54,216 nt of DNA, taken from NCBI GenBank assembly GCA_020445785.1, contig JAGRFZ010000060.1, positions 1 to 54,216 of the forward strand, read 5' to 3'. Under the pieces are notes generated by a model. The model was not told where the DNA came from. It searched no databases and was given only the letters and a program-made list of their open reading frames with translations. Both the position numbers and the translations under genes were made by a program. The stretch is from Rhodocyclaceae bacterium. Lineage in GTDB: Bacteria; Pseudomonadota; Gammaproteobacteria; Burkholderiales; Rhodocyclaceae. Of this stretch, positions 1-54,216 are shown one piece after another (position 1 is the first letter of the stretch; each line of letters begins with the position of its first letter).

Positions 1-1
1 C

Positions 2-1183
2 GAAACCGACACGATGGACACCTTCGTCGAGTCCTCCTGGTATTTCCTGCGCTACGCTTGCGCGGACAACGCGGGGGCGATGGTGGATTCGGAGGTCGAC
101 TACTGGGCCCCGGTGGATCAGTACGTGGGCGGCATCGAGCACGCCATCCTGCACCTGCTGTATTCGCGCTTCTTCACGCGGGCGATGCGCGACCAGGGGC
201 TGACACGAATCTCCGAGCCCTTCACCCACCTGCTGACCCAGGGCATGGTCGTCGCGGAAACCTATTACCGCGAGGCCGGTGGCGGCAAGCGGCAATGGAT
301 CAACCCGGCGGAGGTCGCGGTCGAGCGCGACGACAAGGGGCGCATCGTCGCCGCGACGCTGGCCGCCGACGGTGGACCGGTGGTGATCGGCGGCACCGAG
401 AAGATGTCGAAGTCGAAGAACAACGGGGTCGATCCGAAGGCGCTGGTCGAGCGCTACGGCGCCGACACCATCCGCTTCTTCATCATCTTTGCGGCCCCCC
501 CGGACCAGCAACTGGAATGGTCGGACTCGGGTGTCGAGGGTGCCTACCGGTTCCTGAAGCGATTGTGGTCGTTTTCGCAGCGACGAGTTGCCGAGATTAC
601 CTGGTATGCCAGGCGAGGCCCCGAGCATCCGGACGTTTCCCAAGCGCTTTCTAACCTACCGGAGACCTTGACCGCAGTTCGGAGAGAGATCCACGTGATC
701 GTCCGGCAGGCGAGCTACGATTTCGAGAAGCATCAGTTCAACACCGTAGCATCGGCATCGATGAAGATACTGCGCACGCTCGAAGACGTCCCGTCAAGGC
801 TGGGCGCAGCAGGAGAACTCGGCGGACTGATCAACCCCCAACTTGCCGTGGTTGGGGAAGGCTTTTCGATCCTGCTCCGCCTGCTCGCGCCGATCACGCC
901 CCACATCGCCCACGTGCTGTGGCAGGAATGCGGCTTTGCTGGCGACATCCTCGACGCACCCTGGCCGCAGGTTTCGGAAGCCGCCCTGAAGCAGGACCGC
1001 ATCGAACTGATGCTGCAGGTGAACGGCAAGCTGCGCGGTGCGATCCAGGTCGATGCCGACGCCCAACGCGCCGCGATCGAGCGCGAAGCGCTGGCCAGCG
1101 ACGCCGCGACCCGATTCATGGACGGCAAGCCGGCGAAGAAAGTCATCGTCGTCCCGGGCCGATTGGTCAATATCGTCTGCTGA
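2..1183 (+). CDS. leuS: Leucyl-tRNA synthetase, C-terminal part (5' end cut by window)
   Basis: Charges tRNA-Leu with leucine in the cytoplasm. The reading frame is open from base 2, so the N-terminal half (HIGH motif and most of the editing domain) lies outside the window. Visible are the class I catalytic signature EKMSKSKNN (KMSKS at 401-415), the preceding [19 protein letters not shown] segment typical of LeuRS, the alpha-helical anticodon-binding domain (about residues 190-310 of the visible part) and the C-terminal tail ending in [10 protein letters not shown]. No frameshift is seen. The lipoprotein gene starts 11 bases after the stop, and lptE and holA follow, the usual betaproteobacterial order, so co-transcription is likely. 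Confidence 0.97.
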
Positions 1184-1194
1184 GCCCCCAGTCG

Positions 1195-1401
1195 ATGCGC
1201 ACCGTCTGCCTTCTCCTGCTGCTGTCGTCCCTTGCTTCGCTGGCCGCGTGCAGCAGCAGGCATTGGTACGAAGGCATGCGTCAGGGCGAACGGGCACGCC
1301 AGGAGCGTATCCCGGGAGAACCGGCACGTACGTCTCCGGACGTCGATTACGATGCCTATCAGGCCGAGCGCGAACGCCTCGCAACGGAGCCCCAGCAATG
1401 A
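1195..1401 (+). CDS. Small lipoprotein, unknown function
   Basis: Predicted 68-residue lipoprotein. It opens with a short positively charged start and a leucine-rich hydrophobic stretch ending in a lipobox, LAAC, with the lipidated cysteine at residue 19, so it should be exported and anchored to a membrane. The mature part is only about 50 residues, charged, and rich in Arg, Glu and Tyr, with no domain I recognise. It sits 11 bases after leuS, and its stop overlaps the lptE start (ATGA at 1398-1401), implying translational coupling to LptE. A role near the LPS assembly machinery is only a guess from position. The start is the ATG giving a complete signal peptide. Confidence 0.75.
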   Translation: MRTVCLLLLLSSLASLAACSSRHWYEGMRQGERARQERIPGEPARTSPDVDYDAYQAERERLATEPQQ

Positions 1402-1904
1402 CCACGCAGCGCGCAGTCCGTCGTCGCCTGCTGGCCACCGCTGCCGCGCTGACACTGGCCGGTTGCGGTTTCCGCCTGCGGGGGGCACGCCCCCTGCCGT
1501 TCGCTTCGGTGCAGGTCACCGGTGCCGTCGGCGGCGATCTGGCCCGGCGCATCCGCAAGCGCATCGAGGCCGGCGGCACCACCCGCGTGGTGTCCGAGCG
1601 CAAGGGTGCCGAGGCGGTACTGGAACTCACCGGCGCCGGTCGCGAGAAGAACATCATCGGCTTGTCCGGCGCCGGCAAGGTGCGCGAATACGAATTCGTG
1701 CAGCACCTGCGCTTCCGCCTGCTCGACGGCGCTGGGCGCGAGTTGATCCCGGAGACCCGGCTAAGCGCGACCCGCGAAGCCACCTGGGACGATTCGGCCA
1801 TCCTGGCCAAGGACCAGGAAGAAGCGCTGCTGTTTTCGGACATGGAAGACGAACTGGTCAGGCAACTGATGCGCCGCCTCGAGGCCGCGCGCCGCGAGGG
1901 CTGA
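1398..1904 (+). CDS. lptE: LPS-assembly lipoprotein LptE
   Basis: LptE is the outer-membrane lipoprotein that plugs the LptD barrel and helps insert lipopolysaccharide into the outer leaflet. The protein has 168 residues, within the usual range. An Arg-rich start and hydrophobic helix lead to the lipobox LAGC (Cys23), followed by GFRLRG, the characteristic start of mature LptE/RlpB. The rest matches the family pattern, including a central REYEF strand and a late acidic helix with DMEDELVRQLMRRL. The start overlaps the upstream stop by ATGA, and holA begins at the base after the stop, so the genes form one tight transcription unit between leuS and proA. Confidence 0.92.
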   Translation: MTTQRAVRRRLLATAAALTLAGCGFRLRGARPLPFASVQVTGAVGGDLARRIRKRIEAGGTTRVVSERKGAEAVLELTGAGREKNIIGLSGAGKVREYEFVQHLRFRLLDGAGRELIPETRLSATREATWDDSAILAKDQEEALLFSDMEDELVRQLMRRLEAARREG

Positions 1905-2921
1905 ATGCCGGCGCTCAGGCCGGAGCAGTTGGCGGCTCATCTCGAGGCCCCGCTCGCGCCCCTGTACCTGCTGCACGGCGACGCCCCCTTGCTGATCGAG
2001 GAAGCAGCCGACGCGATTCGCGCGGCAGCACGCCGCCAGGGCATCGGTGAGCGGGAGATTCTGATCAGCGGCCAGGGCTTCCAGTGGCAGCAGCTCGCGC
2101 TCGCGAGCGGCAACCTGTCCCTGTTCGGCGAACGCAAGCTGATCGACCTGCGCATTCCCAACGGCAAGCCCGGCAAGGACGGCGGCGACGCCCTGCAGCA
2201 ACTGGCGGAATCCCTCCAGCCTGGCAGCGACGTGGCGCTGATCACCCTCCCAGAGCTCGACTGGAGCAGCCGCAAGGCCGCCTGGTTCACCGCCCTCGGC
2301 CGCCAGGCCGTGTCGCTCGAACTGCAGACTCCGGCTCGCGACCGTTTGCCGGCGTGGCTTGCCGCCCGCCTCGAACGACAACGGCAGTCGGCAACGGCCG
2401 AGGGGCTGGCATTCATCGCCGATCACGTCGAAGGCAATCTGCTCGCCGCCCACCAGGAGATCGGCAAGCTCGGCCTGCTCTATCCGGCGGGTGCACTCGA
2501 GCTCGCCCAGATCCGCGATGCGGTGCGCAATGTCGCCCGCTACGACGTGGACAGCCTGCGCCTGGCGATGCTCGACGGCGAGCCCGGACGGTGCGCCCGG
2601 CTGCTCGAAGGCCTGCGCGGCGAAGGCGAAGCGCCGCCATTCATCCTGTGGTCGCTGGCCAGCGACATCCGCGTGCTGGCCCGGCTGCGGGGCGCCCTCG
2701 ATGCCGGCCGGCCGACGGCCCCGGTCGTCAAGGCCGAGCGCGTGTTCGAGCCGCGCCGGCGGCGGGCCGTCGAGCGCGCCGCGAGCCGCCTCGACAGCCG
2801 CCGGCTGAGCGCCGCGCTGCGGCACGCGGCCCATATCGACCGCGTCGCCAAGGGCCTGGCGCGCGGCGAAGTATGGGACGAGTTGCTGCAACTGACCCTG
2901 CGCCTGCGCCCGCGGGGCTGA
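1905..2921 (+). CDS. holA: DNA polymerase III subunit delta
   Basis: The delta subunit opens the beta sliding clamp within the clamp-loader complex during DNA replication. The 338-residue product has the family length, with an N-terminal AAA+-like domain (LYLLHGDAPLLIEEAADAIR near the start), a middle lid region and a C-terminal helical collar domain. The start codon directly abuts the lptE stop, the gene order seen in many beta- and gammaproteobacteria. Nothing in the frame suggests disruption. A GC-rich 6-bp inverted repeat (2909-2914 with 2924-2929) straddles the stop, but no T run follows, so I do not call a terminator. Confidence 0.94.
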   Translation: MPALRPEQLAAHLEAPLAPLYLLHGDAPLLIEEAADAIRAAARRQGIGEREILISGQGFQWQQLALASGNLSLFGERKLIDLRIPNGKPGKDGGDALQQLAESLQPGSDVALITLPELDWSSRKAAWFTALGRQAVSLELQTPARDRLPAWLAARLERQRQSATAEGLAFIADHVEGNLLAAHQEIGKLGLLYPAGALELAQIRDAVRNVARYDVDSLRLAMLDGEPGRCARLLEGLRGEGEAPPFILWSLASDIRVLARLRGALDAGRPTAPVVKAERVFEPRRRRAVERAASRLDSRRLSAALRHAAHIDRVAKGLARGEVWDELLQLTLRLRPRG

Positions 2922-2944
2922 CTCGCGGGATCCCCGGCAACGCG

Positions 2945-2974
2945 CATTCGATGTTCTAATAGGAAGATCGAATG
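2945..2974 (+). promoter_or_regulatory. Hairpin enclosing the proA ribosome site and start codon
   Basis: CATTCGAT (2945-2952) and ATCGAATG (2967-2974) are a perfect 8-bp inverted repeat separated by 14 bases. The proA ATG (2972-2974) lies in the 3' arm and the AGGA Shine-Dalgarno core (2961-2964) in the loop. If the mRNA folds this way, translation from this start would be reduced unless the stem opens. A second in-frame ATG at 2990 lies outside the hairpin. The structure is seen; a regulatory role is inferred. Confidence 0.4.
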
Positions 2975-4267
2975 CCGCAACACTTCGCCATGGACACCAG
3001 AGAGTACATGCAGCAGGTCGGCCGCCAGGCGCGGGAAGCATCGCGTCGAATGGCCGGTGCATCGACCGCTGCCAAGAACGACGCCCTGCTGCGCATCGCC
3101 GGCGAAATCCGCGCCCGCCGCGACGCCCTGCTCGAGGCCAACCGCCGCGACATGGACCAGGCCCGTGGCGAGGGCCTGGACAACGCGCTGCTCGATCGCC
3201 TCAGCCTCGATCCGGCCAGCGTCGAGGCCATGGCCTCCGGGCTCGAGCAGATCGCCACCCTGCCCGATCCGGTCGGCGAGATCAGTGAGGTCAAGCGTCG
3301 TCCCTCGGGCATTCAGGTCGGTCAGATGCGGGTTCCGCTGGGCGTGGTCGGCATCATCTACGAAGCACGGCCCAACGTCACCGCCGACGCTGCCGCCCTC
3401 TGCCTCAAGTCGGGCAACGCGGCGATCCTGCGGGGGGGCAAGGAAGCGCTCCATGCCAATCAGGCCATTGCCGCCTGCGTGCGCGACGGCCTCGCCGCCG
3501 CCGGCCTGCCCGCTACTGCGGTACAGGTCGTCGAAACCACCGACCGTGCCGCGGTCGGTGCGCTGATCACGATGCCCGAGTTCGTGGACGTGATCGTCCC
3601 GCGCGGCGGCAAAGGCCTGATCGAGCGCATTTCCCGCGAAGCGCGGGTTCCGGTGATCAAGCACCTCGAGGGCAATTGCCACGTCTATGTGGACGACCAT
3701 GCCGACCGCGCGCAGGTGGTACCCATCGTCGAAAATGCCAAGACCCAGCGCTACGGCACCTGCAACACCGCCGAGAGCCTGCTGGTTGCTCGCGGGGCCG
3801 CCGCCGAGTTGCTGCCCGAGATCGGACGCATGCTGGCCGGCAAGGGCGTCGAGATGCGCGCCTGTGCCGAATCCTTGATGTTGCTGCGCGACGCCGGCAT
3901 CGATGCCGCCGTGCTGGCGTCCGCCAGCGAAGCCGACTGGGCGGAGGAGTATCTCGCACCGATCATCTCCGTCAAGATCGTGGACGGCCTCGACGAGGCG
4001 ATCGCGCACATCAACCGCTACAGTTCGGGCCACACCGAAGCGATCCTGACCGACCGCCACAGCCACGCGATGCGCTTTCTGCGCGAGGTGGACTCGGCGT
4101 CGGTGATCGTCAATGCCTCGACCCGCTTCGCCGACGGCTTCGAGTACGGGCTCGGCGCCGAGATCGGCATATCCACCGACAAGATCCACGCCCGCGGACC
4201 GGTCGGCCTCGAGGGGCTGACCAGCCGCAAGTGGATCGTGCTCGGCAACGGCGAAATCCGGCGCTGA
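2972..4267 (+). CDS. proA: Gamma-glutamyl phosphate reductase
   Basis: Reduces gamma-glutamyl phosphate to glutamate-5-semialdehyde with NADPH, the second step of proline biosynthesis in the cytoplasm. The 431-residue product is full length for ProA, an aldehyde-dehydrogenase-fold enzyme. The catalytic cysteine is in [11 protein letters not shown] (codon 3761-3763, residue 264), and [26 protein letters not shown] and the C-terminal [10 protein letters not shown] are all present. An AGGA site supports the ATG at 2972, but the in-frame ATG at 2990 (MDTREY) also gives a normal N-terminus. proB is not in the window. It lies 50 bases after holA. Confidence 0.96.
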
Positions 4268-4293
4268 AGCCTCGACAGACAAGATCGCGGCCG

Positions 4294-4881
4294 ATGGCAG
4301 CACCGCACCGATTCCGCACTTTCGTCCTGGCCTGCCTGCTCGGCATCGCGCAGGCGGCGACCGCGACCGAGGTCGCGGGGGTGCGCTTCGACGACACCGT
4401 CGAGGTCCAGTCCGCGACGCTGCGGCTGAACGGCGCCGGCCTGCGCACCCGCTTCTTCTTCAAGGTTTATGCGATCGGTCTGTACCTCTCCGCCGAGGCT
4501 GCGACGCCTGCCGCAGCGCTTGCCGCCACCGGCGCCAAGCGGGTGCGCATCGTTACTTTGCGGGAAGTTTCGGCCGAGAAGTTCGCCGATGCCCTGATGA
4601 ACGGCGTCCGGGCCAACCAGACGCCCGAGGCGTACGCGCGGATCGAGCCGAGGGTTCTCGACCTGCGCGCACGCATGCTCGCCAGGGGCAGCGCGAAGGA
4701 AGGCACCGAGGTGATCCTCGACCTGCTGCCGACGGCCGGCACCGTGTTGCAGGTCGACGGCGACCGCCTCGGCGAGCCGATTCCCGGCGCCGACTTCCAG
4801 CACGCCCTGCTCAGCGTCTGGCTGGGCGGCGCGCCGGTGGACGAAGGGCTTCGAAAAGCCCTCGCACCGGCGCGTCCGTAA
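4294..4881 (+). CDS. Secreted chalcone-isomerase-like protein
   Basis: 195-residue protein with a cleavable signal peptide (Arg-containing start, hydrophobic stretch, AQAATA region near residue 22) and a chalcone-isomerase-like fold. Family hallmarks are the opening EVAGVRFDDTVEV, the strand LNGAGLRTRFFFKVYAIGLYL, and the late GADFQHALLSVWLGG. Bacterial members are periplasmic proteins of unknown biochemical role, some thought to bind fatty acids, and there is no reason to expect flavonoid chemistry. It lies 26 bases after proA and 6 bases before ogt. The start was chosen because it gives a complete signal peptide. Confidence 0.85.
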   Translation: MAAPHRFRTFVLACLLGIAQAATATEVAGVRFDDTVEVQSATLRLNGAGLRTRFFFKVYAIGLYLSAEAATPAAALAATGAKRVRIVTLREVSAEKFADALMNGVRANQTPEAYARIEPRVLDLRARMLARGSAKEGTEVILDLLPTAGTVLQVDGDRLGEPIPGADFQHALLSVWLGGAPVDEGLRKALAPARP

Positions 4882-4887
4882 GCGCCG

Positions 4888-5391
4888 ATGCCAAAGCCGG
4901 GCTACCCGCAGCAACTCGAGCCGGGCGTATGCGCGGTCCTGCCGACCCCGTTCGGCGCGCTCGGTATCGCCACCACCGGCGAGGCGATCGCCGGCATTCA
5001 CTTCCTGCCGCCGGGTACGCCCGAGCAGCCGCCCCGGCATGCGCTCGCGGAAATGGCTTGGGAACAATTGTCGCGCTACCTAGCCGATCCCCATTGGCTT
5101 TTCGACCTGCCGCTCGCCCCGCGCGGGACCGACCACCAGTTGCGGGTGTGGAACGAAATCCGGCGGATTCCGTGTGGCGAAGTCCGGCGCTACGGCGAGC
5201 TGTCCTCGTCGATCCGCAGCGCGGCAAGGGCGGTCGGACAGGCGTGCGGCGCAAATCCCCTACCGGTCGTCGTGCCCTGCCACCGCGTCGTGTCGGCCAG
5301 TGGGCTCGGCGGATTCGCCAACGCACGCGACGGGTTCCTGGTGGACACCAAGCGCTGGTTGTTGCAGCACGAAGGGGCCTGGCCGCGATGA
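4888..5391 (+). CDS. ogt: Methylated-DNA–protein-cysteine methyltransferase
   Basis: Repairs O6-alkylguanine by transferring the alkyl group to its own active-site cysteine, in a single-turnover reaction. The acceptor motif VVPCHRVV is present, with the usual IPCGEVRRYGEL helix-turn-helix (DNA-binding) segment before it and GLGGFA after it. At 167 residues it is the short Ogt type without an Ada N-terminal regulatory domain. Its stop overlaps the xerD start (ATGA at 5388-5391), so the two genes are probably translationally coupled. Confidence 0.93.
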   Translation: MPKPGYPQQLEPGVCAVLPTPFGALGIATTGEAIAGIHFLPPGTPEQPPRHALAEMAWEQLSRYLADPHWLFDLPLAPRGTDHQLRVWNEIRRIPCGEVRRYGELSSSIRSAARAVGQACGANPLPVVVPCHRVVSASGLGGFANARDGFLVDTKRWLLQHEGAWPR

Positions 5392-6296
5392 CTGCGACCT
5401 CGGCCGGCACGAACTCGCCGGAAATCGATCGCCTGTGCGACACCCTGTGGCTGGAGCACGGCCTCAGCGCCAATACCTTGAATGGCTACCGGCTCGATCT
5501 CACGGCCCTCGAACGGTGGCTTGCCGCGCGGGGAAGGCCATTGATCGCAGCCGGGGCGGCAGATCTGCAAGGCTATCTCGCGGAGTTCAGCCGCACCCAC
5601 AAGGCGTCGAGCCAGCGTCGGCTCTTGTCGGCGATGCGTCGCTACTATCGGCAGCAACTGCTCGATCGCCGCATTGCCGAAGATCCCACGCTGCGGCTCG
5701 AACCGCCGATCCGTTCCGAGCGGTTTCCCAAGACGCTGACCGAATCCCAGGTCGAGGGACTGCTGGACGCGCCGGACACCGCTACGCCCCTCGGCCTGCG
5801 CGACCGCGCGATGCTCGAGACACTGTACGCCACCGGCCTGCGCGTGTCCGAACTGGTGCAACTGCGCGTCTTCGAGATCAACAGCCAGGACGGATTCCTG
5901 CGTGTCCTGGGCAAAGGGGCGAAGGAACGCCTGGTGCCGCTCGGACAGGCCGCCACTTCCTGGCTGCAGGCCTATGGCGCAGATTCCCGTCCGCAGATTC
6001 TGGCGGGCCGCGATTGCGAGTATGTCTTCGTCACCGGCCGGGCCGCGCCGATGTCGCGGCAGATGTTCTGGCGCACCGTGAAGAAGCACGCGATGTCGGC
6101 GGGGATTTCCGCGGAGCGGATTTCGCCCCACGTGCTGCGGCACGCGTTTGCGACCCATCTGCTCAATCACGGCGCCGATCTGCGCGCAGTGCAGTTGCTG
6201 CTCGGCCATGCCGACATCAGCACGACCCAGGTCTACACCCACGTCGCCCGCGAACGCCTCAAGACCGTGCACGCAAGACACCATCCGCGCGCCTGA
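5388..6296 (+). CDS. xerD: Site-specific tyrosine recombinase XerD
   Basis: XerD acts with XerC at dif to resolve chromosome dimers. The 302-residue product has the N-terminal SAM-like core-binding domain (about residues 10-95) and the C-terminal catalytic domain. The catalytic set is visible: Arg in TGLRVSEL, HVLRHAFATHL, the His of LLGHADISTTQ and the nucleophilic Tyr of VYTHV. The ending ERLKTVHARHHPRA is the XerD type rather than XerC. It looks chromosomal: no integrase-linked cargo, att site or tRNA is near. The start overlaps the ogt stop. Confidence 0.95.
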   Translation: MTATSAGTNSPEIDRLCDTLWLEHGLSANTLNGYRLDLTALERWLAARGRPLIAAGAADLQGYLAEFSRTHKASSQRRLLSAMRRYYRQQLLDRRIAEDPTLRLEPPIRSERFPKTLTESQVEGLLDAPDTATPLGLRDRAMLETLYATGLRVSELVQLRVFEINSQDGFLRVLGKGAKERLVPLGQAATSWLQAYGADSRPQILAGRDCEYVFVTGRAAPMSRQMFWRTVKKHAMSAGISAERISPHVLRHAFATHLLNHGADLRAVQLLLGHADISTTQVYTHVARERLKTVHARHHPRA

Positions 6297-6526
6297 GCGC
6301 GGACCCCGCGCCGCTGGCGCCGCCCCGATGTCGATGGCATCGCGCAGCCGAGCGCCGATCGGCAATGCACCGACGAGGCCATTGGCATGCCGTCGGCCCG
6401 GCAGGCCCTAAAGTTCCGCATTTTGCATGACGTTGACGCCCGCAAGCGGCGGCGCCGGCCGGTGCCCGTATGCACGCTGTGGACCGGTGCCGTGCGTACC
6501 GCCCAATCGATGTGGAGGCAGAGAGC

Positions 6527-7003
6527 ATGACCGTAGCGACCCGAACGAAGCAGCCGTACGTCGTGGAATGGCGCGACGGATTCAAGATCAACGTGACGCA
6601 GGTCGACCGGGAGCACAAGCACCTCTTCGCCCTGGTCAAGCAGCTCGACGTGACGACCGTGGACGACACCCTCGACGACTTGCTGGAATACGTCGTCACG
6701 CATTTCTCCAATGAGCAGCAGCTCATGGAAGACAGCGGATACCCCGGATTTGCCGACCACCTGAAGCTCCACGAAGAATTCAGCTCCACCGTCGCGGACT
6801 TCCTCAGCGTCAGTGATTCCTGGGACGAAACCCGCGTCCAGGAGCTGCGGCGGTTCCTGAACAAGTGGCTGATCGGCCACATCATGACCCACGACCTGCG
6901 CTTCGGAAACTGGTACCGCGAACATCACGGCGACAACGCCCACGAGCCGGTCACCGCACGTAAGAAGGTGGGCTGGTTCGATCGCCTGCTGGGCCGCGGC
7001 TGA
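6527..7003 (+). CDS. Bacteriohemerythrin
   Basis: A 158-residue soluble diiron O2-binding protein with all seven ligands in canonical spacing: His30 (DREH), His59 and Glu63 (HFSNE), His78 and His82 (HLKLH), His118 and Asp123 (HIMTHD). Such proteins store, carry or sense oxygen. GGAGG at 6514-6518 sits nine bases before the ATG at 6527 and fixes the start; longer upstream frames lack such a site. It appears monocistronic. Two other hemerythrin-type domains occur in this window (29835-31019 and 35428-36018). A 9-loop hairpin, GGCGC/GCGCC at 7010-7028, follows the stop and is trailed by CTTT, a weak terminator candidate. Confidence 0.93.
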   Translation: MTVATRTKQPYVVEWRDGFKINVTQVDREHKHLFALVKQLDVTTVDDTLDDLLEYVVTHFSNEQQLMEDSGYPGFADHLKLHEEFSSTVADFLSVSDSWDETRVQELRRFLNKWLIGHIMTHDLRFGNWYREHHGDNAHEPVTARKKVGWFDRLLGRG

Positions 7004-7297
7004 CCGCCAGGCGCTGCCGCACGGCGCCCTTTCCCCGGCCGCAATGGCGCCGCACCGCGTCGGAAAAACCTAGGCCCAGCCCCGACGCCAACCGACAGGC
7101 GACGCCCGCCCCCTCGCTCGCGGCCCAGCCGTCACCCGCCGGCTGCCCCGGCAGGCCCGCGACGCCCCGATCGCACAACGCCATCTGCACTGAGCACTGA
7201 CCATGATGTCCTCCGTCCCGGCCGCGACGGGTCCGCCGATGCGCCCGCGTACCGAGCGGGCGGCGGCAATCCGGGCGTCGATCGGAACGGCGCCAGG

Positions 7298-7744
7298 CTA
7301 AGCCCCCACGCCCGGCACCCGTCCAAGCAGGAAGCCCAACTGCTCGAGCTGGCGATCGCTGAAGTGCCGCGCAAAGTGTTCGCCGATCGCCGCACGGTAG
7401 ACCGGCCACATGCGACGAAGCAGGTCCAGGCCGGTGTCGGTGATCCGCACCCGGGCACCTCGGCCGTCCTCGGCGCAGGCCTGTCGATCCACCAGCCTTT
7501 CCTTCTGCAACCGGTCGATCAGACGCGATAGGTTGTATTTGCTCAGCAGCAGCTGCGCACCGAGTTCGTACTGGCGCAGACCGGTCGAACCGGCCCGGTT
7601 CAGCTCCAGCAGAACGTCGTACCAACGCAAAGGCGGCAGACCGGACTTCTTCAGATCGGCTTCGACACGCGCCAACAGCGATTGCTGTGCACGCATCAAG
7701 CGTGCCCACGCGGTGACGGTGGTTTCCTGGTGACTCGACATCAT
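7298..7744 (-). CDS. MarR-family transcriptional regulator
   Basis: 148-residue winged-helix regulator of the MarR type. The recognition region contains LRQYELGAQLLLSKYNLSRLIDRLQ and the wing contains EDGRGARVRITDTG, both typical. MarR proteins usually bind as dimers to palindromes overlapping their own promoter and that of a divergent neighbour. That layout is seen here: the rhodanese gene starts 108 bases away, with two palindromic sites between (7769-7780 and 7803-7814). The protein has several cysteine-free stretches and one Cys after the recognition helix (RQACAED), so a thiol or persulfide signal is possible but unproven. Tandem ATGs at 7744 and 7741 are both possible starts. Confidence 0.9.
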   Translation of the reverse strand: MMSSHQETTVTAWARLMRAQQSLLARVEADLKKSGLPPLRWYDVLLELNRAGSTGLRQYELGAQLLLSKYNLSRLIDRLQKERLVDRQACAEDGRGARVRITDTGLDLLRRMWPVYRAAIGEHFARHFSDRQLEQLGFLLGRVPGVGA

Positions 7745-7768
7745 GGTTGGAACACTAGCGCGCACTGG

Positions 7769-7780
7769 TTGCAGTTGCAA
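7769..7780. promoter_or_regulatory. Operator 1 between marR and rhodanese genes
   Basis: TTGCAGTTGCAA is an inverted repeat TTGCA-NN-TGCAA that overlaps the likely -35 element of the rhodanese promoter. The same pattern recurs 34 bases away. Binding by the adjacent MarR protein is inferred from this geometry. Confidence 0.6.
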
Positions 7781-7803
7781 CTTTATCGGCACCCCCCTAT
7801 AGT
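7775..7803 (+). promoter_or_regulatory. Sigma70-type promoter for the rhodanese gene
   Basis: TTGCAA (7775-7780), a 17-base spacer, then TATAGT (7798-7803), giving 4 of 6 and 5 of 6 consensus matches. Predicted transcription starts near 7810, about 43 bases before the ATG at 7853. Both operator-like palindromes overlap this promoter. Confidence 0.6.
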
Positions 7804-7814
7804 TGTACTTGCAA
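7803..7814. promoter_or_regulatory. Operator 2 between marR and rhodanese genes
   Basis: TTGTACTTGCAA is the same TTGyA-NN-TGCAA palindrome as operator 1 with one arm mismatch. It covers the region from the last -10 base past the expected transcription start of the rhodanese gene, a position suited to repression. Confidence 0.55.
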
Positions 7815-7852
7815 CCAGATGCTTGCCATCGACCCTTTCCTGGAGAACCACC

Positions 7853-8200
7853 ATGACGACATTCCGACGCATCCATCGCGATGACATCGAAGCCCACCTC
7901 AAGGCCGGCACGCCCATGCATCTGGTCGAAGCCCTGCCGCCCCGCCATTACGCCCAGGGGCACCTGCCGGGAGCGATCCGACTCGACCATGACGATGTAC
8001 GGACCCTGGCAGAGAGCCGGCTGCCGGCGAAGGACGCGCTGATCGTCGTGTATTGCGCCAGCGCCGCCTGCCAGAATTCACGCTTGACCGCCCGCACACT
8101 GGCCGCCATGGGCTACACGCGGGTCGCCGAGTACGAGGAAGGCAAGCAGGACTGGATCGAGGCCGGCCTCCCGCTCGAGCGGGCATCGGTCGCCTCCTGA
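7853..8200 (+). CDS. Rhodanese-like single-domain sulfurtransferase
   Basis: 115-residue single rhodanese domain, probably cytoplasmic. The active-site loop is VYCASAACQNS, with the persulfide-forming Cys after VY, and the domain also has the HLPGAIRLDHDDV segment typical of rhodaneses (usually HIPGA). The two Cys in the loop (CASAAC) may allow intramolecular disulfide or persulfide chemistry. It is divergently transcribed from a MarR regulator, and the shared region carries paired operators, so it is probably the regulator's main target. The substrate is unknown; sulfide or sulfane-sulfur handling is a reasonable inference. Confidence 0.9.
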   Translation: MTTFRRIHRDDIEAHLKAGTPMHLVEALPPRHYAQGHLPGAIRLDHDDVRTLAESRLPAKDALIVVYCASAACQNSRLTARTLAAMGYTRVAEYEEGKQDWIEAGLPLERASVAS

Positions 8201-8353
8201 GCGAGCGGCAGAACGCGCGGCGGGTGCGATCGGGCGCGGGGCGTCGCTCCCACGCAGCGCGTGAAAGGCTGCGGCCCGCTGCGCGGTCCATGATTGCAGG
8301 GCACGTTCGTCGGCGCACCCCCCGGCACGCCGACGAATCTCGAGGAGGCGAGC

Positions 8354-8860
8354 ATGGACCTTTGCTTCACCCAACTGCGCGACGCTGCCGTGGCCGACAT
8401 CGTTGCACTGCACAACGACGCGGACGTCCGCCGTCATCTGCCGCTGGCCATCGGTCGCTTCGACGCGGTCACTTGTCGGCACTGGATCGACCAAAAGGAA
8501 GCCCACTGGGCGCGCCACGGCTACGGTCCGTGGGCGATCGTGATCGGCGAGCGCTTTGCGGGCTGGGGCGGCCTGCAGAATGAGGACGGGGATGCGGATC
8601 TGGCGCTGGTGCTGTCGCCACCGTTCTGGGGTCACGGCCCGGCCATCTGCCACGAAATTCTGCGGATCGCGTTCGACGAACTCGGCCTCGCGTCGGTCAC
8701 TGCGCGGCTTCCCGAAAGCCGGACGCGGACCCGCGGCCTTCGCCGCTACGGCTTTCGCCCGGACGGACTGGTGGCGATCGACGACATTCGCTTCGCGCGC
8801 TTCCGACGCATCGCACCGGAACGAAGCCGGCCTTTCGGCTTCTCGGCCGAGCCGCGCTGA
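8354..8860 (+). CDS. GNAT acetyltransferase, RimJ/RimL-like
   Basis: 168-residue GNAT-fold N-acetyltransferase of the RimJ/RimL side. Features are an N-terminal HNDADVRRHLPL helix, a beta-4 strand with ADLALVLSPPFWGHGPA in place of the usual acetyl-CoA-binding R/Q-x-x-G-x-G/A, and a late RTRGLRRYGFRPDG motif, where neighbouring GNATs have S-x-x-L/V-x-x-K-x-GF. A GAGGAGG-like ribosome site directly before the ATG at 8354 favours this start over the in-frame ATG at 8294. The acceptor substrate cannot be told from sequence. Confidence 0.85.
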   Translation: MDLCFTQLRDAAVADIVALHNDADVRRHLPLAIGRFDAVTCRHWIDQKEAHWARHGYGPWAIVIGERFAGWGGLQNEDGDADLALVLSPPFWGHGPAICHEILRIAFDELGLASVTARLPESRTRTRGLRRYGFRPDGLVAIDDIRFARFRRIAPERSRPFGFSAEPR

Positions 8861-8891
8861 GCCCCCAGCGCCGGTCGCAGGAGCTCGCGCA

Positions 8892-9212
8892 TCAGCGAAA
8901 GTTGCGGTCGCCCGGGGTGTACAGCAGGCCGCGCTCGCTCAGGCTCGGGCGACGCTGGCTGCCCGCCAAGCGACATGGGTCGCCGAGGCGGCCCCGCACC
9001 ACCGGGCTGCCGGCGTAGCCCCAGGCACCACTGCGCAAGTCGAACCAGTAGGCACCATCGGCGATCCGCGCACAGTGCATGCGATCCAGGGTCGCGAGTT
9101 CGTTCGGCCCCAGCCGCTGGCCATTGACCACGACGAGGCGTTGCCACTGCGCGGTGGCCGCCGAGCTCATCCCGGCGAGCAGCAGGGCCAGGATCGGTGT
9201 GACGAAACGCAT
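8892..9212 (-). CDS. Small secreted protein, unknown function
   Basis: 106-residue protein with a clear signal peptide (MRFVTPILALLLAGMSSAATA, cleavage likely near residue 21-22). The mature part has two cysteines, in MHCARI and DPCRL, which could form one disulfide, and an aromatic segment GAYWFDLRSGAWGYAGSP. It ends with LYTPGDRNFR. I do not recognise the family. AGGAG lies just upstream of the ATG at 9212, supporting that start over the in-frame ATG at 9236. It is convergent with the acetyltransferase gene and divergent from the methyltransferase gene. Confidence 0.7.
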   Translation of the reverse strand: MRFVTPILALLLAGMSSAATAQWQRLVVVNGQRLGPNELATLDRMHCARIADGAYWFDLRSGAWGYAGSPVVRGRLGDPCRLAGSQRRPSLSERGLLYTPGDRNFR

Positions 9213-9518
9213 GGGCGCACTCCTCCGATGCGACAACCCACGGCCGAACCATGAACCGCTGCCGCTCGGGCGTCGAGGCCATTGTGCGCCCGCGCGACGC
9301 CGCGGGCCATGACCCCGGCCACAGGTGGTGGGTGACCGATCTCACTTGACTCGGGACGGTCCATCGCAGGAGACGGCCCGATCGGCACCGATCACCGGCG
9401 CCTGGACGCAAGCCCCGTCGCCGGCGCCTCGCCGGATTGCCCCTGGTGAAGCCGGGCGTTCGGCGCTACGCTCGTCAGTGAGGGTCCGGCCCGGCGCCGG
9501 CCAGACCAGGGGAGCCCG
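9213..9518. other. Intergenic region, no gene found
   Basis: 306 bases between two divergently transcribed genes. It must carry both 5' regions, but I find no convincing promoter pair, repeat or small gene. Confidence 0.5.
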
Positions 9519-10190
9519 GTGGAGCGGCCTTACGCACGTGATTTCTACGCGGATCGTCATCGCATGACGATCCACTCGGCCCGGACCATCCTGTCGATCG
9601 TTCTCGACGCCCTGCCGCCGGTGCATTCGGCGGTGGACTTCGGCTGCGGCGTCGGTACCTGGCTCTCGGTGCTGAGGGAGAATGGCGCAGAGGACATTCG
9701 CGGGCTCGATGGCCCTTGGGTCGATCCGGATTTGCTGCAGATCCCCCGGCAGGACTTCCAGACCGCGCACTTCGAGAAGACCGTGGTCACGGAACGGCGC
9801 TACGATCTGGCGATCTCCCTCGAAGTCGCCGAGCACATCCCCGCGGCACACGCCGGAAGCTTCGTCGACTCGTTGACCGGCGCCGCGGACATGATCCTGT
9901 TTTCCGCGGCGATCCCGTTCCAGGGCGGCGTCGGCCACGTCAATGAGCAATGGCCGGCCTACTGGGGCAGTCTGTTCGCCGAGCGGGGCTACGCCGCGCT
10001 CGACATCGTGCGTCGGCGGATCTGGGACGACGACGAGATTCCGTTCTGGTATCGCCAGAACGTCCTGCTGTTCGTGAAGCGCGACCGGCTTCCGGAAGTG
10101 GCCGCGGGGGGCACCGAAGCGACGGAGCCGGGCCTGCCGATCGCGCTGGTGCATCCAGACCTCTACCTCGCGCGAATGCACCGCCCGTAG
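9519..10190 (+). CDS. Class I SAM-dependent methyltransferase
   Basis: 223-residue protein beginning with GTG. The SAM-binding motif I is VDFGCGVGTWLSVL, the acidic motif is GLDGPWV, and the later LAISLEVAEHIP matches the Methyltransf_11/23 pattern. The C-terminal part contains WPAYWGSLFAERGY, found in methyltransferases associated with glycans or small molecules, but the substrate is not identifiable. A GGGGAG site precedes the GTG. The gene converges with the RpiR regulator gene; two small hairpins lie between them. Confidence 0.85.
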   Translation: MERPYARDFYADRHRMTIHSARTILSIVLDALPPVHSAVDFGCGVGTWLSVLRENGAEDIRGLDGPWVDPDLLQIPRQDFQTAHFEKTVVTERRYDLAISLEVAEHIPAAHAGSFVDSLTGAADMILFSAAIPFQGGVGHVNEQWPAYWGSLFAERGYAALDIVRRRIWDDDEIPFWYRQNVLLFVKRDRLPEVAAGGTEATEPGLPIALVHPDLYLARMHRP

Positions 10191-10194
10191 CACG

Positions 10195-10234
10195 GCCGAC
10201 CGAGCCGGCGGTCGGCGTCGCGGTTCGGCGCGAC
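10195..10234. terminator. Two adjacent hairpins between convergent genes
   Basis: GCCGACCG/CGGTCGGC (10195-10202 with 10209-10216) is a perfect 8-bp stem. GTCGCG/CGCGAC (10217-10222 with 10229-10234) is a perfect 6-bp stem immediately after it. There is no T run on either strand, so termination is inferred from position and stem strength only. Confidence 0.4.
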
Positions 10235-10245
10235 AGCAGCGTCGC

Positions 10246-11139
10246 CTACAGGAGGTCGCCCAACTCGCCGTGCAATGCTTCGACCTCGCGCAGGCGCGCC
10301 CGTGCCCGCGCGCCCAACCGCTGCGCGAGCTGAGCGGAGAGATGATTGATCAGGCTGACGGCGGCGACGTAGCTGTCGAACATCGACGCACCCCGACAGT
10401 GGGCGCTCAGCACCCAGTGCGCATCACCGGCCAGTGCTGCGCCCGATGGATCGGTCAGTACCAGGGTCGGCGTGCGGGCGCGGCGCGCGATGGCCAGCGC
10501 CGCGGAAAAGGCCGGTACGCGGCGGCGGAAACCGACCGCGATCAGCACATCCTGCGGACCCAGCCCGGCCATGCCCTCGGCCAGGGTGGTGCCGTGCATG
10601 GGCGCCAACTCGACTCCGTCGCGCAGCATACCGAGCTGGCTACGCAGGTAGTCGGCGAGCAACGCGCTGTTGCGGTGGCCGATGACCAACAGCCGGCGGG
10701 CGCCGGCCATGGCCTCGACCAAGGAGGTCAGGGCCGCCCGGTCGATGCCGCCGAGGGTCTTGCGCAGGATGTCGATGTCGGCCGCAATGTGAGCGTCCAG
10801 ATCGTCGGGTTCGCCGCTGCCGGGCACGGCGTCGTCGAGATATACCGGCGAACCCCACTGGCGGGCGCCGCGCACGGCGGCGCGTGCGGCCGCGTAGGAG
10901 GGATAGCCGAGGCGCTGGATCAGTCTGGAGACCGCCGCCTTGCTGGCGCCGGCAAGCAGCGCCAGCTCGGTCGCCGAGTGGGTGGCGAGCTGGGCCGGGA
11001 AATTCAGCAGCAGGTCGGCCACCGGGCGCTCGCTGTTGGGCAGCGACTCGTAGCAGGCTGCCAGGCGACGCTCCAGATCGGGCCCGTCCGTGGTGGCATC
11101 GGCCTCGGCGCTGGGCGGGCTGGCACGTCGGTTGCTCAT
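10246..11139 (-). CDS. RpiR/MurR-type transcriptional regulator (HTH-SIS)
   Basis: 297-residue regulator with an N-terminal RpiR helix-turn-helix (about 25-100; ATELALLAGASKAAVSRLIQRLGY) and a C-terminal SIS domain (about 135-260; RLLVIGHRNSALLADYL), which normally binds a phosphosugar-like or other small ligand. It is transcribed away from a TRAP transporter and amidohydrolase operon, so it probably controls that operon in response to its substrate or a breakdown product. Two 30-bp direct repeats start 15 bases upstream of its ATG. In-frame GTG codons at 11148 and 11145 are alternative starts; ATG 11139 is preferred. Confidence 0.9.
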   Translation of the reverse strand: MSNRRASPPSAEADATTDGPDLERRLAACYESLPNSERPVADLLLNFPAQLATHSATELALLAGASKAAVSRLIQRLGYPSYAAARAAVRGARQWGSPVYLDDAVPGSGEPDDLDAHIAADIDILRKTLGGIDRAALTSLVEAMAGARRLLVIGHRNSALLADYLRSQLGMLRDGVELAPMHGTTLAEGMAGLGPQDVLIAVGFRRRVPAFSAALAIARRARTPTLVLTDPSGAALAGDAHWVLSAHCRGASMFDSYVAAVSLINHLSAQLAQRLGARARARLREVEALHGELGDLL

Positions 11140-11153
11140 GACCACCACGATGG

Positions 11154-11213
11154 CTGAAATTTTTGATTCAGTCTAGTGCTTTTCTGAAATTTGTGATCCA
11201 CTCTGGTGCATGG
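11154..11213. promoter_or_regulatory. Tandem 30-bp operator-like repeats, regulator–transporter region
   Basis: Two direct repeats with a period of exactly 30 bases: unit 1 at 11154-11183 (starts CTGAAATTTTTGATTCAG) and unit 2 at 11184-11213 (starts CTGAAATTTGTGATCCAC). They match at about 23 of 30 positions, with the core CTGAAATTTnTGATnCA. The patch is strikingly AT-rich against its surroundings. Sites of TGAAA/TTTCA type are common for RpiR-family regulators. A possible -35 (TTGATT, 11163-11168) and weak -10 (GAAATT, 11186-11191) for the transporter operon lie inside the repeats. Binding is inferred. Confidence 0.6.
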
Positions 11214-11264
11214 GTGGCCCGCGCCGGGTGCGCCTGCACCAGATTCGTGATCAGGAGCCGCCGC

Positions 11265-11798
11265 ATGCACGATGCGATGGAACTGGAGGGACTGGCCCGC
11301 CGCGCCGACCAGGCGAGCGCCACCCTGTGCCGCTGGGTGGACCGGATCTGCGTTGGCCTCATGGTCCTGCTCGTGCTCGATGTGTGGCTCGGCGTGTTCG
11401 CCCGCTACGTCGTGCCGCTGCCGATCACCTTCATGGAAGAAGCGGCCCGCTACCTGATGATCTGGGTTGCGCTGCTGGCGGTCTCGAGCGGCATCCCACG
11501 GCGGGAACACATCGGCGTGCAGATGCTGTTCGTCCATTTGCCCTCGTCGCTCCGCCGCTGGCTGTTGGGGCTGGCGGACGTGCTGGCAATCGCCTTTTTC
11601 GCGGTGTTGCTGTGGTACGGAATCGGCATGGTGGAGCGTGGCGGCCGGGTGGCTACGATGATCTACGGCATGTCCAAGGCGCTGCCCTTCGCCGCGGTGC
11701 CGGTATCGGCGGCGCTGGCGATGCTGCAGTTGCTGCTGGTGGCCACGCGCGATCAGGCACGGCTGTCGCGCAACCCCGACGTGGTGGTGTGCCCGTGA
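11265..11798 (+). CDS. TRAP transporter small membrane subunit (DctQ type)
   Basis: 177-residue integral membrane protein with four predicted helices (about 27-47, 62-77, 101-121 and 141-161), the topology of TRAP small subunits. RYVVPLPITFMEEAARYLMIWVALL is the typical DctQ segment, shown here in part by its EEAARYL core. It pairs with the large subunit to drive sodium-dependent uptake of a substrate delivered by the binding protein. AGGAG at 11253-11257 supports the ATG at 11265; an upstream in-frame ATG (11163) falls inside the operator repeats and is rejected. The large-subunit GTG overlaps its stop. Confidence 0.92.
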   Translation: MHDAMELEGLARRADQASATLCRWVDRICVGLMVLLVLDVWLGVFARYVVPLPITFMEEAARYLMIWVALLAVSSGIPRREHIGVQMLFVHLPSSLRRWLLGLADVLAIAFFAVLLWYGIGMVERGGRVATMIYGMSKALPFAAVPVSAALAMLQLLLVATRDQARLSRNPDVVVCP

Positions 11799-13087
11799 CC
11801 ATCGTCGCCCTCACCTTCGTCGTACTGCTGGTGATCGGCATGCCGATCGGCTACGTGCTGGGCCTGACCGGCGTCGTCGGCATGTGGAGCATCGGCTCCG
11901 GCGGGCGCTTCGTGAGCATGGCGCCCGACCGCTTCTTCGCCGGCCTCGATCTGTTCACCTTTCTCGCCATGCCCTTCTTCATCCTCGCCGGCGAAATCAT
12001 GAACCGCTCCGGCATCACCGACCGCCTGATCGGCCTCGCCAATGCCCTGGTCGGCTACCTGCGCGGCGGCATGGCCCATTCCAACATGCTGGCGTCGGTG
12101 CTCTTCGCCGGCCTCTCCGGCGCCGCCACCGCCGATGCCGCGGCCTTCGGCAACACATTGGTGCCGGCAATGCAGAAGGCCGGCTACAAGCGCCCCTTCG
12201 CCTGCGCCGTGACCGCCGCCGGGTCGATCATCGGGCCGACCATCCCGCCCTCCAACCTGATGGTCATCTACGGTTCCCTGATGGGGGTGTCGGTGGCCGG
12301 CCTTTTCGCCGCCGGCATTCTGCCGGGCCTGTTGATCTGCCTCGTCTGCATGGCGGTCATCGCGGCGCTGGGGCGGCGCCTGAAGCTGCCCAAGGCCGAA
12401 GGCCGGCCCAGCCTGGTGGGAATCTTGCGGGCGTTCAAGGACGGTCTCGCCGCGCTGGTGATGCCGGTGATGATCCTGGGCGCGATCCTCGGCGGCGTCA
12501 CCACGCCCACCGAGGCGGCCTCGCTGGCGGTGCTCTACGCGCTGGTGATGGGGGTCTTCGTCTATCGCAAGGTGGGCTGGACCGACCTCGTCGAGATGCT
12601 GGTGCGCACCGCGCACATCACCGGCGTGGTGTTCCTGATCATCGCCTCGGCCTCGATCGTGGGCTGGTGGATGACCTTCAACCAGATCCCGCAGGGGATC
12701 GCCACGGCCTTCCTCGCCGTGTCCGACGACCCCGCCGTGATCGTCGCGCTGATCCTCGCACTGCTGCTGGCGATCGGCATGTTCATGGACATCAACGCAT
12801 TGCTGATCATCCTCGCGCCGGTGCTGGCCCCGCTGACGGTGAGCATCGGCATGGATCCGATCCACGCCGGCATCATGATCGTGCTGGCGCTCAACATCTC
12901 GCTGATGACACCGCCGGTCGGCGCCTGTCTGTTCGTGCTGGCCTCGGTCACCGGCGAAAAAATCGAGCGCATCGCGCATTCGCTCTGGCCTTTCCTGGTG
13001 GCCGAACTGGCGGTGTTGCTGGTGGTGGCCTACTGGCCTTCGCTGACCCTCGCAATCCCTCGCCTGCTGGGCCTGACGCTCAACTGA
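11795..13087 (+). CDS. TRAP transporter large membrane subunit (DctM type)
   Basis: 430-residue permease subunit with about 12 hydrophobic helices. DctM hallmarks include IGMPIGYVLGLTG at the start, MPFFILAGEIMNRSGIT, LSGAATADAAAFG, IIGPTIPPSNLMVIYG, TPTEAASLAVLYAL and NISLMTPPVGACLFV. It starts with GTG overlapping the small-subunit stop (GTGA, 11795-11798). Together with the neighbouring small subunit and binding protein it forms a complete TRAP system. The substrate is not readable from this subunit; the downstream enzymes suggest a carbamoylated amino acid. Confidence 0.95.
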   Translation: MTIVALTFVVLLVIGMPIGYVLGLTGVVGMWSIGSGGRFVSMAPDRFFAGLDLFTFLAMPFFILAGEIMNRSGITDRLIGLANALVGYLRGGMAHSNMLASVLFAGLSGAATADAAAFGNTLVPAMQKAGYKRPFACAVTAAGSIIGPTIPPSNLMVIYGSLMGVSVAGLFAAGILPGLLICLVCMAVIAALGRRLKLPKAEGRPSLVGILRAFKDGLAALVMPVMILGAILGGVTTPTEAASLAVLYALVMGVFVYRKVGWTDLVEMLVRTAHITGVVFLIIASASIVGWWMTFNQIPQGIATAFLAVSDDPAVIVALILALLLAIGMFMDINALLIILAPVLAPLTVSIGMDPIHAGIMIVLALNISLMTPPVGACLFVLASVTGEKIERIAHSLWPFLVAELAVLLVVAYWPSLTLAIPRLLGLTLN

Positions 13088-13179
13088 CATGTCACACCGT
13101 CGGCCCCGATCCGATCCGTTTTCCCGCCGTGTGCCGCGATGCGCACGCCCGTTCCGTCCCTAGCCGTGGAGAATCCATC

Positions 13180-14214
13180 ATGAGTGTCCTCAAGAAGTTC
13201 ATCGTCGCCGCCGTCGCCGGCGCCAGCCTGCTGGCCACGCCGGCCATGGCGGAGAAGATCATCCGCCTCGCCCACCTCAATCCCGACAGCCCGTTCGACA
13301 GCCACTCGGGCGCAATGGCGGCGGTGTTCAAGAGCCTGGTCGAGACCGGCACCAACGGCGGCATCAGCGTGCAGGTGTTTCCCAACGGCCAGCTCGGCAA
13401 GGACGCGGAAGTGCTCCAGCAGGTGCGCGACGGCCTGGTCGAGTCGACCATCTCGTCGGCCGGCGGCATGGCGGCCCACTACCAGCCGGTCGGCGTCTTC
13501 GACCTGCCCTTCGCCTTTCCGGACATCGGCGTCGCCCACAAGGTGATCGACGCCAACAGCGATTTCGGCAAGAAGTTCTCGGCCGACCTCTCGGCCAAGA
13601 CCGGGCTGAAGGTCCTTGGGCTGCTCGACAGCGGCGGCTTCTTCGCGATCAGCAACTCCAAGCGCCCGATCAGGACGGTGGCCGATCTGGAGGCGATGCG
13701 CATCCGCACCATGACGCTGCCGACCCACGAGGCGACGATCCAGTCGCTGGGCGGCCAGCCGACACCGCTGCCCTGGGCCGAGGTCTACACCGCCCTGCAG
13801 ACCGGCGTCGCCGATGGCCAGATGAATCCGATCCCGATCATCGCCTTCGCCAAGTTCGACGAGGTCCAGAAGTACCTGTCGATCACCAACCACGTCATCA
13901 CGCCCTACATCTGGACGATGAACCAGGCCTTCTACGACAGCCTGACGGCGGAAGAACGAAAGGTCGTCGACATAGCGGCTGAAGTCGCGGTGGATGCCGG
14001 GCGCGGCATCTCCCGCATCATCGAGGCCTCGGACGAGAAGGGTCTGCCCAAACTCGGCAAGAAGATGGCGGTCAATGCAATCCCGCCGGCCGAATTGGCC
14101 AAGTTCGCCAAGGCCGCGCAACCCGCGGTGCGCAAGGTCATCGAGGAGCAACTCGGCGCCGACGGCGTGGCGATGCTCGACGCGATGCTGGCCAACATCG
14201 AAGCGGTCAAGTGA
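13180..14214 (+). CDS. TRAP transporter substrate-binding protein (DctP type)
   Basis: 344-residue periplasmic binding protein. Signal peptide: MSVLKKFIVA, a hydrophobic core, and cleavage after AMA at residue 24. The mature start EKIIRLAHLNPDSPFDSHSG and the segment QVFPNGQLGKDAEVLQQVRDG are DctP hallmarks. Arg in MRIRTMTLPTHEA is the residue that usually pairs with a substrate carboxylate, so the ligand is probably an organic acid or amino-acid derivative. A 92-base gap separates it from the large subunit. An AGCCGTGGAGAA ribosome site precedes the ATG. Confidence 0.95.
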   Translation: MSVLKKFIVAAVAGASLLATPAMAEKIIRLAHLNPDSPFDSHSGAMAAVFKSLVETGTNGGISVQVFPNGQLGKDAEVLQQVRDGLVESTISSAGGMAAHYQPVGVFDLPFAFPDIGVAHKVIDANSDFGKKFSADLSAKTGLKVLGLLDSGGFFAISNSKRPIRTVADLEAMRIRTMTLPTHEATIQSLGGQPTPLPWAEVYTALQTGVADGQMNPIPIIAFAKFDEVQKYLSITNHVITPYIWTMNQAFYDSLTAEERKVVDIAAEVAVDAGRGISRIIEASDEKGLPKLGKKMAVNAIPPAELAKFAKAAQPAVRKVIEEQLGADGVAMLDAMLANIEAVK

Positions 14215-14263
14215 TGGCAGCGGCGGCGGGCCCGGTAGCGCCCCGCTTCGCAGGAGGCAAGCT

Positions 14264-15487
14264 ATGACGAACATCGTCGTCGCCGAGGGCGCGTCGGCTT
14301 TCATGAACCCCCGGGCCGCCGACCGGGGCGCGGCCTACGGTGCGGCACGGTCCGCGATCCTGAACGCCGACGGCTTCGACCACGCCGAGGCGGCGATTGG
14401 CGACTGGCCCGACTACCGCGAGACACCGCTGCTCGCCTTGCCGGCGCTGGCCGGCCGGCTCGGTCTCGGCGCACTCGCTTACAAGGACGAGAGCGGCCGC
14501 TTCGGGTTGGGCAGCTTCAAGGCGCTGGGCGGCGCCTACGCGGTCTATCGGCTGATCGCCCGAGCCATCGCGGCGCGCCACGGCATATCGCCACCACGCC
14601 CTGCCGAGATTCTCGGCGGTCGCTACCGCAACGAGGTCGGCGGCATGACCGTCACCTGCGCCACCGACGGCAACCATGGCCGCTCGGTGGCCTGGGGCGC
14701 TCAGCTCTTCGGCTGCCGCTGCGTGATCTATATTCACGCCACGGTCAGCGAAGGCCGCCGCGCGGCGATCGCCCGCTACGGCGCCGACGTCGTTCGGGTG
14801 CCCGGCAACTACGACGACTCGGTCCGCCACGCCGCCGCCGAGGCCGAACGTAACGGCTGGACCGTGGTCTCGGACACCACCTACGAGAGCTATCGCGACA
14901 TTCCCATCGACGTCATGCACGGCTACGGCGTGATGGCCCGCGAGGTGCTACGCCAGATGCCCGAGCCGCCGACCCACGTCCTGGTGCAGGCCGGTGTCGG
15001 CGCCCTGGCCGCGTCGGTGTGCGCGGCCTTCTGGCTGGCGTGGGGGCCGGCGCGGCCACGCTTCACGGTGGTCGAGCCGGTCAACGCCGCCTGCCTCTAC
15101 CAGAGCGGCCTGGCTGGCCACCCGGTGGCCGTGCCCGGAGATCTCGACACGGTGATGGCCGGGCTGGCCTGCGGCGAAGTGTCGCCGGTGGCCTGGGAGA
15201 TCCTTTCGGCCGGAGCCGATGCCTTCGCCACGGTGGACGACGCCTTCGCGCTCGAAGGCATGCGGGTGTTCGCCGACCCGAGCGGTGGCGATCCCGCCAT
15301 CGTCTCGGGCGAGACCGGCGCTTCCGGGCTGGCACTGCTCCTGGCCACCGCCGACAGCGAGCCGATCCGCGAGGTGCTGGGCCTCGACGGCGGCAGCCGG
15401 GTGCTGCTGATCGGCAGCGAGGGCGACACCGACCCGGCGATCTACCGCCAGGTGGTCGGCCGCAGCGCGGACGAGCTGCGGCAATGA
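14264..15487 (+). CDS. dpaL: 2,3-Diaminopropionate ammonia-lyase
   Basis: PLP enzyme that converts 2,3-diaminopropionate to pyruvate and two ammonia. It has 407 residues, close to E. coli YgeX. The PLP lysine is Lys86 in GSFKALGG. TCATDGNHGRSVAWGA, VRVPGNYDDSVRHA, SDTTYESYRDIPIDVMHGYG and VQAGVGALAA match the family, including the glycine-rich phosphate loop. CAGGAGG at 14251-14257 defines the ATG. The stop overlaps the start of the M20 amidohydrolase, so it is coupled to carbamoyl-group removal. In E. coli, ygeX is also linked to amidohydrolase genes (ygeW, ygeY, hyuA). Confidence 0.93.
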   Translation: MTNIVVAEGASAFMNPRAADRGAAYGAARSAILNADGFDHAEAAIGDWPDYRETPLLALPALAGRLGLGALAYKDESGRFGLGSFKALGGAYAVYRLIARAIAARHGISPPRPAEILGGRYRNEVGGMTVTCATDGNHGRSVAWGAQLFGCRCVIYIHATVSEGRRAAIARYGADVVRVPGNYDDSVRHAAAEAERNGWTVVSDTTYESYRDIPIDVMHGYGVMAREVLRQMPEPPTHVLVQAGVGALAASVCAAFWLAWGPARPRFTVVEPVNAACLYQSGLAGHPVAVPGDLDTVMAGLACGEVSPVAWEILSAGADAFATVDDAFALEGMRVFADPSGGDPAIVSGETGASGLALLLATADSEPIREVLGLDGGSRVLLIGSEGDTDPAIYRQVVGRSADELRQ

Positions 15488-16719
15488 ATCCGGCCATCGA
15501 CCGTCGCCGGCTTCTCGACCGGCTCGATGCGCTGGCCGCCATCGGCCGCCAGCCGTCCGGCGCCTGCTGTCGGCTGGCGCTCACCGACGACGACCGCGCC
15601 GGTCGCGACCAGGTGGTGGCCTGGATGCGGGCACTCGGGCTGGCGGTGTCGATCGACCCGATCGGCAACATCTTCGCCCTGCGCGCCGGTCGGCGTCCCG
15701 AGCTGGCGCCGGTGATGACCGGCTCCCACATCGACACGGTGCGCACCGGCGGCGCCTACGACGGCAACCTCGGCGTGCTGGCCGGCCTGGAGGTGGTGGC
15801 GGCACTGAACGACGCCGCCATCGACACCGAGCGTGGCCTGGTGGTGGCGGTGTTCACCGACGAGGAAGGCGCCCGCTTCGCACCGGACATGCTCGGCTCG
15901 CTGGTCTTCGTCGGCGGGCTTCCGCTCGATCAGGCGCTGGCGATGCGGTCGATCGACGGCGCGATCCTCGGTGACGAGTTGCGGCGCATCGGCTACGCCG
16001 GCACCGCCCCACTCGGCGAGCCGCTGCCCCATGCCTTCGTCGAACTGCACATCGAGCAGGGCCCGGTGCTCGACGCCGAGGGATTTCGGATCGGCGCAGT
16101 CGAGGACCTGCAGGGCATCTCGTGGCAGGAGATCCGCATCCGCGGCCAGTCCAACCATGCCGGCACGACGCCGATGCGCCTGCGCCACGACGCCGGTCAC
16201 GCCGCGGCGGCGATCAGTTGCTTCGTGCGCGAGCTGGCCCGCGAGATGGGCGGCAGCCAGGTGGCCACCGTCGGCAAGGTGGACCTGGTGCCCAATCTGG
16301 TCAATGTCATCGCCGCCCAGGCCACGCTGACGGTGGACCTACGCAATACCGACGAGGCGCGGCTGCAGCAGGCGGAGGCACGGCTGGCCGGGTTCCTCGC
16401 CCAGTTGGCCGAGTCCGAGGGCGTCGACATCGCGTGCCGGCCACTGGCCCGCTTCGAGCCTGTGCGCTTCGATGGCGGCATCGCGGCGCGCATCGAGGCC
16501 GTCGCCGACCGACACGGCCTCGCCCGTCGGCGCATGACCTCGGGCGCCGGTCACGACGCCCAGATGCTGGCGCGCGTCTGCCCGACCGCGATGATCTTCG
16601 TGCCGAGCGTCGGCGGCATCAGCCACAATCCGGCCGAGCATACCGAGCCGGACGACCTGGTCGCGGGCGCCAATGTGCTGCTCGGCACGTTGCTCGATCT
16701 GTGCCACGAGGAGAACTGA
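15484..16719 (+). CDS. M20-family N-carbamoyl amidohydrolase (HyuC/allantoate type)
   Basis: 411-residue cytoplasmic dimetal hydrolase of the hydantoinase/carbamoylase subgroup of M20. This family includes N-carbamoyl-L-amino-acid hydrolase, beta-ureidopropionase and allantoate amidohydrolase. Metal ligands are visible: His82 (GSHIDT), Asp93 (YDGNLG), Glu127/Glu128 (FTDEEGARF), His189 (ELHIEQGP) and His386 (HNPAEHTE). The dimerisation domain carries NHAGTTPM. It starts at ATG overlapping the lyase stop. In this context it probably removes a ureido carbamoyl group to feed the lyase. Which family reaction it performs cannot be decided from sequence. Confidence 0.9.
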   Translation: MNPAIDRRRLLDRLDALAAIGRQPSGACCRLALTDDDRAGRDQVVAWMRALGLAVSIDPIGNIFALRAGRRPELAPVMTGSHIDTVRTGGAYDGNLGVLAGLEVVAALNDAAIDTERGLVVAVFTDEEGARFAPDMLGSLVFVGGLPLDQALAMRSIDGAILGDELRRIGYAGTAPLGEPLPHAFVELHIEQGPVLDAEGFRIGAVEDLQGISWQEIRIRGQSNHAGTTPMRLRHDAGHAAAAISCFVRELAREMGGSQVATVGKVDLVPNLVNVIAAQATLTVDLRNTDEARLQQAEARLAGFLAQLAESEGVDIACRPLARFEPVRFDGGIAARIEAVADRHGLARRRMTSGAGHDAQMLARVCPTAMIFVPSVGGISHNPAEHTEPDDLVAGANVLLGTLLDLCHEEN

Positions 16720-16721
16720 GC

Positions 16722-17657
16722 ATGTCCCGAATCATCACCGTCGGCGCCGCCCAACTCGGGCCGATTGCGCGCGAAGCCACGCGCAGCGCGGTGGTCGCGC
16801 GGCTCATCGCGCTGATCGAACAGGCGGCTCGCCACGGCTGCGATCTGGTGGTCTTCCCGGAGCTGGCGCTGACCACCTTCTTCCCGCGCTGGTACCTGGC
16901 CGATCAGGTCGAGGTGGACAGCTTCTTCGAGCGTCAGATGCCGGGCCCCGAGACCGGGGCGCTGTTCGACGCCGCGCGCCGCCTCGGCGTCGGCTTCTAT
17001 CTGGGCTACGCCGAGCTGGCCGAGGAGGGCGGCCGGACGCGCCATTTCAATACCGCAATCCTGGTGGACAAGCGGGGCGAGATCGTCGGCAAATACCGGA
17101 AGATCCACTTGCCCGGCCACGCCGAGCACGAGCCCTGGCGCCGCTTTCAGCACCTGGAGAAGCGTTACTTCGAGACCGGCAACCTGGGTTTCCCGGTGTT
17201 CCGCGCCTTCGGCGGAGTCCTCGGCATGGCGATCTGCAACGATCGCCGCTGGCCCGAGACCTATCGCGTAATGGGGCTGCAGGACGTCGAGATGGTGCTG
17301 ATCGGCTACAACACGCCGGTGCACAACCCCCCTGCGCCCGAGCACGACGACCTGTCCCAGTTCCACAACCAGCTGGTGATGCAGTCGGGCGCCTACCAGA
17401 ACGCCTGCTGGGTAGTCGGCGTCGCCAAGGCCGGCCTCGAGGAAGGCGTCGAGCAGATCGGCAACTCGATCATCGTCGCGCCCTCGGGCGAGATCGTCGG
17501 CCGCTGCACGACCCTCGGCGACGAACTGGCGATCGCCCGCTGCGACCTCGATCTGGGGCTGTCGTACAAGCGCTCGGTGTTCGACTTCGCGCGCCACCGG
17601 GAACCGCAGGCCTATCGCATGATCGTCGATCGCAAGGGCGCGACCCCTCCGCCGTGA
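16722..17657 (+). CDS. N-carbamoyl-D-amino-acid hydrolase, nitrilase superfamily
   Basis: 311-residue carbon–nitrogen hydrolase. The catalytic triad falls at Glu47 (FPELAL), Lys127 (KYRKIHLPG) and Cys172 (ICNDRRWPE), the same numbering I recall for the Agrobacterium D-carbamoylase. Family-specific runs TTFFPRW, MPGPE, QHLEKRYF and RWPETYRVMG are also kept, so the assignment to this subgroup is strong. It hydrolyses an N-carbamoyl amino acid to amino acid, CO2 and ammonia. It lies two bases after the M20 gene with its own GAGGAG site. Having both carbamoylase types in one operon suggests either both stereoisomers or two ureido groups are handled. No hydantoinase gene is present. Confidence 0.93.
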   Translation: MSRIITVGAAQLGPIAREATRSAVVARLIALIEQAARHGCDLVVFPELALTTFFPRWYLADQVEVDSFFERQMPGPETGALFDAARRLGVGFYLGYAELAEEGGRTRHFNTAILVDKRGEIVGKYRKIHLPGHAEHEPWRRFQHLEKRYFETGNLGFPVFRAFGGVLGMAICNDRRWPETYRVMGLQDVEMVLIGYNTPVHNPPAPEHDDLSQFHNQLVMQSGAYQNACWVVGVAKAGLEEGVEQIGNSIIVAPSGEIVGRCTTLGDELAIARCDLDLGLSYKRSVFDFARHREPQAYRMIVDRKGATPPP

Positions 17658-17928
17658 ATGGCGCGCTCGGTCGGGCCACCGAGATCGCGGGCTGCGCATC
17701 CGCATGCGAATCGATCCGCCCGAGGACTTCGGCGTAACCGCCCCGCGAAGTGCCGGCACCGATGGCGCCCACGCACGGCGGGGCTGATCTGCACCAGGGT
17801 CCCGGCGGCCCGTTGGCACCGCCTGCAAACCAATGATAGGTTCGAGGGCACCCGGCGGCGACCGGGTGGCAAGGGCTTTGCGCGACACGCGCTGGATGCC
17901 TACAACGATAGGCAGGAGGAGACACCCG

Positions 17929-18711
17929 ATGAGCTACGAGACCATTCTGTACGACGTCACCGGCGGCGTCGCCGAGATCCGCTTCAATCGTCCGCACCGA
18001 CTCAATGCAGTGACCGGGCAGCTGTACGCCGAGTTCAACGACGCGCTCACGGTGGCCGAGGCCGATGGCGACGCGCGGGTCGTGATGATCACCGGAGAGG
18101 GCCGCGCCTTCTGCGTCGGCGCCGACTTGAAGGAGCACAAGGCCGGACGTACTGCCTTCGACCGGCGCCAATACCTGCACGGCGAGCAGATCGTCTGCAA
18201 GCGCCTGCTGCAAATGAAGAAGCCGGTGGTTGCCGCGGTGAACGGCTTCGCGTTGGGGGCCGGTGCCGAGGTGGCGCTGGCATCGGACTTCCTGCTGATG
18301 GCCGACAACGCCCAGATCGGCTTGCCCGAGGTCAGCATCGGCAATTTCCTCGGCGGCGGCGTCACCTGGCTGCTGCCGCGCCTGGTGGGGCTGGCCAAGG
18401 CGCGCGAGCTGGTGTTTCTCGGCGAGCGCATCGGCGGCGAGGAGGCGGTGCGGATCGGGCTCGCCAACCGGGTCTTTCCGGCCGAGGGCTTCGTCGACGC
18501 GGCCAGGGAGTTCGCCCTCAGGGTCGCCGCCAAGGCGCCCTTCTCGATGCAGCTGGCGAAGGAGCAGCTCAACATGTCGGCCGAGCGCACGCTCGACGCC
18601 TGCCTCACGGCGGAGCTCGAAGGCATGACCTTCGTCGGCACTACGCGCGACTGGCAGGAGGGCGTCGATGCCTTCGCCGAGAAGCGCGCACCGGTCTTCA
18701 AGGGGGAGTGA
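17929..18711 (+). CDS. Enoyl-CoA hydratase/isomerase family protein (1)
   Basis: 260-residue crotonase-fold enzyme. The oxyanion-hole segments are AFCVGADLKEH and NGFALGAGAEVALASDF. Both glutamates that act in classical enoyl-CoA hydratase have counterparts, in GAGAEVAL and LPEVSIGN, so a hydratase reaction is plausible. AGGAGGA precedes the ATG at 17929. The NDP-forming CoA synthetase starts one base after its stop, so the genes are co-transcribed. A 271-base gap separates it from the carbamoylase operon, so it may be a separate unit. The acyl group is unknown. Confidence 0.92.
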   Translation: MSYETILYDVTGGVAEIRFNRPHRLNAVTGQLYAEFNDALTVAEADGDARVVMITGEGRAFCVGADLKEHKAGRTAFDRRQYLHGEQIVCKRLLQMKKPVVAAVNGFALGAGAEVALASDFLLMADNAQIGLPEVSIGNFLGGGVTWLLPRLVGLAKARELVFLGERIGGEEAVRIGLANRVFPAEGFVDAAREFALRVAAKAPFSMQLAKEQLNMSAERTLDACLTAELEGMTFVGTTRDWQEGVDAFAEKRAPVFKGE

Positions 18712-18712
18712 C

Positions 18713-20902
18713 ATGACCTGGATTCTGAGGGGCTTCACCGAGCCGAGCCCATTGCACGACTTTCTCGCGCCGGACTCGATCGCCATCGTCGGCGCCTCGT
18801 CCGATCCCACCAAGCGGGGTTACAAGGCCATGGTCGGGCTGATCAAGGACGGCTACCGGGGTCGGATCTACCCGATCAATCCGAAGGCCGACATGATACT
18901 CGGCGTCAAGACGCTGCCGTCGATCTCGGCCTTGCCGGAAGCGGCCGACCTGGCCTTGATCTGCACCCCGGCCACGAGCGTTCCCGGTCTGCTGCGCGAG
19001 TGCGGCGAAAAGGGCGTCAAGGGCGCGGTGATCCTCGCCAGCGGTTTTCGCGAAACCGGCCGGCCGGAGGGTATACAGCTCGAGAAGGATCTGCTTCAGG
19101 CCGCGCGCGAGGGCAATGTGCGCGTCATCGGGCCCAACACTTCGGGCATGTTCAACCTGCACAAGAAGGTCAATCTGCTGGCGCTGGCCAACATCAAGGC
19201 CGGCGACATCGGCTTCATCTCCCAGTCGGGCAACATGCTGCTGTCGCTCGTGCTGGAGGCCGAACACAATGGTCACGTCGGCTTCTCGACCTATGCCGGT
19301 CCAGGCAATCAGACCGACATCGGATTCAACGACTATCTGCGCTACCTCGGTGAAGACCCCAACACCCGGGTCGCGACACTGTACGTGGAGGGTTTTCGCG
19401 ACGGCCGGCGCTTTCTCGACATGGCCCGCCAGGTCACCGAGATGAAGCCGGTGGTGGTGTACAAGTCGGGGGCCACGGAACAAGGTCAGAAGGCGGCCGC
19501 CTCCCACACCGGGGCGCTGGCCGGCAGCTACGAGATGACCGTCGATGTGTTGCGCCAGGTCGGTGTCAGCGTGGTGCAGAACTCCGACGAGATCCTGCCG
19601 GTGGCCGAGGGCCTGGGCCTGCTCCAGCAGGCGCGGGGCAAGCGGGTGGCGGTGGTCTCCGACGGCGGCGGCCAGGCCACGATCGCCTCCGACCGCCTCG
19701 CCGAGGCCGGCGTCGAACTGGCCCAGATCTCCGACACGACACGCCAGCGGCTGGCCGAGATCCTGTTCCCGCAGGCCTCCCTGGCCAACCCGATCGACGT
19801 CGCCGGTACCAGCGATTCCGATCCCGCCGTGCTCGCCAAGTGCATGGAGATCGTCGCCGAGGACGACAACGTGGACGCGATCTTTCTGGTCGGCATGTTC
19901 GGCGGCTACTACCTGCGATTCGCCGAAGACCTGCTGGGCAGCGAGATGCGCGGCGCCGAATCGATGATCGAGTTGTGGCGCAGCTGTCGCAAACCGCTGG
20001 TGATCTACAGCCTGTACGAAGCCATCCGCCCGCCCGCCCTGCGGCGACTCCACGAGGCCGGACTACCGGTGTACGCCTCCCTGGAGAATGCCGTTCGGGT
20101 GATCGCAGCACTGGGCGAGCGCGGCATTTTCCTTGCCGCCGACCACGACAAGAACATCGTGCCGGCGGCCGATCCGAAGCCCGAGCTGCAGGCCGCCTTC
20201 GCGACCGCGCGCGAGCACGGTCGCGACCTGCTCGAATACGAGGCCAAGGCCCTGCTGAAAGGCCACGGCGTCCATGTGGCGGACGAAGTGGTCGCGCGCA
20301 GCGCCGACGAACTGGCCGACGTCGCGGCACGCTTCGGCCAACTTCCCCTGGTGATGAAGGTGGTGTCGAAGGACATCCTGCACAAGTCTGACGCCGGCGG
20401 CGTCAAGCTCGCGCTGCAGGGCGAGCAGGCGCTGCGCGACGCCTACGCCCAGATCCTGTCGTCCTGCCGCAGCTACAAGCCGGACGCCGACATCGAAGGC
20501 GTGCTGGTGACGCCGATGGCGCGGCGCGGCCTGGAGGTGATCATCGGCGTCATGCGCGATCCGATCTTCGGCCCGGTGCTGATGTTCGGCCTCGGCGGCA
20601 TCTTCGTCGAGATCCTCAAGGACGTGACCTTCCGCGCGATCCCACTGTCCCGCTACGACGCCCGCTCGATGGTCGAGCAGATCAAGGCGAGCAAGGTGCT
20701 GAAGGGCGTACGGGGCGAGGCTGCGGTGGACAAGGAAGCGCTGGTGGACCTCCTGCTGAAGATCTCCAGCATCGTCGAGGCCTACCCGGAGATGGCCGAA
20801 CTCGATCTCAACCCGGTAATCCTCTACAGCGATGGCTACGCGGTGGTGGACGCCCGGGTCATCGTCGATCGTGCCGACGGCGACGCCAAAGGAGCCCACT
20901 GA
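18713..20902 (+). CDS. NDP-forming acyl-CoA synthetase (single-chain Acd type)
   Basis: 729-residue fused enzyme that makes an acyl-CoA from acid, CoA and nucleotide triphosphate through a phosphohistidine, releasing NDP and phosphate. Domain order: CoA-binding Rossmann (about 20-140; IAIVGASSDPTKRGYKAM), succinyl-CoA-ligase-like (about 155-300), a linker domain, and ATP-grasp (about 500-725; LPLVMKVVSKDILHKSDAGG). The phosphorylated histidine is His265 in ASHTGALAGS, and SQSGNML is also conserved. It is flanked by two crotonases; its stop overlaps the second (TGATG). Some aryl/hydroxycinnamate CoA synthetases belong to this family, so a propenoic or phenylpropenoic acid substrate is possible. 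Confidence 0.92.
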   Translation: MTWILRGFTEPSPLHDFLAPDSIAIVGASSDPTKRGYKAMVGLIKDGYRGRIYPINPKADMILGVKTLPSISALPEAADLALICTPATSVPGLLRECGEKGVKGAVILASGFRETGRPEGIQLEKDLLQAAREGNVRVIGPNTSGMFNLHKKVNLLALANIKAGDIGFISQSGNMLLSLVLEAEHNGHVGFSTYAGPGNQTDIGFNDYLRYLGEDPNTRVATLYVEGFRDGRRFLDMARQVTEMKPVVVYKSGATEQGQKAAASHTGALAGSYEMTVDVLRQVGVSVVQNSDEILPVAEGLGLLQQARGKRVAVVSDGGGQATIASDRLAEAGVELAQISDTTRQRLAEILFPQASLANPIDVAGTSDSDPAVLAKCMEIVAEDDNVDAIFLVGMFGGYYLRFAEDLLGSEMRGAESMIELWRSCRKPLVIYSLYEAIRPPALRRLHEAGLPVYASLENAVRVIAALGERGIFLAADHDKNIVPAADPKPELQAAFATAREHGRDLLEYEAKALLKGHGVHVADEVVARSADELADVAARFGQLPLVMKVVSKDILHKSDAGGVKLALQGEQALRDAYAQILSSCRSYKPDADIEGVLVTPMARRGLEVIIGVMRDPIFGPVLMFGLGGIFVEILKDVTFRAIPLSRYDARSMVEQIKASKVLKGVRGEAAVDKEALVDLLLKISSIVEAYPEMAELDLNPVILYSDGYAVVDARVIVDRADGDAKGAH

Positions 20903-21690
20903 TGGATACCCCCGCCCTGACCGACGCGACGCTTGCGATCGACGGCGGCGTCGCCACCCTCACCTTCGAGCGCCACGACGTGCGCAACGCCCTGACCGGC
21001 ACCGGGCTGATCGACGACATCGTCGCCGTGGCGCAATGGGTGAACGCCGGCGAGGCGATCTCGGTGCTGGTCCTGACCGGCGCCGGTTCGGCCTTTTCGG
21101 CCGGCGGCAACGTCAAAGACATGGCCGAGCGCGGAGGCGATTTCGCCGGCGAGGTTGCCGAGTGCGCAGATCGCTACCGCCGCGGCATCCAGCGCATCCC
21201 GCTGGCGCTGCAGGAGGTCGAGGTGCCGGTCATCGCGGCGGTAAACGGCCCGGCCATCGGCGCCGGCTGCGACCTCGCCAACATGGCCGACATCCGCATC
21301 GCCTCGACGCGGGCCAAGTTCGGCGAAACCTTCCTCAACCTGGGCATCATTCCCGGCGACGGCGGCGCGTGGCTCATGCAGCGCCTGATCGGTTACCAGC
21401 GCGCCTTCGAACTGACCCTTTCGGGCCGCATCATCGATGCCGCCGAGGCCCTGCAGTACGGCATCGCGATGGAAGTGGTCGAGCCCGATCGGTTGCTGCC
21501 CCGCGCCCACGAACTCGCGGCCCGCTTCGCCGCCCAGCCGCCCAAGGCACTGCGGCTCACGAAGCGATTGATGAAGATGGCGCAGCGCATGGAGCTGAAG
21601 GACTTCCTCGACCTGTGTGCGGTGTTCCAGGGCATGTGCCACAACGAGGCCGAGCACCTCGATGCGGTCCGGCGCTTCCTCGACAAATAG
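20902..21690 (+). CDS. Enoyl-CoA hydratase/isomerase family protein (2), divergent site
   Basis: 262-residue crotonase-fold protein with intact oxyanion-hole segments (SAFSAGGNVKDM and GPAIGAGCDLANMADI). The two classical hydratase glutamates are not kept: the first position is Asp (GAGCDLA) and the second is occupied by Phe (FGETFLNLG). An isomerase, lyase or other crotonase reaction is therefore more likely than simple hydration. The start overlaps the synthetase stop, so the three genes 17929-21690 form one unit. A perfect 18-base palindrome follows 24 bases after the stop. Confidence 0.9.
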   Translation: MDTPALTDATLAIDGGVATLTFERHDVRNALTGTGLIDDIVAVAQWVNAGEAISVLVLTGAGSAFSAGGNVKDMAERGGDFAGEVAECADRYRRGIQRIPLALQEVEVPVIAAVNGPAIGAGCDLANMADIRIASTRAKFGETFLNLGIIPGDGGAWLMQRLIGYQRAFELTLSGRIIDAAEALQYGIAMEVVEPDRLLPRAHELAARFAAQPPKALRLTKRLMKMAQRMELKDFLDLCAVFQGMCHNEAEHLDAVRRFLDK

Positions 21691-21714
21691 ACGAAGCGGG
21701 CGACCGAGACCGGA

Positions 21715-21732
21715 CGCCGGCCATGGCCGGCG
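21715..21732. terminator. Perfect GC-rich palindrome after the crotonase operon
   Basis: CGCCGGCCATGGCCGGCG is an uninterrupted 18-base palindrome 24 bases downstream of the crotonase stop codon. It could form a hairpin at the end of the transcript, but no T run follows and the loop would be very tight, so terminator function is uncertain. Confidence 0.35.
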
Positions 21733-21968
21733 GACCCGTCGACCAGGGGAGAAGGGGTGTCGGATTTCCTTACAGGGGCACCGGTTGGGCGCCGCGGCCA
21801 AGGTGGCGATCGTTGCACTGCGGGGCATTGCCGCCGAGGGCGTAATTCTTGCCTGCTGCGTGGAGGGCGCCGCAGCGCAGGCCCGGGCTCACCGGGCGGT
21901 CAAACGCGCGACCGAGACCGATCGGCGAACCCCGCCGATGCCGGCGGCGCGGACGAGGGAGGCAGACA

Positions 21969-22319
21969 ATGGCGAACAATGCTTTTTTCTTTGCGTGGAA
22001 CCGCCCCATCCCTGGGCGGGAACGCATCAGCCAGGCTCATTTCGGCGACTTCAGCGAGTATCTGGCGAATTTGCAGCGGGACGGCACCATCGAGTCGTTC
22101 GACGTGGTACTGCTCGACCCACACGGCGGTGATCTCAACGGCTTCTTCCTGATCCGGGGCGAGCCCTCGCAGCTCGACGTGCTGGCGGCGAGCGAAGCCT
22201 GGCAGACCCATATGACCCGCGCCACCCTGCACCTGATGGGCGCGGGCGCGATCCGTGGCGTCACGCGCGGCGAGGTGGCGACCCGGATGGCACGCTGGGG
22301 TGGTTTGCTGCCGGATTGA
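21969..22319 (+). CDS. Small YCII-like (dimeric alpha-beta barrel) protein
   Basis: 116-residue soluble protein, MANNAFFFAWNRPIPGRE at the start. The pattern of an opening aromatic strand, a central GGDLNGFFLIRGEPSQLD strand pair and a HMTRATLHL helix resembles small dimeric alpha-beta-barrel proteins of the YCII or DUF3303 kind. I cannot place it in a named family with certainty, and no catalytic residues stand out. A GGGAGG site lies just before the ATG at 21969. It converges with the EamA permease gene, 17 bases away. Confidence 0.7.
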   Translation: MANNAFFFAWNRPIPGRERISQAHFGDFSEYLANLQRDGTIESFDVVLLDPHGGDLNGFFLIRGEPSQLDVLAASEAWQTHMTRATLHLMGAGAIRGVTRGEVATRMARWGGLLPD

Positions 22320-22336
22320 GCGGGCGCCAAGCATGC

Positions 22337-23176
22337 TCAATGCCGTGAGCCGATCACCATCGCGATGCCGCCGAGGATTGCGATCGAGGCCAGCACCAGT
22401 CGCAGTGTCGGCGCTTCGCCGAGCAGCAAGGCGCCGCCGAGCGCGGCGATGACCGGCACCGAAAGCTGCACCGATGCGGCGCTGGTCGCCCGCAGGCCCG
22501 GCAGCGCCGCATACCAGATCGCATAGCCGAGACCCGAGGCGAGCGCGCCCGAGGCGGCCGCAAAGGCGGCACCGGCGGCATCGACACGGGCGCCAGCGAG
22601 GCTCAACACGCTCAGCAAGGCGGCCAGCGGCACGGCGCGAACGAAATTGCCGGCAGTCGCGGCCGCCGGATCACCGCCGCCGCGCCCGCGCAGCGAGTAG
22701 ATGCCCCAGGCGACCCCGGCACCCGCCATCAGCACGGCTCCGACCAGCGGCGGTGCCGACAGGCCGGGCAGCAGCAGTCCGATCAGTCCACCACCGGCCA
22801 GCACTAGGCCGGCAATCGCAACCGGCGCGAGCCGCTCCCCGCGGGCCAGCCCGTAGCCGATCATCGTTGCCTGAACCGCGCCGAACAGCAGCAGCGCACC
22901 GGTACCGGCATCGAGACTGAGATAGGCGAACGAGAAGCCTGCGGCGTAGGCGAACAATGCGGCGGCGGACACCCAGTCGCCCCCCGCGCGGCCGCGCCCC
23001 CGGCGCAAGCGCACGATCGCCCACAGCATCAGCGCGCCGGCGGCGATGCGGATCGTCGTGAAGCTCGCGGCGTCGATGGCGGTGTCCCGCAGGGCCAGTC
23101 GGCACAGCAGCGAGTTGGCGGCGAACGCGATCATCGCTACCGCGGTCAGCCAGACGGTCGGCGCCGGCGTCCTCAT
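22337..23176 (-). CDS. EamA/DMT-family permease
   Basis: 279-residue inner-membrane protein with ten predicted hydrophobic helices in two five-helix halves, the EamA drug/metabolite transporter layout. Each half begins with a recognisable segment (FAANSLLCRLAL in the first; GAGVAWGIYSLRGR in the second). These permeases move amino acids, nucleosides or other small metabolites, and the substrate is not predictable here. It starts 57 bases after the SulP stop on the same strand, so the two genes may share a transcript. Codon use looks like its neighbours. Confidence 0.88.
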   Translation of the reverse strand: MRTPAPTVWLTAVAMIAFAANSLLCRLALRDTAIDAASFTTIRIAAGALMLWAIVRLRRGRGRAGGDWVSAAALFAYAAGFSFAYLSLDAGTGALLLFGAVQATMIGYGLARGERLAPVAIAGLVLAGGGLIGLLLPGLSAPPLVGAVLMAGAGVAWGIYSLRGRGGGDPAAATAGNFVRAVPLAALLSVLSLAGARVDAAGAAFAAASGALASGLGYAIWYAALPGLRATSAASVQLSVPVIAALGGALLLGEAPTLRLVLASIAILGGIAMVIGSRH

Positions 23177-23233
23177 GCGAATCTCGCTGCGCCCGCCCGC
23201 CCCGGTCGCAGCGCGCCGAGCGATACGCCTGCG

Positions 23234-24847
23234 CTACAGCGCATGCGCAAGGGAATCCACGCAGTTTTCGTCGCCGACCAGTTCCCTCAGGCGCACCTGT
23301 TCGAGCGCCCGCGCCTCGGCGCCCGAGGCGGTGATCAGCTTGACCGCGGCACCGCGGGCGAGCGCGGATCGCACCAGTTCCTCGAGCACGATCAAGGTAG
23401 ACACGCCGATGATCGTCGCGGCCGAGATGTCCACCACCAGGATCCGGCATTCGTCGTACTGGCGCACCCGCTGTTTGAGGCCGCGGCCGACGCCGTAGCT
23501 GACCGGCCCGGTGATCCGCAGCAGCACGGTCTCGCCGCCGCCAGCCGCCAGACGCCCACGCTCCGGCGTCGACAGGGCTTCGGCCTCGCGCAGACCGTCG
23601 CTGAGGACGACACCCCCGAGCTGCAGATGCGAGAGCTTTTCGATCGTCACCAGGTTCTTGACGAAGACCCCGACAAAGACCGCGGTGATCAGATCGACGA
23701 ACACGGTGAGGGAAAACACCAGGATCATCAGGGCCACGGGGAACACCGGCAGCCGGTGCATCCGTCGCAGGAACGGCCAATCGACGATGTCGATGCCGAC
23801 CTTGACCAGAATCCCGGCCAGCGCCGCCAGCGGGATCGCCTCGAAAAAGCGGCCGAGGCCGGTGGCAATCGCCAGCAGCAGCAGCGCATGCACTGCGCCC
23901 GACAGCGGTCCGCCACCGCCGGCACGCACATTGACGACGGTGCGCATCGTCGCGCCTGCGCCCGGCAGGCCGCCGAGCAGGCCGGCCAAGCCGTTGCCGA
24001 TGCCCTGTCCGATCAACTCCCGATCCGAATCGTGGTGGCTCGAAGTGATGTTGTCCGCGACCAGTGAGGTCAGCAGCGAGTCGATCGCGCCCAGGACCGC
24101 CAGCATCAAGGCATTGACCACCATCTCCTGCAGCAGATCGGCTTCGAAGGCGAGGGACTGGACGCTTGGCAACGCGGTCGGGATCTCGCCGATCCGCGCG
24201 ACATCATCGGCGGCGAAGACCGATTGGACCACCGCCGTCGCGACCACCAGACCGAGCAAGGGGGACGGGACCAGACGGGCGGCACGGCCGCGCCACAGCA
24301 CGACGATCGCCAGCGTCAGCAGGCCGATCGCGAGGGTCGGTAGGTGCGGATCCGCGAATTGCCCGGGAACCGACCGGACGGCCTCCAGGACGTTGCCGCC
24401 GCCGGAAAACCCGAGCAGCGGGCCCAGCTGCAGCAGAATGATGATCGCGCCGATGCCGCTCATGAAGCCCGAGATCACCGGGTAGGGCACCATGATGATG
24501 TACTTCCCGAGGCGGGCCAGTCCGAACAGGATTTGAAAGCAGCCGCCGAGCATCACCGTGGTGAACGCGAGCGCCAGGCCGCTGTCCGGATATCGGGCGG
24601 CGTAGCTGGCGGTCATCGCCGTCATCACCACCGTCATCGGGCCGGTCGGGCCGGAAATCTGCGACGGCGTCCCGCCGAACACCGCGGCAAAGAAACCCAC
24701 CACGATCGCGCCGTACAGGCCGGCCACCGCGCCCGCCCCGGACGAGATGCCGAAGGCGAGGGCCAGCGGCAACGCCACCACGGCGGCGGTAATACCGCCG
24801 AACAGGTCGCCACGCACGTTTTGAATGAAATCGCGACGCGAGTACAT
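23234..24847 (-). CDS. SulP-family anion transporter with STAS domain
   Basis: 537-residue membrane transporter. It opens with GDLFGGITAAVVALPLALAFG, a SulP signature, followed by about 12-14 membrane segments and a cytoplasmic STAS domain near residues 420-530 (ILVVDISAATIIGVSTLIVLEEL in that domain). SulP proteins carry sulfate, bicarbonate or dicarboxylates; without a carbonic anhydrase or sulfate gene nearby the ion is undetermined. GGGGAGGGG upstream of the ATG at 24847 supports this start. The longer in-frame extension to 25126 is Arg/Pro-rich and lacks a transport feature, so it is rejected. Confidence 0.92.
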   Translation of the reverse strand: MYSRRDFIQNVRGDLFGGITAAVVALPLALAFGISSGAGAVAGLYGAIVVGFFAAVFGGTPSQISGPTGPMTVVMTAMTASYAARYPDSGLALAFTTVMLGGCFQILFGLARLGKYIIMVPYPVISGFMSGIGAIIILLQLGPLLGFSGGGNVLEAVRSVPGQFADPHLPTLAIGLLTLAIVVLWRGRAARLVPSPLLGLVVATAVVQSVFAADDVARIGEIPTALPSVQSLAFEADLLQEMVVNALMLAVLGAIDSLLTSLVADNITSSHHDSDRELIGQGIGNGLAGLLGGLPGAGATMRTVVNVRAGGGGPLSGAVHALLLLAIATGLGRFFEAIPLAALAGILVKVGIDIVDWPFLRRMHRLPVFPVALMILVFSLTVFVDLITAVFVGVFVKNLVTIEKLSHLQLGGVVLSDGLREAEALSTPERGRLAAGGGETVLLRITGPVSYGVGRGLKQRVRQYDECRILVVDISAATIIGVSTLIVLEELVRSALARGAAVKLITASGAEARALEQVRLRELVGDENCVDSLAHAL

Positions 24848-25189
24848 GCCGCGCCCCTCCCCCAAGCGGCTGCGATTCGGACCGGCTGCCCACCGGCCCC
24901 ACCGGCGCCCCGACACGGCCGGCCGTACAAGCATACGAGATCGCCGCCGCGTGGTGGAAGCCACGTAACGGGCACGAGCCGCGGGCGCTCGGATTCGAAG
25001 GCAACGCCGTCCGCTGCGCGGCATGGGGTGCCGACGTCGCACCTCGCGGGATCGGACGGAGCGCAGCAGGCGTCTGCCGACCCGCGAAAACGGGATCGCC
25101 GAGGTCAGCCCGACGGGCGCGGCCAAGCGCTCATCGAGGCCGCGCCCCGGGGAAGACCGGCGCCGGCCGGCACCGATGCCCGGCGTTCC
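24848..25189. other. Intergenic region upstream of the SulP gene
   Basis: 342 bases of leader for the minus-strand SulP–EamA pair. It contains a perfect 12-base palindrome, ACGGCCGGCCGT (24915-24926). No reliable promoter, gene or RNA element is visible. Confidence 0.4.
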
Positions 25190-25504
25190 TCAGGGTTCGG
25201 CCATCAGGTCCTCGATGAGCTGGCAGAGCAGTTGCAATTTGCCCCGCTCGACGACGTTCGCCAGGCCCGATCGCGGCTCGTCGATGGTGCCCGGCCCGAA
25301 ACCGTCGCCGGAAGGATCGGATGCGTGTGGCCCCTGGTCGAAGCCACCGTGGATGGTCTCCATCGTCAGCCGGCCCCAGTTGCATTCGACCGCCATCGAA
25401 CTCACGGGCGGGCCCTTGCTCTGGCCGGCGGCAACGGCCGGCGCTGCAACGAGGACACCCACCAACGCAACACCCGAAATGATCGCAATCGACTTCCTGC
25501 CCAT
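25190..25504 (-). CDS. Small secreted protein, unknown function
   Basis: 104-residue protein with a strong signal peptide (MGRKSIAIISGVALVGVLVA, cleavage near AVA-AG at about residue 26). The mature part has two cysteines, in VECNWGR and LLCQLIEDL, and a Gly/Asp/Pro-rich middle (PSGDGFGPGTIDEPRSG). The C-terminal end is an amphipathic helix. I do not recognise the family. AGGTGGAG just upstream of the ATG fixes the start at 25504. It lies upstream of SulP on the same strand, but 342 bases apart. Confidence 0.7.
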   Translation of the reverse strand: MGRKSIAIISGVALVGVLVAAPAVAAGQSKGPPVSSMAVECNWGRLTMETIHGGFDQGPHASDPSGDGFGPGTIDEPRSGLANVVERGKLQLLCQLIEDLMAEP

Positions 25505-25639
25505 GGCTCCACCTCTCTTGTTGGTTGTCGCAATCGTCACCGACCGCCCCTGGCGGGCATCGGCCCGTCGGCGACGGCGTGACCCGTCATCCGTCTGCCG
25601 CGCGGCGATCTGCGTTCCGCCGCCCGCTCCGGAGACGGT

Positions 25640-25662
25640 ATGCAACATTGTGCAAATTGCAT
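25640..25662. promoter_or_regulatory. AT-rich inverted repeat upstream of the secreted-protein gene
   Basis: ATGCAA (25640-25645) and TTGCAT (25657-25662) form an inverted repeat around an 11-base centre that itself contains TTGTGCAA-like sequence. It lies in the 299-base region between two divergent genes (25504 minus, 25804 plus), in a locally AT-rich patch, and could be a regulator site. Confidence 0.35.
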
Positions 25663-25803
25663 GCCCTGCAGCATTATCAGCCCCTTGCCTCCGCACGCTC
25701 GTGCGCCATGTAAAGCCTGCCGACAGTCGATTCATGACCCGCAAGACGTGCCGCATCCCTACCGCCCCCCCCGCATGAGGACAGGTCGTGCGAAGATCGG
25801 GGC

Positions 25804-26616
25804 ATGCCCGATCAAGACCTGACGCCCCGCGTCTCCGAGCTATTCCAGTACCCCGTGAAATCCTGCGCCCCACTTGCGCTGGGGCGCGGCTTCGTGGACG
25901 ACCGCGGCCTCGCCGGTGATCGGCGTTATCTGGTGACCGACCCCGATGGCGGATTCCTCACCGGACGCCGCCATCCGCGCCTCGCCAGCCTGTTGGCGAC
26001 CCCCCACGAGGACGGCCTGGTCCTGGCCGCGGAAGGACGCCCGACGCTGGTGCTCGCGAGCCGCGACTTCCTCGACCGCTATATCGACGTCACCATCTGG
26101 CGGCAGTCCGTGTCGGCCCAGTGTTGCGGCGAAGCGGCCGACGAATGGATCAGCAGCTTCCTCGGCACGCCGGCACGGCTGGTGCATTTCGGTCCCCGCA
26201 GCACACGGGCGATCAAGGACGTGCCGGACCGCGAGCTCGGCTTTGCCGACGGCTACCCCTTGTTGCTGGCGTCCGAGGCCTCGCTCGTCGAATTGCAGTC
26301 GCATTGCCCGGCCCCCTTGGTGATGGAGCAATTCCGCCCCAACATCGTCGTCTCGGGCGCCGAGGCATGGGCGGAAGATCAGTGGCGAAGGATCCGCATC
26401 GGCACCCTCGAGTTCGATCTGCACTCCCCGTGCGAGCGCTGTGTATTCACGACGCTCGCGCCGCGCAGCGAGCGCTTCCATCCGCTACAGCAGCCGCTGC
26501 GAACTCTCATCCGACACCATCATGACGGCCGTGGTACACCGCTGTTCGGTCACAACCTCATCGCCCAGGGGAGCGGCCTGATCGAACGCGGCATGGCGGT
26601 CACGGTGCTGGCCTGA
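25804..26616 (+). CDS. MOSC-domain molybdenum cofactor protein (YcbX-like)
   Basis: 270-residue protein with an N-terminal MOSC beta-barrel domain (about 10-110; LFQYPVKSCAPL start) and a C-terminal MOSC domain. The conserved cysteine that binds molybdenum cofactor in the mARC/YcbX family lies in SPCERCVFTT. E. coli YcbX detoxifies N-hydroxylated bases using Moco, so a related reductive role is plausible. It is cytoplasmic: no signal peptide or 2Fe-2S ferredoxin tail is fused, unlike the longer YcbX form. The start is the ATG just after a short GC-rich leader; no strong ribosome site was seen. Confidence 0.88.
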   Translation: MPDQDLTPRVSELFQYPVKSCAPLALGRGFVDDRGLAGDRRYLVTDPDGGFLTGRRHPRLASLLATPHEDGLVLAAEGRPTLVLASRDFLDRYIDVTIWRQSVSAQCCGEAADEWISSFLGTPARLVHFGPRSTRAIKDVPDRELGFADGYPLLLASEASLVELQSHCPAPLVMEQFRPNIVVSGAEAWAEDQWRRIRIGTLEFDLHSPCERCVFTTLAPRSERFHPLQQPLRTLIRHHHDGRGTPLFGHNLIAQGSGLIERGMAVTVLA

Positions 26617-26716
26617 TCCGAACCCGGCGGACCGCCGGACTCCCGCCTCGAAGAGGCCGGCTTCGCCCAGGCGACTACACTGTCGAGTAGGCACCTTGGA
26701 TGCGGGAGGTTTCGAA

Positions 26717-27109
26717 ATGGTCGTGCGCGTCGTGCGTCTCGGCAGTGCGCGGGTCGAAGGCGAGGGGTTGCGCATCGGCACGGTTCGGCGCCCGCCGCGG
26801 GGTGTCGCGAAGAGCGATTTCGCCAAGCAGGACTGGTACGACGTCTGGCTTCCGCTGCTATCGCCCAGTGCCGACACCGTCAAGCTGGGCCAGGCGGCCA
26901 CGACAAGCGCCGGGTGGCGAGCGTTCGCGCGCAAGTATCGCGCGGAGATGCGCGCCCCGGATGCCGCCCGCACGATCGAACTGTTGGCCGCCATGTCCCG
27001 CCATGCCGACTTTTCGGTGGGCTGCTACTGCGAGCGCGAAGACCGCTGCCATCGCTCGGTGCTGCGCGAACTGCTGCGCGAGCACGGCGCCACCATGGAA
27101 GAGGCCTGA
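26717..27109 (+). CDS. DUF488-family protein
   Basis: 130-residue soluble protein of the DUF488/YeaO type. The C-terminal Cys-rich signature GCYCEREDRCHRSVLRELL is the family hallmark, preceded by a central helix region with WRAFARKYRAEM. The N-terminal TVRRPPRGVAKSDFAKQDWYDVWLPLL is also typical of YeaO-like members. Function is unproven; the clustered Cys/His hint at metal or nucleic-acid contact. GGGAGG upstream supports ATG 26717 over the in-frame ATG at 26696. It ends 66 bases from the convergent hybrid kinase. Confidence 0.85.
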   Translation: MVVRVVRLGSARVEGEGLRIGTVRRPPRGVAKSDFAKQDWYDVWLPLLSPSADTVKLGQAATTSAGWRAFARKYRAEMRAPDAARTIELLAAMSRHADFSVGCYCEREDRCHRSVLRELLREHGATMEEA

Positions 27110-27175
27110 CGACGCGGACCTCGGTCGTGGCACGCCCCTGGGCAGCGCGCGGCGCCGTCCCCCGGCAGACGCGGC

Positions 27176-29323
27176 CTAGCCTTCTGCCCGGACGGGAATC
27201 CAGCGGGCCAGCGTCGAGAACAGCGTCTCGGGCTCGACCGGCTTGGCGATGAAGTCGTTCATGCCGGCATCTGCGCAGGCCCGGCGGTCCTCGTCGAAGG
27301 CGTTGGCGGTCATCGCCAGCACCGGGGTGAGATCGCCGCGGCGACGCATTTCACGACAAGCATCGAGACCGTCCAGGACCGGCATCTGGAGGTCCATCAG
27401 CACGACATCGTACGCCTCGTCGGCGAGCATCTCGAGGGCTTCGGCCCCGTGATTGGCGATGTCGACGAACAGGCCCGCAATGCGAAGGTGCTCGGCCGCG
27501 ATCACCTGGTTCACCTGGTTGTCCTCGACCAACAGGATGCGGGCGCCGGAGCGCAGCTTCTGATCGCAGGCCTTTGCGCTCGGAAACGCAGTCGCGTCGC
27601 CGAGCCCGAGTTCGGCCTCGAACCAAAAGGTGCTGCCCGCCCCGAGCACGCTGCGGACACCGATGCTGCCCCCCATCAACCCGGCCAACCGCTTGCTGAT
27701 GGCCAATCCGAGGCCACTGCCGCCGTGGGTCCGCGTGGTCGAAGCCTCCGCCTGTTCGAAGGCGTCGAACACCCGTTGCTGACTCTGTTCGGCGATACCG
27801 ATGCCGGTGTCTTCGACCTCGAAGCGCAGCCGCACACAGTCGGTCCTCCGCGCGATCAGTGACGCCACCAGCACGATGTGTCCGCGCTCGGTGAACTTGA
27901 CGGCGTTGCCGATGAAATTGATCAGTATCTGGCCGAGCCGAAGCGGATCACCGAGCAGGGTCAAGCCATTCAGCGCAGGGTCGATCCGCTCGCGGAAAAC
28001 CAGACCTTTGCCACGCATCCGACCGGCAAACATCGAGCGCACGTGGTCGATCACGCCGCCGACCATCATCGGCGTCCGCTCGATCTTCATCTGGCCGGCC
28101 TCGATCTTCGACAGGTCGAGGATGTCGTCGATGATGCGAAGCAGCAGCTTGGCGGCAGTGATGATCTGTTCGAGGCGATCACGCTGCCCGCGGTCCGTGA
28201 TGTCGTGGCGCAGCAGGTGGGCGAAGCCGAGGACGGCGTTCATCGGCGTCCTGATCTCATGCGACATGTTGGCGAGAAAGACCGACTTTGCCTGCGACGC
28301 CCGCTCGGCCGCATCGATGGACGCGCGCAATGCCTCCTCGACCCGCTTTTCGTGGGTGATGTCCTCGTACAGACCGAGCAACCCGACGATGGCGCCCGAC
28401 CCATCGCGCAAGGGAACGCGGCTGGTCCGCCACCACACTTCTGCGCCGTCGGCCGCCGGCACCGCATGCTCGACCTTGAGCCGTGCTTCTCCGCTGTCGA
28501 TGACCTCCCGATCCTTCGCCCGGATTTCGGCCGCCCTCGCCTGCCAGCCCATGTCGTCGTCGTCATTCCCGATCACCTCGTCGGCGGACGCCTTGCCGGC
28601 ATCGTTCGCCAGCAACTGATTGCAGCCGAGGTAGCGCAGGCTCAGGTCCTTCCAGTAGAGGCGCACCGGGATCGTATCGAGCACGCCATGCAGCATGCGA
28701 TTGAGTTCGTCGACCCGCGCCTTTTCTCGGGCGAGACCGTCACGCGCCTGCTCCAACATGACGCGCTCGCCCTGCAGCTGTTCGATGGCCCGTTGTTCGA
28801 CGCCGACCATGTACGACACCAGCAGGAAGATGCCGGTCGAGGCGCAGCCCAGATTGAGCATCAGGAAGCCACGCTGGACACCCTCGGAGAGCGGCGAAAC
28901 CCGTGCTGCGAGCCACGGGTCGATGAGCATCGACACCACGATCAGCGCGGCATAGGCCGCCAGCCACAACCATGCCGTCCGGCGGCTGTAGAGGATCAGC
29001 GCGGTCACCGGCGCGAAGATCGCCCACAACATCACCATGCTGCCCGCCACGAATCCGCCGAGCAGCCACATCGTCACGAAGGGCGCCAGCAATACCAGGC
29101 CGAGCAGGCATGCCTCGTGGCTGCGCACGCTGCCACTGCGCAGGAATCGCAGCAGGCTCAAGCCGGTGACCAGGGCGAAAGCGATCGGAATGGCGCCGGC
29201 CTCGGGTCGTGACAGGGATAGCAGCGCCGCGCCCCACACGCACCCCGCCGGCACCAGGATCAGCGAGGCGACCGTCAGCGCGATCTTGCGGATGCGCAGG
29301 CCGGAGTCGTCGCCCGGGCGCAC
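27176..29323 (-). CDS. Membrane hybrid histidine kinase with PAS and receiver domains
   Basis: About 715 residues if read from GTG 29323. Domain order: six or so N-terminal membrane helices (residues 12-175), a coiled-coil linker (about 178-210), a PAS domain (about 210-335; ends [15 protein letters not shown]), HisKA with His355 in [10 protein letters not shown], HATPase ([24 protein letters not shown]) and a receiver with phospho-acceptor near Asp644 ([11 protein letters not shown]). It probably senses through the membrane or PAS part and passes phosphate to an unlinked partner, since no Hpt or output protein is adjacent. The start is uncertain: no ATG precedes the first helix except one at 29752, which would add an Arg/Pro-rich tail. 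Confidence 0.9.
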
Positions 29324-29834
29324 GCCGCGCTCGACAAGTTGGCTGAACCTACGGCTGGACGGCGATTTCGACAATGAGGGCGAATTCCTGTTGGCACAGC
29401 CTCGCAATCTAACGCGATTCGGGCATCCAGCGCACGCCCCGAGGCCCGATCGGTGGCCACACGGCGACCGAATGCATCGGCGAATCGGGTACGGCTTGCC
29501 TGCCCCGGCGTCCGGCCTTGTGTCGAAGAAGACAGCGCACGCGGCTGCGGGCACTCCGAGGACCGGCCTGGACGACACCGAAAGACCGCCGCAAGGCGGC
29601 GCCGGCGAGGCGGGCCACGGCACTGCGCCCGAACCCCAGACCCACCGTCGAATCGCACCGGATCCTGCCGAAGGGTGGATGCGGCACGCATGCCGCGGCA
29701 ACGGCCGGATTTGACCACCAACGACGGCTCGCCGATACTCGCCCGCAAACATTCACCCGCCATGTTCCGCACGGCAGCCACGAAAGCGCCGCCCGAGCGG
29801 CACGACATTTCGCCGAGGGGTCCCGGATCGCCGG
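29324..29834. other. Divergent regulatory gap, no gene supported
   Basis: 511 bases between the hybrid kinase (minus) and the GGDEF-hemerythrin gene (plus). The minus frame stays open to an ATG at 29752, but the product is Arg/Pro/Gly-rich and unlike any kinase N-terminus, so I treat it as non-coding. It holds the candidate promoter at 29711-29739. Confidence 0.5.
29711..29739 (+). promoter_or_regulatory. Candidate sigma70 promoter for the GGDEF-hemerythrin gene
   Basis: TTGACC (29711-29716), a 17-base spacer and GATACT (29734-29739), with 5 of 6 and 4 of 6 consensus matches. Predicted transcription starts about 90 bases before the ATG at 29835. Confidence 0.45.
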
Positions 29835-31019
29835 ATGCAAAGCACGAAATCCCTGTCCAGGAGACTCATGCTGTTCCGCATCTTCATCGTCATGGTATCG
29901 GTGGAGTTCGCGATCATGGTGCTGATCGAATCCAGCCCCCTGAGCGGAAACGCGCCGCTGGAGATCGCCGTGGACGTGTTCCTGCTGGGCTCGATCGCAA
30001 CCCCGGCCATCTACTACTGGGTGGTTCGTCCCTTCATCGTCGACCGCGACAACGCGCTGCAGGAAAGTGCACGCCAGGCGCGAACCGACTCCCTCACCGG
30101 GCTCGCCAATCGGCGACTGTTCCGCGAGGTGCTGGCGGTAGAGCATGCCCGCCACCTGCGTTCGGGCAACGATCTGGCGGTGATTCTGGCGGACGTGGAC
30201 CACTTCAAGAAATTCAACGACACCTACGGTCACGTACGGGGAGACGACTGTCTCCAACGCGTGGCACAGGCAATTGCCGAGTGCGCGATGCGCCCCGCCG
30301 ATCTGGTCGCCCGCTACGGCGGCGAAGAATTCGTGCTGGTGCTGCCTGACACCGACCTGCGCGGTGCGAGAACCATTGGCGACGAAATCCGCAGACGGGT
30401 CGAATTCCTCGGCATCCCCCACGGAGCAGAGGGTGCCGGCGATTGCGTCACCGTCAGCGTCGGCGTCGCTGCCGGTCCGTGCACCCGGGAAGCGTCGTCG
30501 ATGGCACTGGTGGCCGGCGCCGACGAAATGCTCTACCGCGCGAAATCGGGCGGCCGCAATCGGGTCGAGGCGGCCGAACATGCTTCACGCGTCGGCACGC
30601 CACAGCCGGGACGGATCGAGCTCGGTGAGCACTACCGATCGGGCAACGGGCACATCGATGCCCAGCACGAGCAGATCATGCAATACACGGATCGATTGCT
30701 GCTCGCGCTGGCCGGCCCGGATTCCGGGACCTCCTTCGAGGACGAGGTGGTGGAGTTGCTGCGGCTGGTGGCCGTGCACTTTCGCGACGAGATCCTCATC
30801 CTGCGCAAGCTCGAATTCGCCGGCGTGGACGCGCACGCGCGCGAGCACGCTCGCCTGCTCGACAAGGCCGCCCGTCTGCTGCGCGACTACCGCGCCGGCA
30901 ATGCCGCCCCCAGCGCGCTGTTCCACTTCTTCGCCCGTGAGCTGGTTTCCGAACACGTGCTGTTGGCGGACAGCGACTACTTCCCCCTGACATCCGACGC
31001 CAGCGACGTTGCGCCATAG
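29835..31019 (+). CDS. Diguanylate cyclase with C-terminal hemerythrin domain
   Basis: 394 residues. Two membrane helices (about 11-32 and 45-65) are followed by a GGDEF domain with GGEEF at 162-166 and the inhibitory RxxD site at 153-156 (RPAD), so both catalysis and product feedback look intact. The C-terminal part (about 258-385) is a full hemerythrin domain: His278, His315, Glu319, His334, His338, His374, Asp379, with the same spacings as the bacteriohemerythrin in this window. It probably makes c-di-GMP from GTP as a function of diiron oxygenation or redox state. Known hemerythrin–GGDEF proteins I recall place the hemerythrin N-terminally, so this order is notable. Confidence 0.93.
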   Translation: MQSTKSLSRRLMLFRIFIVMVSVEFAIMVLIESSPLSGNAPLEIAVDVFLLGSIATPAIYYWVVRPFIVDRDNALQESARQARTDSLTGLANRRLFREVLAVEHARHLRSGNDLAVILADVDHFKKFNDTYGHVRGDDCLQRVAQAIAECAMRPADLVARYGGEEFVLVLPDTDLRGARTIGDEIRRRVEFLGIPHGAEGAGDCVTVSVGVAAGPCTREASSMALVAGADEMLYRAKSGGRNRVEAAEHASRVGTPQPGRIELGEHYRSGNGHIDAQHEQIMQYTDRLLLALAGPDSGTSFEDEVVELLRLVAVHFRDEILILRKLEFAGVDAHAREHARLLDKAARLLRDYRAGNAAPSALFHFFARELVSEHVLLADSDYFPLTSDASDVAP

Positions 31020-31160
31020 GGGCGCATCGACCGGATCTTGACCGCAAAGTGATGATTTCGTGAGGACTCGAAGGGAGCTGCTCGTGGATGCTGGTCGGGC
31101 CGACTCAGGCTGCCCCGCGGCCGCAGCCGGCGCGACCCACCATTCGCAGGAGAACCTCAC

Positions 31161-31613
31161 ATGAAGCGCAGCCTCGGAATCATCGCCACCTGCCTGTTGC
31201 TCGGCAGCCCGTTCGCCGGCGCCGACCCCGGCGCACCCAATTTCATGCCGTCCATCTGGGGAGACGGCCAAGTATGGGGAACCAAGGGAACCACCACGCT
31301 GCCGGCGCCCAACGTACATAATCTCGGCGCCTTCGACGCCCTCTACGTGGTCACCAATACCAACAATCCCGAAGGGCAATTGCCGATCTCGGAAGCGGCA
31401 CCGGGCAACCGCGATTACAACGGAGGACGCTGGTTCACCCACTCCGTGGAATGGACCGCGGAGGGCTTCATGGCGCACGGCATCGTCCCGATCCTGACTT
31501 CCGCCGACGACGTGGCCCTGCACGAGGATCTCGGCCACCTGGTGGTGACGCCGGGCTCCTTCCCGGGCGGACCTCCGGTGTACTTCCAGTGCCCGCTGCT
31601 GCCGGTTCACTGA
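31161..31613 (+). CDS. Secreted protein, unknown function
   Basis: 150-residue protein with a signal peptide (MKRSLGIIATCLLLGSPFAGA, cleavage near residue 21). The mature part is unusual: rich in Asn, Gly, Pro and aromatics (FMPSIWGDGQVWGTKGTTTL; ALYVVTNTNNPEGQL; GGRWFTHSVEWTAEGFMAHGIVP), with one cysteine near the end (FQCPLLPVH). The pattern looks like a small all-beta periplasmic domain. I cannot name a family. CAGGAG before the ATG supports the start. It follows the GGDEF-hemerythrin gene by 141 bases on the same strand, and a link is possible but unproven. Confidence 0.7.
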   Translation: MKRSLGIIATCLLLGSPFAGADPGAPNFMPSIWGDGQVWGTKGTTTLPAPNVHNLGAFDALYVVTNTNNPEGQLPISEAAPGNRDYNGGRWFTHSVEWTAEGFMAHGIVPILTSADDVALHEDLGHLVVTPGSFPGGPPVYFQCPLLPVH

Positions 31614-32061
31614 ACCCGCCGGCACCCAACGGGCGTTTCGAGCGGACGCAGGAAGAGGCGCGGCCCCGTCCGGGGCCGATGCCGAGACGCCGCAGTGGGG
31701 CCTGCGGCGTGCCACCCCCGTCGGACCTTGGCGGACGCCCGACGAGCGCGGGGGCGCGATTGCCCGGGGACGAGGTCCAGGCCTTCGCCCGGCACGAATC
31801 GCGGATTTCAAGCTATCCCTTGCAAACACCACACCAGCGCACGATCGCCAGACTGGCGCCGTTCGCCCTGTGTTTCCGGGCCTGAACGGGGCGACTCCGG
31901 CAGCGGCCAGTGGCGCTGCGCGCATTTTCGCCAAGCACCGGGGCATATCCACCACCGCCACCCGCGTCACGATTTTTGGCATTGCCTGCGGGGAAGGCCA
32001 TCTTCGGCGATCTATACTCGACATTCGGGCCGGATCGGACCACCGGCGGGGAGACAAGGCG
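31614..32061. other. Intergenic region, no gene found
   Basis: 448 bases before the DUF533 gene. It includes an A/T-richer patch with TATACT at about 32011-32026, a possible -10 element, but no well-spaced -35. Frames open here lack start sites and family features. Confidence 0.4.
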
Positions 32062-32829
32062 ATGAATCTATTGGGAACACTGGCCAAGGTCGCGGTCGGC
32101 GTGATGCTGGCACGGGGTGCGGGACGAATGATGCGCGGCGGCGGCTCGACGGGCGGCGGCTCGACAGATGGCGACAGCGCGGGCGGCGGCCTGGGCGATC
32201 TGATGGGCGGCCTGACGCGCGGTGGCGGCGCCGGCGATCTGCTCGGCGGCCTGCTGGGTGGCCTTGCCGGTGGGCGTGGCCAGAGCGGCGGCGGCCTGGG
32301 CGACCTGCTCGGCGGCGTGCTGTCGGGCGGTGGCGCCGCAGGCGGCGCTGGCGAGCTCGGCGGACTGGGCGGCTTGCTCGAAAGTCTCGGCGGGGCCCGG
32401 TCGGGCGGTGGCGGTCTCGGCCAGATGTTCAACCGCGCGATGGCGGGCGAAACCACCCCCACGCCTTCGGCGGAGGTCAATCAGGAGGCAGCGCTGCTGA
32501 TCCGGGCGATGATCAACGCCGCCAAGTCGGACGGTTCGGTCGACGCCGAAGAGCAGGGCCTGATCCTGGAGCAACTCGGCGAAGTCGGCAGCGAGGAACT
32601 CGAATTCGTCCGTCAGGAATTGGCCCGCCCCCTCGACGAGCAAGACTTTCTGCGCAGCATTCCCCGGGGCCTGGCACCGCAGGTCTATCTGATGTCGCTG
32701 CTGGCGATCAAGCTCGACTCGAACGCCGAGGTCGGCTATCTCGACCGTCTCGCGCGCGCGACCGGCCTGACGCCGGAGACGGTCAACGGCATCCACGCCC
32801 GAGTGGGCGTTCCCGCGCTCTACACCTGA
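32062..32829 (+). CDS. DUF533/TerB-like protein with glycine-rich linker
   Basis: 255 residues. A short N-terminal helix (MNLLGTLAKVAVGVMLARGAG) leads to a glycine-rich low-complexity stretch (about residues 24-130) with recurring GDLLGGLLGG-like units. A C-terminal helical DUF533 domain follows (about 140-255; EAALLIRAMINAAKSDGSVDAEEQ). That last segment carries acidic residues like those TerB-type domains use for metal binding. The N-terminal helix could anchor the protein to membrane. Function is unknown; relatives are often called YebE-like. GGGGAGACAAGG precedes the ATG at 32062. Confidence 0.85.
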   Translation: MNLLGTLAKVAVGVMLARGAGRMMRGGGSTGGGSTDGDSAGGGLGDLMGGLTRGGGAGDLLGGLLGGLAGGRGQSGGGLGDLLGGVLSGGGAAGGAGELGGLGGLLESLGGARSGGGGLGQMFNRAMAGETTPTPSAEVNQEAALLIRAMINAAKSDGSVDAEEQGLILEQLGEVGSEELEFVRQELARPLDEQDFLRSIPRGLAPQVYLMSLLAIKLDSNAEVGYLDRLARATGLTPETVNGIHARVGVPALYT

Positions 32830-32910
32830 GCGCGACCGCGGCCCGCCCCCTCGCCGCCGGGCCCCGCGTGCGCCGGGCCTGGCGGCGCGCGTGCGACGCT
32901 CGCCTTCGAC

Positions 32911-34479
32911 TCAGGCCCGATAGCCGATCCGAAAACCACCCCAGTGGCGACCGAGTACGGTGATCGGCGCAGAAACGTCGTGCATCAGTTCGCCGGTGTC
33001 GCGGCGGTAGGTCTGGAGGAGCACCGGCAATTCGTGGGCGCCGCAGCGCTTGCCGACTGGATCGTCGAAAATACGCTTGGTCCGGTTGGTCAACAGATCC
33101 CGATCGTAGTCTCCGGTCAGTGGCTGCGAGAAGCGCCTGTTGTGGGTCGGGAAATAGCCATTGATGTCGACGGCGCCGGCGTACACGACGAGGTCGTGAA
33201 CGTCGATCACCGGTTCCTGAATCGACGGAAAAACATCGTCGCTGAAGGCGTCGTAGCGCGTGTGGTATTTCTGCGGGCGGGTGCCGTCGATCGGCCGATA
33301 GTCGTGATCGAAGACATCCTCTTCGCGCAAACGGCCACACGCGATCGCCTGCTCCAGTACCTCCGCGATCCGCGCAGCGCAGGTGCTGGCCTGGTCGGCC
33401 ATCTCGCGATGCACGCCGTCGACCCGCTCGGCCTCCTTCCCAAGGCTAAAGATCTGCTTCAGCGTTCCGAGATTGGACGAAAGGCTTGCCAAGCGGGAAG
33501 CCGAGCGAGACACCATCGCCGCTTCCGAGATTCCTTGCTCGACGAGACGCGTGATGTCTTGCCCGCGGGACGAGATTTCCCCCAGGTCGTTGGCATGGCG
33601 GCCGATGATTTCCACCATCTCATCGACACGTGCCATGGTTTGCTTGGCCTCCGCATCGATGCGTTCAAGCCCGGCTCCGGCCGATCCGGAGATCTCACTT
33701 GCTTCACGCGCCCTTGCGGTACCAGTGCGGATGCTCTCGACGACACTGTCGATACGCTCGGTCATTTCTTCGATCACTGTTCTGATATTCTCCGTCGCGG
33801 AGGTCGTGCCCTCGGCCAAGTTGCGCACTTCGTCTGCCACGACCGCGAAACCCCGGCCATTCTCTCCCGCACGCGCGGCTTCGATCGCGGCATTGAGGGC
33901 CAGCAGGTCGGTTTGTTTGGCGATTCCGCTGATGGTCGTGACGATGCCGGCGATCTGACGCGACCGTTCCGCCAGCTCTTCGATCTGGCCACGCGAGAAG
34001 GCCATGAATTCGGTCAGTTCGGCGAAGGCGCGCAGACCGGCCGCGACGGCATCGGTACTTTCGACGATGATTGCGCTCGAGTGGTGGGATAGCTGTTGGA
34101 CCTGTTGCCCGATCTCGGCAATTTCGCCGGTGCGCGTCTCGATGCGCTCGACGGACTCGCGAATCGCCTGCGCATCCGCCTGCTGTGCATCGGAGTTGGC
34201 CAGCATGCTCTCGGAGATCCGCGACAATTCGCTGGTTTCCCGTTGAAGACAGCCGGCATTCTGGCCAATCGATCCCAACAAGTCTCGGGCACCGAGCCGG
34301 ATCGCGTTGGCGGCTCGAGCGACCGCGCCCGGTCCGCCAAGCTCGATGTCCAGCCGCCCTGCCTCCACTTGGCGGGCGGTCTCTTCGGCAGCCGGACCAT
34401 CCGATCCCCTCGTGAGCCTCATGCCCACCGGCACCGCCACGGCTACCCCCGCGAGAAAGCCAATCAGCATTTCGACCAT
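32911..34479 (-). CDS. Methyl-accepting chemotaxis-type protein with C-terminal sensor-like domain
   Basis: 522 residues. One N-terminal membrane helix ([17 protein letters not shown]) is followed by a coiled-coil signalling domain; the hairpin tip is recognisable in [34 protein letters not shown]. Unlike classic receptors there is no periplasmic sensor between two helices. Instead the C-terminal ~170 residues hold a soluble domain rich in aromatic and charged residues ([15 protein letters not shown]; ending [12 protein letters not shown]), a PAS/Cache-like pattern. It would signal to CheA/CheW in the cytoplasm. AAGGAA before ATG 34479 favours it over the upstream TTG. Confidence 0.88.
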
Positions 34480-34527
34480 CCGTGTTCCTTGTCGGCTCAA
34501 TCTTGCTCTTCAAAGCGATATCGAACG

Positions 34528-34554
34528 GCATCGGCGCAAAGCATGGTTTCTAAA
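34528..34554 (-). promoter_or_regulatory. Possible sigma28 (FliA) promoter for the chemoreceptor
   Basis: On the minus strand, GCCGATGC (34528-34535) matches the sigma28 -10 consensus at 6 of 8 positions. An 11-base spacer precedes TTTAGAAA, a poor match to TAAAGTTT. Placement about 40 bases before the ATG is right for chemoreceptor genes, but the -35 match is weak. Confidence 0.25.
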
Positions 34555-34628
34555 GCGAAAGAGGACGCGAGACTCAAAAGTTCAAGATCGGGCCGCGCCA
34601 TGGCCCGAAGTCCGGGACGCGCGGTGAC

Positions 34629-35192
34629 TCAGCGATCGGTCAGCGCCAGATAGGCTTCGCGGGTCGACGCCGAGACCGCGCCGAGCACCTGGGCGTAGGT
34701 TGTCCTGTGCCGCGACAGCAGGCGTGCCGAGGCCACCGAGCGGGAACGGCAGTACCAGTGACAGCTATGCTGGAGGAGAAAGATCTCGGCGCACAGCATG
34801 TAGGCGCGATCCCGCCGTTCGAGCGCCGCGTCGTTCTCGACCACACGGGAGATGCCGCGGGCGTGGATGGCGATGAGCTTGCGCAGATCGGCCCGACCGA
34901 TCCGCATGGTTTCGGCGCTGGCATCGGCCAGATCGAGGGAAAGTGCCTGCAATTGTTCGGTGAGTTGACGCTCTCGCTCGGCCAGCATCGCCCAGATCGG
35001 TTCGCTGCGGTCGGCGTCCGATGCCCCCAATGCACGCAGATAGCCGTCGACGAGTTCCGCCATCAGCGCCTCGATCCGATAGGGCCGCAGGTACTCCGAC
35101 AGCAACGCCACCCGTTGTCGTTGACGGCGCACCCCGAGCAGGTGGACGGCGGCGACGATCAGTGCCAGCAGCAGCAAACCGTAGGATTCCAT
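34629..35192 (-). CDS. Membrane-anchored protein, unknown function
   Basis: 187 residues starting MESYGLLLLALIVAAVHLLGVR, one membrane helix with the rest cytoplasmic if oriented in the usual way. The soluble part is helical and charged, with AERERQLTEQLQALSLDLAD and a later IFLLQHSCHWYCRSRSVASARLLSRH segment containing Cys and several His. I do not recognise the family. The start is the ATG that begins the hydrophobic helix; the frame extends upstream to 35453 without a better signal. It lies 149 bases upstream of the chemoreceptor start, on the same strand. Confidence 0.65.
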   Translation of the reverse strand: MESYGLLLLALIVAAVHLLGVRRQRQRVALLSEYLRPYRIEALMAELVDGYLRALGASDADRSEPIWAMLAERERQLTEQLQALSLDLADASAETMRIGRADLRKLIAIHARGISRVVENDAALERRDRAYMLCAEIFLLQHSCHWYCRSRSVASARLLSRHRTTYAQVLGAVSASTREAYLALTDR

Positions 35193-35427
35193 GAAGGCGA
35201 TTGTCCCGTGACGAGGGTCACGATGACAAATCCGACGACCAATGGTCCCGAATGGCCGCGCTTGCCCTGCCCGATCCGCGGTCATATTCTTCGGGGAAAC
35301 CGTACCGCCGCATCGACGACACCCGGCCGGCGGGCCATCGTTCTGCATCGAATCGGCGGCTTGGTCCGACGACGCGACGCCGGGCGGCCGGATCGGACGC
35401 GGAGAATGGGTGCTGCTGAGGGCCACC

Positions 35428-36018
35428 GTGGTCGCACAAGACGACACTTCCACCGAGCGATCGCCGCCGGACCATGCGAATTCGCCCCGGGGTGTGGCTC
35501 GGGATTCGTCCGGCGAAGCCGCGCCGGGCGCGCGGCTCGGCGCCGCCCACCGCGAAGCCGCTCGTCAACTGTGCGCGTGCGCGACGCGACTGACGGAGCT
35601 ATGGCAAGAATCCACCAGCAGGCGCTCCGCGGCTTCGCCGGGGCTGCTCGACGCCTGCCTCCGGTTGCAGCTGGACGAAGAACTCGCGCAGCTTCAGCGC
35701 GTGATCCGCGCCCTGGTCGCGCAGGAAGAATCCGCGCTGCGCGATGCCGGCATACGTCGTTTCCCTGGTGCATGGCGCGACCACAAGCGCAGTCATGCGC
35801 GCCTGTTGGCACGCATCGAACGGCGCGCGCGCCACGGTTCGCGCGAGCCACCGGGAGCGCTCGCGCGGAATGTCGCGCGCCTTCTGGAAGACTATTGGGC
35901 CGCCCATTTCCCGGACCACGACCAACTCGCGCTGAGCCTGCTGGCGCTGCTCGAAAGAACCGACGACACGGGGGGTGCGAAGCCGGTCGGGGCCGACCCC
36001 CCGCCATGCCCGGATTGA
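35428..36018 (+). CDS. Divergent hemerythrin-like protein lacking one iron ligand
   Basis: 196 residues from GTG 35428 (GAGGG five bases upstream); GTG 35410 is an alternative. The helical core aligns by eye to bacteriohemerythrin: His41 (AAHREAA), Glu100 (AQEES), His119 and His123 (DHKRSH), His160 and Asp165 (HFPDHD). The residue four before Glu100, normally His, is Leu96, and the loop between Glu100 and His119 is four residues longer. The site therefore has six of seven ligands. It may bind a single metal or have become a non-oxygen-binding protein. The N-terminal 35 residues look disordered. It converges with the TlpA-like gene, 24 bases away. Confidence 0.6.
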   Translation: MVAQDDTSTERSPPDHANSPRGVARDSSGEAAPGARLGAAHREAARQLCACATRLTELWQESTSRRSAASPGLLDACLRLQLDEELAQLQRVIRALVAQEESALRDAGIRRFPGAWRDHKRSHARLLARIERRARHGSREPPGALARNVARLLEDYWAAHFPDHDQLALSLLALLERTDDTGGAKPVGADPPPCPD

Positions 36019-36042
36019 ATCAATCGACTGCCCCGCCCCGCC

Positions 36043-36564
36043 TCAATGGCGCTCGCCATCGCCCACGCCGAGTCCGAACGCCCGTTCGATTGCCAGCACG
36101 GCATCGGGCGCGTCCCACTGCCGGGCGCCATAGACCTTGTGCAGGATGCGGCCGTCGGCATCGACCAGCACGGTCAGCGGGATGCGGTTGGCACCGAGCA
36201 TGTTTTCGATCCCCAGTCGATGATCGATAAAGTGCGGAAAGGCCGTGTTCGCCTGTTCCAGGAATCGCAACGCGCGATCACGGTAGTCGTCGATCGACAC
36301 CCCGATCACGTTGAAGCGGTCGCGATACATGCGGGACAAGCGGTCGAGCGAGCCCATTTCGGCAAGGCAGGGCGGACAGTAGCTGGCCCACACGTTGATG
36401 ATCAGCGGCTTGCCGAGGAACGTGGACAGCGCCTTGGTCTCGCCGGTCAGGCCGTGCATCGAGATCTCGCGGAGCTTGCGGCCTTCCGCGACCTCGCCCG
36501 GCGTGGCCGCCACCACGACCGCCGGGCCCAGCGCCAGCATCAGGGTGAACAGGAGCTTCTTCAT
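36043..36564 (-). CDS. TlpA/ResA-like periplasmic thiol-disulfide protein
   Basis: 173-residue exported thioredoxin-fold protein. The signal peptide is MKKLLFTLMLALGPAVVVAA (cleavage near residue 20). The redox motif is Cys63–Cys66 (SYCPPC) after IINVWA. The cis-proline region is NRIPLTVLVDADGRI, typical of TlpA/ResA, and the DDYRDRALRFL helix belongs to the AhpC-TSA-like insertion. Such proteins reduce disulfides in the periplasm, often for cytochrome c maturation, which fits the two haem c-type cyclases at 46.8-50.2 kb, though the genes are not linked. GGAGAAAG precedes the ATG at 36564. Confidence 0.9.
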   Translation of the reverse strand: MKKLLFTLMLALGPAVVVAATPGEVAEGRKLREISMHGLTGETKALSTFLGKPLIINVWASYCPPCLAEMGSLDRLSRMYRDRFNVIGVSIDDYRDRALRFLEQANTAFPHFIDHRLGIENMLGANRIPLTVLVDADGRILHKVYGARQWDAPDAVLAIERAFGLGVGDGERH

Positions 36565-36815
36565 GACGGGTCTTTCTCCGGCGGTCGCGGCCGGCATCTG
36601 CCGACGCGGGAACGACCGCCGGCCAAGCTTCGCAGGCGAAGCCGAGCGCTGCAAGTCCGACGCCGCCGGGCGCCGCTGCCGGCACGGCAAGGCGTGCCAC
36701 CGGGCGTATCCTTCCGCCGTCCGGGCACGCACGGCGGCCGCCGCGCTGACTCTCGCGAGACTGCCGCGGCCCGATCCCGGCGCCCTGCGTATCGACACCG
36801 GGTCCCCCTGCCCGC

Positions 36816-37382
36816 ATGCCCATGAGTCGGCCACCAGCCCCGGCCGGGCAGCGCAGGGACGGCAGGCGAAGGCTACCGGTGACGGTGCTGCGCGCGCGCG
36901 CAGCCGACGCCCCGCAACTGAGTGCTCTGGCATTCCGGTCCAAGGCCATGTGGGGCTATGGGGCGCGCTTCATCCACGCCTGCCGGGGCGAGTTGCATGT
37001 CGGCGCGGCGACGCTCGGTGCGCGCGACCGGCGCTGCCTGGTCGCACGTCATGGCGGATCGATCCGTGGATTTTGCATGCTCGTGCGCGAAACCGCCCAC
37101 CGCTGGGAGCTCGACGCCCTGTTCGTCTCGCCCGAAGCGATCCGCCATGGCATCGGACGGGCGCTGATGCGCGCCGCCTGCCAACGTGTCGCCCGCGACG
37201 GCGCCCGCGAGTTGCTGATCCAGAGCGACCCCCATGCCGAGGGCTTCTACCGCAAGCTGGGTGCCGCTGCCGTCGGCCGACGGGCGTCGGACAGCATCCC
37301 CGGGCGCCACCTGCCGCTGCTCCGGTTGCGCCTGCGAGCACGATCGGCGCAGCGACGGCGCATCAACGTGCGTAGCGAATGA
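36816..37382 (+). CDS. GNAT-family acetyltransferase
   Basis: 188 residues. The N-terminal ~20 residues are Arg/Pro-rich and may not be real; a later start within the frame is possible. The GNAT core begins near VLRARAADAPQLSALAFRSKAMWGY, and the acetyl-CoA motif is RHGIGRALM, with LDALFVSPEAIRHG before it. HAEGFYRKLGAAAVG is the expected late segment. This resembles small GNATs whose substrates are unknown. The last 20 bases overlap, tail to tail, the stop end of the 1349-residue protein on the minus strand. Confidence 0.82.
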   Translation: MPMSRPPAPAGQRRDGRRRLPVTVLRARAADAPQLSALAFRSKAMWGYGARFIHACRGELHVGAATLGARDRRCLVARHGGSIRGFCMLVRETAHRWELDALFVSPEAIRHGIGRALMRAACQRVARDGARELLIQSDPHAEGFYRKLGAAAVGRRASDSIPGRHLPLLRLRLRARSAQRRRINVRSE

Positions 37383-40300
37383 AGACGGGGCCGCCGGCCT
37401 CCTCGAGCACGATCGATACCCCACCGGGATCGGCCGAGCTGGCCGCCGGCATCCAGGCGTTGCCGAGGTGGTCCGTCATGCCCAGCAGACCGGCGATCGG
37501 CAGCCGCAGGCGCGCGCGGTGGCCGCCCTCGCTCTGCCAGACCGCATAGACGATCTCTTCGGCGTCTTCGATGACCATCGCATGCAGCCCAGCTGGAACG
37601 TCGGCGAGCAAGCCACCGTTGCTTCGGCCCGCGGCGAGTTCGGAGAAACTGCGGATCGCCCGCGCCAAGGGCCGCTCCGCGAGACTCCAGTCGTAGAGCG
37701 CGAAGTTCTCCTCGACCGACAGCGGATCGTCGGCGCGGCTGTTCAACTTATAGGCTATCGACACTTCGGCACCGAGCGCCCAATGCACGAGCAGGCTGCG
37801 CGCCGCGAGTTGGGCTTGTCGCGCCAGGAAGTCCGGATGCGCGCCGTCCGCGCCCAAGCCCGCCATGCCCAGCGAAAAACCCCATTCGGTCAGCCAGATC
37901 GGCAGGGCCGTGCCGAGTTCCTCCTGGATCAGCCGACCCGCCGTGACCCACTTCCCGGCCAGCAACTCGGGACTGTCATAGGCATGCACGCCGACCGCAT
38001 CGGCGAGATCGGCGGCACCCGACTTCAGCATCGCCTCGAGATAGGGAAAGTCGAAATAGGACAATCCACCGGTGCTGATCACGGCGTCCGGCACCCGCGC
38101 ACGCATCGCGCTCATGGCTGCGCTCGCCAGGGCCGCATATTCCCCGGCATCCGGTGCACCGGCCCAGTAATTGGCATGGTCGGGTTCGTTCCAGATTTCG
38201 AAGGCGACATCGGCTGCCGCATAGCGCTGGGCCGCCGCCGCGGCGAATCGGGAGAATGCCGCAATGCCGTCGGCGCTGCGGAAGTCGTAGTCGGGGTGTC
38301 CATAGTCGAGGATCAGCAGCATGCGCAGGCCGCGGGCGCGGAGCCCCTCGACGATCGCATCGTAGGCCGAAAAATCCAAGCTGCCGTCGCGCTCGACGCG
38401 GGTCCACAGCACATCGAAACGTGCCATGGATAGACCGGTCGCGGCGGCCGCGTCCATCGGCGCCTCGGATGTACCCGGGTGGTAAGCCACCCCGAAACGC
38501 TCGCCGGCAATCCGGTCGAGGGGGGCCGGGGCGATCCTCGGTGCGGCATGGTCGAGTGCGTAGGCCGTGTCGACATCGGCCAGCATCATGATGTCGTCGA
38601 TCAAGACTTCGCCATCTGCCGGGCGCGACAAGGCATTGCGTGCAACCACGGCGATGCCCTGGAGCGGCCCATCGGCGACGCCGTTGCCGTCTCCGCCCCA
38701 CCAGCTTTCGGGCCTGTCGAGCCGCACGTGCGCGTGGTACCAGAGCGCCTCACGGGCGCCCTCGACGGTGCGCGGAATCAGGAACTGCAGGGTCTCCCCG
38801 GCCGCGTCGATGATCCGCAGCGCGAGGTCCACATTGCCCGGCGACAGCGCCCGAAGGCGGATCGCCCGCCCCATCTCGACCGGCTCGGGCAGGCTCAGCC
38901 GCGCGACCACGTGGCCGCCGCAGCTGCCCCCTTCGCAAGCGAGGTCGTAGCGCAGTGCGAGGGCATTCCCGTCATCGCCGGCGATCATCCGGACATCGCC
39001 CGTCGACAGCGAGTCGCCCGGGTCGACCTGCCACGGCCCGGCCGTGCCGCGCAGGTCCAGGTCGTCGATGGCAAGCGCCGTGCCATCGAGGGACAGGGTC
39101 GGATCCGGCAAGGTCTCGAGCAGGCTCACCCGGTCCACCTCGAGAACGCCGGCGACCTCCTCGCCGGCGACGCTCGACGCCAGCACCTGGACCTTGCGGA
39201 TGCCGCCTTCGATCTGCCCGCTGTCACGCCCGCCCCAATGTTGATCGGGACTGCCCAGCGCCGCCACGGCCCGGTACCACGTCTGCTCGTCGTATCCGGC
39301 CAAGGGGCGCAACAGCCGGTATTGCAGCGTCTGTCCGCTGTCGTCCACGACGCGCACGTACAGGCGCAGGTGCGCGGGTGAGCGCGTCATGAACGACAGT
39401 GCGGCGGCGGCCGCAATCGGCTGCTCCAGGGTGAGGGTCGCGAGCGCGTATTCGCCGCAACTCTGCCCTTTGATCGCACATCCGAAGCCGTACGCGAGAT
39501 GCATGCCGCGGGCGGAAGAAAAGCCCGCACCGCTGCTCAGTTGCGCCGAGGTTCCCGCGCCGGCGGTGTGCCATCCGGACCACGGCTGCACCACGCTGCG
39601 ATCCTCGAAGTCGTCGATCAGGATCTCCCCATCGACCGCCACCGGTGCGTCCGGCATCGGCAGTTCGGTCAAGAGCGCGACGCGATCGATCTGGACCGCA
39701 CCGTTTTCCGCGTTGCCGCTGCGAGTCTCGACCAGAATCCGGACTGAGGTGATCTCCTGCTCGATGCGACCGCTTGCGGCGCCACCCCAGAAAGCCTGCG
39801 GTGCCGACAGGTCCGCCACGGCGAGGTACCAAGCATCCGGATCGTAGCCGGTAGTCGGGCGCACGAGGCGATACTGCAGGGTCTGCCCGCTGCCATCGAT
39901 GATCCGCAGGGACAGGTTGGCAGCGAGCGGCGAGCGGGTCACGAATCGGAGTGCGGCGAGGGGCGGGAGCGGCTGCGGCGGCGTCAGCACCGCCATCGCG
40001 TATTGGCCGCAGCTGGCGTCGGCGACCCGGCAATCGAACGCATATTCGAGGCGCAGGCCCCGTGCCGACTCGAAACCCGCCTGGCTCGTGACCGACGCAT
40101 CGGTGCCGATGCCGGAGGTGGCCCAGACCGACCACGGCCGGACCACCGGACGATCTTCGAAATCGTCGATCGTCAGCACCCCATCCACCACCTGTGGCGG
40201 CGCAACCGCGGGCAGCGTGTCGAGCAGCACGAAGTCGTCGACCTCGACCGCGCCGTGCTCGACATTCCCGCTGCGTGTGCTCACCAGTACGCGCAGCGAC

Positions 40301-41412
40301 TGGATGCCTTGCTCGAGACGCCCCGTCGCCGCCCCGCCCCAATGGCTCTCCGGATTCGCCAGGTCCACGATCGCGGTGGTCCAGACTTCGGCATCGAAAC
40401 CTTCGGGCGGTCTCTCGACCACGTATTGCAGGGTTTGTCCGCTGCCGTCCACGAGGCGCACCATGAGCGACGCGGCGGCCGGCGAACGGGTCGCGAAGCG
40501 CAGTGCCGGCGCAACCGGCAACGGCTCGGTGAAGCTGCGGATGGCCAGCGCGTACTGACCGCAATTGCTGCCCACGGTCCGGCAGGCGAAGTCGTACTCG
40601 AGACGCATGCCGCGCACCGATTGATGGCCGGCAGTCGGTGCCAGCGACAGGCCCGTGCCTACGCCGGCGGTGTGCCACGCGCGCCATGGCAACACCACTG
40701 CCCGATCCTCGAAATCGTCGATTGCGATCTCGCCCTCGGCGAATCCGAGCGGCTGTGTCGTCGGCATCTGGTCGAGGAGGCGCACCACGTCGATGTCCAC
40801 CTGCCCGCTCTCGGCCATGCCGGTGCGCGTCGTCACCAGGAATCGGATGGAGCGGATCCCGCCCTCGATCTGTCCGCTGCGAGCGCCGCCCCAATACTCC
40901 TTAGGGAGCGCCAGATCGACCGTCGCAGCAAACCAGTCCGAGGCATCGAACGCGCCGTCCGGTCGCTTGATCGGGTACTGAAGCGTCTGGCCCTGGGCAT
41001 CGACGATGCGCAGGAGCAGGCGGGCGGCCAGCGGCATGCGTGCGACCACGCTCAAGGCCCCACGGGTGCCGACCGGATCGGGGTAGCCCTTGATCGCCAG
41101 GGCATATTGCCCGCAGTTGCTGTTGGCGACCCGACAGTCGAACGTGTAGGCCAGCCGCAACGCGCCCGCGGACTGATAGCCCTCGGTGGTGCCCAGCGCG
41201 ACCGTCGAGCCCGCGCCATCGGTCACCCACGCATACCAGGGCGCAGGCTCGCTGCGATCGTCGAAACTGTCGACGATCAGCGACGCCGCCTGGGTGGCGG
41301 GAAGATGGACGAGTATCGCCAGCAACAGCGCCCGCGACAGGGCGCCGAGCAGTGCGAAGAAGGACGAGTTCGTACGACGGGCTGTCGGGGTTTGGCGACA
41401 GTGGTGATTCAT
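37363..41412 (-). CDS. Giant secreted GH-A clan hydrolase with five N-terminal repeats
   Basis: 1349 residues. An N-terminal signal segment (about 18-43, ending LPATQAAS) is followed by five ~185-residue repeats (residues 45-227, 228-411, 412-595, 596-777 and 778-967), each opening with an IDDFEDR-like strand and holding a C-x(6)-C pair in repeats 1-3 or a similar pair in 4 and 5. Residues 968-1270 are a TIM-barrel hydrolase related to GH39/GH5-type enzymes: acid/base Glu1066 (IWNEPDH) and nucleophile Glu1166 (WLTEWGF), exactly 100 residues apart. A beta-rich tail ends at 1349. Repeats resemble carbohydrate-binding beta-sandwiches. CAGGAG precedes the ATG. The substrate is unknown; extracellular polysaccharide is likely. 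Confidence 0.85.
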   Translation of the reverse strand: MNHHCRQTPTARRTNSSFFALLGALSRALLLAILVHLPATQAASLIVDSFDDRSEPAPWYAWVTDGAGSTVALGTTEGYQSAGALRLAYTFDCRVANSNCGQYALAIKGYPDPVGTRGALSVVARMPLAARLLLRIVDAQGQTLQYPIKRPDGAFDASDWFAATVDLALPKEYWGGARSGQIEGGIRSIRFLVTTRTGMAESGQVDIDVVRLLDQMPTTQPLGFAEGEIAIDDFEDRAVVLPWRAWHTAGVGTGLSLAPTAGHQSVRGMRLEYDFACRTVGSNCGQYALAIRSFTEPLPVAPALRFATRSPAAASLMVRLVDGSGQTLQYVVERPPEGFDAEVWTTAIVDLANPESHWGGAATGRLEQGIQSLRVLVSTRSGNVEHGAVEVDDFVLLDTLPAVAPPQVVDGVLTIDDFEDRPVVRPWSVWATSGIGTDASVTSQAGFESARGLRLEYAFDCRVADASCGQYAMAVLTPPQPLPPLAALRFVTRSPLAANLSLRIIDGSGQTLQYRLVRPTTGYDPDAWYLAVADLSAPQAFWGGAASGRIEQEITSVRILVETRSGNAENGAVQIDRVALLTELPMPDAPVAVDGEILIDDFEDRSVVQPWSGWHTAGAGTSAQLSSGAGFSSARGMHLAYGFGCAIKGQSCGEYALATLTLEQPIAAAAALSFMTRSPAHLRLYVRVVDDSGQTLQYRLLRPLAGYDEQTWYRAVAALGSPDQHWGGRDSGQIEGGIRKVQVLASSVAGEEVAGVLEVDRVSLLETLPDPTLSLDGTALAIDDLDLRGTAGPWQVDPGDSLSTGDVRMIAGDDGNALALRYDLACEGGSCGGHVVARLSLPEPVEMGRAIRLRALSPGNVDLALRIIDAAGETLQFLIPRTVEGAREALWYHAHVRLDRPESWWGGDGNGVADGPLQGIAVVARNALSRPADGEVLIDDIMMLADVDTAYALDHAAPRIAPAPLDRIAGERFGVAYHPGTSEAPMDAAAATGLSMARFDVLWTRVERDGSLDFSAYDAIVEGLRARGLRMLLILDYGHPDYDFRSADGIAAFSRFAAAAAQRYAAADVAFEIWNEPDHANYWAGAPDAGEYAALASAAMSAMRARVPDAVISTGGLSYFDFPYLEAMLKSGAADLADAVGVHAYDSPELLAGKWVTAGRLIQEELGTALPIWLTEWGFSLGMAGLGADGAHPDFLARQAQLAARSLLVHWALGAEVSIAYKLNSRADDPLSVEENFALYDWSLAERPLARAIRSFSELAAGRSNGGLLADVPAGLHAMVIEDAEEIVYAVWQSEGGHRARLRLPIAGLLGMTDHLGNAWMPAASSADPGGVSIVLEEAGGPVFIRYAR
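38512..41280 (-). repeat. Five tandem ~550-bp coding repeats
   Basis: In-frame tandem units within the giant hydrolase gene: 41280-40732, 40731-40180, 40179-39628, 39627-39082 and 39081-38512. Units 2, 3 and 4 are the closest pairs (IDDFEDR; GQTLQY; WGG; LVSTRSGN-like motifs), while unit 5 is clearly more diverged. Boundaries were set by repeated motif spacing in the translation. Confidence 0.85.
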
Positions 41413-41845
41413 GACATCGACTCCTGCGTGACGCTACGGCCGGTTCGCGGCAGGACAGGCAGGATGCGCACGGGCGTGCTGAGCGCCATCGTCGAGGCAA
41501 CCCGGCGGCCATGGCGCGCACGCTGTAGGCCCTGGGCTTTGCGTCCCGCGGTTTCCTGCGGTTTGCCCTGTTCTCGAACCAATCGGGATGAAACCGTCAT
41601 CCCGCTTGTGGATGATCTTCGGCAGTGAGAGTGAAGGCTTTACCGGCGTTACAAAATCGGCCTGTCATGCGTACGGCCGACGCCGGACAGCCAAGCAAGG
41701 CACGGACCACCCATGCCATCGGCTTACAATTTCGCCCCTCCAGGCCCGCCTCGGGCATCCTGGCGCAGGCCGGCCCGGCGCGCCGATGTGGCATGATGGA
41801 ACCATCACCGACGGTGGCCGAGGCGCCACGAGGGTGCATTCGGCC
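41413..41845. other. Divergent gap between giant hydrolase and GGT genes
   Basis: 433 bases that must hold both promoters. Upstream codons in the GGT frame (from 41588) encode no recognisable domain, so they are treated as non-coding. I see no clear promoter, operator or RNA element. Confidence 0.45.
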
Positions 41846-43681
41846 ATGATCCCAAGACCTGCCCGGCGCCGCTGGTGCACCGCGCTCGCAGCCATCCTCG
41901 CTGGCTTGTTGGGCGCCTGTGCCCAGATTTCTGCAGACCGCTTCTCTCGGTCCGGTGTGCCCGGCATCGTCGCCGGCGAGCCCGGCTTTGCCGGCGGCGT
42001 GGTGTCGGTTTCCCATCCGCTCGCGGCAGAGGCCGGCGCAAGCGTCCTGCGAACCGGCGGCAACGCGATCGACGCCGCCGCGGCGATCCTGTTCGCGCTC
42101 AACGTGGTGGAACCGCAGTCGTCGGGTATCGGTGGCGGCGGTTTCATGATGATTCATCTGAGGGACGGCGATCGCACGCTGGTCGTCGACAGCCGCGAGA
42201 CCGCGCCCGCGGCGGCCACGGCCGACATGTTCGCGGGCATGGATTTCCGGCAGGCATCGACCAGCGGCATCGCAGTCGGGGTGCCGGGCATGCTGCGCGG
42301 CATCGAGTTGGCGCTGGATCGTTGGGGCAGCATCCCCCTCGCCCAGGCCCTGGCACCGGCGATCGCCCTGGCCCGCGACGGCTTCACGATCAACACCGAT
42401 CTGGCACGGCGCACGGGCCTCCCGCGCACCGCCCTGCAACCGGAGACTGCGGCCCGCTTCCGCCGCAAGGACGGCTCGCCTTTGCCGGAGGGCCATCGGC
42501 TGGTGCAGCCCGAGCTGGCCAGGACGCTGGCGCTGGTCGCCGCCCAGGGCAGCGAAGTCTTCTATCGGGGCGAGATCGCCCGGGCCATCGTCGCCGCCCA
42601 GCGACGCAGTCCGATTGGAGAGACCGGACGCGGCCGGATGACGCTCGACGATCTCGCCACGTACCGACCCCGCATCCGTGCCGCGGTCGAAGGCAACTAT
42701 CGGGGCTTCACGCTCAGATCGATGCCGCCACCGTCGTCGGGTGGCCTGACCCTGCTGATGATGCTGCGGCTGCTGGAGCCGTACCCGATCGGAGGCGACG
42801 GCGACGGTTGGGGCTTCGGCGGCCGCCATACGCTGCACCTGATGACCGAGGTGATGCGGATCGGCTTCGCCGACCGCGCAGTGTGGATGGGCGACGACGA
42901 CTTCGTCCCGGTGCCCGCCGCCGGCCTGCTGTCGGACTGCTTCCTGTCGGCACGCGGCGCGCTGCTCGCCGTCGACGCGCGCATGATGAACGCGCCCGAG
43001 GCAGCCGACCCTTGGCCTTGCCAGCGTCACGGCGCGATGCGCGACGACGGCACGACGCTGGCCGTGCATGATGAGGAAAAAGGCATCGATACCACCCACT
43101 TCACGGTGGTCGATCACGAGGGCAATGTCGTCAGCTTTACGGCCACCATCGAGAGTGCGTGGGGCTCGGGGATCACCGTCCCGGGCTATGGCTTCCTGCT
43201 CAACAACGAACTGACCGACTTCAATCTGGTGCCGCGGGCGAATCCTGCCAGCGGCAATCCGGGGAGCAACGATGTCGCCCCCGGCAAGCGGCCTCGCTCT
43301 TCGATGGCACCGACGATGGTGTTCCGGAATGGCGAGCTGGTACTCGCCTACGGTTCGCCCGGCGGTGCGACGATCATCAATTCGGTACTGAACACGACGC
43401 TCAACCTGATCGATCATCGCATGAGCCTGCAGCAGGCGATCTCGGCGCCCCGCCTTTCGGTGACCTCGCCTGCCGGCACGATCCAATGCGAAGAGGGGCT
43501 GCCCCAGGCGTCGCTCGATCACCTCGCCCGCCTCGGGCACGAATTCCGCCTGGACGCCGGCGGCACGCGCTGCACCGCGAACATCGGCTCGGTCCAGGCG
43601 ATCGCCGTCGAGCCCGAGCGGGCCAGGCAGCACGGTGCGGCAGACGCCCGCCGCGAAGGAACCGTGATCGGCCTACCGTGA
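41846..43681 (+). CDS. ggt: Gamma-glutamyltransferase, predicted lipoprotein
   Basis: 611-residue Ntn-hydrolase that cleaves gamma-glutamyl bonds of glutathione and transfers or hydrolyses the glutamyl group. The self-processing nucleophile is Thr416 in GIDTTHFTVV, the new N-terminus of the small subunit. The large subunit has the SGIGGGGFMMI motif, and the small subunit has NNELTDF and the substrate motif GSPGGATIINS. The N-terminus (MIPRPARRRW, hydrophobic core, LLGAC) is a lipobox with Cys25, so the enzyme is probably membrane-anchored in the periplasm or outer membrane rather than free. ATG 41846 was chosen because it gives that signal. Confidence 0.94.
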   Translation: MIPRPARRRWCTALAAILAGLLGACAQISADRFSRSGVPGIVAGEPGFAGGVVSVSHPLAAEAGASVLRTGGNAIDAAAAILFALNVVEPQSSGIGGGGFMMIHLRDGDRTLVVDSRETAPAAATADMFAGMDFRQASTSGIAVGVPGMLRGIELALDRWGSIPLAQALAPAIALARDGFTINTDLARRTGLPRTALQPETAARFRRKDGSPLPEGHRLVQPELARTLALVAAQGSEVFYRGEIARAIVAAQRRSPIGETGRGRMTLDDLATYRPRIRAAVEGNYRGFTLRSMPPPSSGGLTLLMMLRLLEPYPIGGDGDGWGFGGRHTLHLMTEVMRIGFADRAVWMGDDDFVPVPAAGLLSDCFLSARGALLAVDARMMNAPEAADPWPCQRHGAMRDDGTTLAVHDEEKGIDTTHFTVVDHEGNVVSFTATIESAWGSGITVPGYGFLLNNELTDFNLVPRANPASGNPGSNDVAPGKRPRSSMAPTMVFRNGELVLAYGSPGGATIINSVLNTTLNLIDHRMSLQQAISAPRLSVTSPAGTIQCEEGLPQASLDHLARLGHEFRLDAGGTRCTANIGSVQAIAVEPERARQHGAADARREGTVIGLP

Positions 43682-43724
43682 CGGCGCGCGCGGAACGCCA
43701 TTCGGGCACATCGGAGAGCAGGCC

Positions 43725-44048
43725 ATGGAACATCATCATGCAGCACAGCGACGGTGGGCGGCGACGCCGTTCGACGGAATCGAACGCAGCCTGTTTCGAA
43801 ATCATGCCAATGGCGGACGCAGTTCCCTGCTGCGGCTGAAGGCCGGCGCGCGCTTTCCGCGCCACCACCACCGGGGCAGCGAGGAGGTGCTGGTGATCTC
43901 CGGAGAAGTGCTGATCGGCGGGGCGCGGATGCAGGCAGGCGACTACCTCTACACAGCCCCCGGCGACGAGCACGGCGTAGAGGCGATGACCGACGCCGTG
44001 ATCTTCGTCTCTTCTCAGGGACAGACGCCGCTGGTCGAGGAGGCCTGA
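43725..44048 (+). CDS. Cupin-domain protein (ChrR-like)
   Basis: 107-residue single cupin barrel. Metal-site residues are arranged as in small cupins: PRHHHRGSEEVLVISGEV (His cluster and Glu) and later GDEHGVEAM (His). The HHH-x(3)-EE arrangement resembles the ChrR/anti-ECFsigma cupin type, but no sigma factor or zinc-finger segment is attached. It could be a small metalloenzyme or sensor. GGAGAG precedes the ATG at 43725. It follows GGT by 43 bases on the same strand, suggesting one transcript. Confidence 0.85.
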   Translation: MEHHHAAQRRWAATPFDGIERSLFRNHANGGRSSLLRLKAGARFPRHHHRGSEEVLVISGEVLIGGARMQAGDYLYTAPGDEHGVEAMTDAVIFVSSQGQTPLVEEA

Positions 44049-44176
44049 GGCAGCGGGCCCTCGCGGGGAACGCCGCGGTTGCAGCGACCGGAGTTTCCGG
44101 GGGCGGTGCGACGCGCTCGGAAGATCCGCGCCCGATGCGACTCGGGCGATGGCGGCGGACGACCACCGCCATCGCC

Positions 44177-44206
44177 TTGAGAAGCAAGCGCCCACTCTGG
44201 TATCAA
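44177..44206 (+). promoter_or_regulatory. Candidate sigma70 promoter for the nucleotidyltransferase
   Basis: TTGAGA (44177-44182), 18 bases, then TATCAA (44201-44206), giving 5 of 6 and 4 of 6 consensus matches. It lies about 40 bases before the ATG at 44247. Confidence 0.4.
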
Positions 44207-44246
44207 TGGACCCGAATCACGGAAACGACACGACGGAGGTCGATGC

Positions 44247-45350
44247 ATGGCGAAGGGCATGATCCTGGCTGCGGGCCAGGGAACTCGGGTACGTCCGCTG
44301 ACGTCCCAGTTGCCGAAACCGATGGTGCCGATTCTCGGCAAGCCGGTGATGGAATATCTGGTGGAGCATCTGGCTCGTTACGGCGTCACCGAGATCATGG
44401 TCAACGTCGCCTTCAATCACTGGAAGATCGAGGACTACTTCGGCGACGGCCGGCGCTGGGGGGTGGACCTGGGCTACTCGTACGAGGGGGCACGGGAGCA
44501 CGGAGAACTGGTGCCGAAGGCGGTCGGCTCTGCCGGCGCGCTGCGCAAGATCCAGGACTTCGGTGGATTCTTCGACGACACGACGATCGTCATGTGCGGC
44601 GATGCGATCGTCGATCTGGACATCGGCGCCGCTCTGCACGAACACCGCGCGAAGCAGGCGATCGCGAGTGTCGTCGCGCTCGACGTACCCCGCGAAGACG
44701 TCAAGAATTACGGCATCGTGGTCACCGACGACGAAGGCCGGGTGAAATCCTTCCAGGAAAAGCCGGCGCCCGAGACCGCCTTGTCCACGCTGGCCAGCAC
44801 CGGCATCTACATCATCGAACCCGCGCTCATCGACCGGGTACCGCCGGACGTGGCCTACGACATCGGCTCCGACCTCTTTCCGGAGCTGGTGCACGAGCAA
44901 TTGCCCTTCTTCGCCCAGAAGCGCTTCTTCAATTGGATCGACATCGGCCGGCTGGCCGACTATTGGGAGGTATCGCAGCGGGTGCTGCGCGGCGAGGTGG
45001 CGCAGATGGACATGCCCGGCCGCGAATTCAAGCCGGGCGTCTGGGTAGGCCTCAACACCTCGATCGCGTGGGACAGTGTCCAGATCACCGGCCCCGTCCA
45101 CGTCGGCTCGGGCGTGCGCATCGAACCCGGCGTATCGATCGTCGGGCCGAGTTGGATCGGTCACGGCAGCCACATTCGCGCCGGCGCCAAGATCGAGCGT
45201 TGCATCCTGAAGGAATACACGCGCATCGGTGAAAGCCAGCGTTTCAGCGAAATGATCGTCTCGCCCCAGTTCTGTGTCGCCCGCGACGGCACCGCCCACT
45301 ACCTCGGTGAAGATCTTTGCCCCTATCGCTGGGGCGACGCCCGGGGCTGA
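44247..45350 (+). CDS. Sugar-1-phosphate nucleotidyltransferase
   Basis: 367 residues. The N-terminal catalytic domain (about 1-240) opens with AAGQGTRVRPLT and LPKPMVPILGKP, the nucleotide- and sugar-phosphate-binding motifs of the mannose-1-phosphate guanylyltransferase/glucose-1-phosphate transferase group; VMCGDAIVDLDI and FNWIDIGR follow. The C-terminal part (about 260-330) shows left-handed beta-helix hexad repeats (VHVGSGVRIEPGVSIVGP). It makes a nucleotide sugar for polysaccharide or glycan synthesis; which sugar is not certain. A possible partner is the secreted hydrolase at 37.4-41.4 kb, but no glycan operon is adjacent. Confidence 0.88.
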   Translation: MAKGMILAAGQGTRVRPLTSQLPKPMVPILGKPVMEYLVEHLARYGVTEIMVNVAFNHWKIEDYFGDGRRWGVDLGYSYEGAREHGELVPKAVGSAGALRKIQDFGGFFDDTTIVMCGDAIVDLDIGAALHEHRAKQAIASVVALDVPREDVKNYGIVVTDDEGRVKSFQEKPAPETALSTLASTGIYIIEPALIDRVPPDVAYDIGSDLFPELVHEQLPFFAQKRFFNWIDIGRLADYWEVSQRVLRGEVAQMDMPGREFKPGVWVGLNTSIAWDSVQITGPVHVGSGVRIEPGVSIVGPSWIGHGSHIRAGAKIERCILKEYTRIGESQRFSEMIVSPQFCVARDGTAHYLGEDLCPYRWGDARG

Positions 45351-45486
45351 GCCAAGTCGCACACCGGCCCCACGTACGGTATCCGCAATCGGCCTAAAGG
45401 AGAATGTCGCCGGACCGTTGACCCCGGAGTCAGACTGCAGCGCGGCCGATTCGTTGTCGCGCCCCATCCGTCCGGGAGATACCACC

Positions 45487-45957
45487 ATGAAGACCATGCT
45501 GCAGGCGATTCTCGCCACGACGTTCCTCGCCATCGCGCCTCCTCCGTCGCCGGCGATGGCGGCCGAACGCCACATCGAGAATGCCGACGAGATCGTTCAG
45601 CAGGCCGACTGGAATGCCATGAAAACGGTCACGGTCGTCTTCGAGGAACACGGCTACACGCCGGAGGAGCTTCGCTTCCAGGCAGGCACCGCCTACAAGC
45701 TGGTGCTCCGCAACGAGGGCGAGAAGCATCACTACTTCACCGCGCCGGAGTTCTTCCGGTCGATCGCGACACGCAAGGCCATGGTCAACGGGCAAGCGGA
45801 GATCAAGGCGCCCTACTTCAAGGCGATCGAGGTGCTCAAGGAAGGCGGCCAGCTCGATCTGTACTTCGTCCCCGTCGTGCGTGGCCGCTTCGAGGTGTAT
45901 TGCACCATCGACGATCATCGTGAGAAGGGCATGGAAGGGCAGATCATCGTCGAATGA
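45487..45957 (+). CDS. Periplasmic cupredoxin
   Basis: 156-residue exported blue-copper-type protein. The signal peptide cleaves near PAMA-AE (residue 25). Copper ligands fit the type 1 pattern: His81 or His82 (GEKHHYF), Cys139, His144 and Met149 (YCTIDDHREKGM, spacing C-x4-H-x4-M as in nitrite-reductase/plastocyanin-like sites). An insertion of about 35 residues (RSIATRKAMVNGQAEIKAP) lies between the first ligand and the Cys loop. It probably shuttles electrons in the periplasm. The stop overlaps the start of the ethylbenzene-dehydrogenase-like gene (ATGA, 45954-45957), so they likely work together. Two haem c-type cyclases lie just beyond, convergently. Confidence 0.9.
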   Translation: MKTMLQAILATTFLAIAPPPSPAMAAERHIENADEIVQQADWNAMKTVTVVFEEHGYTPEELRFQAGTAYKLVLRNEGEKHHYFTAPEFFRSIATRKAMVNGQAEIKAPYFKAIEVLKEGGQLDLYFVPVVRGRFEVYCTIDDHREKGMEGQIIVE

Positions 45958-46859
45958 ATCCCCCATTCCGGATCGCCGGGCTGGCGGCACTGCTGCTGTC
46001 GGCCGCCGCTTCGGCACAGCCCGTGCCGCAGCCGATCCCGGTCGGCATGCTCGAGTCGGCACCGACCCTCGATGGTGAGTTGGGCGACTGGGGCGCCAGT
46101 GGTTGGCAGCAGATTGCCGTCGCACCGACCGTAAAACCGGAGGAGCGCTCCCGGCTGGGTCTGGGCGCGGAGGACCGAAATGCGGTCGGCAAGGCGACCG
46201 TCGAGCTCAAGGCCGGCGTCCACGGCGGCATCTTCCATCTGGCCGTGCGCTGGGCGGACGACGGCGAGGACTCGCGGGGCGACGTGTGGTCATGGAACGG
46301 ACGGCGCTACACACGCGTTCGACGCCACGGCGACATGTTCGCAGTGCGCTTCGAACGTTCCGGCGATTACGACCGGAGCATGCTCTCCGGCAAAAGCTAC
46401 GAAGTGGACCTGTGGGAATGGAGCGCCCACCGCAGCCAGCGCGCCGGCATCGCCGGCGACTACCGCCACGTGATCACCACCGCCCTGCTCGACAACGCCG
46501 CCGAATACACGGTCGAGGGCGTAGGCACGGTCTTCATCAAGAAATTTGCCGACCGCGGCCATTCACCATTCAAGAGCGCCCGCCCCCCGAAGACGAAGCA
46601 GGCCGACGAGATCGACGCTCTGACCTTGAGCGGCAAGGCCGACGGCAGCTTCGCCGACGTGCGGGCCGCCGCCCGGTGGCGCGACGGACACTGGCAATTG
46701 GAGCTGTCGAGAGCCCTGGACACCGGCCACGACGACGACGTGGTGCTGCCGGCGGGTGGCACCATCGTCGGCCAGATCGCGGTATTCAACCATGCCGACG
46801 ACGAGCATAAGAGCGTCTCCGAACCCCTGCGCTTCGACCTGACGGCAATCAGGCGCTGA
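45954..46859 (+). CDS. Ethylbenzene-dehydrogenase-gamma-like haem protein
   Basis: 301-residue exported protein. Signal peptide: RIAGLAALLLSAAASA (residues 6-21). The body is beta-rich and matches the EB_dh pattern: LDGELGDWG near residue 40, HLAVRWADDGED, DMFAVRFERSGDY and VGQIAVFNHADDEHKS near the end. Members include the haem b-binding gamma subunit of ethylbenzene and related dehydrogenases, and related periplasmic redox proteins that receive electrons. Two Met/Lys-type haem ligands cannot be pinpointed by eye. The start overlaps the cupredoxin stop. The stop overlaps, convergently, the end of the first haem c cyclase (46849). Confidence 0.85.
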   Translation: MNPPFRIAGLAALLLSAAASAQPVPQPIPVGMLESAPTLDGELGDWGASGWQQIAVAPTVKPEERSRLGLGAEDRNAVGKATVELKAGVHGGIFHLAVRWADDGEDSRGDVWSWNGRRYTRVRRHGDMFAVRFERSGDYDRSMLSGKSYEVDLWEWSAHRSQRAGIAGDYRHVITTALLDNAAEYTVEGVGTVFIKKFADRGHSPFKSARPPKTKQADEIDALTLSGKADGSFADVRAAARWRDGHWQLELSRALDTGHDDDVVLPAGGTIVGQIAVFNHADDEHKSVSEPLRFDLTAIRR

Positions 46860-48561
46860 GCGCGATTTCGATCCGATTGCGCCCTGCCGCCTTGGCCTGA
46901 TACAGGGCGGCATCGGCCGCCGCCAGGAGCTCGGCCGGTGACTCCGCCGCGACCGACTCGGTGCACGCGATGCCGATGCTGATGGTCACCCGCAGCCCCT
47001 CCACTTCCAGCAGCTCGATGTCCCGCCTCAGTCGGTCGGCAACCGGCGTCGCATCACCACTGTGCAGGCCGGGAAGCACGGCGACGAACTCTTCGCCACC
47101 GTAGCGACCGAGCACATCGTAGCAACGCAGGGTCTCCCTCGAACGCCGCGAAACACCCCGCAGCACCCGATCTCCGGCCTCGTGTCCGTGCTCGTCGTTG
47201 AAGCGCTTGAAATGGTCCACGTCGAAGATCAGTACCGCGAGCGGGCGTCCGCAGACCCGCATGCGGTCGAACTCCTCGGCGAAGCGCTGATCGAGGTGGC
47301 GGCGGTTGAACAGGCCGGTCAACTCGTCGGTGCGCGCCATCGACGACAGTTGCTCGCGCAGCCTGTGTTCCTCGTCGATGTCGCGGATCAGTGCAGCGGA
47401 GCCGATCACCGAGCCGTCGCCTTCGCAGATCATCGACGCGCCCACGGCGAGCATGCGTCCCCGATAGAGGACCCGGATGCGGGACGCCTCCTGCTCACCG
47501 ATCAGCAGGCTGTGGATCATGCCGGGCTGGTCGATGATCCTCTCGAAGCCCTCGTCGCGGATCTCCGCGGTGGACTTGCCCAGAATCTCTTCTGCCGCGG
47601 GATTGACCAGTACGACCCCGCCCTCCCGGTCGGTGACGACGACCCCTTCACGTGAGGTCAACAGGATCGTCGTCAGTTTGTCCTGCTCCGCGAGCAGGCT
47701 CAGATAATTGGCCTTGAGCCGCACCCGCATGAGATTGAAGCTGCTCGCCATCTGCCCGATCTCATCCTTGGAATCGACCGCGATGCCGTGGTCCCAATCG
47801 CCGGTGGCGACCCGCCGCATCGCCCTGGTGACGCCCTCGATCGGCCGGAACAGCATGTGTCCGAGCAGATAGCCGGTCAGCAGCATGGTCACTGCCATGG
47901 CGATTGCGAGACCGAACAGCGCTTGCACGCGGGCTTCGCTCATGTCCCGCTCGACCGCACGGAAGGACGTCTCGAGCACCACCACGCCACGCACCGCCTG
48001 ACCATCGTCGTGGCATTCGACGCACATCGGCCGCGCGAAGATCGGATCGAGGAACAGCGAGAATCGTTCTCCGTCGCCCTGAACGGTCGTGATGTTCACC
48101 GCCTCGCGCCCGGCCACCACCGCGGCGAACTCGTCCCGCGCCGCTTCGGGAATCGGAGCCGGCGCCGGCCGATCTTCGTGAACGGCGAACGCCGTGTAGC
48201 CGAGACGCGCGTTGACGCGGCCGATCGTCGCGTTGTCCTGGAACGCAGGCGTACCGTCGGTACGCACGATCAGGAATCGACTCGCCCCTTCGACGCCCGC
48301 CAGACGCCGCGTGAACTCGGCGGCGACTTCGGCGTGTCCCCCTTCCATGATCGATTCGAGGCTGCTCCCGACCGCATCCGTCACCTTATGGAGAGCACGC
48401 TGGTGTTCGGCCAGGATCGCCGCCTCGGCCTGTCTCAGGTAGATCAGTGCGGTCGCAAGGAGCCCGATCAGGACCACGGCCGACATGGCCACCAACAGCC
48501 GGAACCGGAGCCTGCGCAGCATCGAGATGTGGTCCGCAGCGTCAGCCCGTGGCCGCTTCAC
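46849..48561 (-). CDS. Haem c-type diguanylate cyclase A
   Basis: About 570 residues. Start likely GTG 48561 (GAGG six bases before), overlapping the end of cyclase B; TTG 48567 and ATG 48522 are alternatives. Domain order: membrane helix near 20-40, a periplasmic region with a CVECH haem c site (about residues 180-184), a second membrane helix, HAMP, PAS, and GGDEF with GGEEF and the RCYD inhibitory RxxD site. Covalent haem attachment at CXXCH places the sensor in the periplasm, where haem redox or gas binding could control c-di-GMP synthesis. The CXXCH segment (MCVECHDDG) fits the DUF3365/Tll0287-like haem family. It is paralogous to cyclase B. Confidence 0.9.
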   Translation of the reverse strand: MKRPRADAADHISMLRRLRFRLLVAMSAVVLIGLLATALIYLRQAEAAILAEHQRALHKVTDAVGSSLESIMEGGHAEVAAEFTRRLAGVEGASRFLIVRTDGTPAFQDNATIGRVNARLGYTAFAVHEDRPAPAPIPEAARDEFAAVVAGREAVNITTVQGDGERFSLFLDPIFARPMCVECHDDGQAVRGVVVLETSFRAVERDMSEARVQALFGLAIAMAVTMLLTGYLLGHMLFRPIEGVTRAMRRVATGDWDHGIAVDSKDEIGQMASSFNLMRVRLKANYLSLLAEQDKLTTILLTSREGVVVTDREGGVVLVNPAAEEILGKSTAEIRDEGFERIIDQPGMIHSLLIGEQEASRIRVLYRGRMLAVGASMICEGDGSVIGSAALIRDIDEEHRLREQLSSMARTDELTGLFNRRHLDQRFAEEFDRMRVCGRPLAVLIFDVDHFKRFNDEHGHEAGDRVLRGVSRRSRETLRCYDVLGRYGGEEFVAVLPGLHSGDATPVADRLRRDIELLEVEGLRVTISIGIACTESVAAESPAELLAAADAALYQAKAAGRNRIEIALSA

Positions 48562-50248
48562 CACCAACCTCGCCCGCCATGCTCACCCGATCGCGCCCTG
48601 CGCGCTTGGCGTCATAGAGTGCGCCATCGGCCAGCTCCAGCAAATGCCTGGGAGAATCCGCGACGACCCAAGGTACGCAGGCGATGCCGACCGAGACCGT
48701 CACCTTGAGGCCGTCGACCTCACTGGCCGCCACCGCGGCACGAATCCGCTCGCCCACCTGCTGCGCCCCACTGGCCGGGGTCGCCGGCAAAATCGCCACG
48801 AACTCCTCGCCGCCGTAACGGCACGCAATATCGTGACCTCGCAGGGTATCGCGAAAGATTTCAGCGACCCGACACAGCACCCGGTCACCCTGGTCGTGGC
48901 CGTGCATATCATTGAATATCTTGAAATGATCCACGTCGAACATCACGACCGAGAGTGGCTCCTTGCAGCGGGCGGCCCGGTGCCACTCGGTCTCCAGCGT
49001 CGCATCCAGATGTCGGCGGTTGTAGAGACCGGTCAGTCCGTCGGTGGTGGATAGGCGCCGCAATTCCTCCTCCAGCCGTTTCTCCTCGGTGACGTCGCGC
49101 AGCAGGGCCGCCGACCCCACCACGTGGCCGTCCCCGGCATGGATGGTCGACGCGAACACCTGCAGCACATGGCGGCCGTAGCGCACGGTCACTGGACCTT
49201 CGGCGTGGTCCTCGGCCAGCCAGCTGCGCATCGCCTCGGGGTCGTCGAGCAGGGCCTCGAGCCCCCCCGACACGATCTCCTCGCGTGATTTGCCGAGCAG
49301 GCGCTCGGCCGCCGGGTTGACCAGCACCACACAGCCGCTGCCGTCGGTCAGGACAATGCCCTCGCCGGCACTGCGGATGATCGTGGTCAGCTTGTCCTGC
49401 TCCCGCCGCAGCCCGTCGTAGGTGTTGCGCAACTCACTGGTCATGACGTTGAAGCTTTGCGCCATGCGCCCGAGTTCGTCACGACTGCCGACCGGCACCT
49501 CGTATTCGAGATCACCCGTGCTGGCCCGCGACATCGCCTTCGTCACCCGCTCGATCGGACCCACCACCGAACGCCCGAGCATGAAGCCGGTGAGCAGCAT
49601 GGTGCCGGTCAGCGCCACCACCAGGACCAGCAGCGAATCCTGCCGTGCTTGTAGAATGTCGCGCTGGACCTGTGCCAACGAGGTCGTCAGCTTCAGGACT
49701 CCTCGGATCGGCCGGGCGCTGCCGTGGCATTTGTGGCAGGCCTTTTGATTGGCGATCGGCGAGAGAAAGGTCAGTGTCGGATCGCCATTCTGATCCTCGT
49801 CGTAGATCGACAGGATGGTGCGCGTTGCGAGCACCCGCTGCAGGTTCGGATCACGTCGGTCCAGCACCCGAATCCGTGCCTCGGTCTCCCGGGTCAGAAA
49901 TTCTTCCTCGCCGCGGCGCTCGTTGACTTCCTCGATCGTGCTGTTGTCACGGAACGCCTCGAGGCCGTCGATCCGAAGGACGCGAAAATCCTCGACTTCC
50001 GGCACTCGCTTGAGGCGGTCGGCGAAGGCCTGGGCGATGTCGGCGGAGCCGGCCAACATGACGCTCTGCAGCCCCTCGATCACACTCTCGGTGAGCTTGC
50101 GCATGGTCCGCTCGTTCTGCGCGAGCACCGAGCGTTCCTGGTGGGTCGTATAGAAGGCAGCGGTGGCAATCAGTCCCGCAGCAACGGCGATGCCGACCAC
50201 CGCGATGATCTTGTAGCGAATCCTTCCGGCGAAAAGCTTGATGGCCAC
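48542..50248 (-). CDS. Haem c-type diguanylate cyclase B
   Basis: 568 residues, same architecture as cyclase A, its tandem paralogue. The first helix (about 12-32) leads to a periplasmic domain with the haem motif CHKCH at 171-175. The second helix (about 205-225) is followed by HAMP (about 226-280), PAS (about 295-400) and GGDEF (about 410-560) with GGEEF and the RGHD inhibitory site. The PAS part carries LTDGSGCVVLVNPAAERLLG. The two N-terminal domains differ more than the GGDEF parts, consistent with different signals. The stop overlaps the start of A, so they are co-transcribed. A G-rich site precedes the ATG. Confidence 0.92.
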   Translation of the reverse strand: MAIKLFAGRIRYKIIAVVGIAVAAGLIATAAFYTTHQERSVLAQNERTMRKLTESVIEGLQSVMLAGSADIAQAFADRLKRVPEVEDFRVLRIDGLEAFRDNSTIEEVNERRGEEEFLTRETEARIRVLDRRDPNLQRVLATRTILSIYDEDQNGDPTLTFLSPIANQKACHKCHGSARPIRGVLKLTTSLAQVQRDILQARQDSLLVLVVALTGTMLLTGFMLGRSVVGPIERVTKAMSRASTGDLEYEVPVGSRDELGRMAQSFNVMTSELRNTYDGLRREQDKLTTIIRSAGEGIVLTDGSGCVVLVNPAAERLLGKSREEIVSGGLEALLDDPEAMRSWLAEDHAEGPVTVRYGRHVLQVFASTIHAGDGHVVGSAALLRDVTEEKRLEEELRRLSTTDGLTGLYNRRHLDATLETEWHRAARCKEPLSVVMFDVDHFKIFNDMHGHDQGDRVLCRVAEIFRDTLRGHDIACRYGGEEFVAILPATPASGAQQVGERIRAAVAASEVDGLKVTVSVGIACVPWVVADSPRHLLELADGALYDAKRAGRDRVSMAGEVGGEAATG

Positions 50249-50353
50249 CCCCCCCTGCAGCGGGCGCGCACGCCGATCGGGCGCGCGCGACGACAGCAGG
50301 TTAACGATCCGGCGACGCCAAGCTTTAGGGCATCCCCGATGTCGCGCCGGCCT

Positions 50354-50929
50354 TCAGCGCAGACCGTTGCGCTGAAGGCGAGGGCGTGCCAGGAAATAGG
50401 CGGTGATGCTCTTGCCATCGGTAATTCGGCCGTCGAACACTGCCCGCTCGAACTCGTCGGGCATGATCGTATCGAGCTCGAGAAACTCGCCCTCGTCCAA
50501 GCGCTGACCGACCCGCTCGAGCCCGCGTGCAAGGAAGATCTCGATCCGCTCGTCCGAATACCCGATGCACGGGTGCATGCACCCCAGGTGCTGCCAGTCT
50601 CGGGCCCGGTGCCCGGTTTCCTCCGCGAGCTCGCGGATCGCGCAGTCTGCGATCGGCTCGCCGGGATCGATCTTTCCGGCAGGGAATTCGACGAACACCC
50701 GCTGCAGCGGATAGCGGAACTGGTGCTCCACCAACAGGCTGCCGTCGTCCGCTTCGGCCACGATCACCACGGCGCCGGGATGGCGCAGAAATTCGCGTCC
50801 GACCACGCTGCCATCGGGCGCGCGCGCGCGATCCCTCCGTACCTGCAAGAAGATGCCGGAATACACCTCTTCACTGGTGAGGGGCTGCTCTTCCAACTGC
50901 TTGTCGAACTGGCCGGTACGAAAGGTCAT
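50354..50929 (-). CDS. NUDIX hydrolase, ADP-ribose pyrophosphatase type
   Basis: 191-residue enzyme. The NUDIX box GKIDPGEPIADCAIRELAEET fits G-x5-E-x7-REUxEExGU, with metal-binding glutamates in RELAEE. The surrounding VEFPAGKIDPGE and the downstream LGCMHPCIGYSDERIEIFLA match the ADP-ribose/ADP-sugar pyrophosphatase group. It hydrolyses a nucleoside diphosphate sugar in the cytoplasm. It lies after the nuo genes on the same strand, separated from nuoN by 81 bases and an intrinsic terminator, so it is probably a separate or read-through gene. A NUDIX gene next to nuoN is common in betaproteobacteria. The stop is 105 bases before cyclase B. Confidence 0.92.
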   Translation of the reverse strand: MTFRTGQFDKQLEEQPLTSEEVYSGIFLQVRRDRARAPDGSVVGREFLRHPGAVVIVAEADDGSLLVEHQFRYPLQRVFVEFPAGKIDPGEPIADCAIRELAEETGHRARDWQHLGCMHPCIGYSDERIEIFLARGLERVGQRLDEGEFLELDTIMPDEFERAVFDGRITDGKSITAYFLARPRLQRNGLR

Positions 50930-50955
50930 GGGGGCACTCCAGCGGCGGCTGACAA

Positions 50956-50981
50956 GGAAAAGGCCGGCGCTGTGGCCGGCC
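50956..50981 (-). terminator. Intrinsic terminator after the nuo genes
   Basis: On the minus strand GGCCGGC (50981-50975), a 6-base loop, then GCCGGCC (50968-50962), followed by TTTTCC (50961-50956). The 7-bp GC stem with an adjacent T run directly after nuoN is a textbook rho-independent terminator for the nuo operon. Confidence 0.8.
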
Positions 50982-51010
50982 CTCGTGGCGGATCGAGACG
51001 CCGCGACCCG

Positions 51011-52483
51011 TTACATGAACGAAGCCGACAGGGCCCGGGCACAGCCTTCGATCAATTGGGTCGGCATCAGTCCGAGAATCGCGATCGCCACGCCATTGAC
51101 CGACAGCACCAACTTCAGGTCGAGGCTGCTGCCGATCGGTGTTTCGTCGGCCGGCTCGTCGAAGTACATGACCTTGACCACGCGCAGATAGTAGTAGGCA
51201 CCCACCAGCGACATCACCACGGCAACGACCGCCACCCAGACGTAGCCGGCTTGAATGACCGCAGCCAGCACCGAAAGCTTGGCGAAGAAGCCGATGAAGA
51301 ACGGTACGCCGGCCATGGAGAACATGATGAACATCATCATCAGTGCGAACCACGGGCTGCGCTTGTTGAGACCCTTGAAGTCGTCGATTTCCTCCGCCTC
51401 GAACCCGGCACGGGCCAGCAGCATGATCATGCCGAACGAGGCCAGGCTCATCAGCACATAGGTGACGACATAGAACATCGCGGCGCCGTAGGCGGTACCG
51501 GCAAAGCGTGGATCGCCGTCGACGACCCCGGCCAGCAGCCCCAGCAGCATGAAGCCCATGTGCGAGATCGCCGAGTAGGCCAGCATCCGCTTGAGGTTGG
51601 TCTGGGCAACCGCGACCAGGTTGCCGAGAATGATCGACGCCACGGCCAGAAACACCAGCATCGCCTGCCACTGCTCGGCCAGATCGAACAGGCCATTGAC
51701 CAGCAGACGCATCGCCATCGCGAATGCGGCCAGCTTGGGCGCAGTGCCGATCAGCAAGGTAACCGCCGTCGGCGCGCCGTGATAAACGTCCGGAATCCAC
51801 ATGTGGAAGGGCACGACGCCGAGCTTGAAGGCGAGTCCGGCGACCAGGAACACCAGGCCGAACATCAGCACGGTGCGATTGCCGGTGTCGTGGAAGATGG
51901 CCTGGGCGATGCCCGAAAGTTCGAGGCTGCCGGTAGCGCCATAGATCATCGACATCCCGTACAGCAGCAAGCCGGAAGCCAACGCGCCGAGGACGAAATA
52001 CTTCATGGCGGCCTCGGTGGAGCGCGCCGAATCCCGGTCCATCGCGACCATGCCGTAGAGCGAGAGCGACAGCATTTCGAGACCGATGTAGACCGTGAGC
52101 AGGTGGTTGGCCGAAATCATCACCATCATGCCCAGCGTCGCGTAGATCACCAGGACATAGAATTCGGGCCGGTCGAGGTTCCGATCCACCATGTACTGCC
52201 GGCTGTACAGCAAGGCCACGGCCATGGAGCCGTACACCAGCAGTTTCAGCAGGTCCGACATCGGATCGTCGATGTACATGTTGCTGAAGGTGTAGACCAC
52301 CTCGCCGTCCATTCCCGACCAGGTGATCAGCGCAGCGACCAGCAAGATGCCGAGGGTCATCAGATAGCCGATCGTTCGGGCGCTGTTCTTGACGAAGACG
52401 GTGACCATCAGCACCACCAGCGACATCGCGGCGACGAAGAGTTCAGCGGCCGCGGGAGCGAAATCAGGGACAACAAAGTTCAT
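51011..52483 (-). CDS. nuoN: NADH-quinone oxidoreductase subunit N
   Basis: 490-residue membrane subunit of respiratory complex I, an antiporter-like proton-pumping subunit with about 14 helices. Typical NuoN signatures are present: [39 protein letters not shown] and [18 protein letters not shown], which carries the conserved proton-channel residues. The length fits the family. It is the last gene of the nuo operon here, starts 37 bases after the nuoM stop, and is followed by the terminator at 50956-50981. Confidence 0.97.
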
Positions 52484-52520
52484 CGTCAGACCATTTCCGT
52501 GTAGTTGATTCGCCGGCCGC

Positions 52521-54002
52521 TCACAGCTTGCTCACCGCGACATGCCTTAGAAGGTCGTTCACCGTGGCGTGCATGACCTCGGTGAAGGGCTGCGGATACA
52601 GACCCATCACCAGCACGCACGCCGCCAGAACCGCCAGGAAGAAGAACTCACGCCTGCCAATGTCCTCGAGCTCGGCGACATGTTTGTTGGCCACCGCGCC
52701 GAACACCACCCGCTTGTACATCCACAAGGTATAGGCCGCACCCAGAATCAAGGTCGTGGCCGCCAGGAAGGCGACCCAGAAGTTGTACTGAACCGCACCC
52801 AGGATCACCATGAACTCGCCGACGAATCCGGACGTGGCCGGCAGTCCGGCGTTGGCCATCGCAAACAGCATGAAGAAGGCAGCAAACTTCGGCATGGTGT
52901 TGACGACGCCGCCGTAGTCCGAGATCTGGCGCGAATGCACGCGGTCGTACATGACGCCGATGCACAGGAACATCGCGCCCGAGATGAAGCCGTGGGAGAT
53001 CATCTGAATCAGCGCACCTTCGATGCCGAGCGGATTCATCATGAAGAAACCAAGGGTGACGAAGCCCATGTGGGAGATGGACGAGTAGGCCACCAGCTTC
53101 TTCATGTCGGTCTGTACCAGCGCGACGAAGCCGATATACACCACTGCAATCAGCGACAGGGTGATGATCAGCGGCGCCATGGCGTGGGAAGCATCCGGCA
53201 CGATCGGCAGCGAGAAGCGCAGGAAGCCGTAGGCACCCAGCTTGAGCGCGATCGCGGCCAACACCACCGAACCGCCAGTGGGTGCTTCGACGTGGGCGTC
53301 CGGCAGCCAGGTATGCACCGGCCACATCGGCACCTTGACCGCGAAGGACAGGAGCATCGCAATGAAGATCAGGGTCTGCGCCTCGATCGCCAGCGGCAGC
53401 TTATGCCAGTCGAGGATATTGAAGCTGCCTCCGGCCTCGCGGAACAGGTAGATGAAGGCCACCAGCATCAACAGCGAGCCGAGCAGCGTGTAGAGGAAGA
53501 ACTTGATCGCCGCATAGACCCGGTTCGGGCCACCCCAGACACCGATGATCAGATACATCGGGATCAAAGAAGCCTCGAAGAAGACGTAGAACAGGATGCC
53601 GTCGAGTGCCGAGAAGATGCCGTTCATGAGGCCGGACATGATCAGGAAGGCGGCCATGTACTGGGCCACCCGGCTCTGGATCACCTCCCAGCCGGCCACC
53701 ACGACCATGATCGTGATGAAGCTGTTGAGCAGCACGAACAGCATCGAGATGCCGTCGACCCCGAGGAAGTAGTTGATGTTGAAGTATGGGATCCAGGCCG
53801 CCAGCTCGACGAACTGCATCTGGCTGGTTCCGGTATCGAAGCCCGTGAACAGCGGAATCGTCACCAGGAAGCCGAGCACCGCGGTGACCAGCGCGATCAT
53901 TCGCTGCAGCGGCGCGTTCCGGTCCGAACCGGTCGCGAGCACGACCAGACCACCGATAATCGGCACCCAGATCGCCAGGCTGAGAAGAGGCATACCCGTC
54001 AT
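52521..54002 (-). CDS. nuoM: NADH-quinone oxidoreductase subunit M
   Basis: 493-residue antiporter-like membrane subunit of complex I. Key segments are [42 protein letters not shown] and [16 protein letters not shown], containing the conserved Glu, Lys and His of the proton path. A GGAAG site lies before the ATG at 54002. The gene order nuoL–nuoM–nuoN is standard. Confidence 0.97.
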
Positions 54003-54073
54003 CGTCTACTTCCGTTTGTGGCGCCCGAAAAGGGCGCGTGTTTTCTTTTGATTCCGTCCCTGGGTGGCGAAGA

Positions 54074-54216
54074 TCAGGCCCTGAAGAAGAACCACAGGAA
54101 GAGCACCACCCCGATAATCATCATGAACGCGTACATGTAGATGTGGCCGCTCTGCAGCAGTCGCGACACCTGAGCGAGCACGCCGACGACGTAGGCCGAT
54201 CCATTGACACCGACGC
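54074..54216 (-). CDS. nuoL: NADH-quinone oxidoreductase subunit L, C-terminal end (cut by window)
   Basis: Only the last 46 or so residues are visible, translated from the minus strand: a hydrophobic helix with VLAQVSRLLQSGHIYMYAF followed by a final helix ending LFLWFFFRA and a TGA stop at 54076-54074. The position 71 bases upstream of nuoM and the sequence fit the end of NuoL; the rest lies beyond the window. Confidence 0.9.
   Translation of the reverse strand, partial: VGVNGSAYVVGVLAQVSRLLQSGHIYMYAFMMIIGVVLFLWFFFRA

Follow-up and report, generated by a model that had tools for sequence, protein, structure and literature searches.

Three adjoining genes, for a predicted 2,3-diaminopropionate ammonia-lyase (DAPAL), an M20 carbamoylase and a nitrilase-superfamily D-carbamoylase, form the core of an operon in the window (the whole stretch of 54,216 nucleotides that was analysed, from a Rhodocyclaceae bacterium), where they follow the genes of a TRAP transporter. 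The substrate is probably a carbamoylated diaminopropionate, and we give an even chance to the more specific proposal that the operon imports and degrades ring-opened D-2,3-diureidopropionate, each carbamoylase taking one ureido group; we infer the substrate, its stereochemistry and the ureido group that falls to each carbamoylase.

Organization, extent and regulation of the operon

The preliminary description had placed a TRAP system, the lyase, the M20 enzyme and the nitrilase under a divergent RpiR regulator, and all were located as claimed, with catalytic residues intact and all three TRAP subunits (DctPQM) above the model cut-offs (Table 1). The genes had also been called mostly joined by overlapping starts, which is correct for two junctions, DctQ/DctM (4-nt overlap) and DAPAL/M20 (ATGA, also 4 nt), with a gap of only 2 nt between the M20 and nitrilase genes, but not for DctP, which lies 92 nt after DctM, or for the lyase, 49 nt after DctP.

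Table 1. Features of the operon and its regulatory region (positions in the window)
Feature	Position	Strand	Remarks
RpiR regulator (MurR/RpiR family, HTH_6 + SIS)	10246..11148	-	divergent from operon
Candidate RpiR operator, tandem palindrome	11154..11209	.	RpiR/dctQ gap
DctQ, TRAP small permease	11265..11798	+	PF04290, 85 bits
DctM, TRAP large permease, GTG start	11795..13087	+	TIGR00786, 397 bits (cut-off 268)
DctP, TRAP solute-binding protein	13180..14214	+	TIGR00787, 202 bits (cut-off 175)
DAPAL, predicted 2,3-diaminopropionate ammonia-lyase, PLP	14264..15487	+	PRK08206, 509 bits (cut-off 276)
M20 metal-dependent carbamoylase, beta-ureidopropionase-like	15484..16719	+	PRK09290.1-3, 477 bits (452); TIGR01879, 406 (204)
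Predicted nitrilase-superfamily N-carbamoyl-D-amino-acid hydrolase	16722..17657	+	PF00795; 8i99, 431 bits

The gene that comes next after the nitrilase, for an enoyl-CoA hydratase, begins at 17929 behind a gap of 271 nt and does not recur beside the trio, its one weak match among 83 loci (some of them short) being in L098, which has neither M20 nor nitrilase. The operon is therefore taken to end at 17657, and the enoyl-CoA hydratase and acyl-CoA synthetase genes (17929-21690) were rejected as members. A promoter and terminator scan gave no signal above that of shuffled sequences.

The candidate operator consists of two direct repeats of 26 nt (85% identical) at a distance of 30 nt; both are imperfect palindromes of the form TGAAA-N7-TYCA. 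The tandem form occurs once in the window's genome, so that no distant gene shares this form of control. The site is the same in genomes G002 and G004, and the motif is also present next to the trio in further genera; loci L023 and L024, which carry the same operator letters, appear to be the genomes of G004 and G002 and do not count independently. Among the loci examined, 22 have a gene homologous to RpiR near the trio, and the motif was not found in 11 of these; no RpiR was found near the other 36 nitrilase-bearing lyase loci. We infer that RpiR binds the tandem palindrome between its own gene and dctQ, through which it would switch the operon.

A conserved core of three enzymes

The core of the operon is DAPAL-M20-nitrilase. 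The three enzymes recur in 54 of 132 loci, in the same order and on one strand in all 54, which argues that their association is not a matter of chance; the taxa include Burkholderiales, Rhodocyclaceae, Hyphomicrobiales and others. Gene content was counted in two sets of loci, a set A of 80, biased to close kin of the window lyase, and a set B of 43 lyase stretches sampled evenly from 41 other genomes; the counts of both, one or neither hydrolase omit loci that end too close downstream (23 of 80 and 6 of 43, respectively). Both hydrolases are present in 42 of the 57 set A loci so retained, the M20 only in 2, the nitrilase only in 1 and neither in 12, and thus the two are kept together. The trio is rare in set B (3 of 43 stretches), with neither hydrolase in 22 of the 37 that extend far enough, which indicates that lyases of this family also act in other settings.

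Conservation of the six-gene order proved to be partial, the order of the trio being fixed and the transporter varying. TRAP genes lie beside the trio in 9 of 52 loci (6 of 49 in set A, 3 of 3 in set B), the others having mostly ABC types. TRAP was consequently rejected as a defining part of the system, since ABC-type binding proteins take its place at most trio loci. The earlier proposal of a TRAP-imported carbamoylated 2,3-diaminopropionate thus keeps its support for one transporter-linked catabolic unit, but not for TRAP as its hallmark.

The enzymes and the binding protein

The window lyase exceeds the cut-off of TIGR01747 (329 against 274) as well as that of PRK08206, lies below that of the narrower model TIGR03528 (357 against 532), and is predicted to be a diaminopropionate ammonia-lyase. 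Its K86, found exactly where it had been claimed, and D135, H138 and D204 match K77, D120, H123 and D189 of YgeX, of which H123 and D189 are presumably catalytic; these residues are invariant in 56 of 56 rows including YgeX. K77 and D120 are named as catalytic in PMC4000059. No position in the alignment was found to separate trio from non-trio lyases. In a quick tree with long branches, from which matches below 200 bits or 330 residues were dropped, the 55 trio rows are divided between one fork of 53 rows (support 100) and another of 31 (support 85); a common origin of the two is not shown by the tree.

In the M20 enzyme the substrate-binding residues E127, Q192, R287 and H381 are present (under an assumed numbering offset of six), and the equivalents of E131, Q196, R291 and H385 of the R. 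radiobacter N-carbamoyl-beta-alanine amidohydrolase are kept; the catalytic residues are invariant in all 55 rows that cover them. Its second-best solved relative is 5thw (368 bits), which according to PMC10952681 holds N-carbamoyl-beta-alanine; the binding residues that this paper names are kept in the window enzyme. AllC (allantoate deiminase) was rejected as its identity (TIGR03176, 282 against a cut-off of 598 bits); it does exceed the cut-offs of broader "allantoate amidohydrolase" subfamily models, and no YgeY model was matched at E 0.001. It is 55-69% identical to eight M20 enzymes of Lrp-type lyase clusters, and 32-44% to four that lie beside non-trio D-carbamoylases, three of the four with a hydantoinase.

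All 11 of the best solved relatives of the nitrilase are N-carbamoyl-D-amino-acid hydrolases (E <= 2.4e-115), and the trio nitrilase is predicted to be one as well. The Cys-Glu-Lys triad E47/K127/C172 stands exactly where it had been placed, together with N173, R176 and H144 (residues for comparison from PMC11503299), and the catalytic residues are invariant in 54 of 54 rows, one further row being incomplete at the site. Trio D-carbamoylases also share the loop residues W139, F142, H201, P206 and H208, each of them absent from 9 to 12 of the 12 non-trio D-carbamoylases compared; these counts include short rows (250 residues or fewer), which the D-carbamoylase tree omits. For a characterized D-carbamoylase, Table 1 of PMC11503299 gives no activity on two L-compounds.

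DctP is 55-93% identical to ten relatives that adjoin this lyase, and the nearest solved structures are 4p47, 4ngu and 4n8g. Its structure model (11 sequences) had a mean pLDDT of 69, and below 50 through residues 173-239, for which reason only the overall fold match was used.

Hydantoinase and urate-pathway genes

The operon holds no hydantoinase, and the model TIGR02033 found none above its cut-off in the window's genome (89% complete) or in five congeners; it was exceeded in 2 of 10 genomes searched (G274 and G670), on a contig other than that of the lyase. The reported absence therefore stands for the window's genome, but it is a local feature, as a dihydropyrimidinase adjoins the trio in three Hyphomicrobiales, Rhizobium sp. 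ACO-34A, R. daejeonense and Martelella alba (L088, L104 and L175). Because no hydantoinase reaches the curated cut-off in this genome, a ring-opened compound would be the one imported. A complete urate pathway in the genome was rejected, the SsnA model TIGR03314 reaching 141 bits against a cut-off of 455 (0 of 10 genomes above it), and YgeW had no match at 1e-15 in the loci of 89 relatives. The Mo-hydroxylase model PF02738 has two matches in the window's genome.

Proposed pathway and alternative readings

In the proposed pathway, the TRAP system would bring in a carbamoylated 2,3-diaminopropionate whose ring is already open, D-2,3-diureidopropionate being the likeliest; the D-carbamoylase would take off the 2-ureido group and the M20 enzyme the 3-ureido group, in the manner of a beta-ureidopropionase, and DAPAL would then split 2,3-diaminopropionate to pyruvate and ammonia, so that each molecule would supply growth with one C3 unit and four ammonia. 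D-2,3-diureidopropionate fits better than albizziine alone because there are two carbamoylases, whereas albizziine would need one. Counted in favour of the proposal are the constant order of the trio, the joint retention of the two hydrolases, the invariant catalytic residues of all three enzymes, the ligand of 5thw, the inactivity of a D-carbamoylase on L-compounds, the trio-specific loop residues, the single tandem operator, the hydantoinase beside the trio in L088, L104 and L175, and the D-aminoacylase at 24 of 49 set A trio loci, an enzyme type to which UacY of C. difficile was likened. Counted against it are the promiscuity of M20 carbamoylases, the low TIGR03528 score, the set B loci without the hydrolases, the patchy occurrence of RpiR and its motif, and the lack of a lyase position that marks the trio.

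The pair could also serve two enantiomers rather than two ureido groups, since the hydantoinase-bearing D-carbamoylase clusters L106, L168 and L174 combine both carbamoylase types without the lyase. A mono-carbamoyl compound, such as racemic albizziine or N2-carbamoyl-diaminopropionate, would then be imported, its D and L forms divided between the carbamoylases, and both products accepted by the lyase, as by YgeX, which is equally active on both diaminopropionate isomers (PMC12507026). Hydantoin-racemase-type genes lie within the stretch of 4 of 49 set A trio loci, but a racemase is absent from the window operon, and both hydrolases occur in 42 of the 45 sufficiently long set A loci that have either, where single losses would be expected more often; this reading is rather improbable.

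Less probable again is that the groups removed are acyl (from N-acetyl, N-formyl or N-oxalyl diaminopropionate, for example, or a D-peptide-like compound), so that the carbamoylase names would be too narrow. The closest M20 enzymes compared adjoin the lyase in Lrp-type clusters, often with an M20D aminoacylase-type enzyme, and 4ngu and 4n8g, among the nearest solved relatives of DctP, hold D-Ala-D-Ala. Oligopeptide-type binding proteins occur in 23 of 49 set A trio loci, and a D-aminoacylase (1rjp-like) within the stretch of 24 of 49. Against this, the catalytic and pocket residues of the D-carbamoylase are invariant, and a search of the window's genome with the D-aminoacylase gave no credible match (best E 8.3e-5), by which the enzyme was also rejected as a necessary part of the system.

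A general role in salvaging N-carbamoyl amino acids or beta-ureidopropionate, with the lyase as a D-serine or generic beta-elimination enzyme, is the least likely of the three, for although M20 carbamoylases are promiscuous, one of this type taking alpha, beta and gamma ureido acids (PMC10952681), and a D-carbamoylase accepts many side chains (PMC11503299), it sits poorly with an invariant gene order that ties the hydrolases closely to a lyase carrying the YgeX catalytic residues, the conserved and trio-specific loop residues, and a tandem operator at a single genome site.

Comparison with known systems

That no pathway of this make-up had been described agrees with the open-access literature, in which our search found no such system, but the chemistry now has a precedent: conversion of 2,3-diureidopropionate through albizziin and diaminopropionate to pyruvate was shown in 2025 with enzymes of E. 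coli and C. difficile (PMC12507026). The lower half of that reductive uric acid pathway (HyuA, YgeW/UacY, YgeY, YgeX) likewise takes two groups off a 2,3-diaminopropionate core and ends in the same lyase family and pyruvate. The window differs in having a nitrilase-type D-carbamoylase and a hydantoinase/carbamoylase-type M20 enzyme in place of YgeW/UacY and YgeY, and a dedicated importer and RpiR, and its genome has neither SsnA nor a hydantoinase over the cut-offs. UacY, which cleaves the 2-ureido group in C. difficile, owes its assignment to an analogy with D-aminoacylases (PMC12507026); its link to the D-aminoacylase at trio loci is by enzyme type.

A broader suggestion, which we put forward tentatively and hold to be doubtful, is that the importer and trio serve as an alternative lower half of the reductive urate pathway, made of non-orthologous proteins, in Proteobacteria outside the known anaerobic urate degraders, that consumes the D-2,3-diureidopropionate those degraders release. 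If true, this would reveal a route of cross-feeding and tell what one clade of D-carbamoylases does in nature; reductive urate breakdown would then have a second way to be completed, with an intermediate that can be imported and might connect anaerobic producers to other consumers.

Hydantoinases, whose natural function was described as still unclear in 2012 (PMC3546935), are combined with D-carbamoylases in industry, and the trio would give the latter family a natural job. With one D-carbamoylase clade tied in constant order to a lyase that determines which amino acid is involved, the question of function becomes directly testable. The hyu clusters with a D-carbamoylase (e.g., that of Aminobacter, PMC3546935, and L106, L168 and L174) share the D-carbamoylase and an M20 carbamoylase with the window, and have an ABC transporter in L106 and L174 and RpiR in L168, whereas the window lacks the hydantoinase and has a lyase that defines the amino acid released.

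The Lrp-type DAPAL-M20-M20D clusters of Pseudomonadota (L138, L141, L142, L143, L145, L146, L149, L152 and L154) have the same lyase family with a related M20 enzyme adjoining it, but Lrp in place of RpiR and an M20D/DoeB2-like enzyme in place of the D-carbamoylase. The TRAP-fed ectoine-utilization clusters (eut/doe) similarly combine a deacylase and a PLP lyase for a diamino-acid derivative, in their case with derivatives of diaminobutyrate and enzymes of other families.

Gene content of the operon

The gene set that the preliminary description had proposed, with a TRAP transporter, a diaminopropionate ammonia-lyase, an M20 hydrolase, a nitrilase and an RpiR regulator, was supported by family models (see the table), and its Lys86 of the lyase and E47, K127 and C172 of the nitrilase are present at those positions. 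Upon alignment, K86, D135, H138 and D204 of the lyase correspond to K77, D120, H123 and D189 of YgeX from the reductive uric acid pathway. The nitrilase, which also carries N173, R176 and H144, passed no curated NCBIfam model, and all 11 of its solved relatives above 380 bits are D-carbamoylases. The carbamoyl- and carboxylate-binding residues named for a beta-ureidopropionase in PMC10952681 are present in the M20 hydrolase as E127, Q192, R287 and H381, presuming an offset of six between the numbering of the paper and that of the chain, which fits all four. The genome itself is a 4.58-Mb assembly, 89% complete, with Rhodocyclaceae MAGs as its nearest public relatives. At 17929–21690, just after the operon, lies a separate, closely packed cluster of an enoyl-CoA hydratase, an ADP-forming acyl-CoA synthetase and a second crotonase.

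Genes of the operon and its divergent regulator, with positions in the window
Feature	Position	Strand	Support
dctQ	11265-11798	+	family model
dctM	11795-13087	+	family model
dctP	13180-14214	+	family model
Diaminopropionate ammonia-lyase	14264-15487	+	family model
M20 hydrolase	15484-16719	+	family model
Nitrilase-family hydrolase	16722-17657	+	family model; solved relatives
RpiR gene, divergent	10246-11148	opposite to operon	family model

A conserved trio with an exchangeable transporter

The analysis covered 132 loci besides the window: 80 lyase loci, the best of 113 from a scan of genome contigs (set A, collected by similarity to the window's lyase, with Burkholderiales over-represented), 43 stretches with a strong lyase match from 41 other genomes of an even Pseudomonadota sample (set B; 11 of 369 and 32 of 398 genomes gave a match at E 1e-80, both figures including the window's own genome), and nine plasmid loci. 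Lyase, M20 and nitrilase occur together in 54 of the 132 (49 in set A, three in set B, and plasmid loci L104 and L109), invariably in this order and on one strand (54/54), and the lyase–M20 junction, with starts being approximate, overlaps or spans at most 10 nt in 36; an additional trio, from R. daejeonense (L175), lies outside this sample. Where enough downstream sequence was available, 57 set A loci had both hydrolases in 42 cases, M20 only in two, the nitrilase only in one and neither in 12, and the respective counts for 37 set B loci were three, 10, two and 22. In the lyase tree, the 55 trio rows fell into two forks, where they make up 21 of 31 rows (support 85) and 34 of 53 (support 100), with none among the remaining 47 rows. 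Because of these counts and this clustering, the trio is seen to be a minority among all lyase loci, yet a tight unit within part of the lyase family. Only two label changes separated the trio nitrilases from 12 non-trio D-carbamoylases in the nitrilase tree.

The operon is a real, conserved catabolic module, and the recurrence of the trio agrees with its earlier description as one. Of the six-gene order whose conservation had been raised there, the lyase–M20–nitrilase part stood, but TRAP as a fixed part did not: it adjoins the trio in six of 49 set A loci (L023, L024, L026, L039, L070, L081) and in all three of set B (L120, L131, L133), and at L121 the sequence stops after TRAP, lyase and M20. 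DctP in these ten loci is 55–93% identical to that of the window. ABC binding proteins of the oligopeptide type (23/49), the polar amino-acid type (9/49) and the polyamine type (2/49) were found in set A trio stretches, and the transporter is an exchangeable part of the system. A lyase of at least 81% identity is present in three of six genomes of the window's genus, and no close match was found in 31 further genomes of the family, a distribution that suggests lateral movement or loss.

A candidate operator

The gap between the RpiR gene and dctQ contains two 26-nt repeats, 30 nt apart (11154–11209), each an imperfect palindrome TGAAA-N7-TYCA. Of 22 RpiR-trio loci, 11 have TGAAA-N5..9-TTTCA no more than 300 nt from the RpiR start, against a mean of 0.035 and a maximum of 1/22 in 200 dinucleotide shuffles of those sequences; as a counterpoint to the operator reading, half of these loci are without it. 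None of the 36 lyase loci that have the nitrilase but no RpiR close by carries the motif in the 400 nt preceding the lyase (0/36), and the reversed pattern had zero occurrences. The tandem form has exactly one site in each of the window's genome (G000), G002, G004 and G501, always adjoining the trio, and was not found in two congeners without a close lyase (G001, G003) or in two genomes whose trio has a single motif (G144, G670). Since there is a single tandem site per genome, beside the trio, RpiR appears to be tied to this one operon via the candidate operator, and the genome search, which covered the tandem form, argues that no distant gene has it.

Relatives bearing on the substrate

The window's M20 is 55–69% identical to eight M20s adjoining the lyase in Lrp-type clusters and 32–44% identical to four adjoining non-trio D-carbamoylases, so that, judged by sequence, its bond is with the lyase. 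Trio nitrilases have in common L12, E137, W139, F142, H201, P206 and H208; at each of these positions, 9 to 12 of the 12 non-trio D-carbamoylases have another residue, and the catalytic and pocket residues that were checked are identical in both groups. Several of these positions are close in sequence to H144 and P199, given as D-carbamoylase pocket residues in PMC11503299, which would fit one dedicated side chain. A D-aminoacylase lies in the stretches of 24 of the 49 set A trio loci; UacY, which removes the 2-ureido group in C. difficile, belongs to Amidohydro_3 and was assigned its role from an analogy with D-aminoacylases (PMC12507026), and through this analogy the D-aminoacylase may point to the substrate. 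A dihydropyrimidinase accompanies the trio and a polyamine-type ABC transporter in Rhizobium sp. ACO-34A (L104), R. daejeonense (L175) and Martelella alba (L088); the L104 protein passed the D-hydantoinase model TIGR02033 (534 bits, cut-off 393), and that of L088 is 85% identical to it.

In Ferrovibrio (L092:1-15652) and its close relative L099, the genes upstream of the trio encode a Mo-hydroxylase, a branched-chain-type ABC transporter, FAD monooxygenase-like and acyl-CoA ligase-like proteins and, immediately upstream, a ureidoglycolate-lyase-like protein, with a hydantoin-racemase-type gene downstream; the upstream genes possibly belong to a longer ring-degradation pathway terminating in diaminopropionate. 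The Rhizobium trio is followed, on the opposite strand (L104:9980-15733), by genes for a Mo-hydroxylase large subunit, a 2Fe-2S protein and an aromatic amino acid lyase resembling HutH. In L095, a second PALP-fold protein, a distant one of 499 aa, is encoded immediately 3' of the trio (L095:3317-4816).

Other settings were also seen. A plasmid of Azospirillum brasilense (L110:5584-14435) combines Lrp, RidA, a hydro-lyase, gamma-glutamyltransferase, diaminopropionate lyase, an ArgE/DapE-type deacylase and TRAP, and its substrate might be a diaminopropionate with a gamma-glutamyl or acyl group. Four plasmids (L105, L108, L169, L170) show a further natural setting of D-carbamoylases, in which the enzyme adjoins alanine racemase, an XRE regulator and an adenine-deaminase-C-terminal-domain protein.

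Proposed pathway and known systems

As the preliminary description had stated, the window has no hydantoinase: neither hydantoinase nor SsnA, a protein of the reductive uric acid pathway, was found above cut-off in the 89%-complete genome, and import of an open-chain compound, its ring already opened, is therefore the simplest reading. A D-hydantoinase passed the cut-off in two other lyase genomes (G274, G670), on a different contig. The nitrilase, as a D-specific alpha-decarbamoylase, could then perform one of two ureido removals and the beta-ureidopropionase-type M20 the other; these steps to diaminopropionate are inferred, and the lyase step follows from its family. Alternatively, the two carbamoylase types may be split by enantiomer, serving D and L forms, as D-carbamoylase clusters without the lyase (L106, L168, L174) also hold both types together with a hydantoinase; however, 42 of the 45 set A loci with either hydrolase have both, and this near-complete co-retention speaks against such a split. 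One D-carbamoylase clade would receive a testable natural role from the module. Among the matches listed from the open-access literature, no description of this make-up was found and no paper joins D-carbamoylase with diaminopropionate ammonia-lyase, the one related match being on Aminobacter amidases.

Ectoine utilisation is resembled by a lyase cluster at L111:8878-17447 and L135, with Lrp, an EutA-like protein (TIGR02990, 244 bits, below the cut-off of 318), a DoeB2-like M20, an M24-type peptidase and TRAP, but it is centred on the diaminopropionate lyase and looks like that system rebuilt around diaminopropionate.

The chemistry of the window's module has a published anaerobic parallel in the reductive uric acid pathway. 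According to PMC12507026, work with purified enzymes shows that HyuA opens ureidomethyl-hydantoin, that albizziin is formed with UacY or YgeW, and that albizziin with YgeY and YgeX gives pyruvate; YgeX is described there as having the same activity on either isomer. PMC12990295 treats neither the sequence in which the ureido groups are lost nor the R configuration as settled. Whereas the two removals are performed there by UacY or YgeW and by YgeY, the window's module would use a D-carbamoylase and an M20 hydrolase. Its enzymes, its importer and its regulator, together with the operator-like motif, set it apart as a distinct variant.
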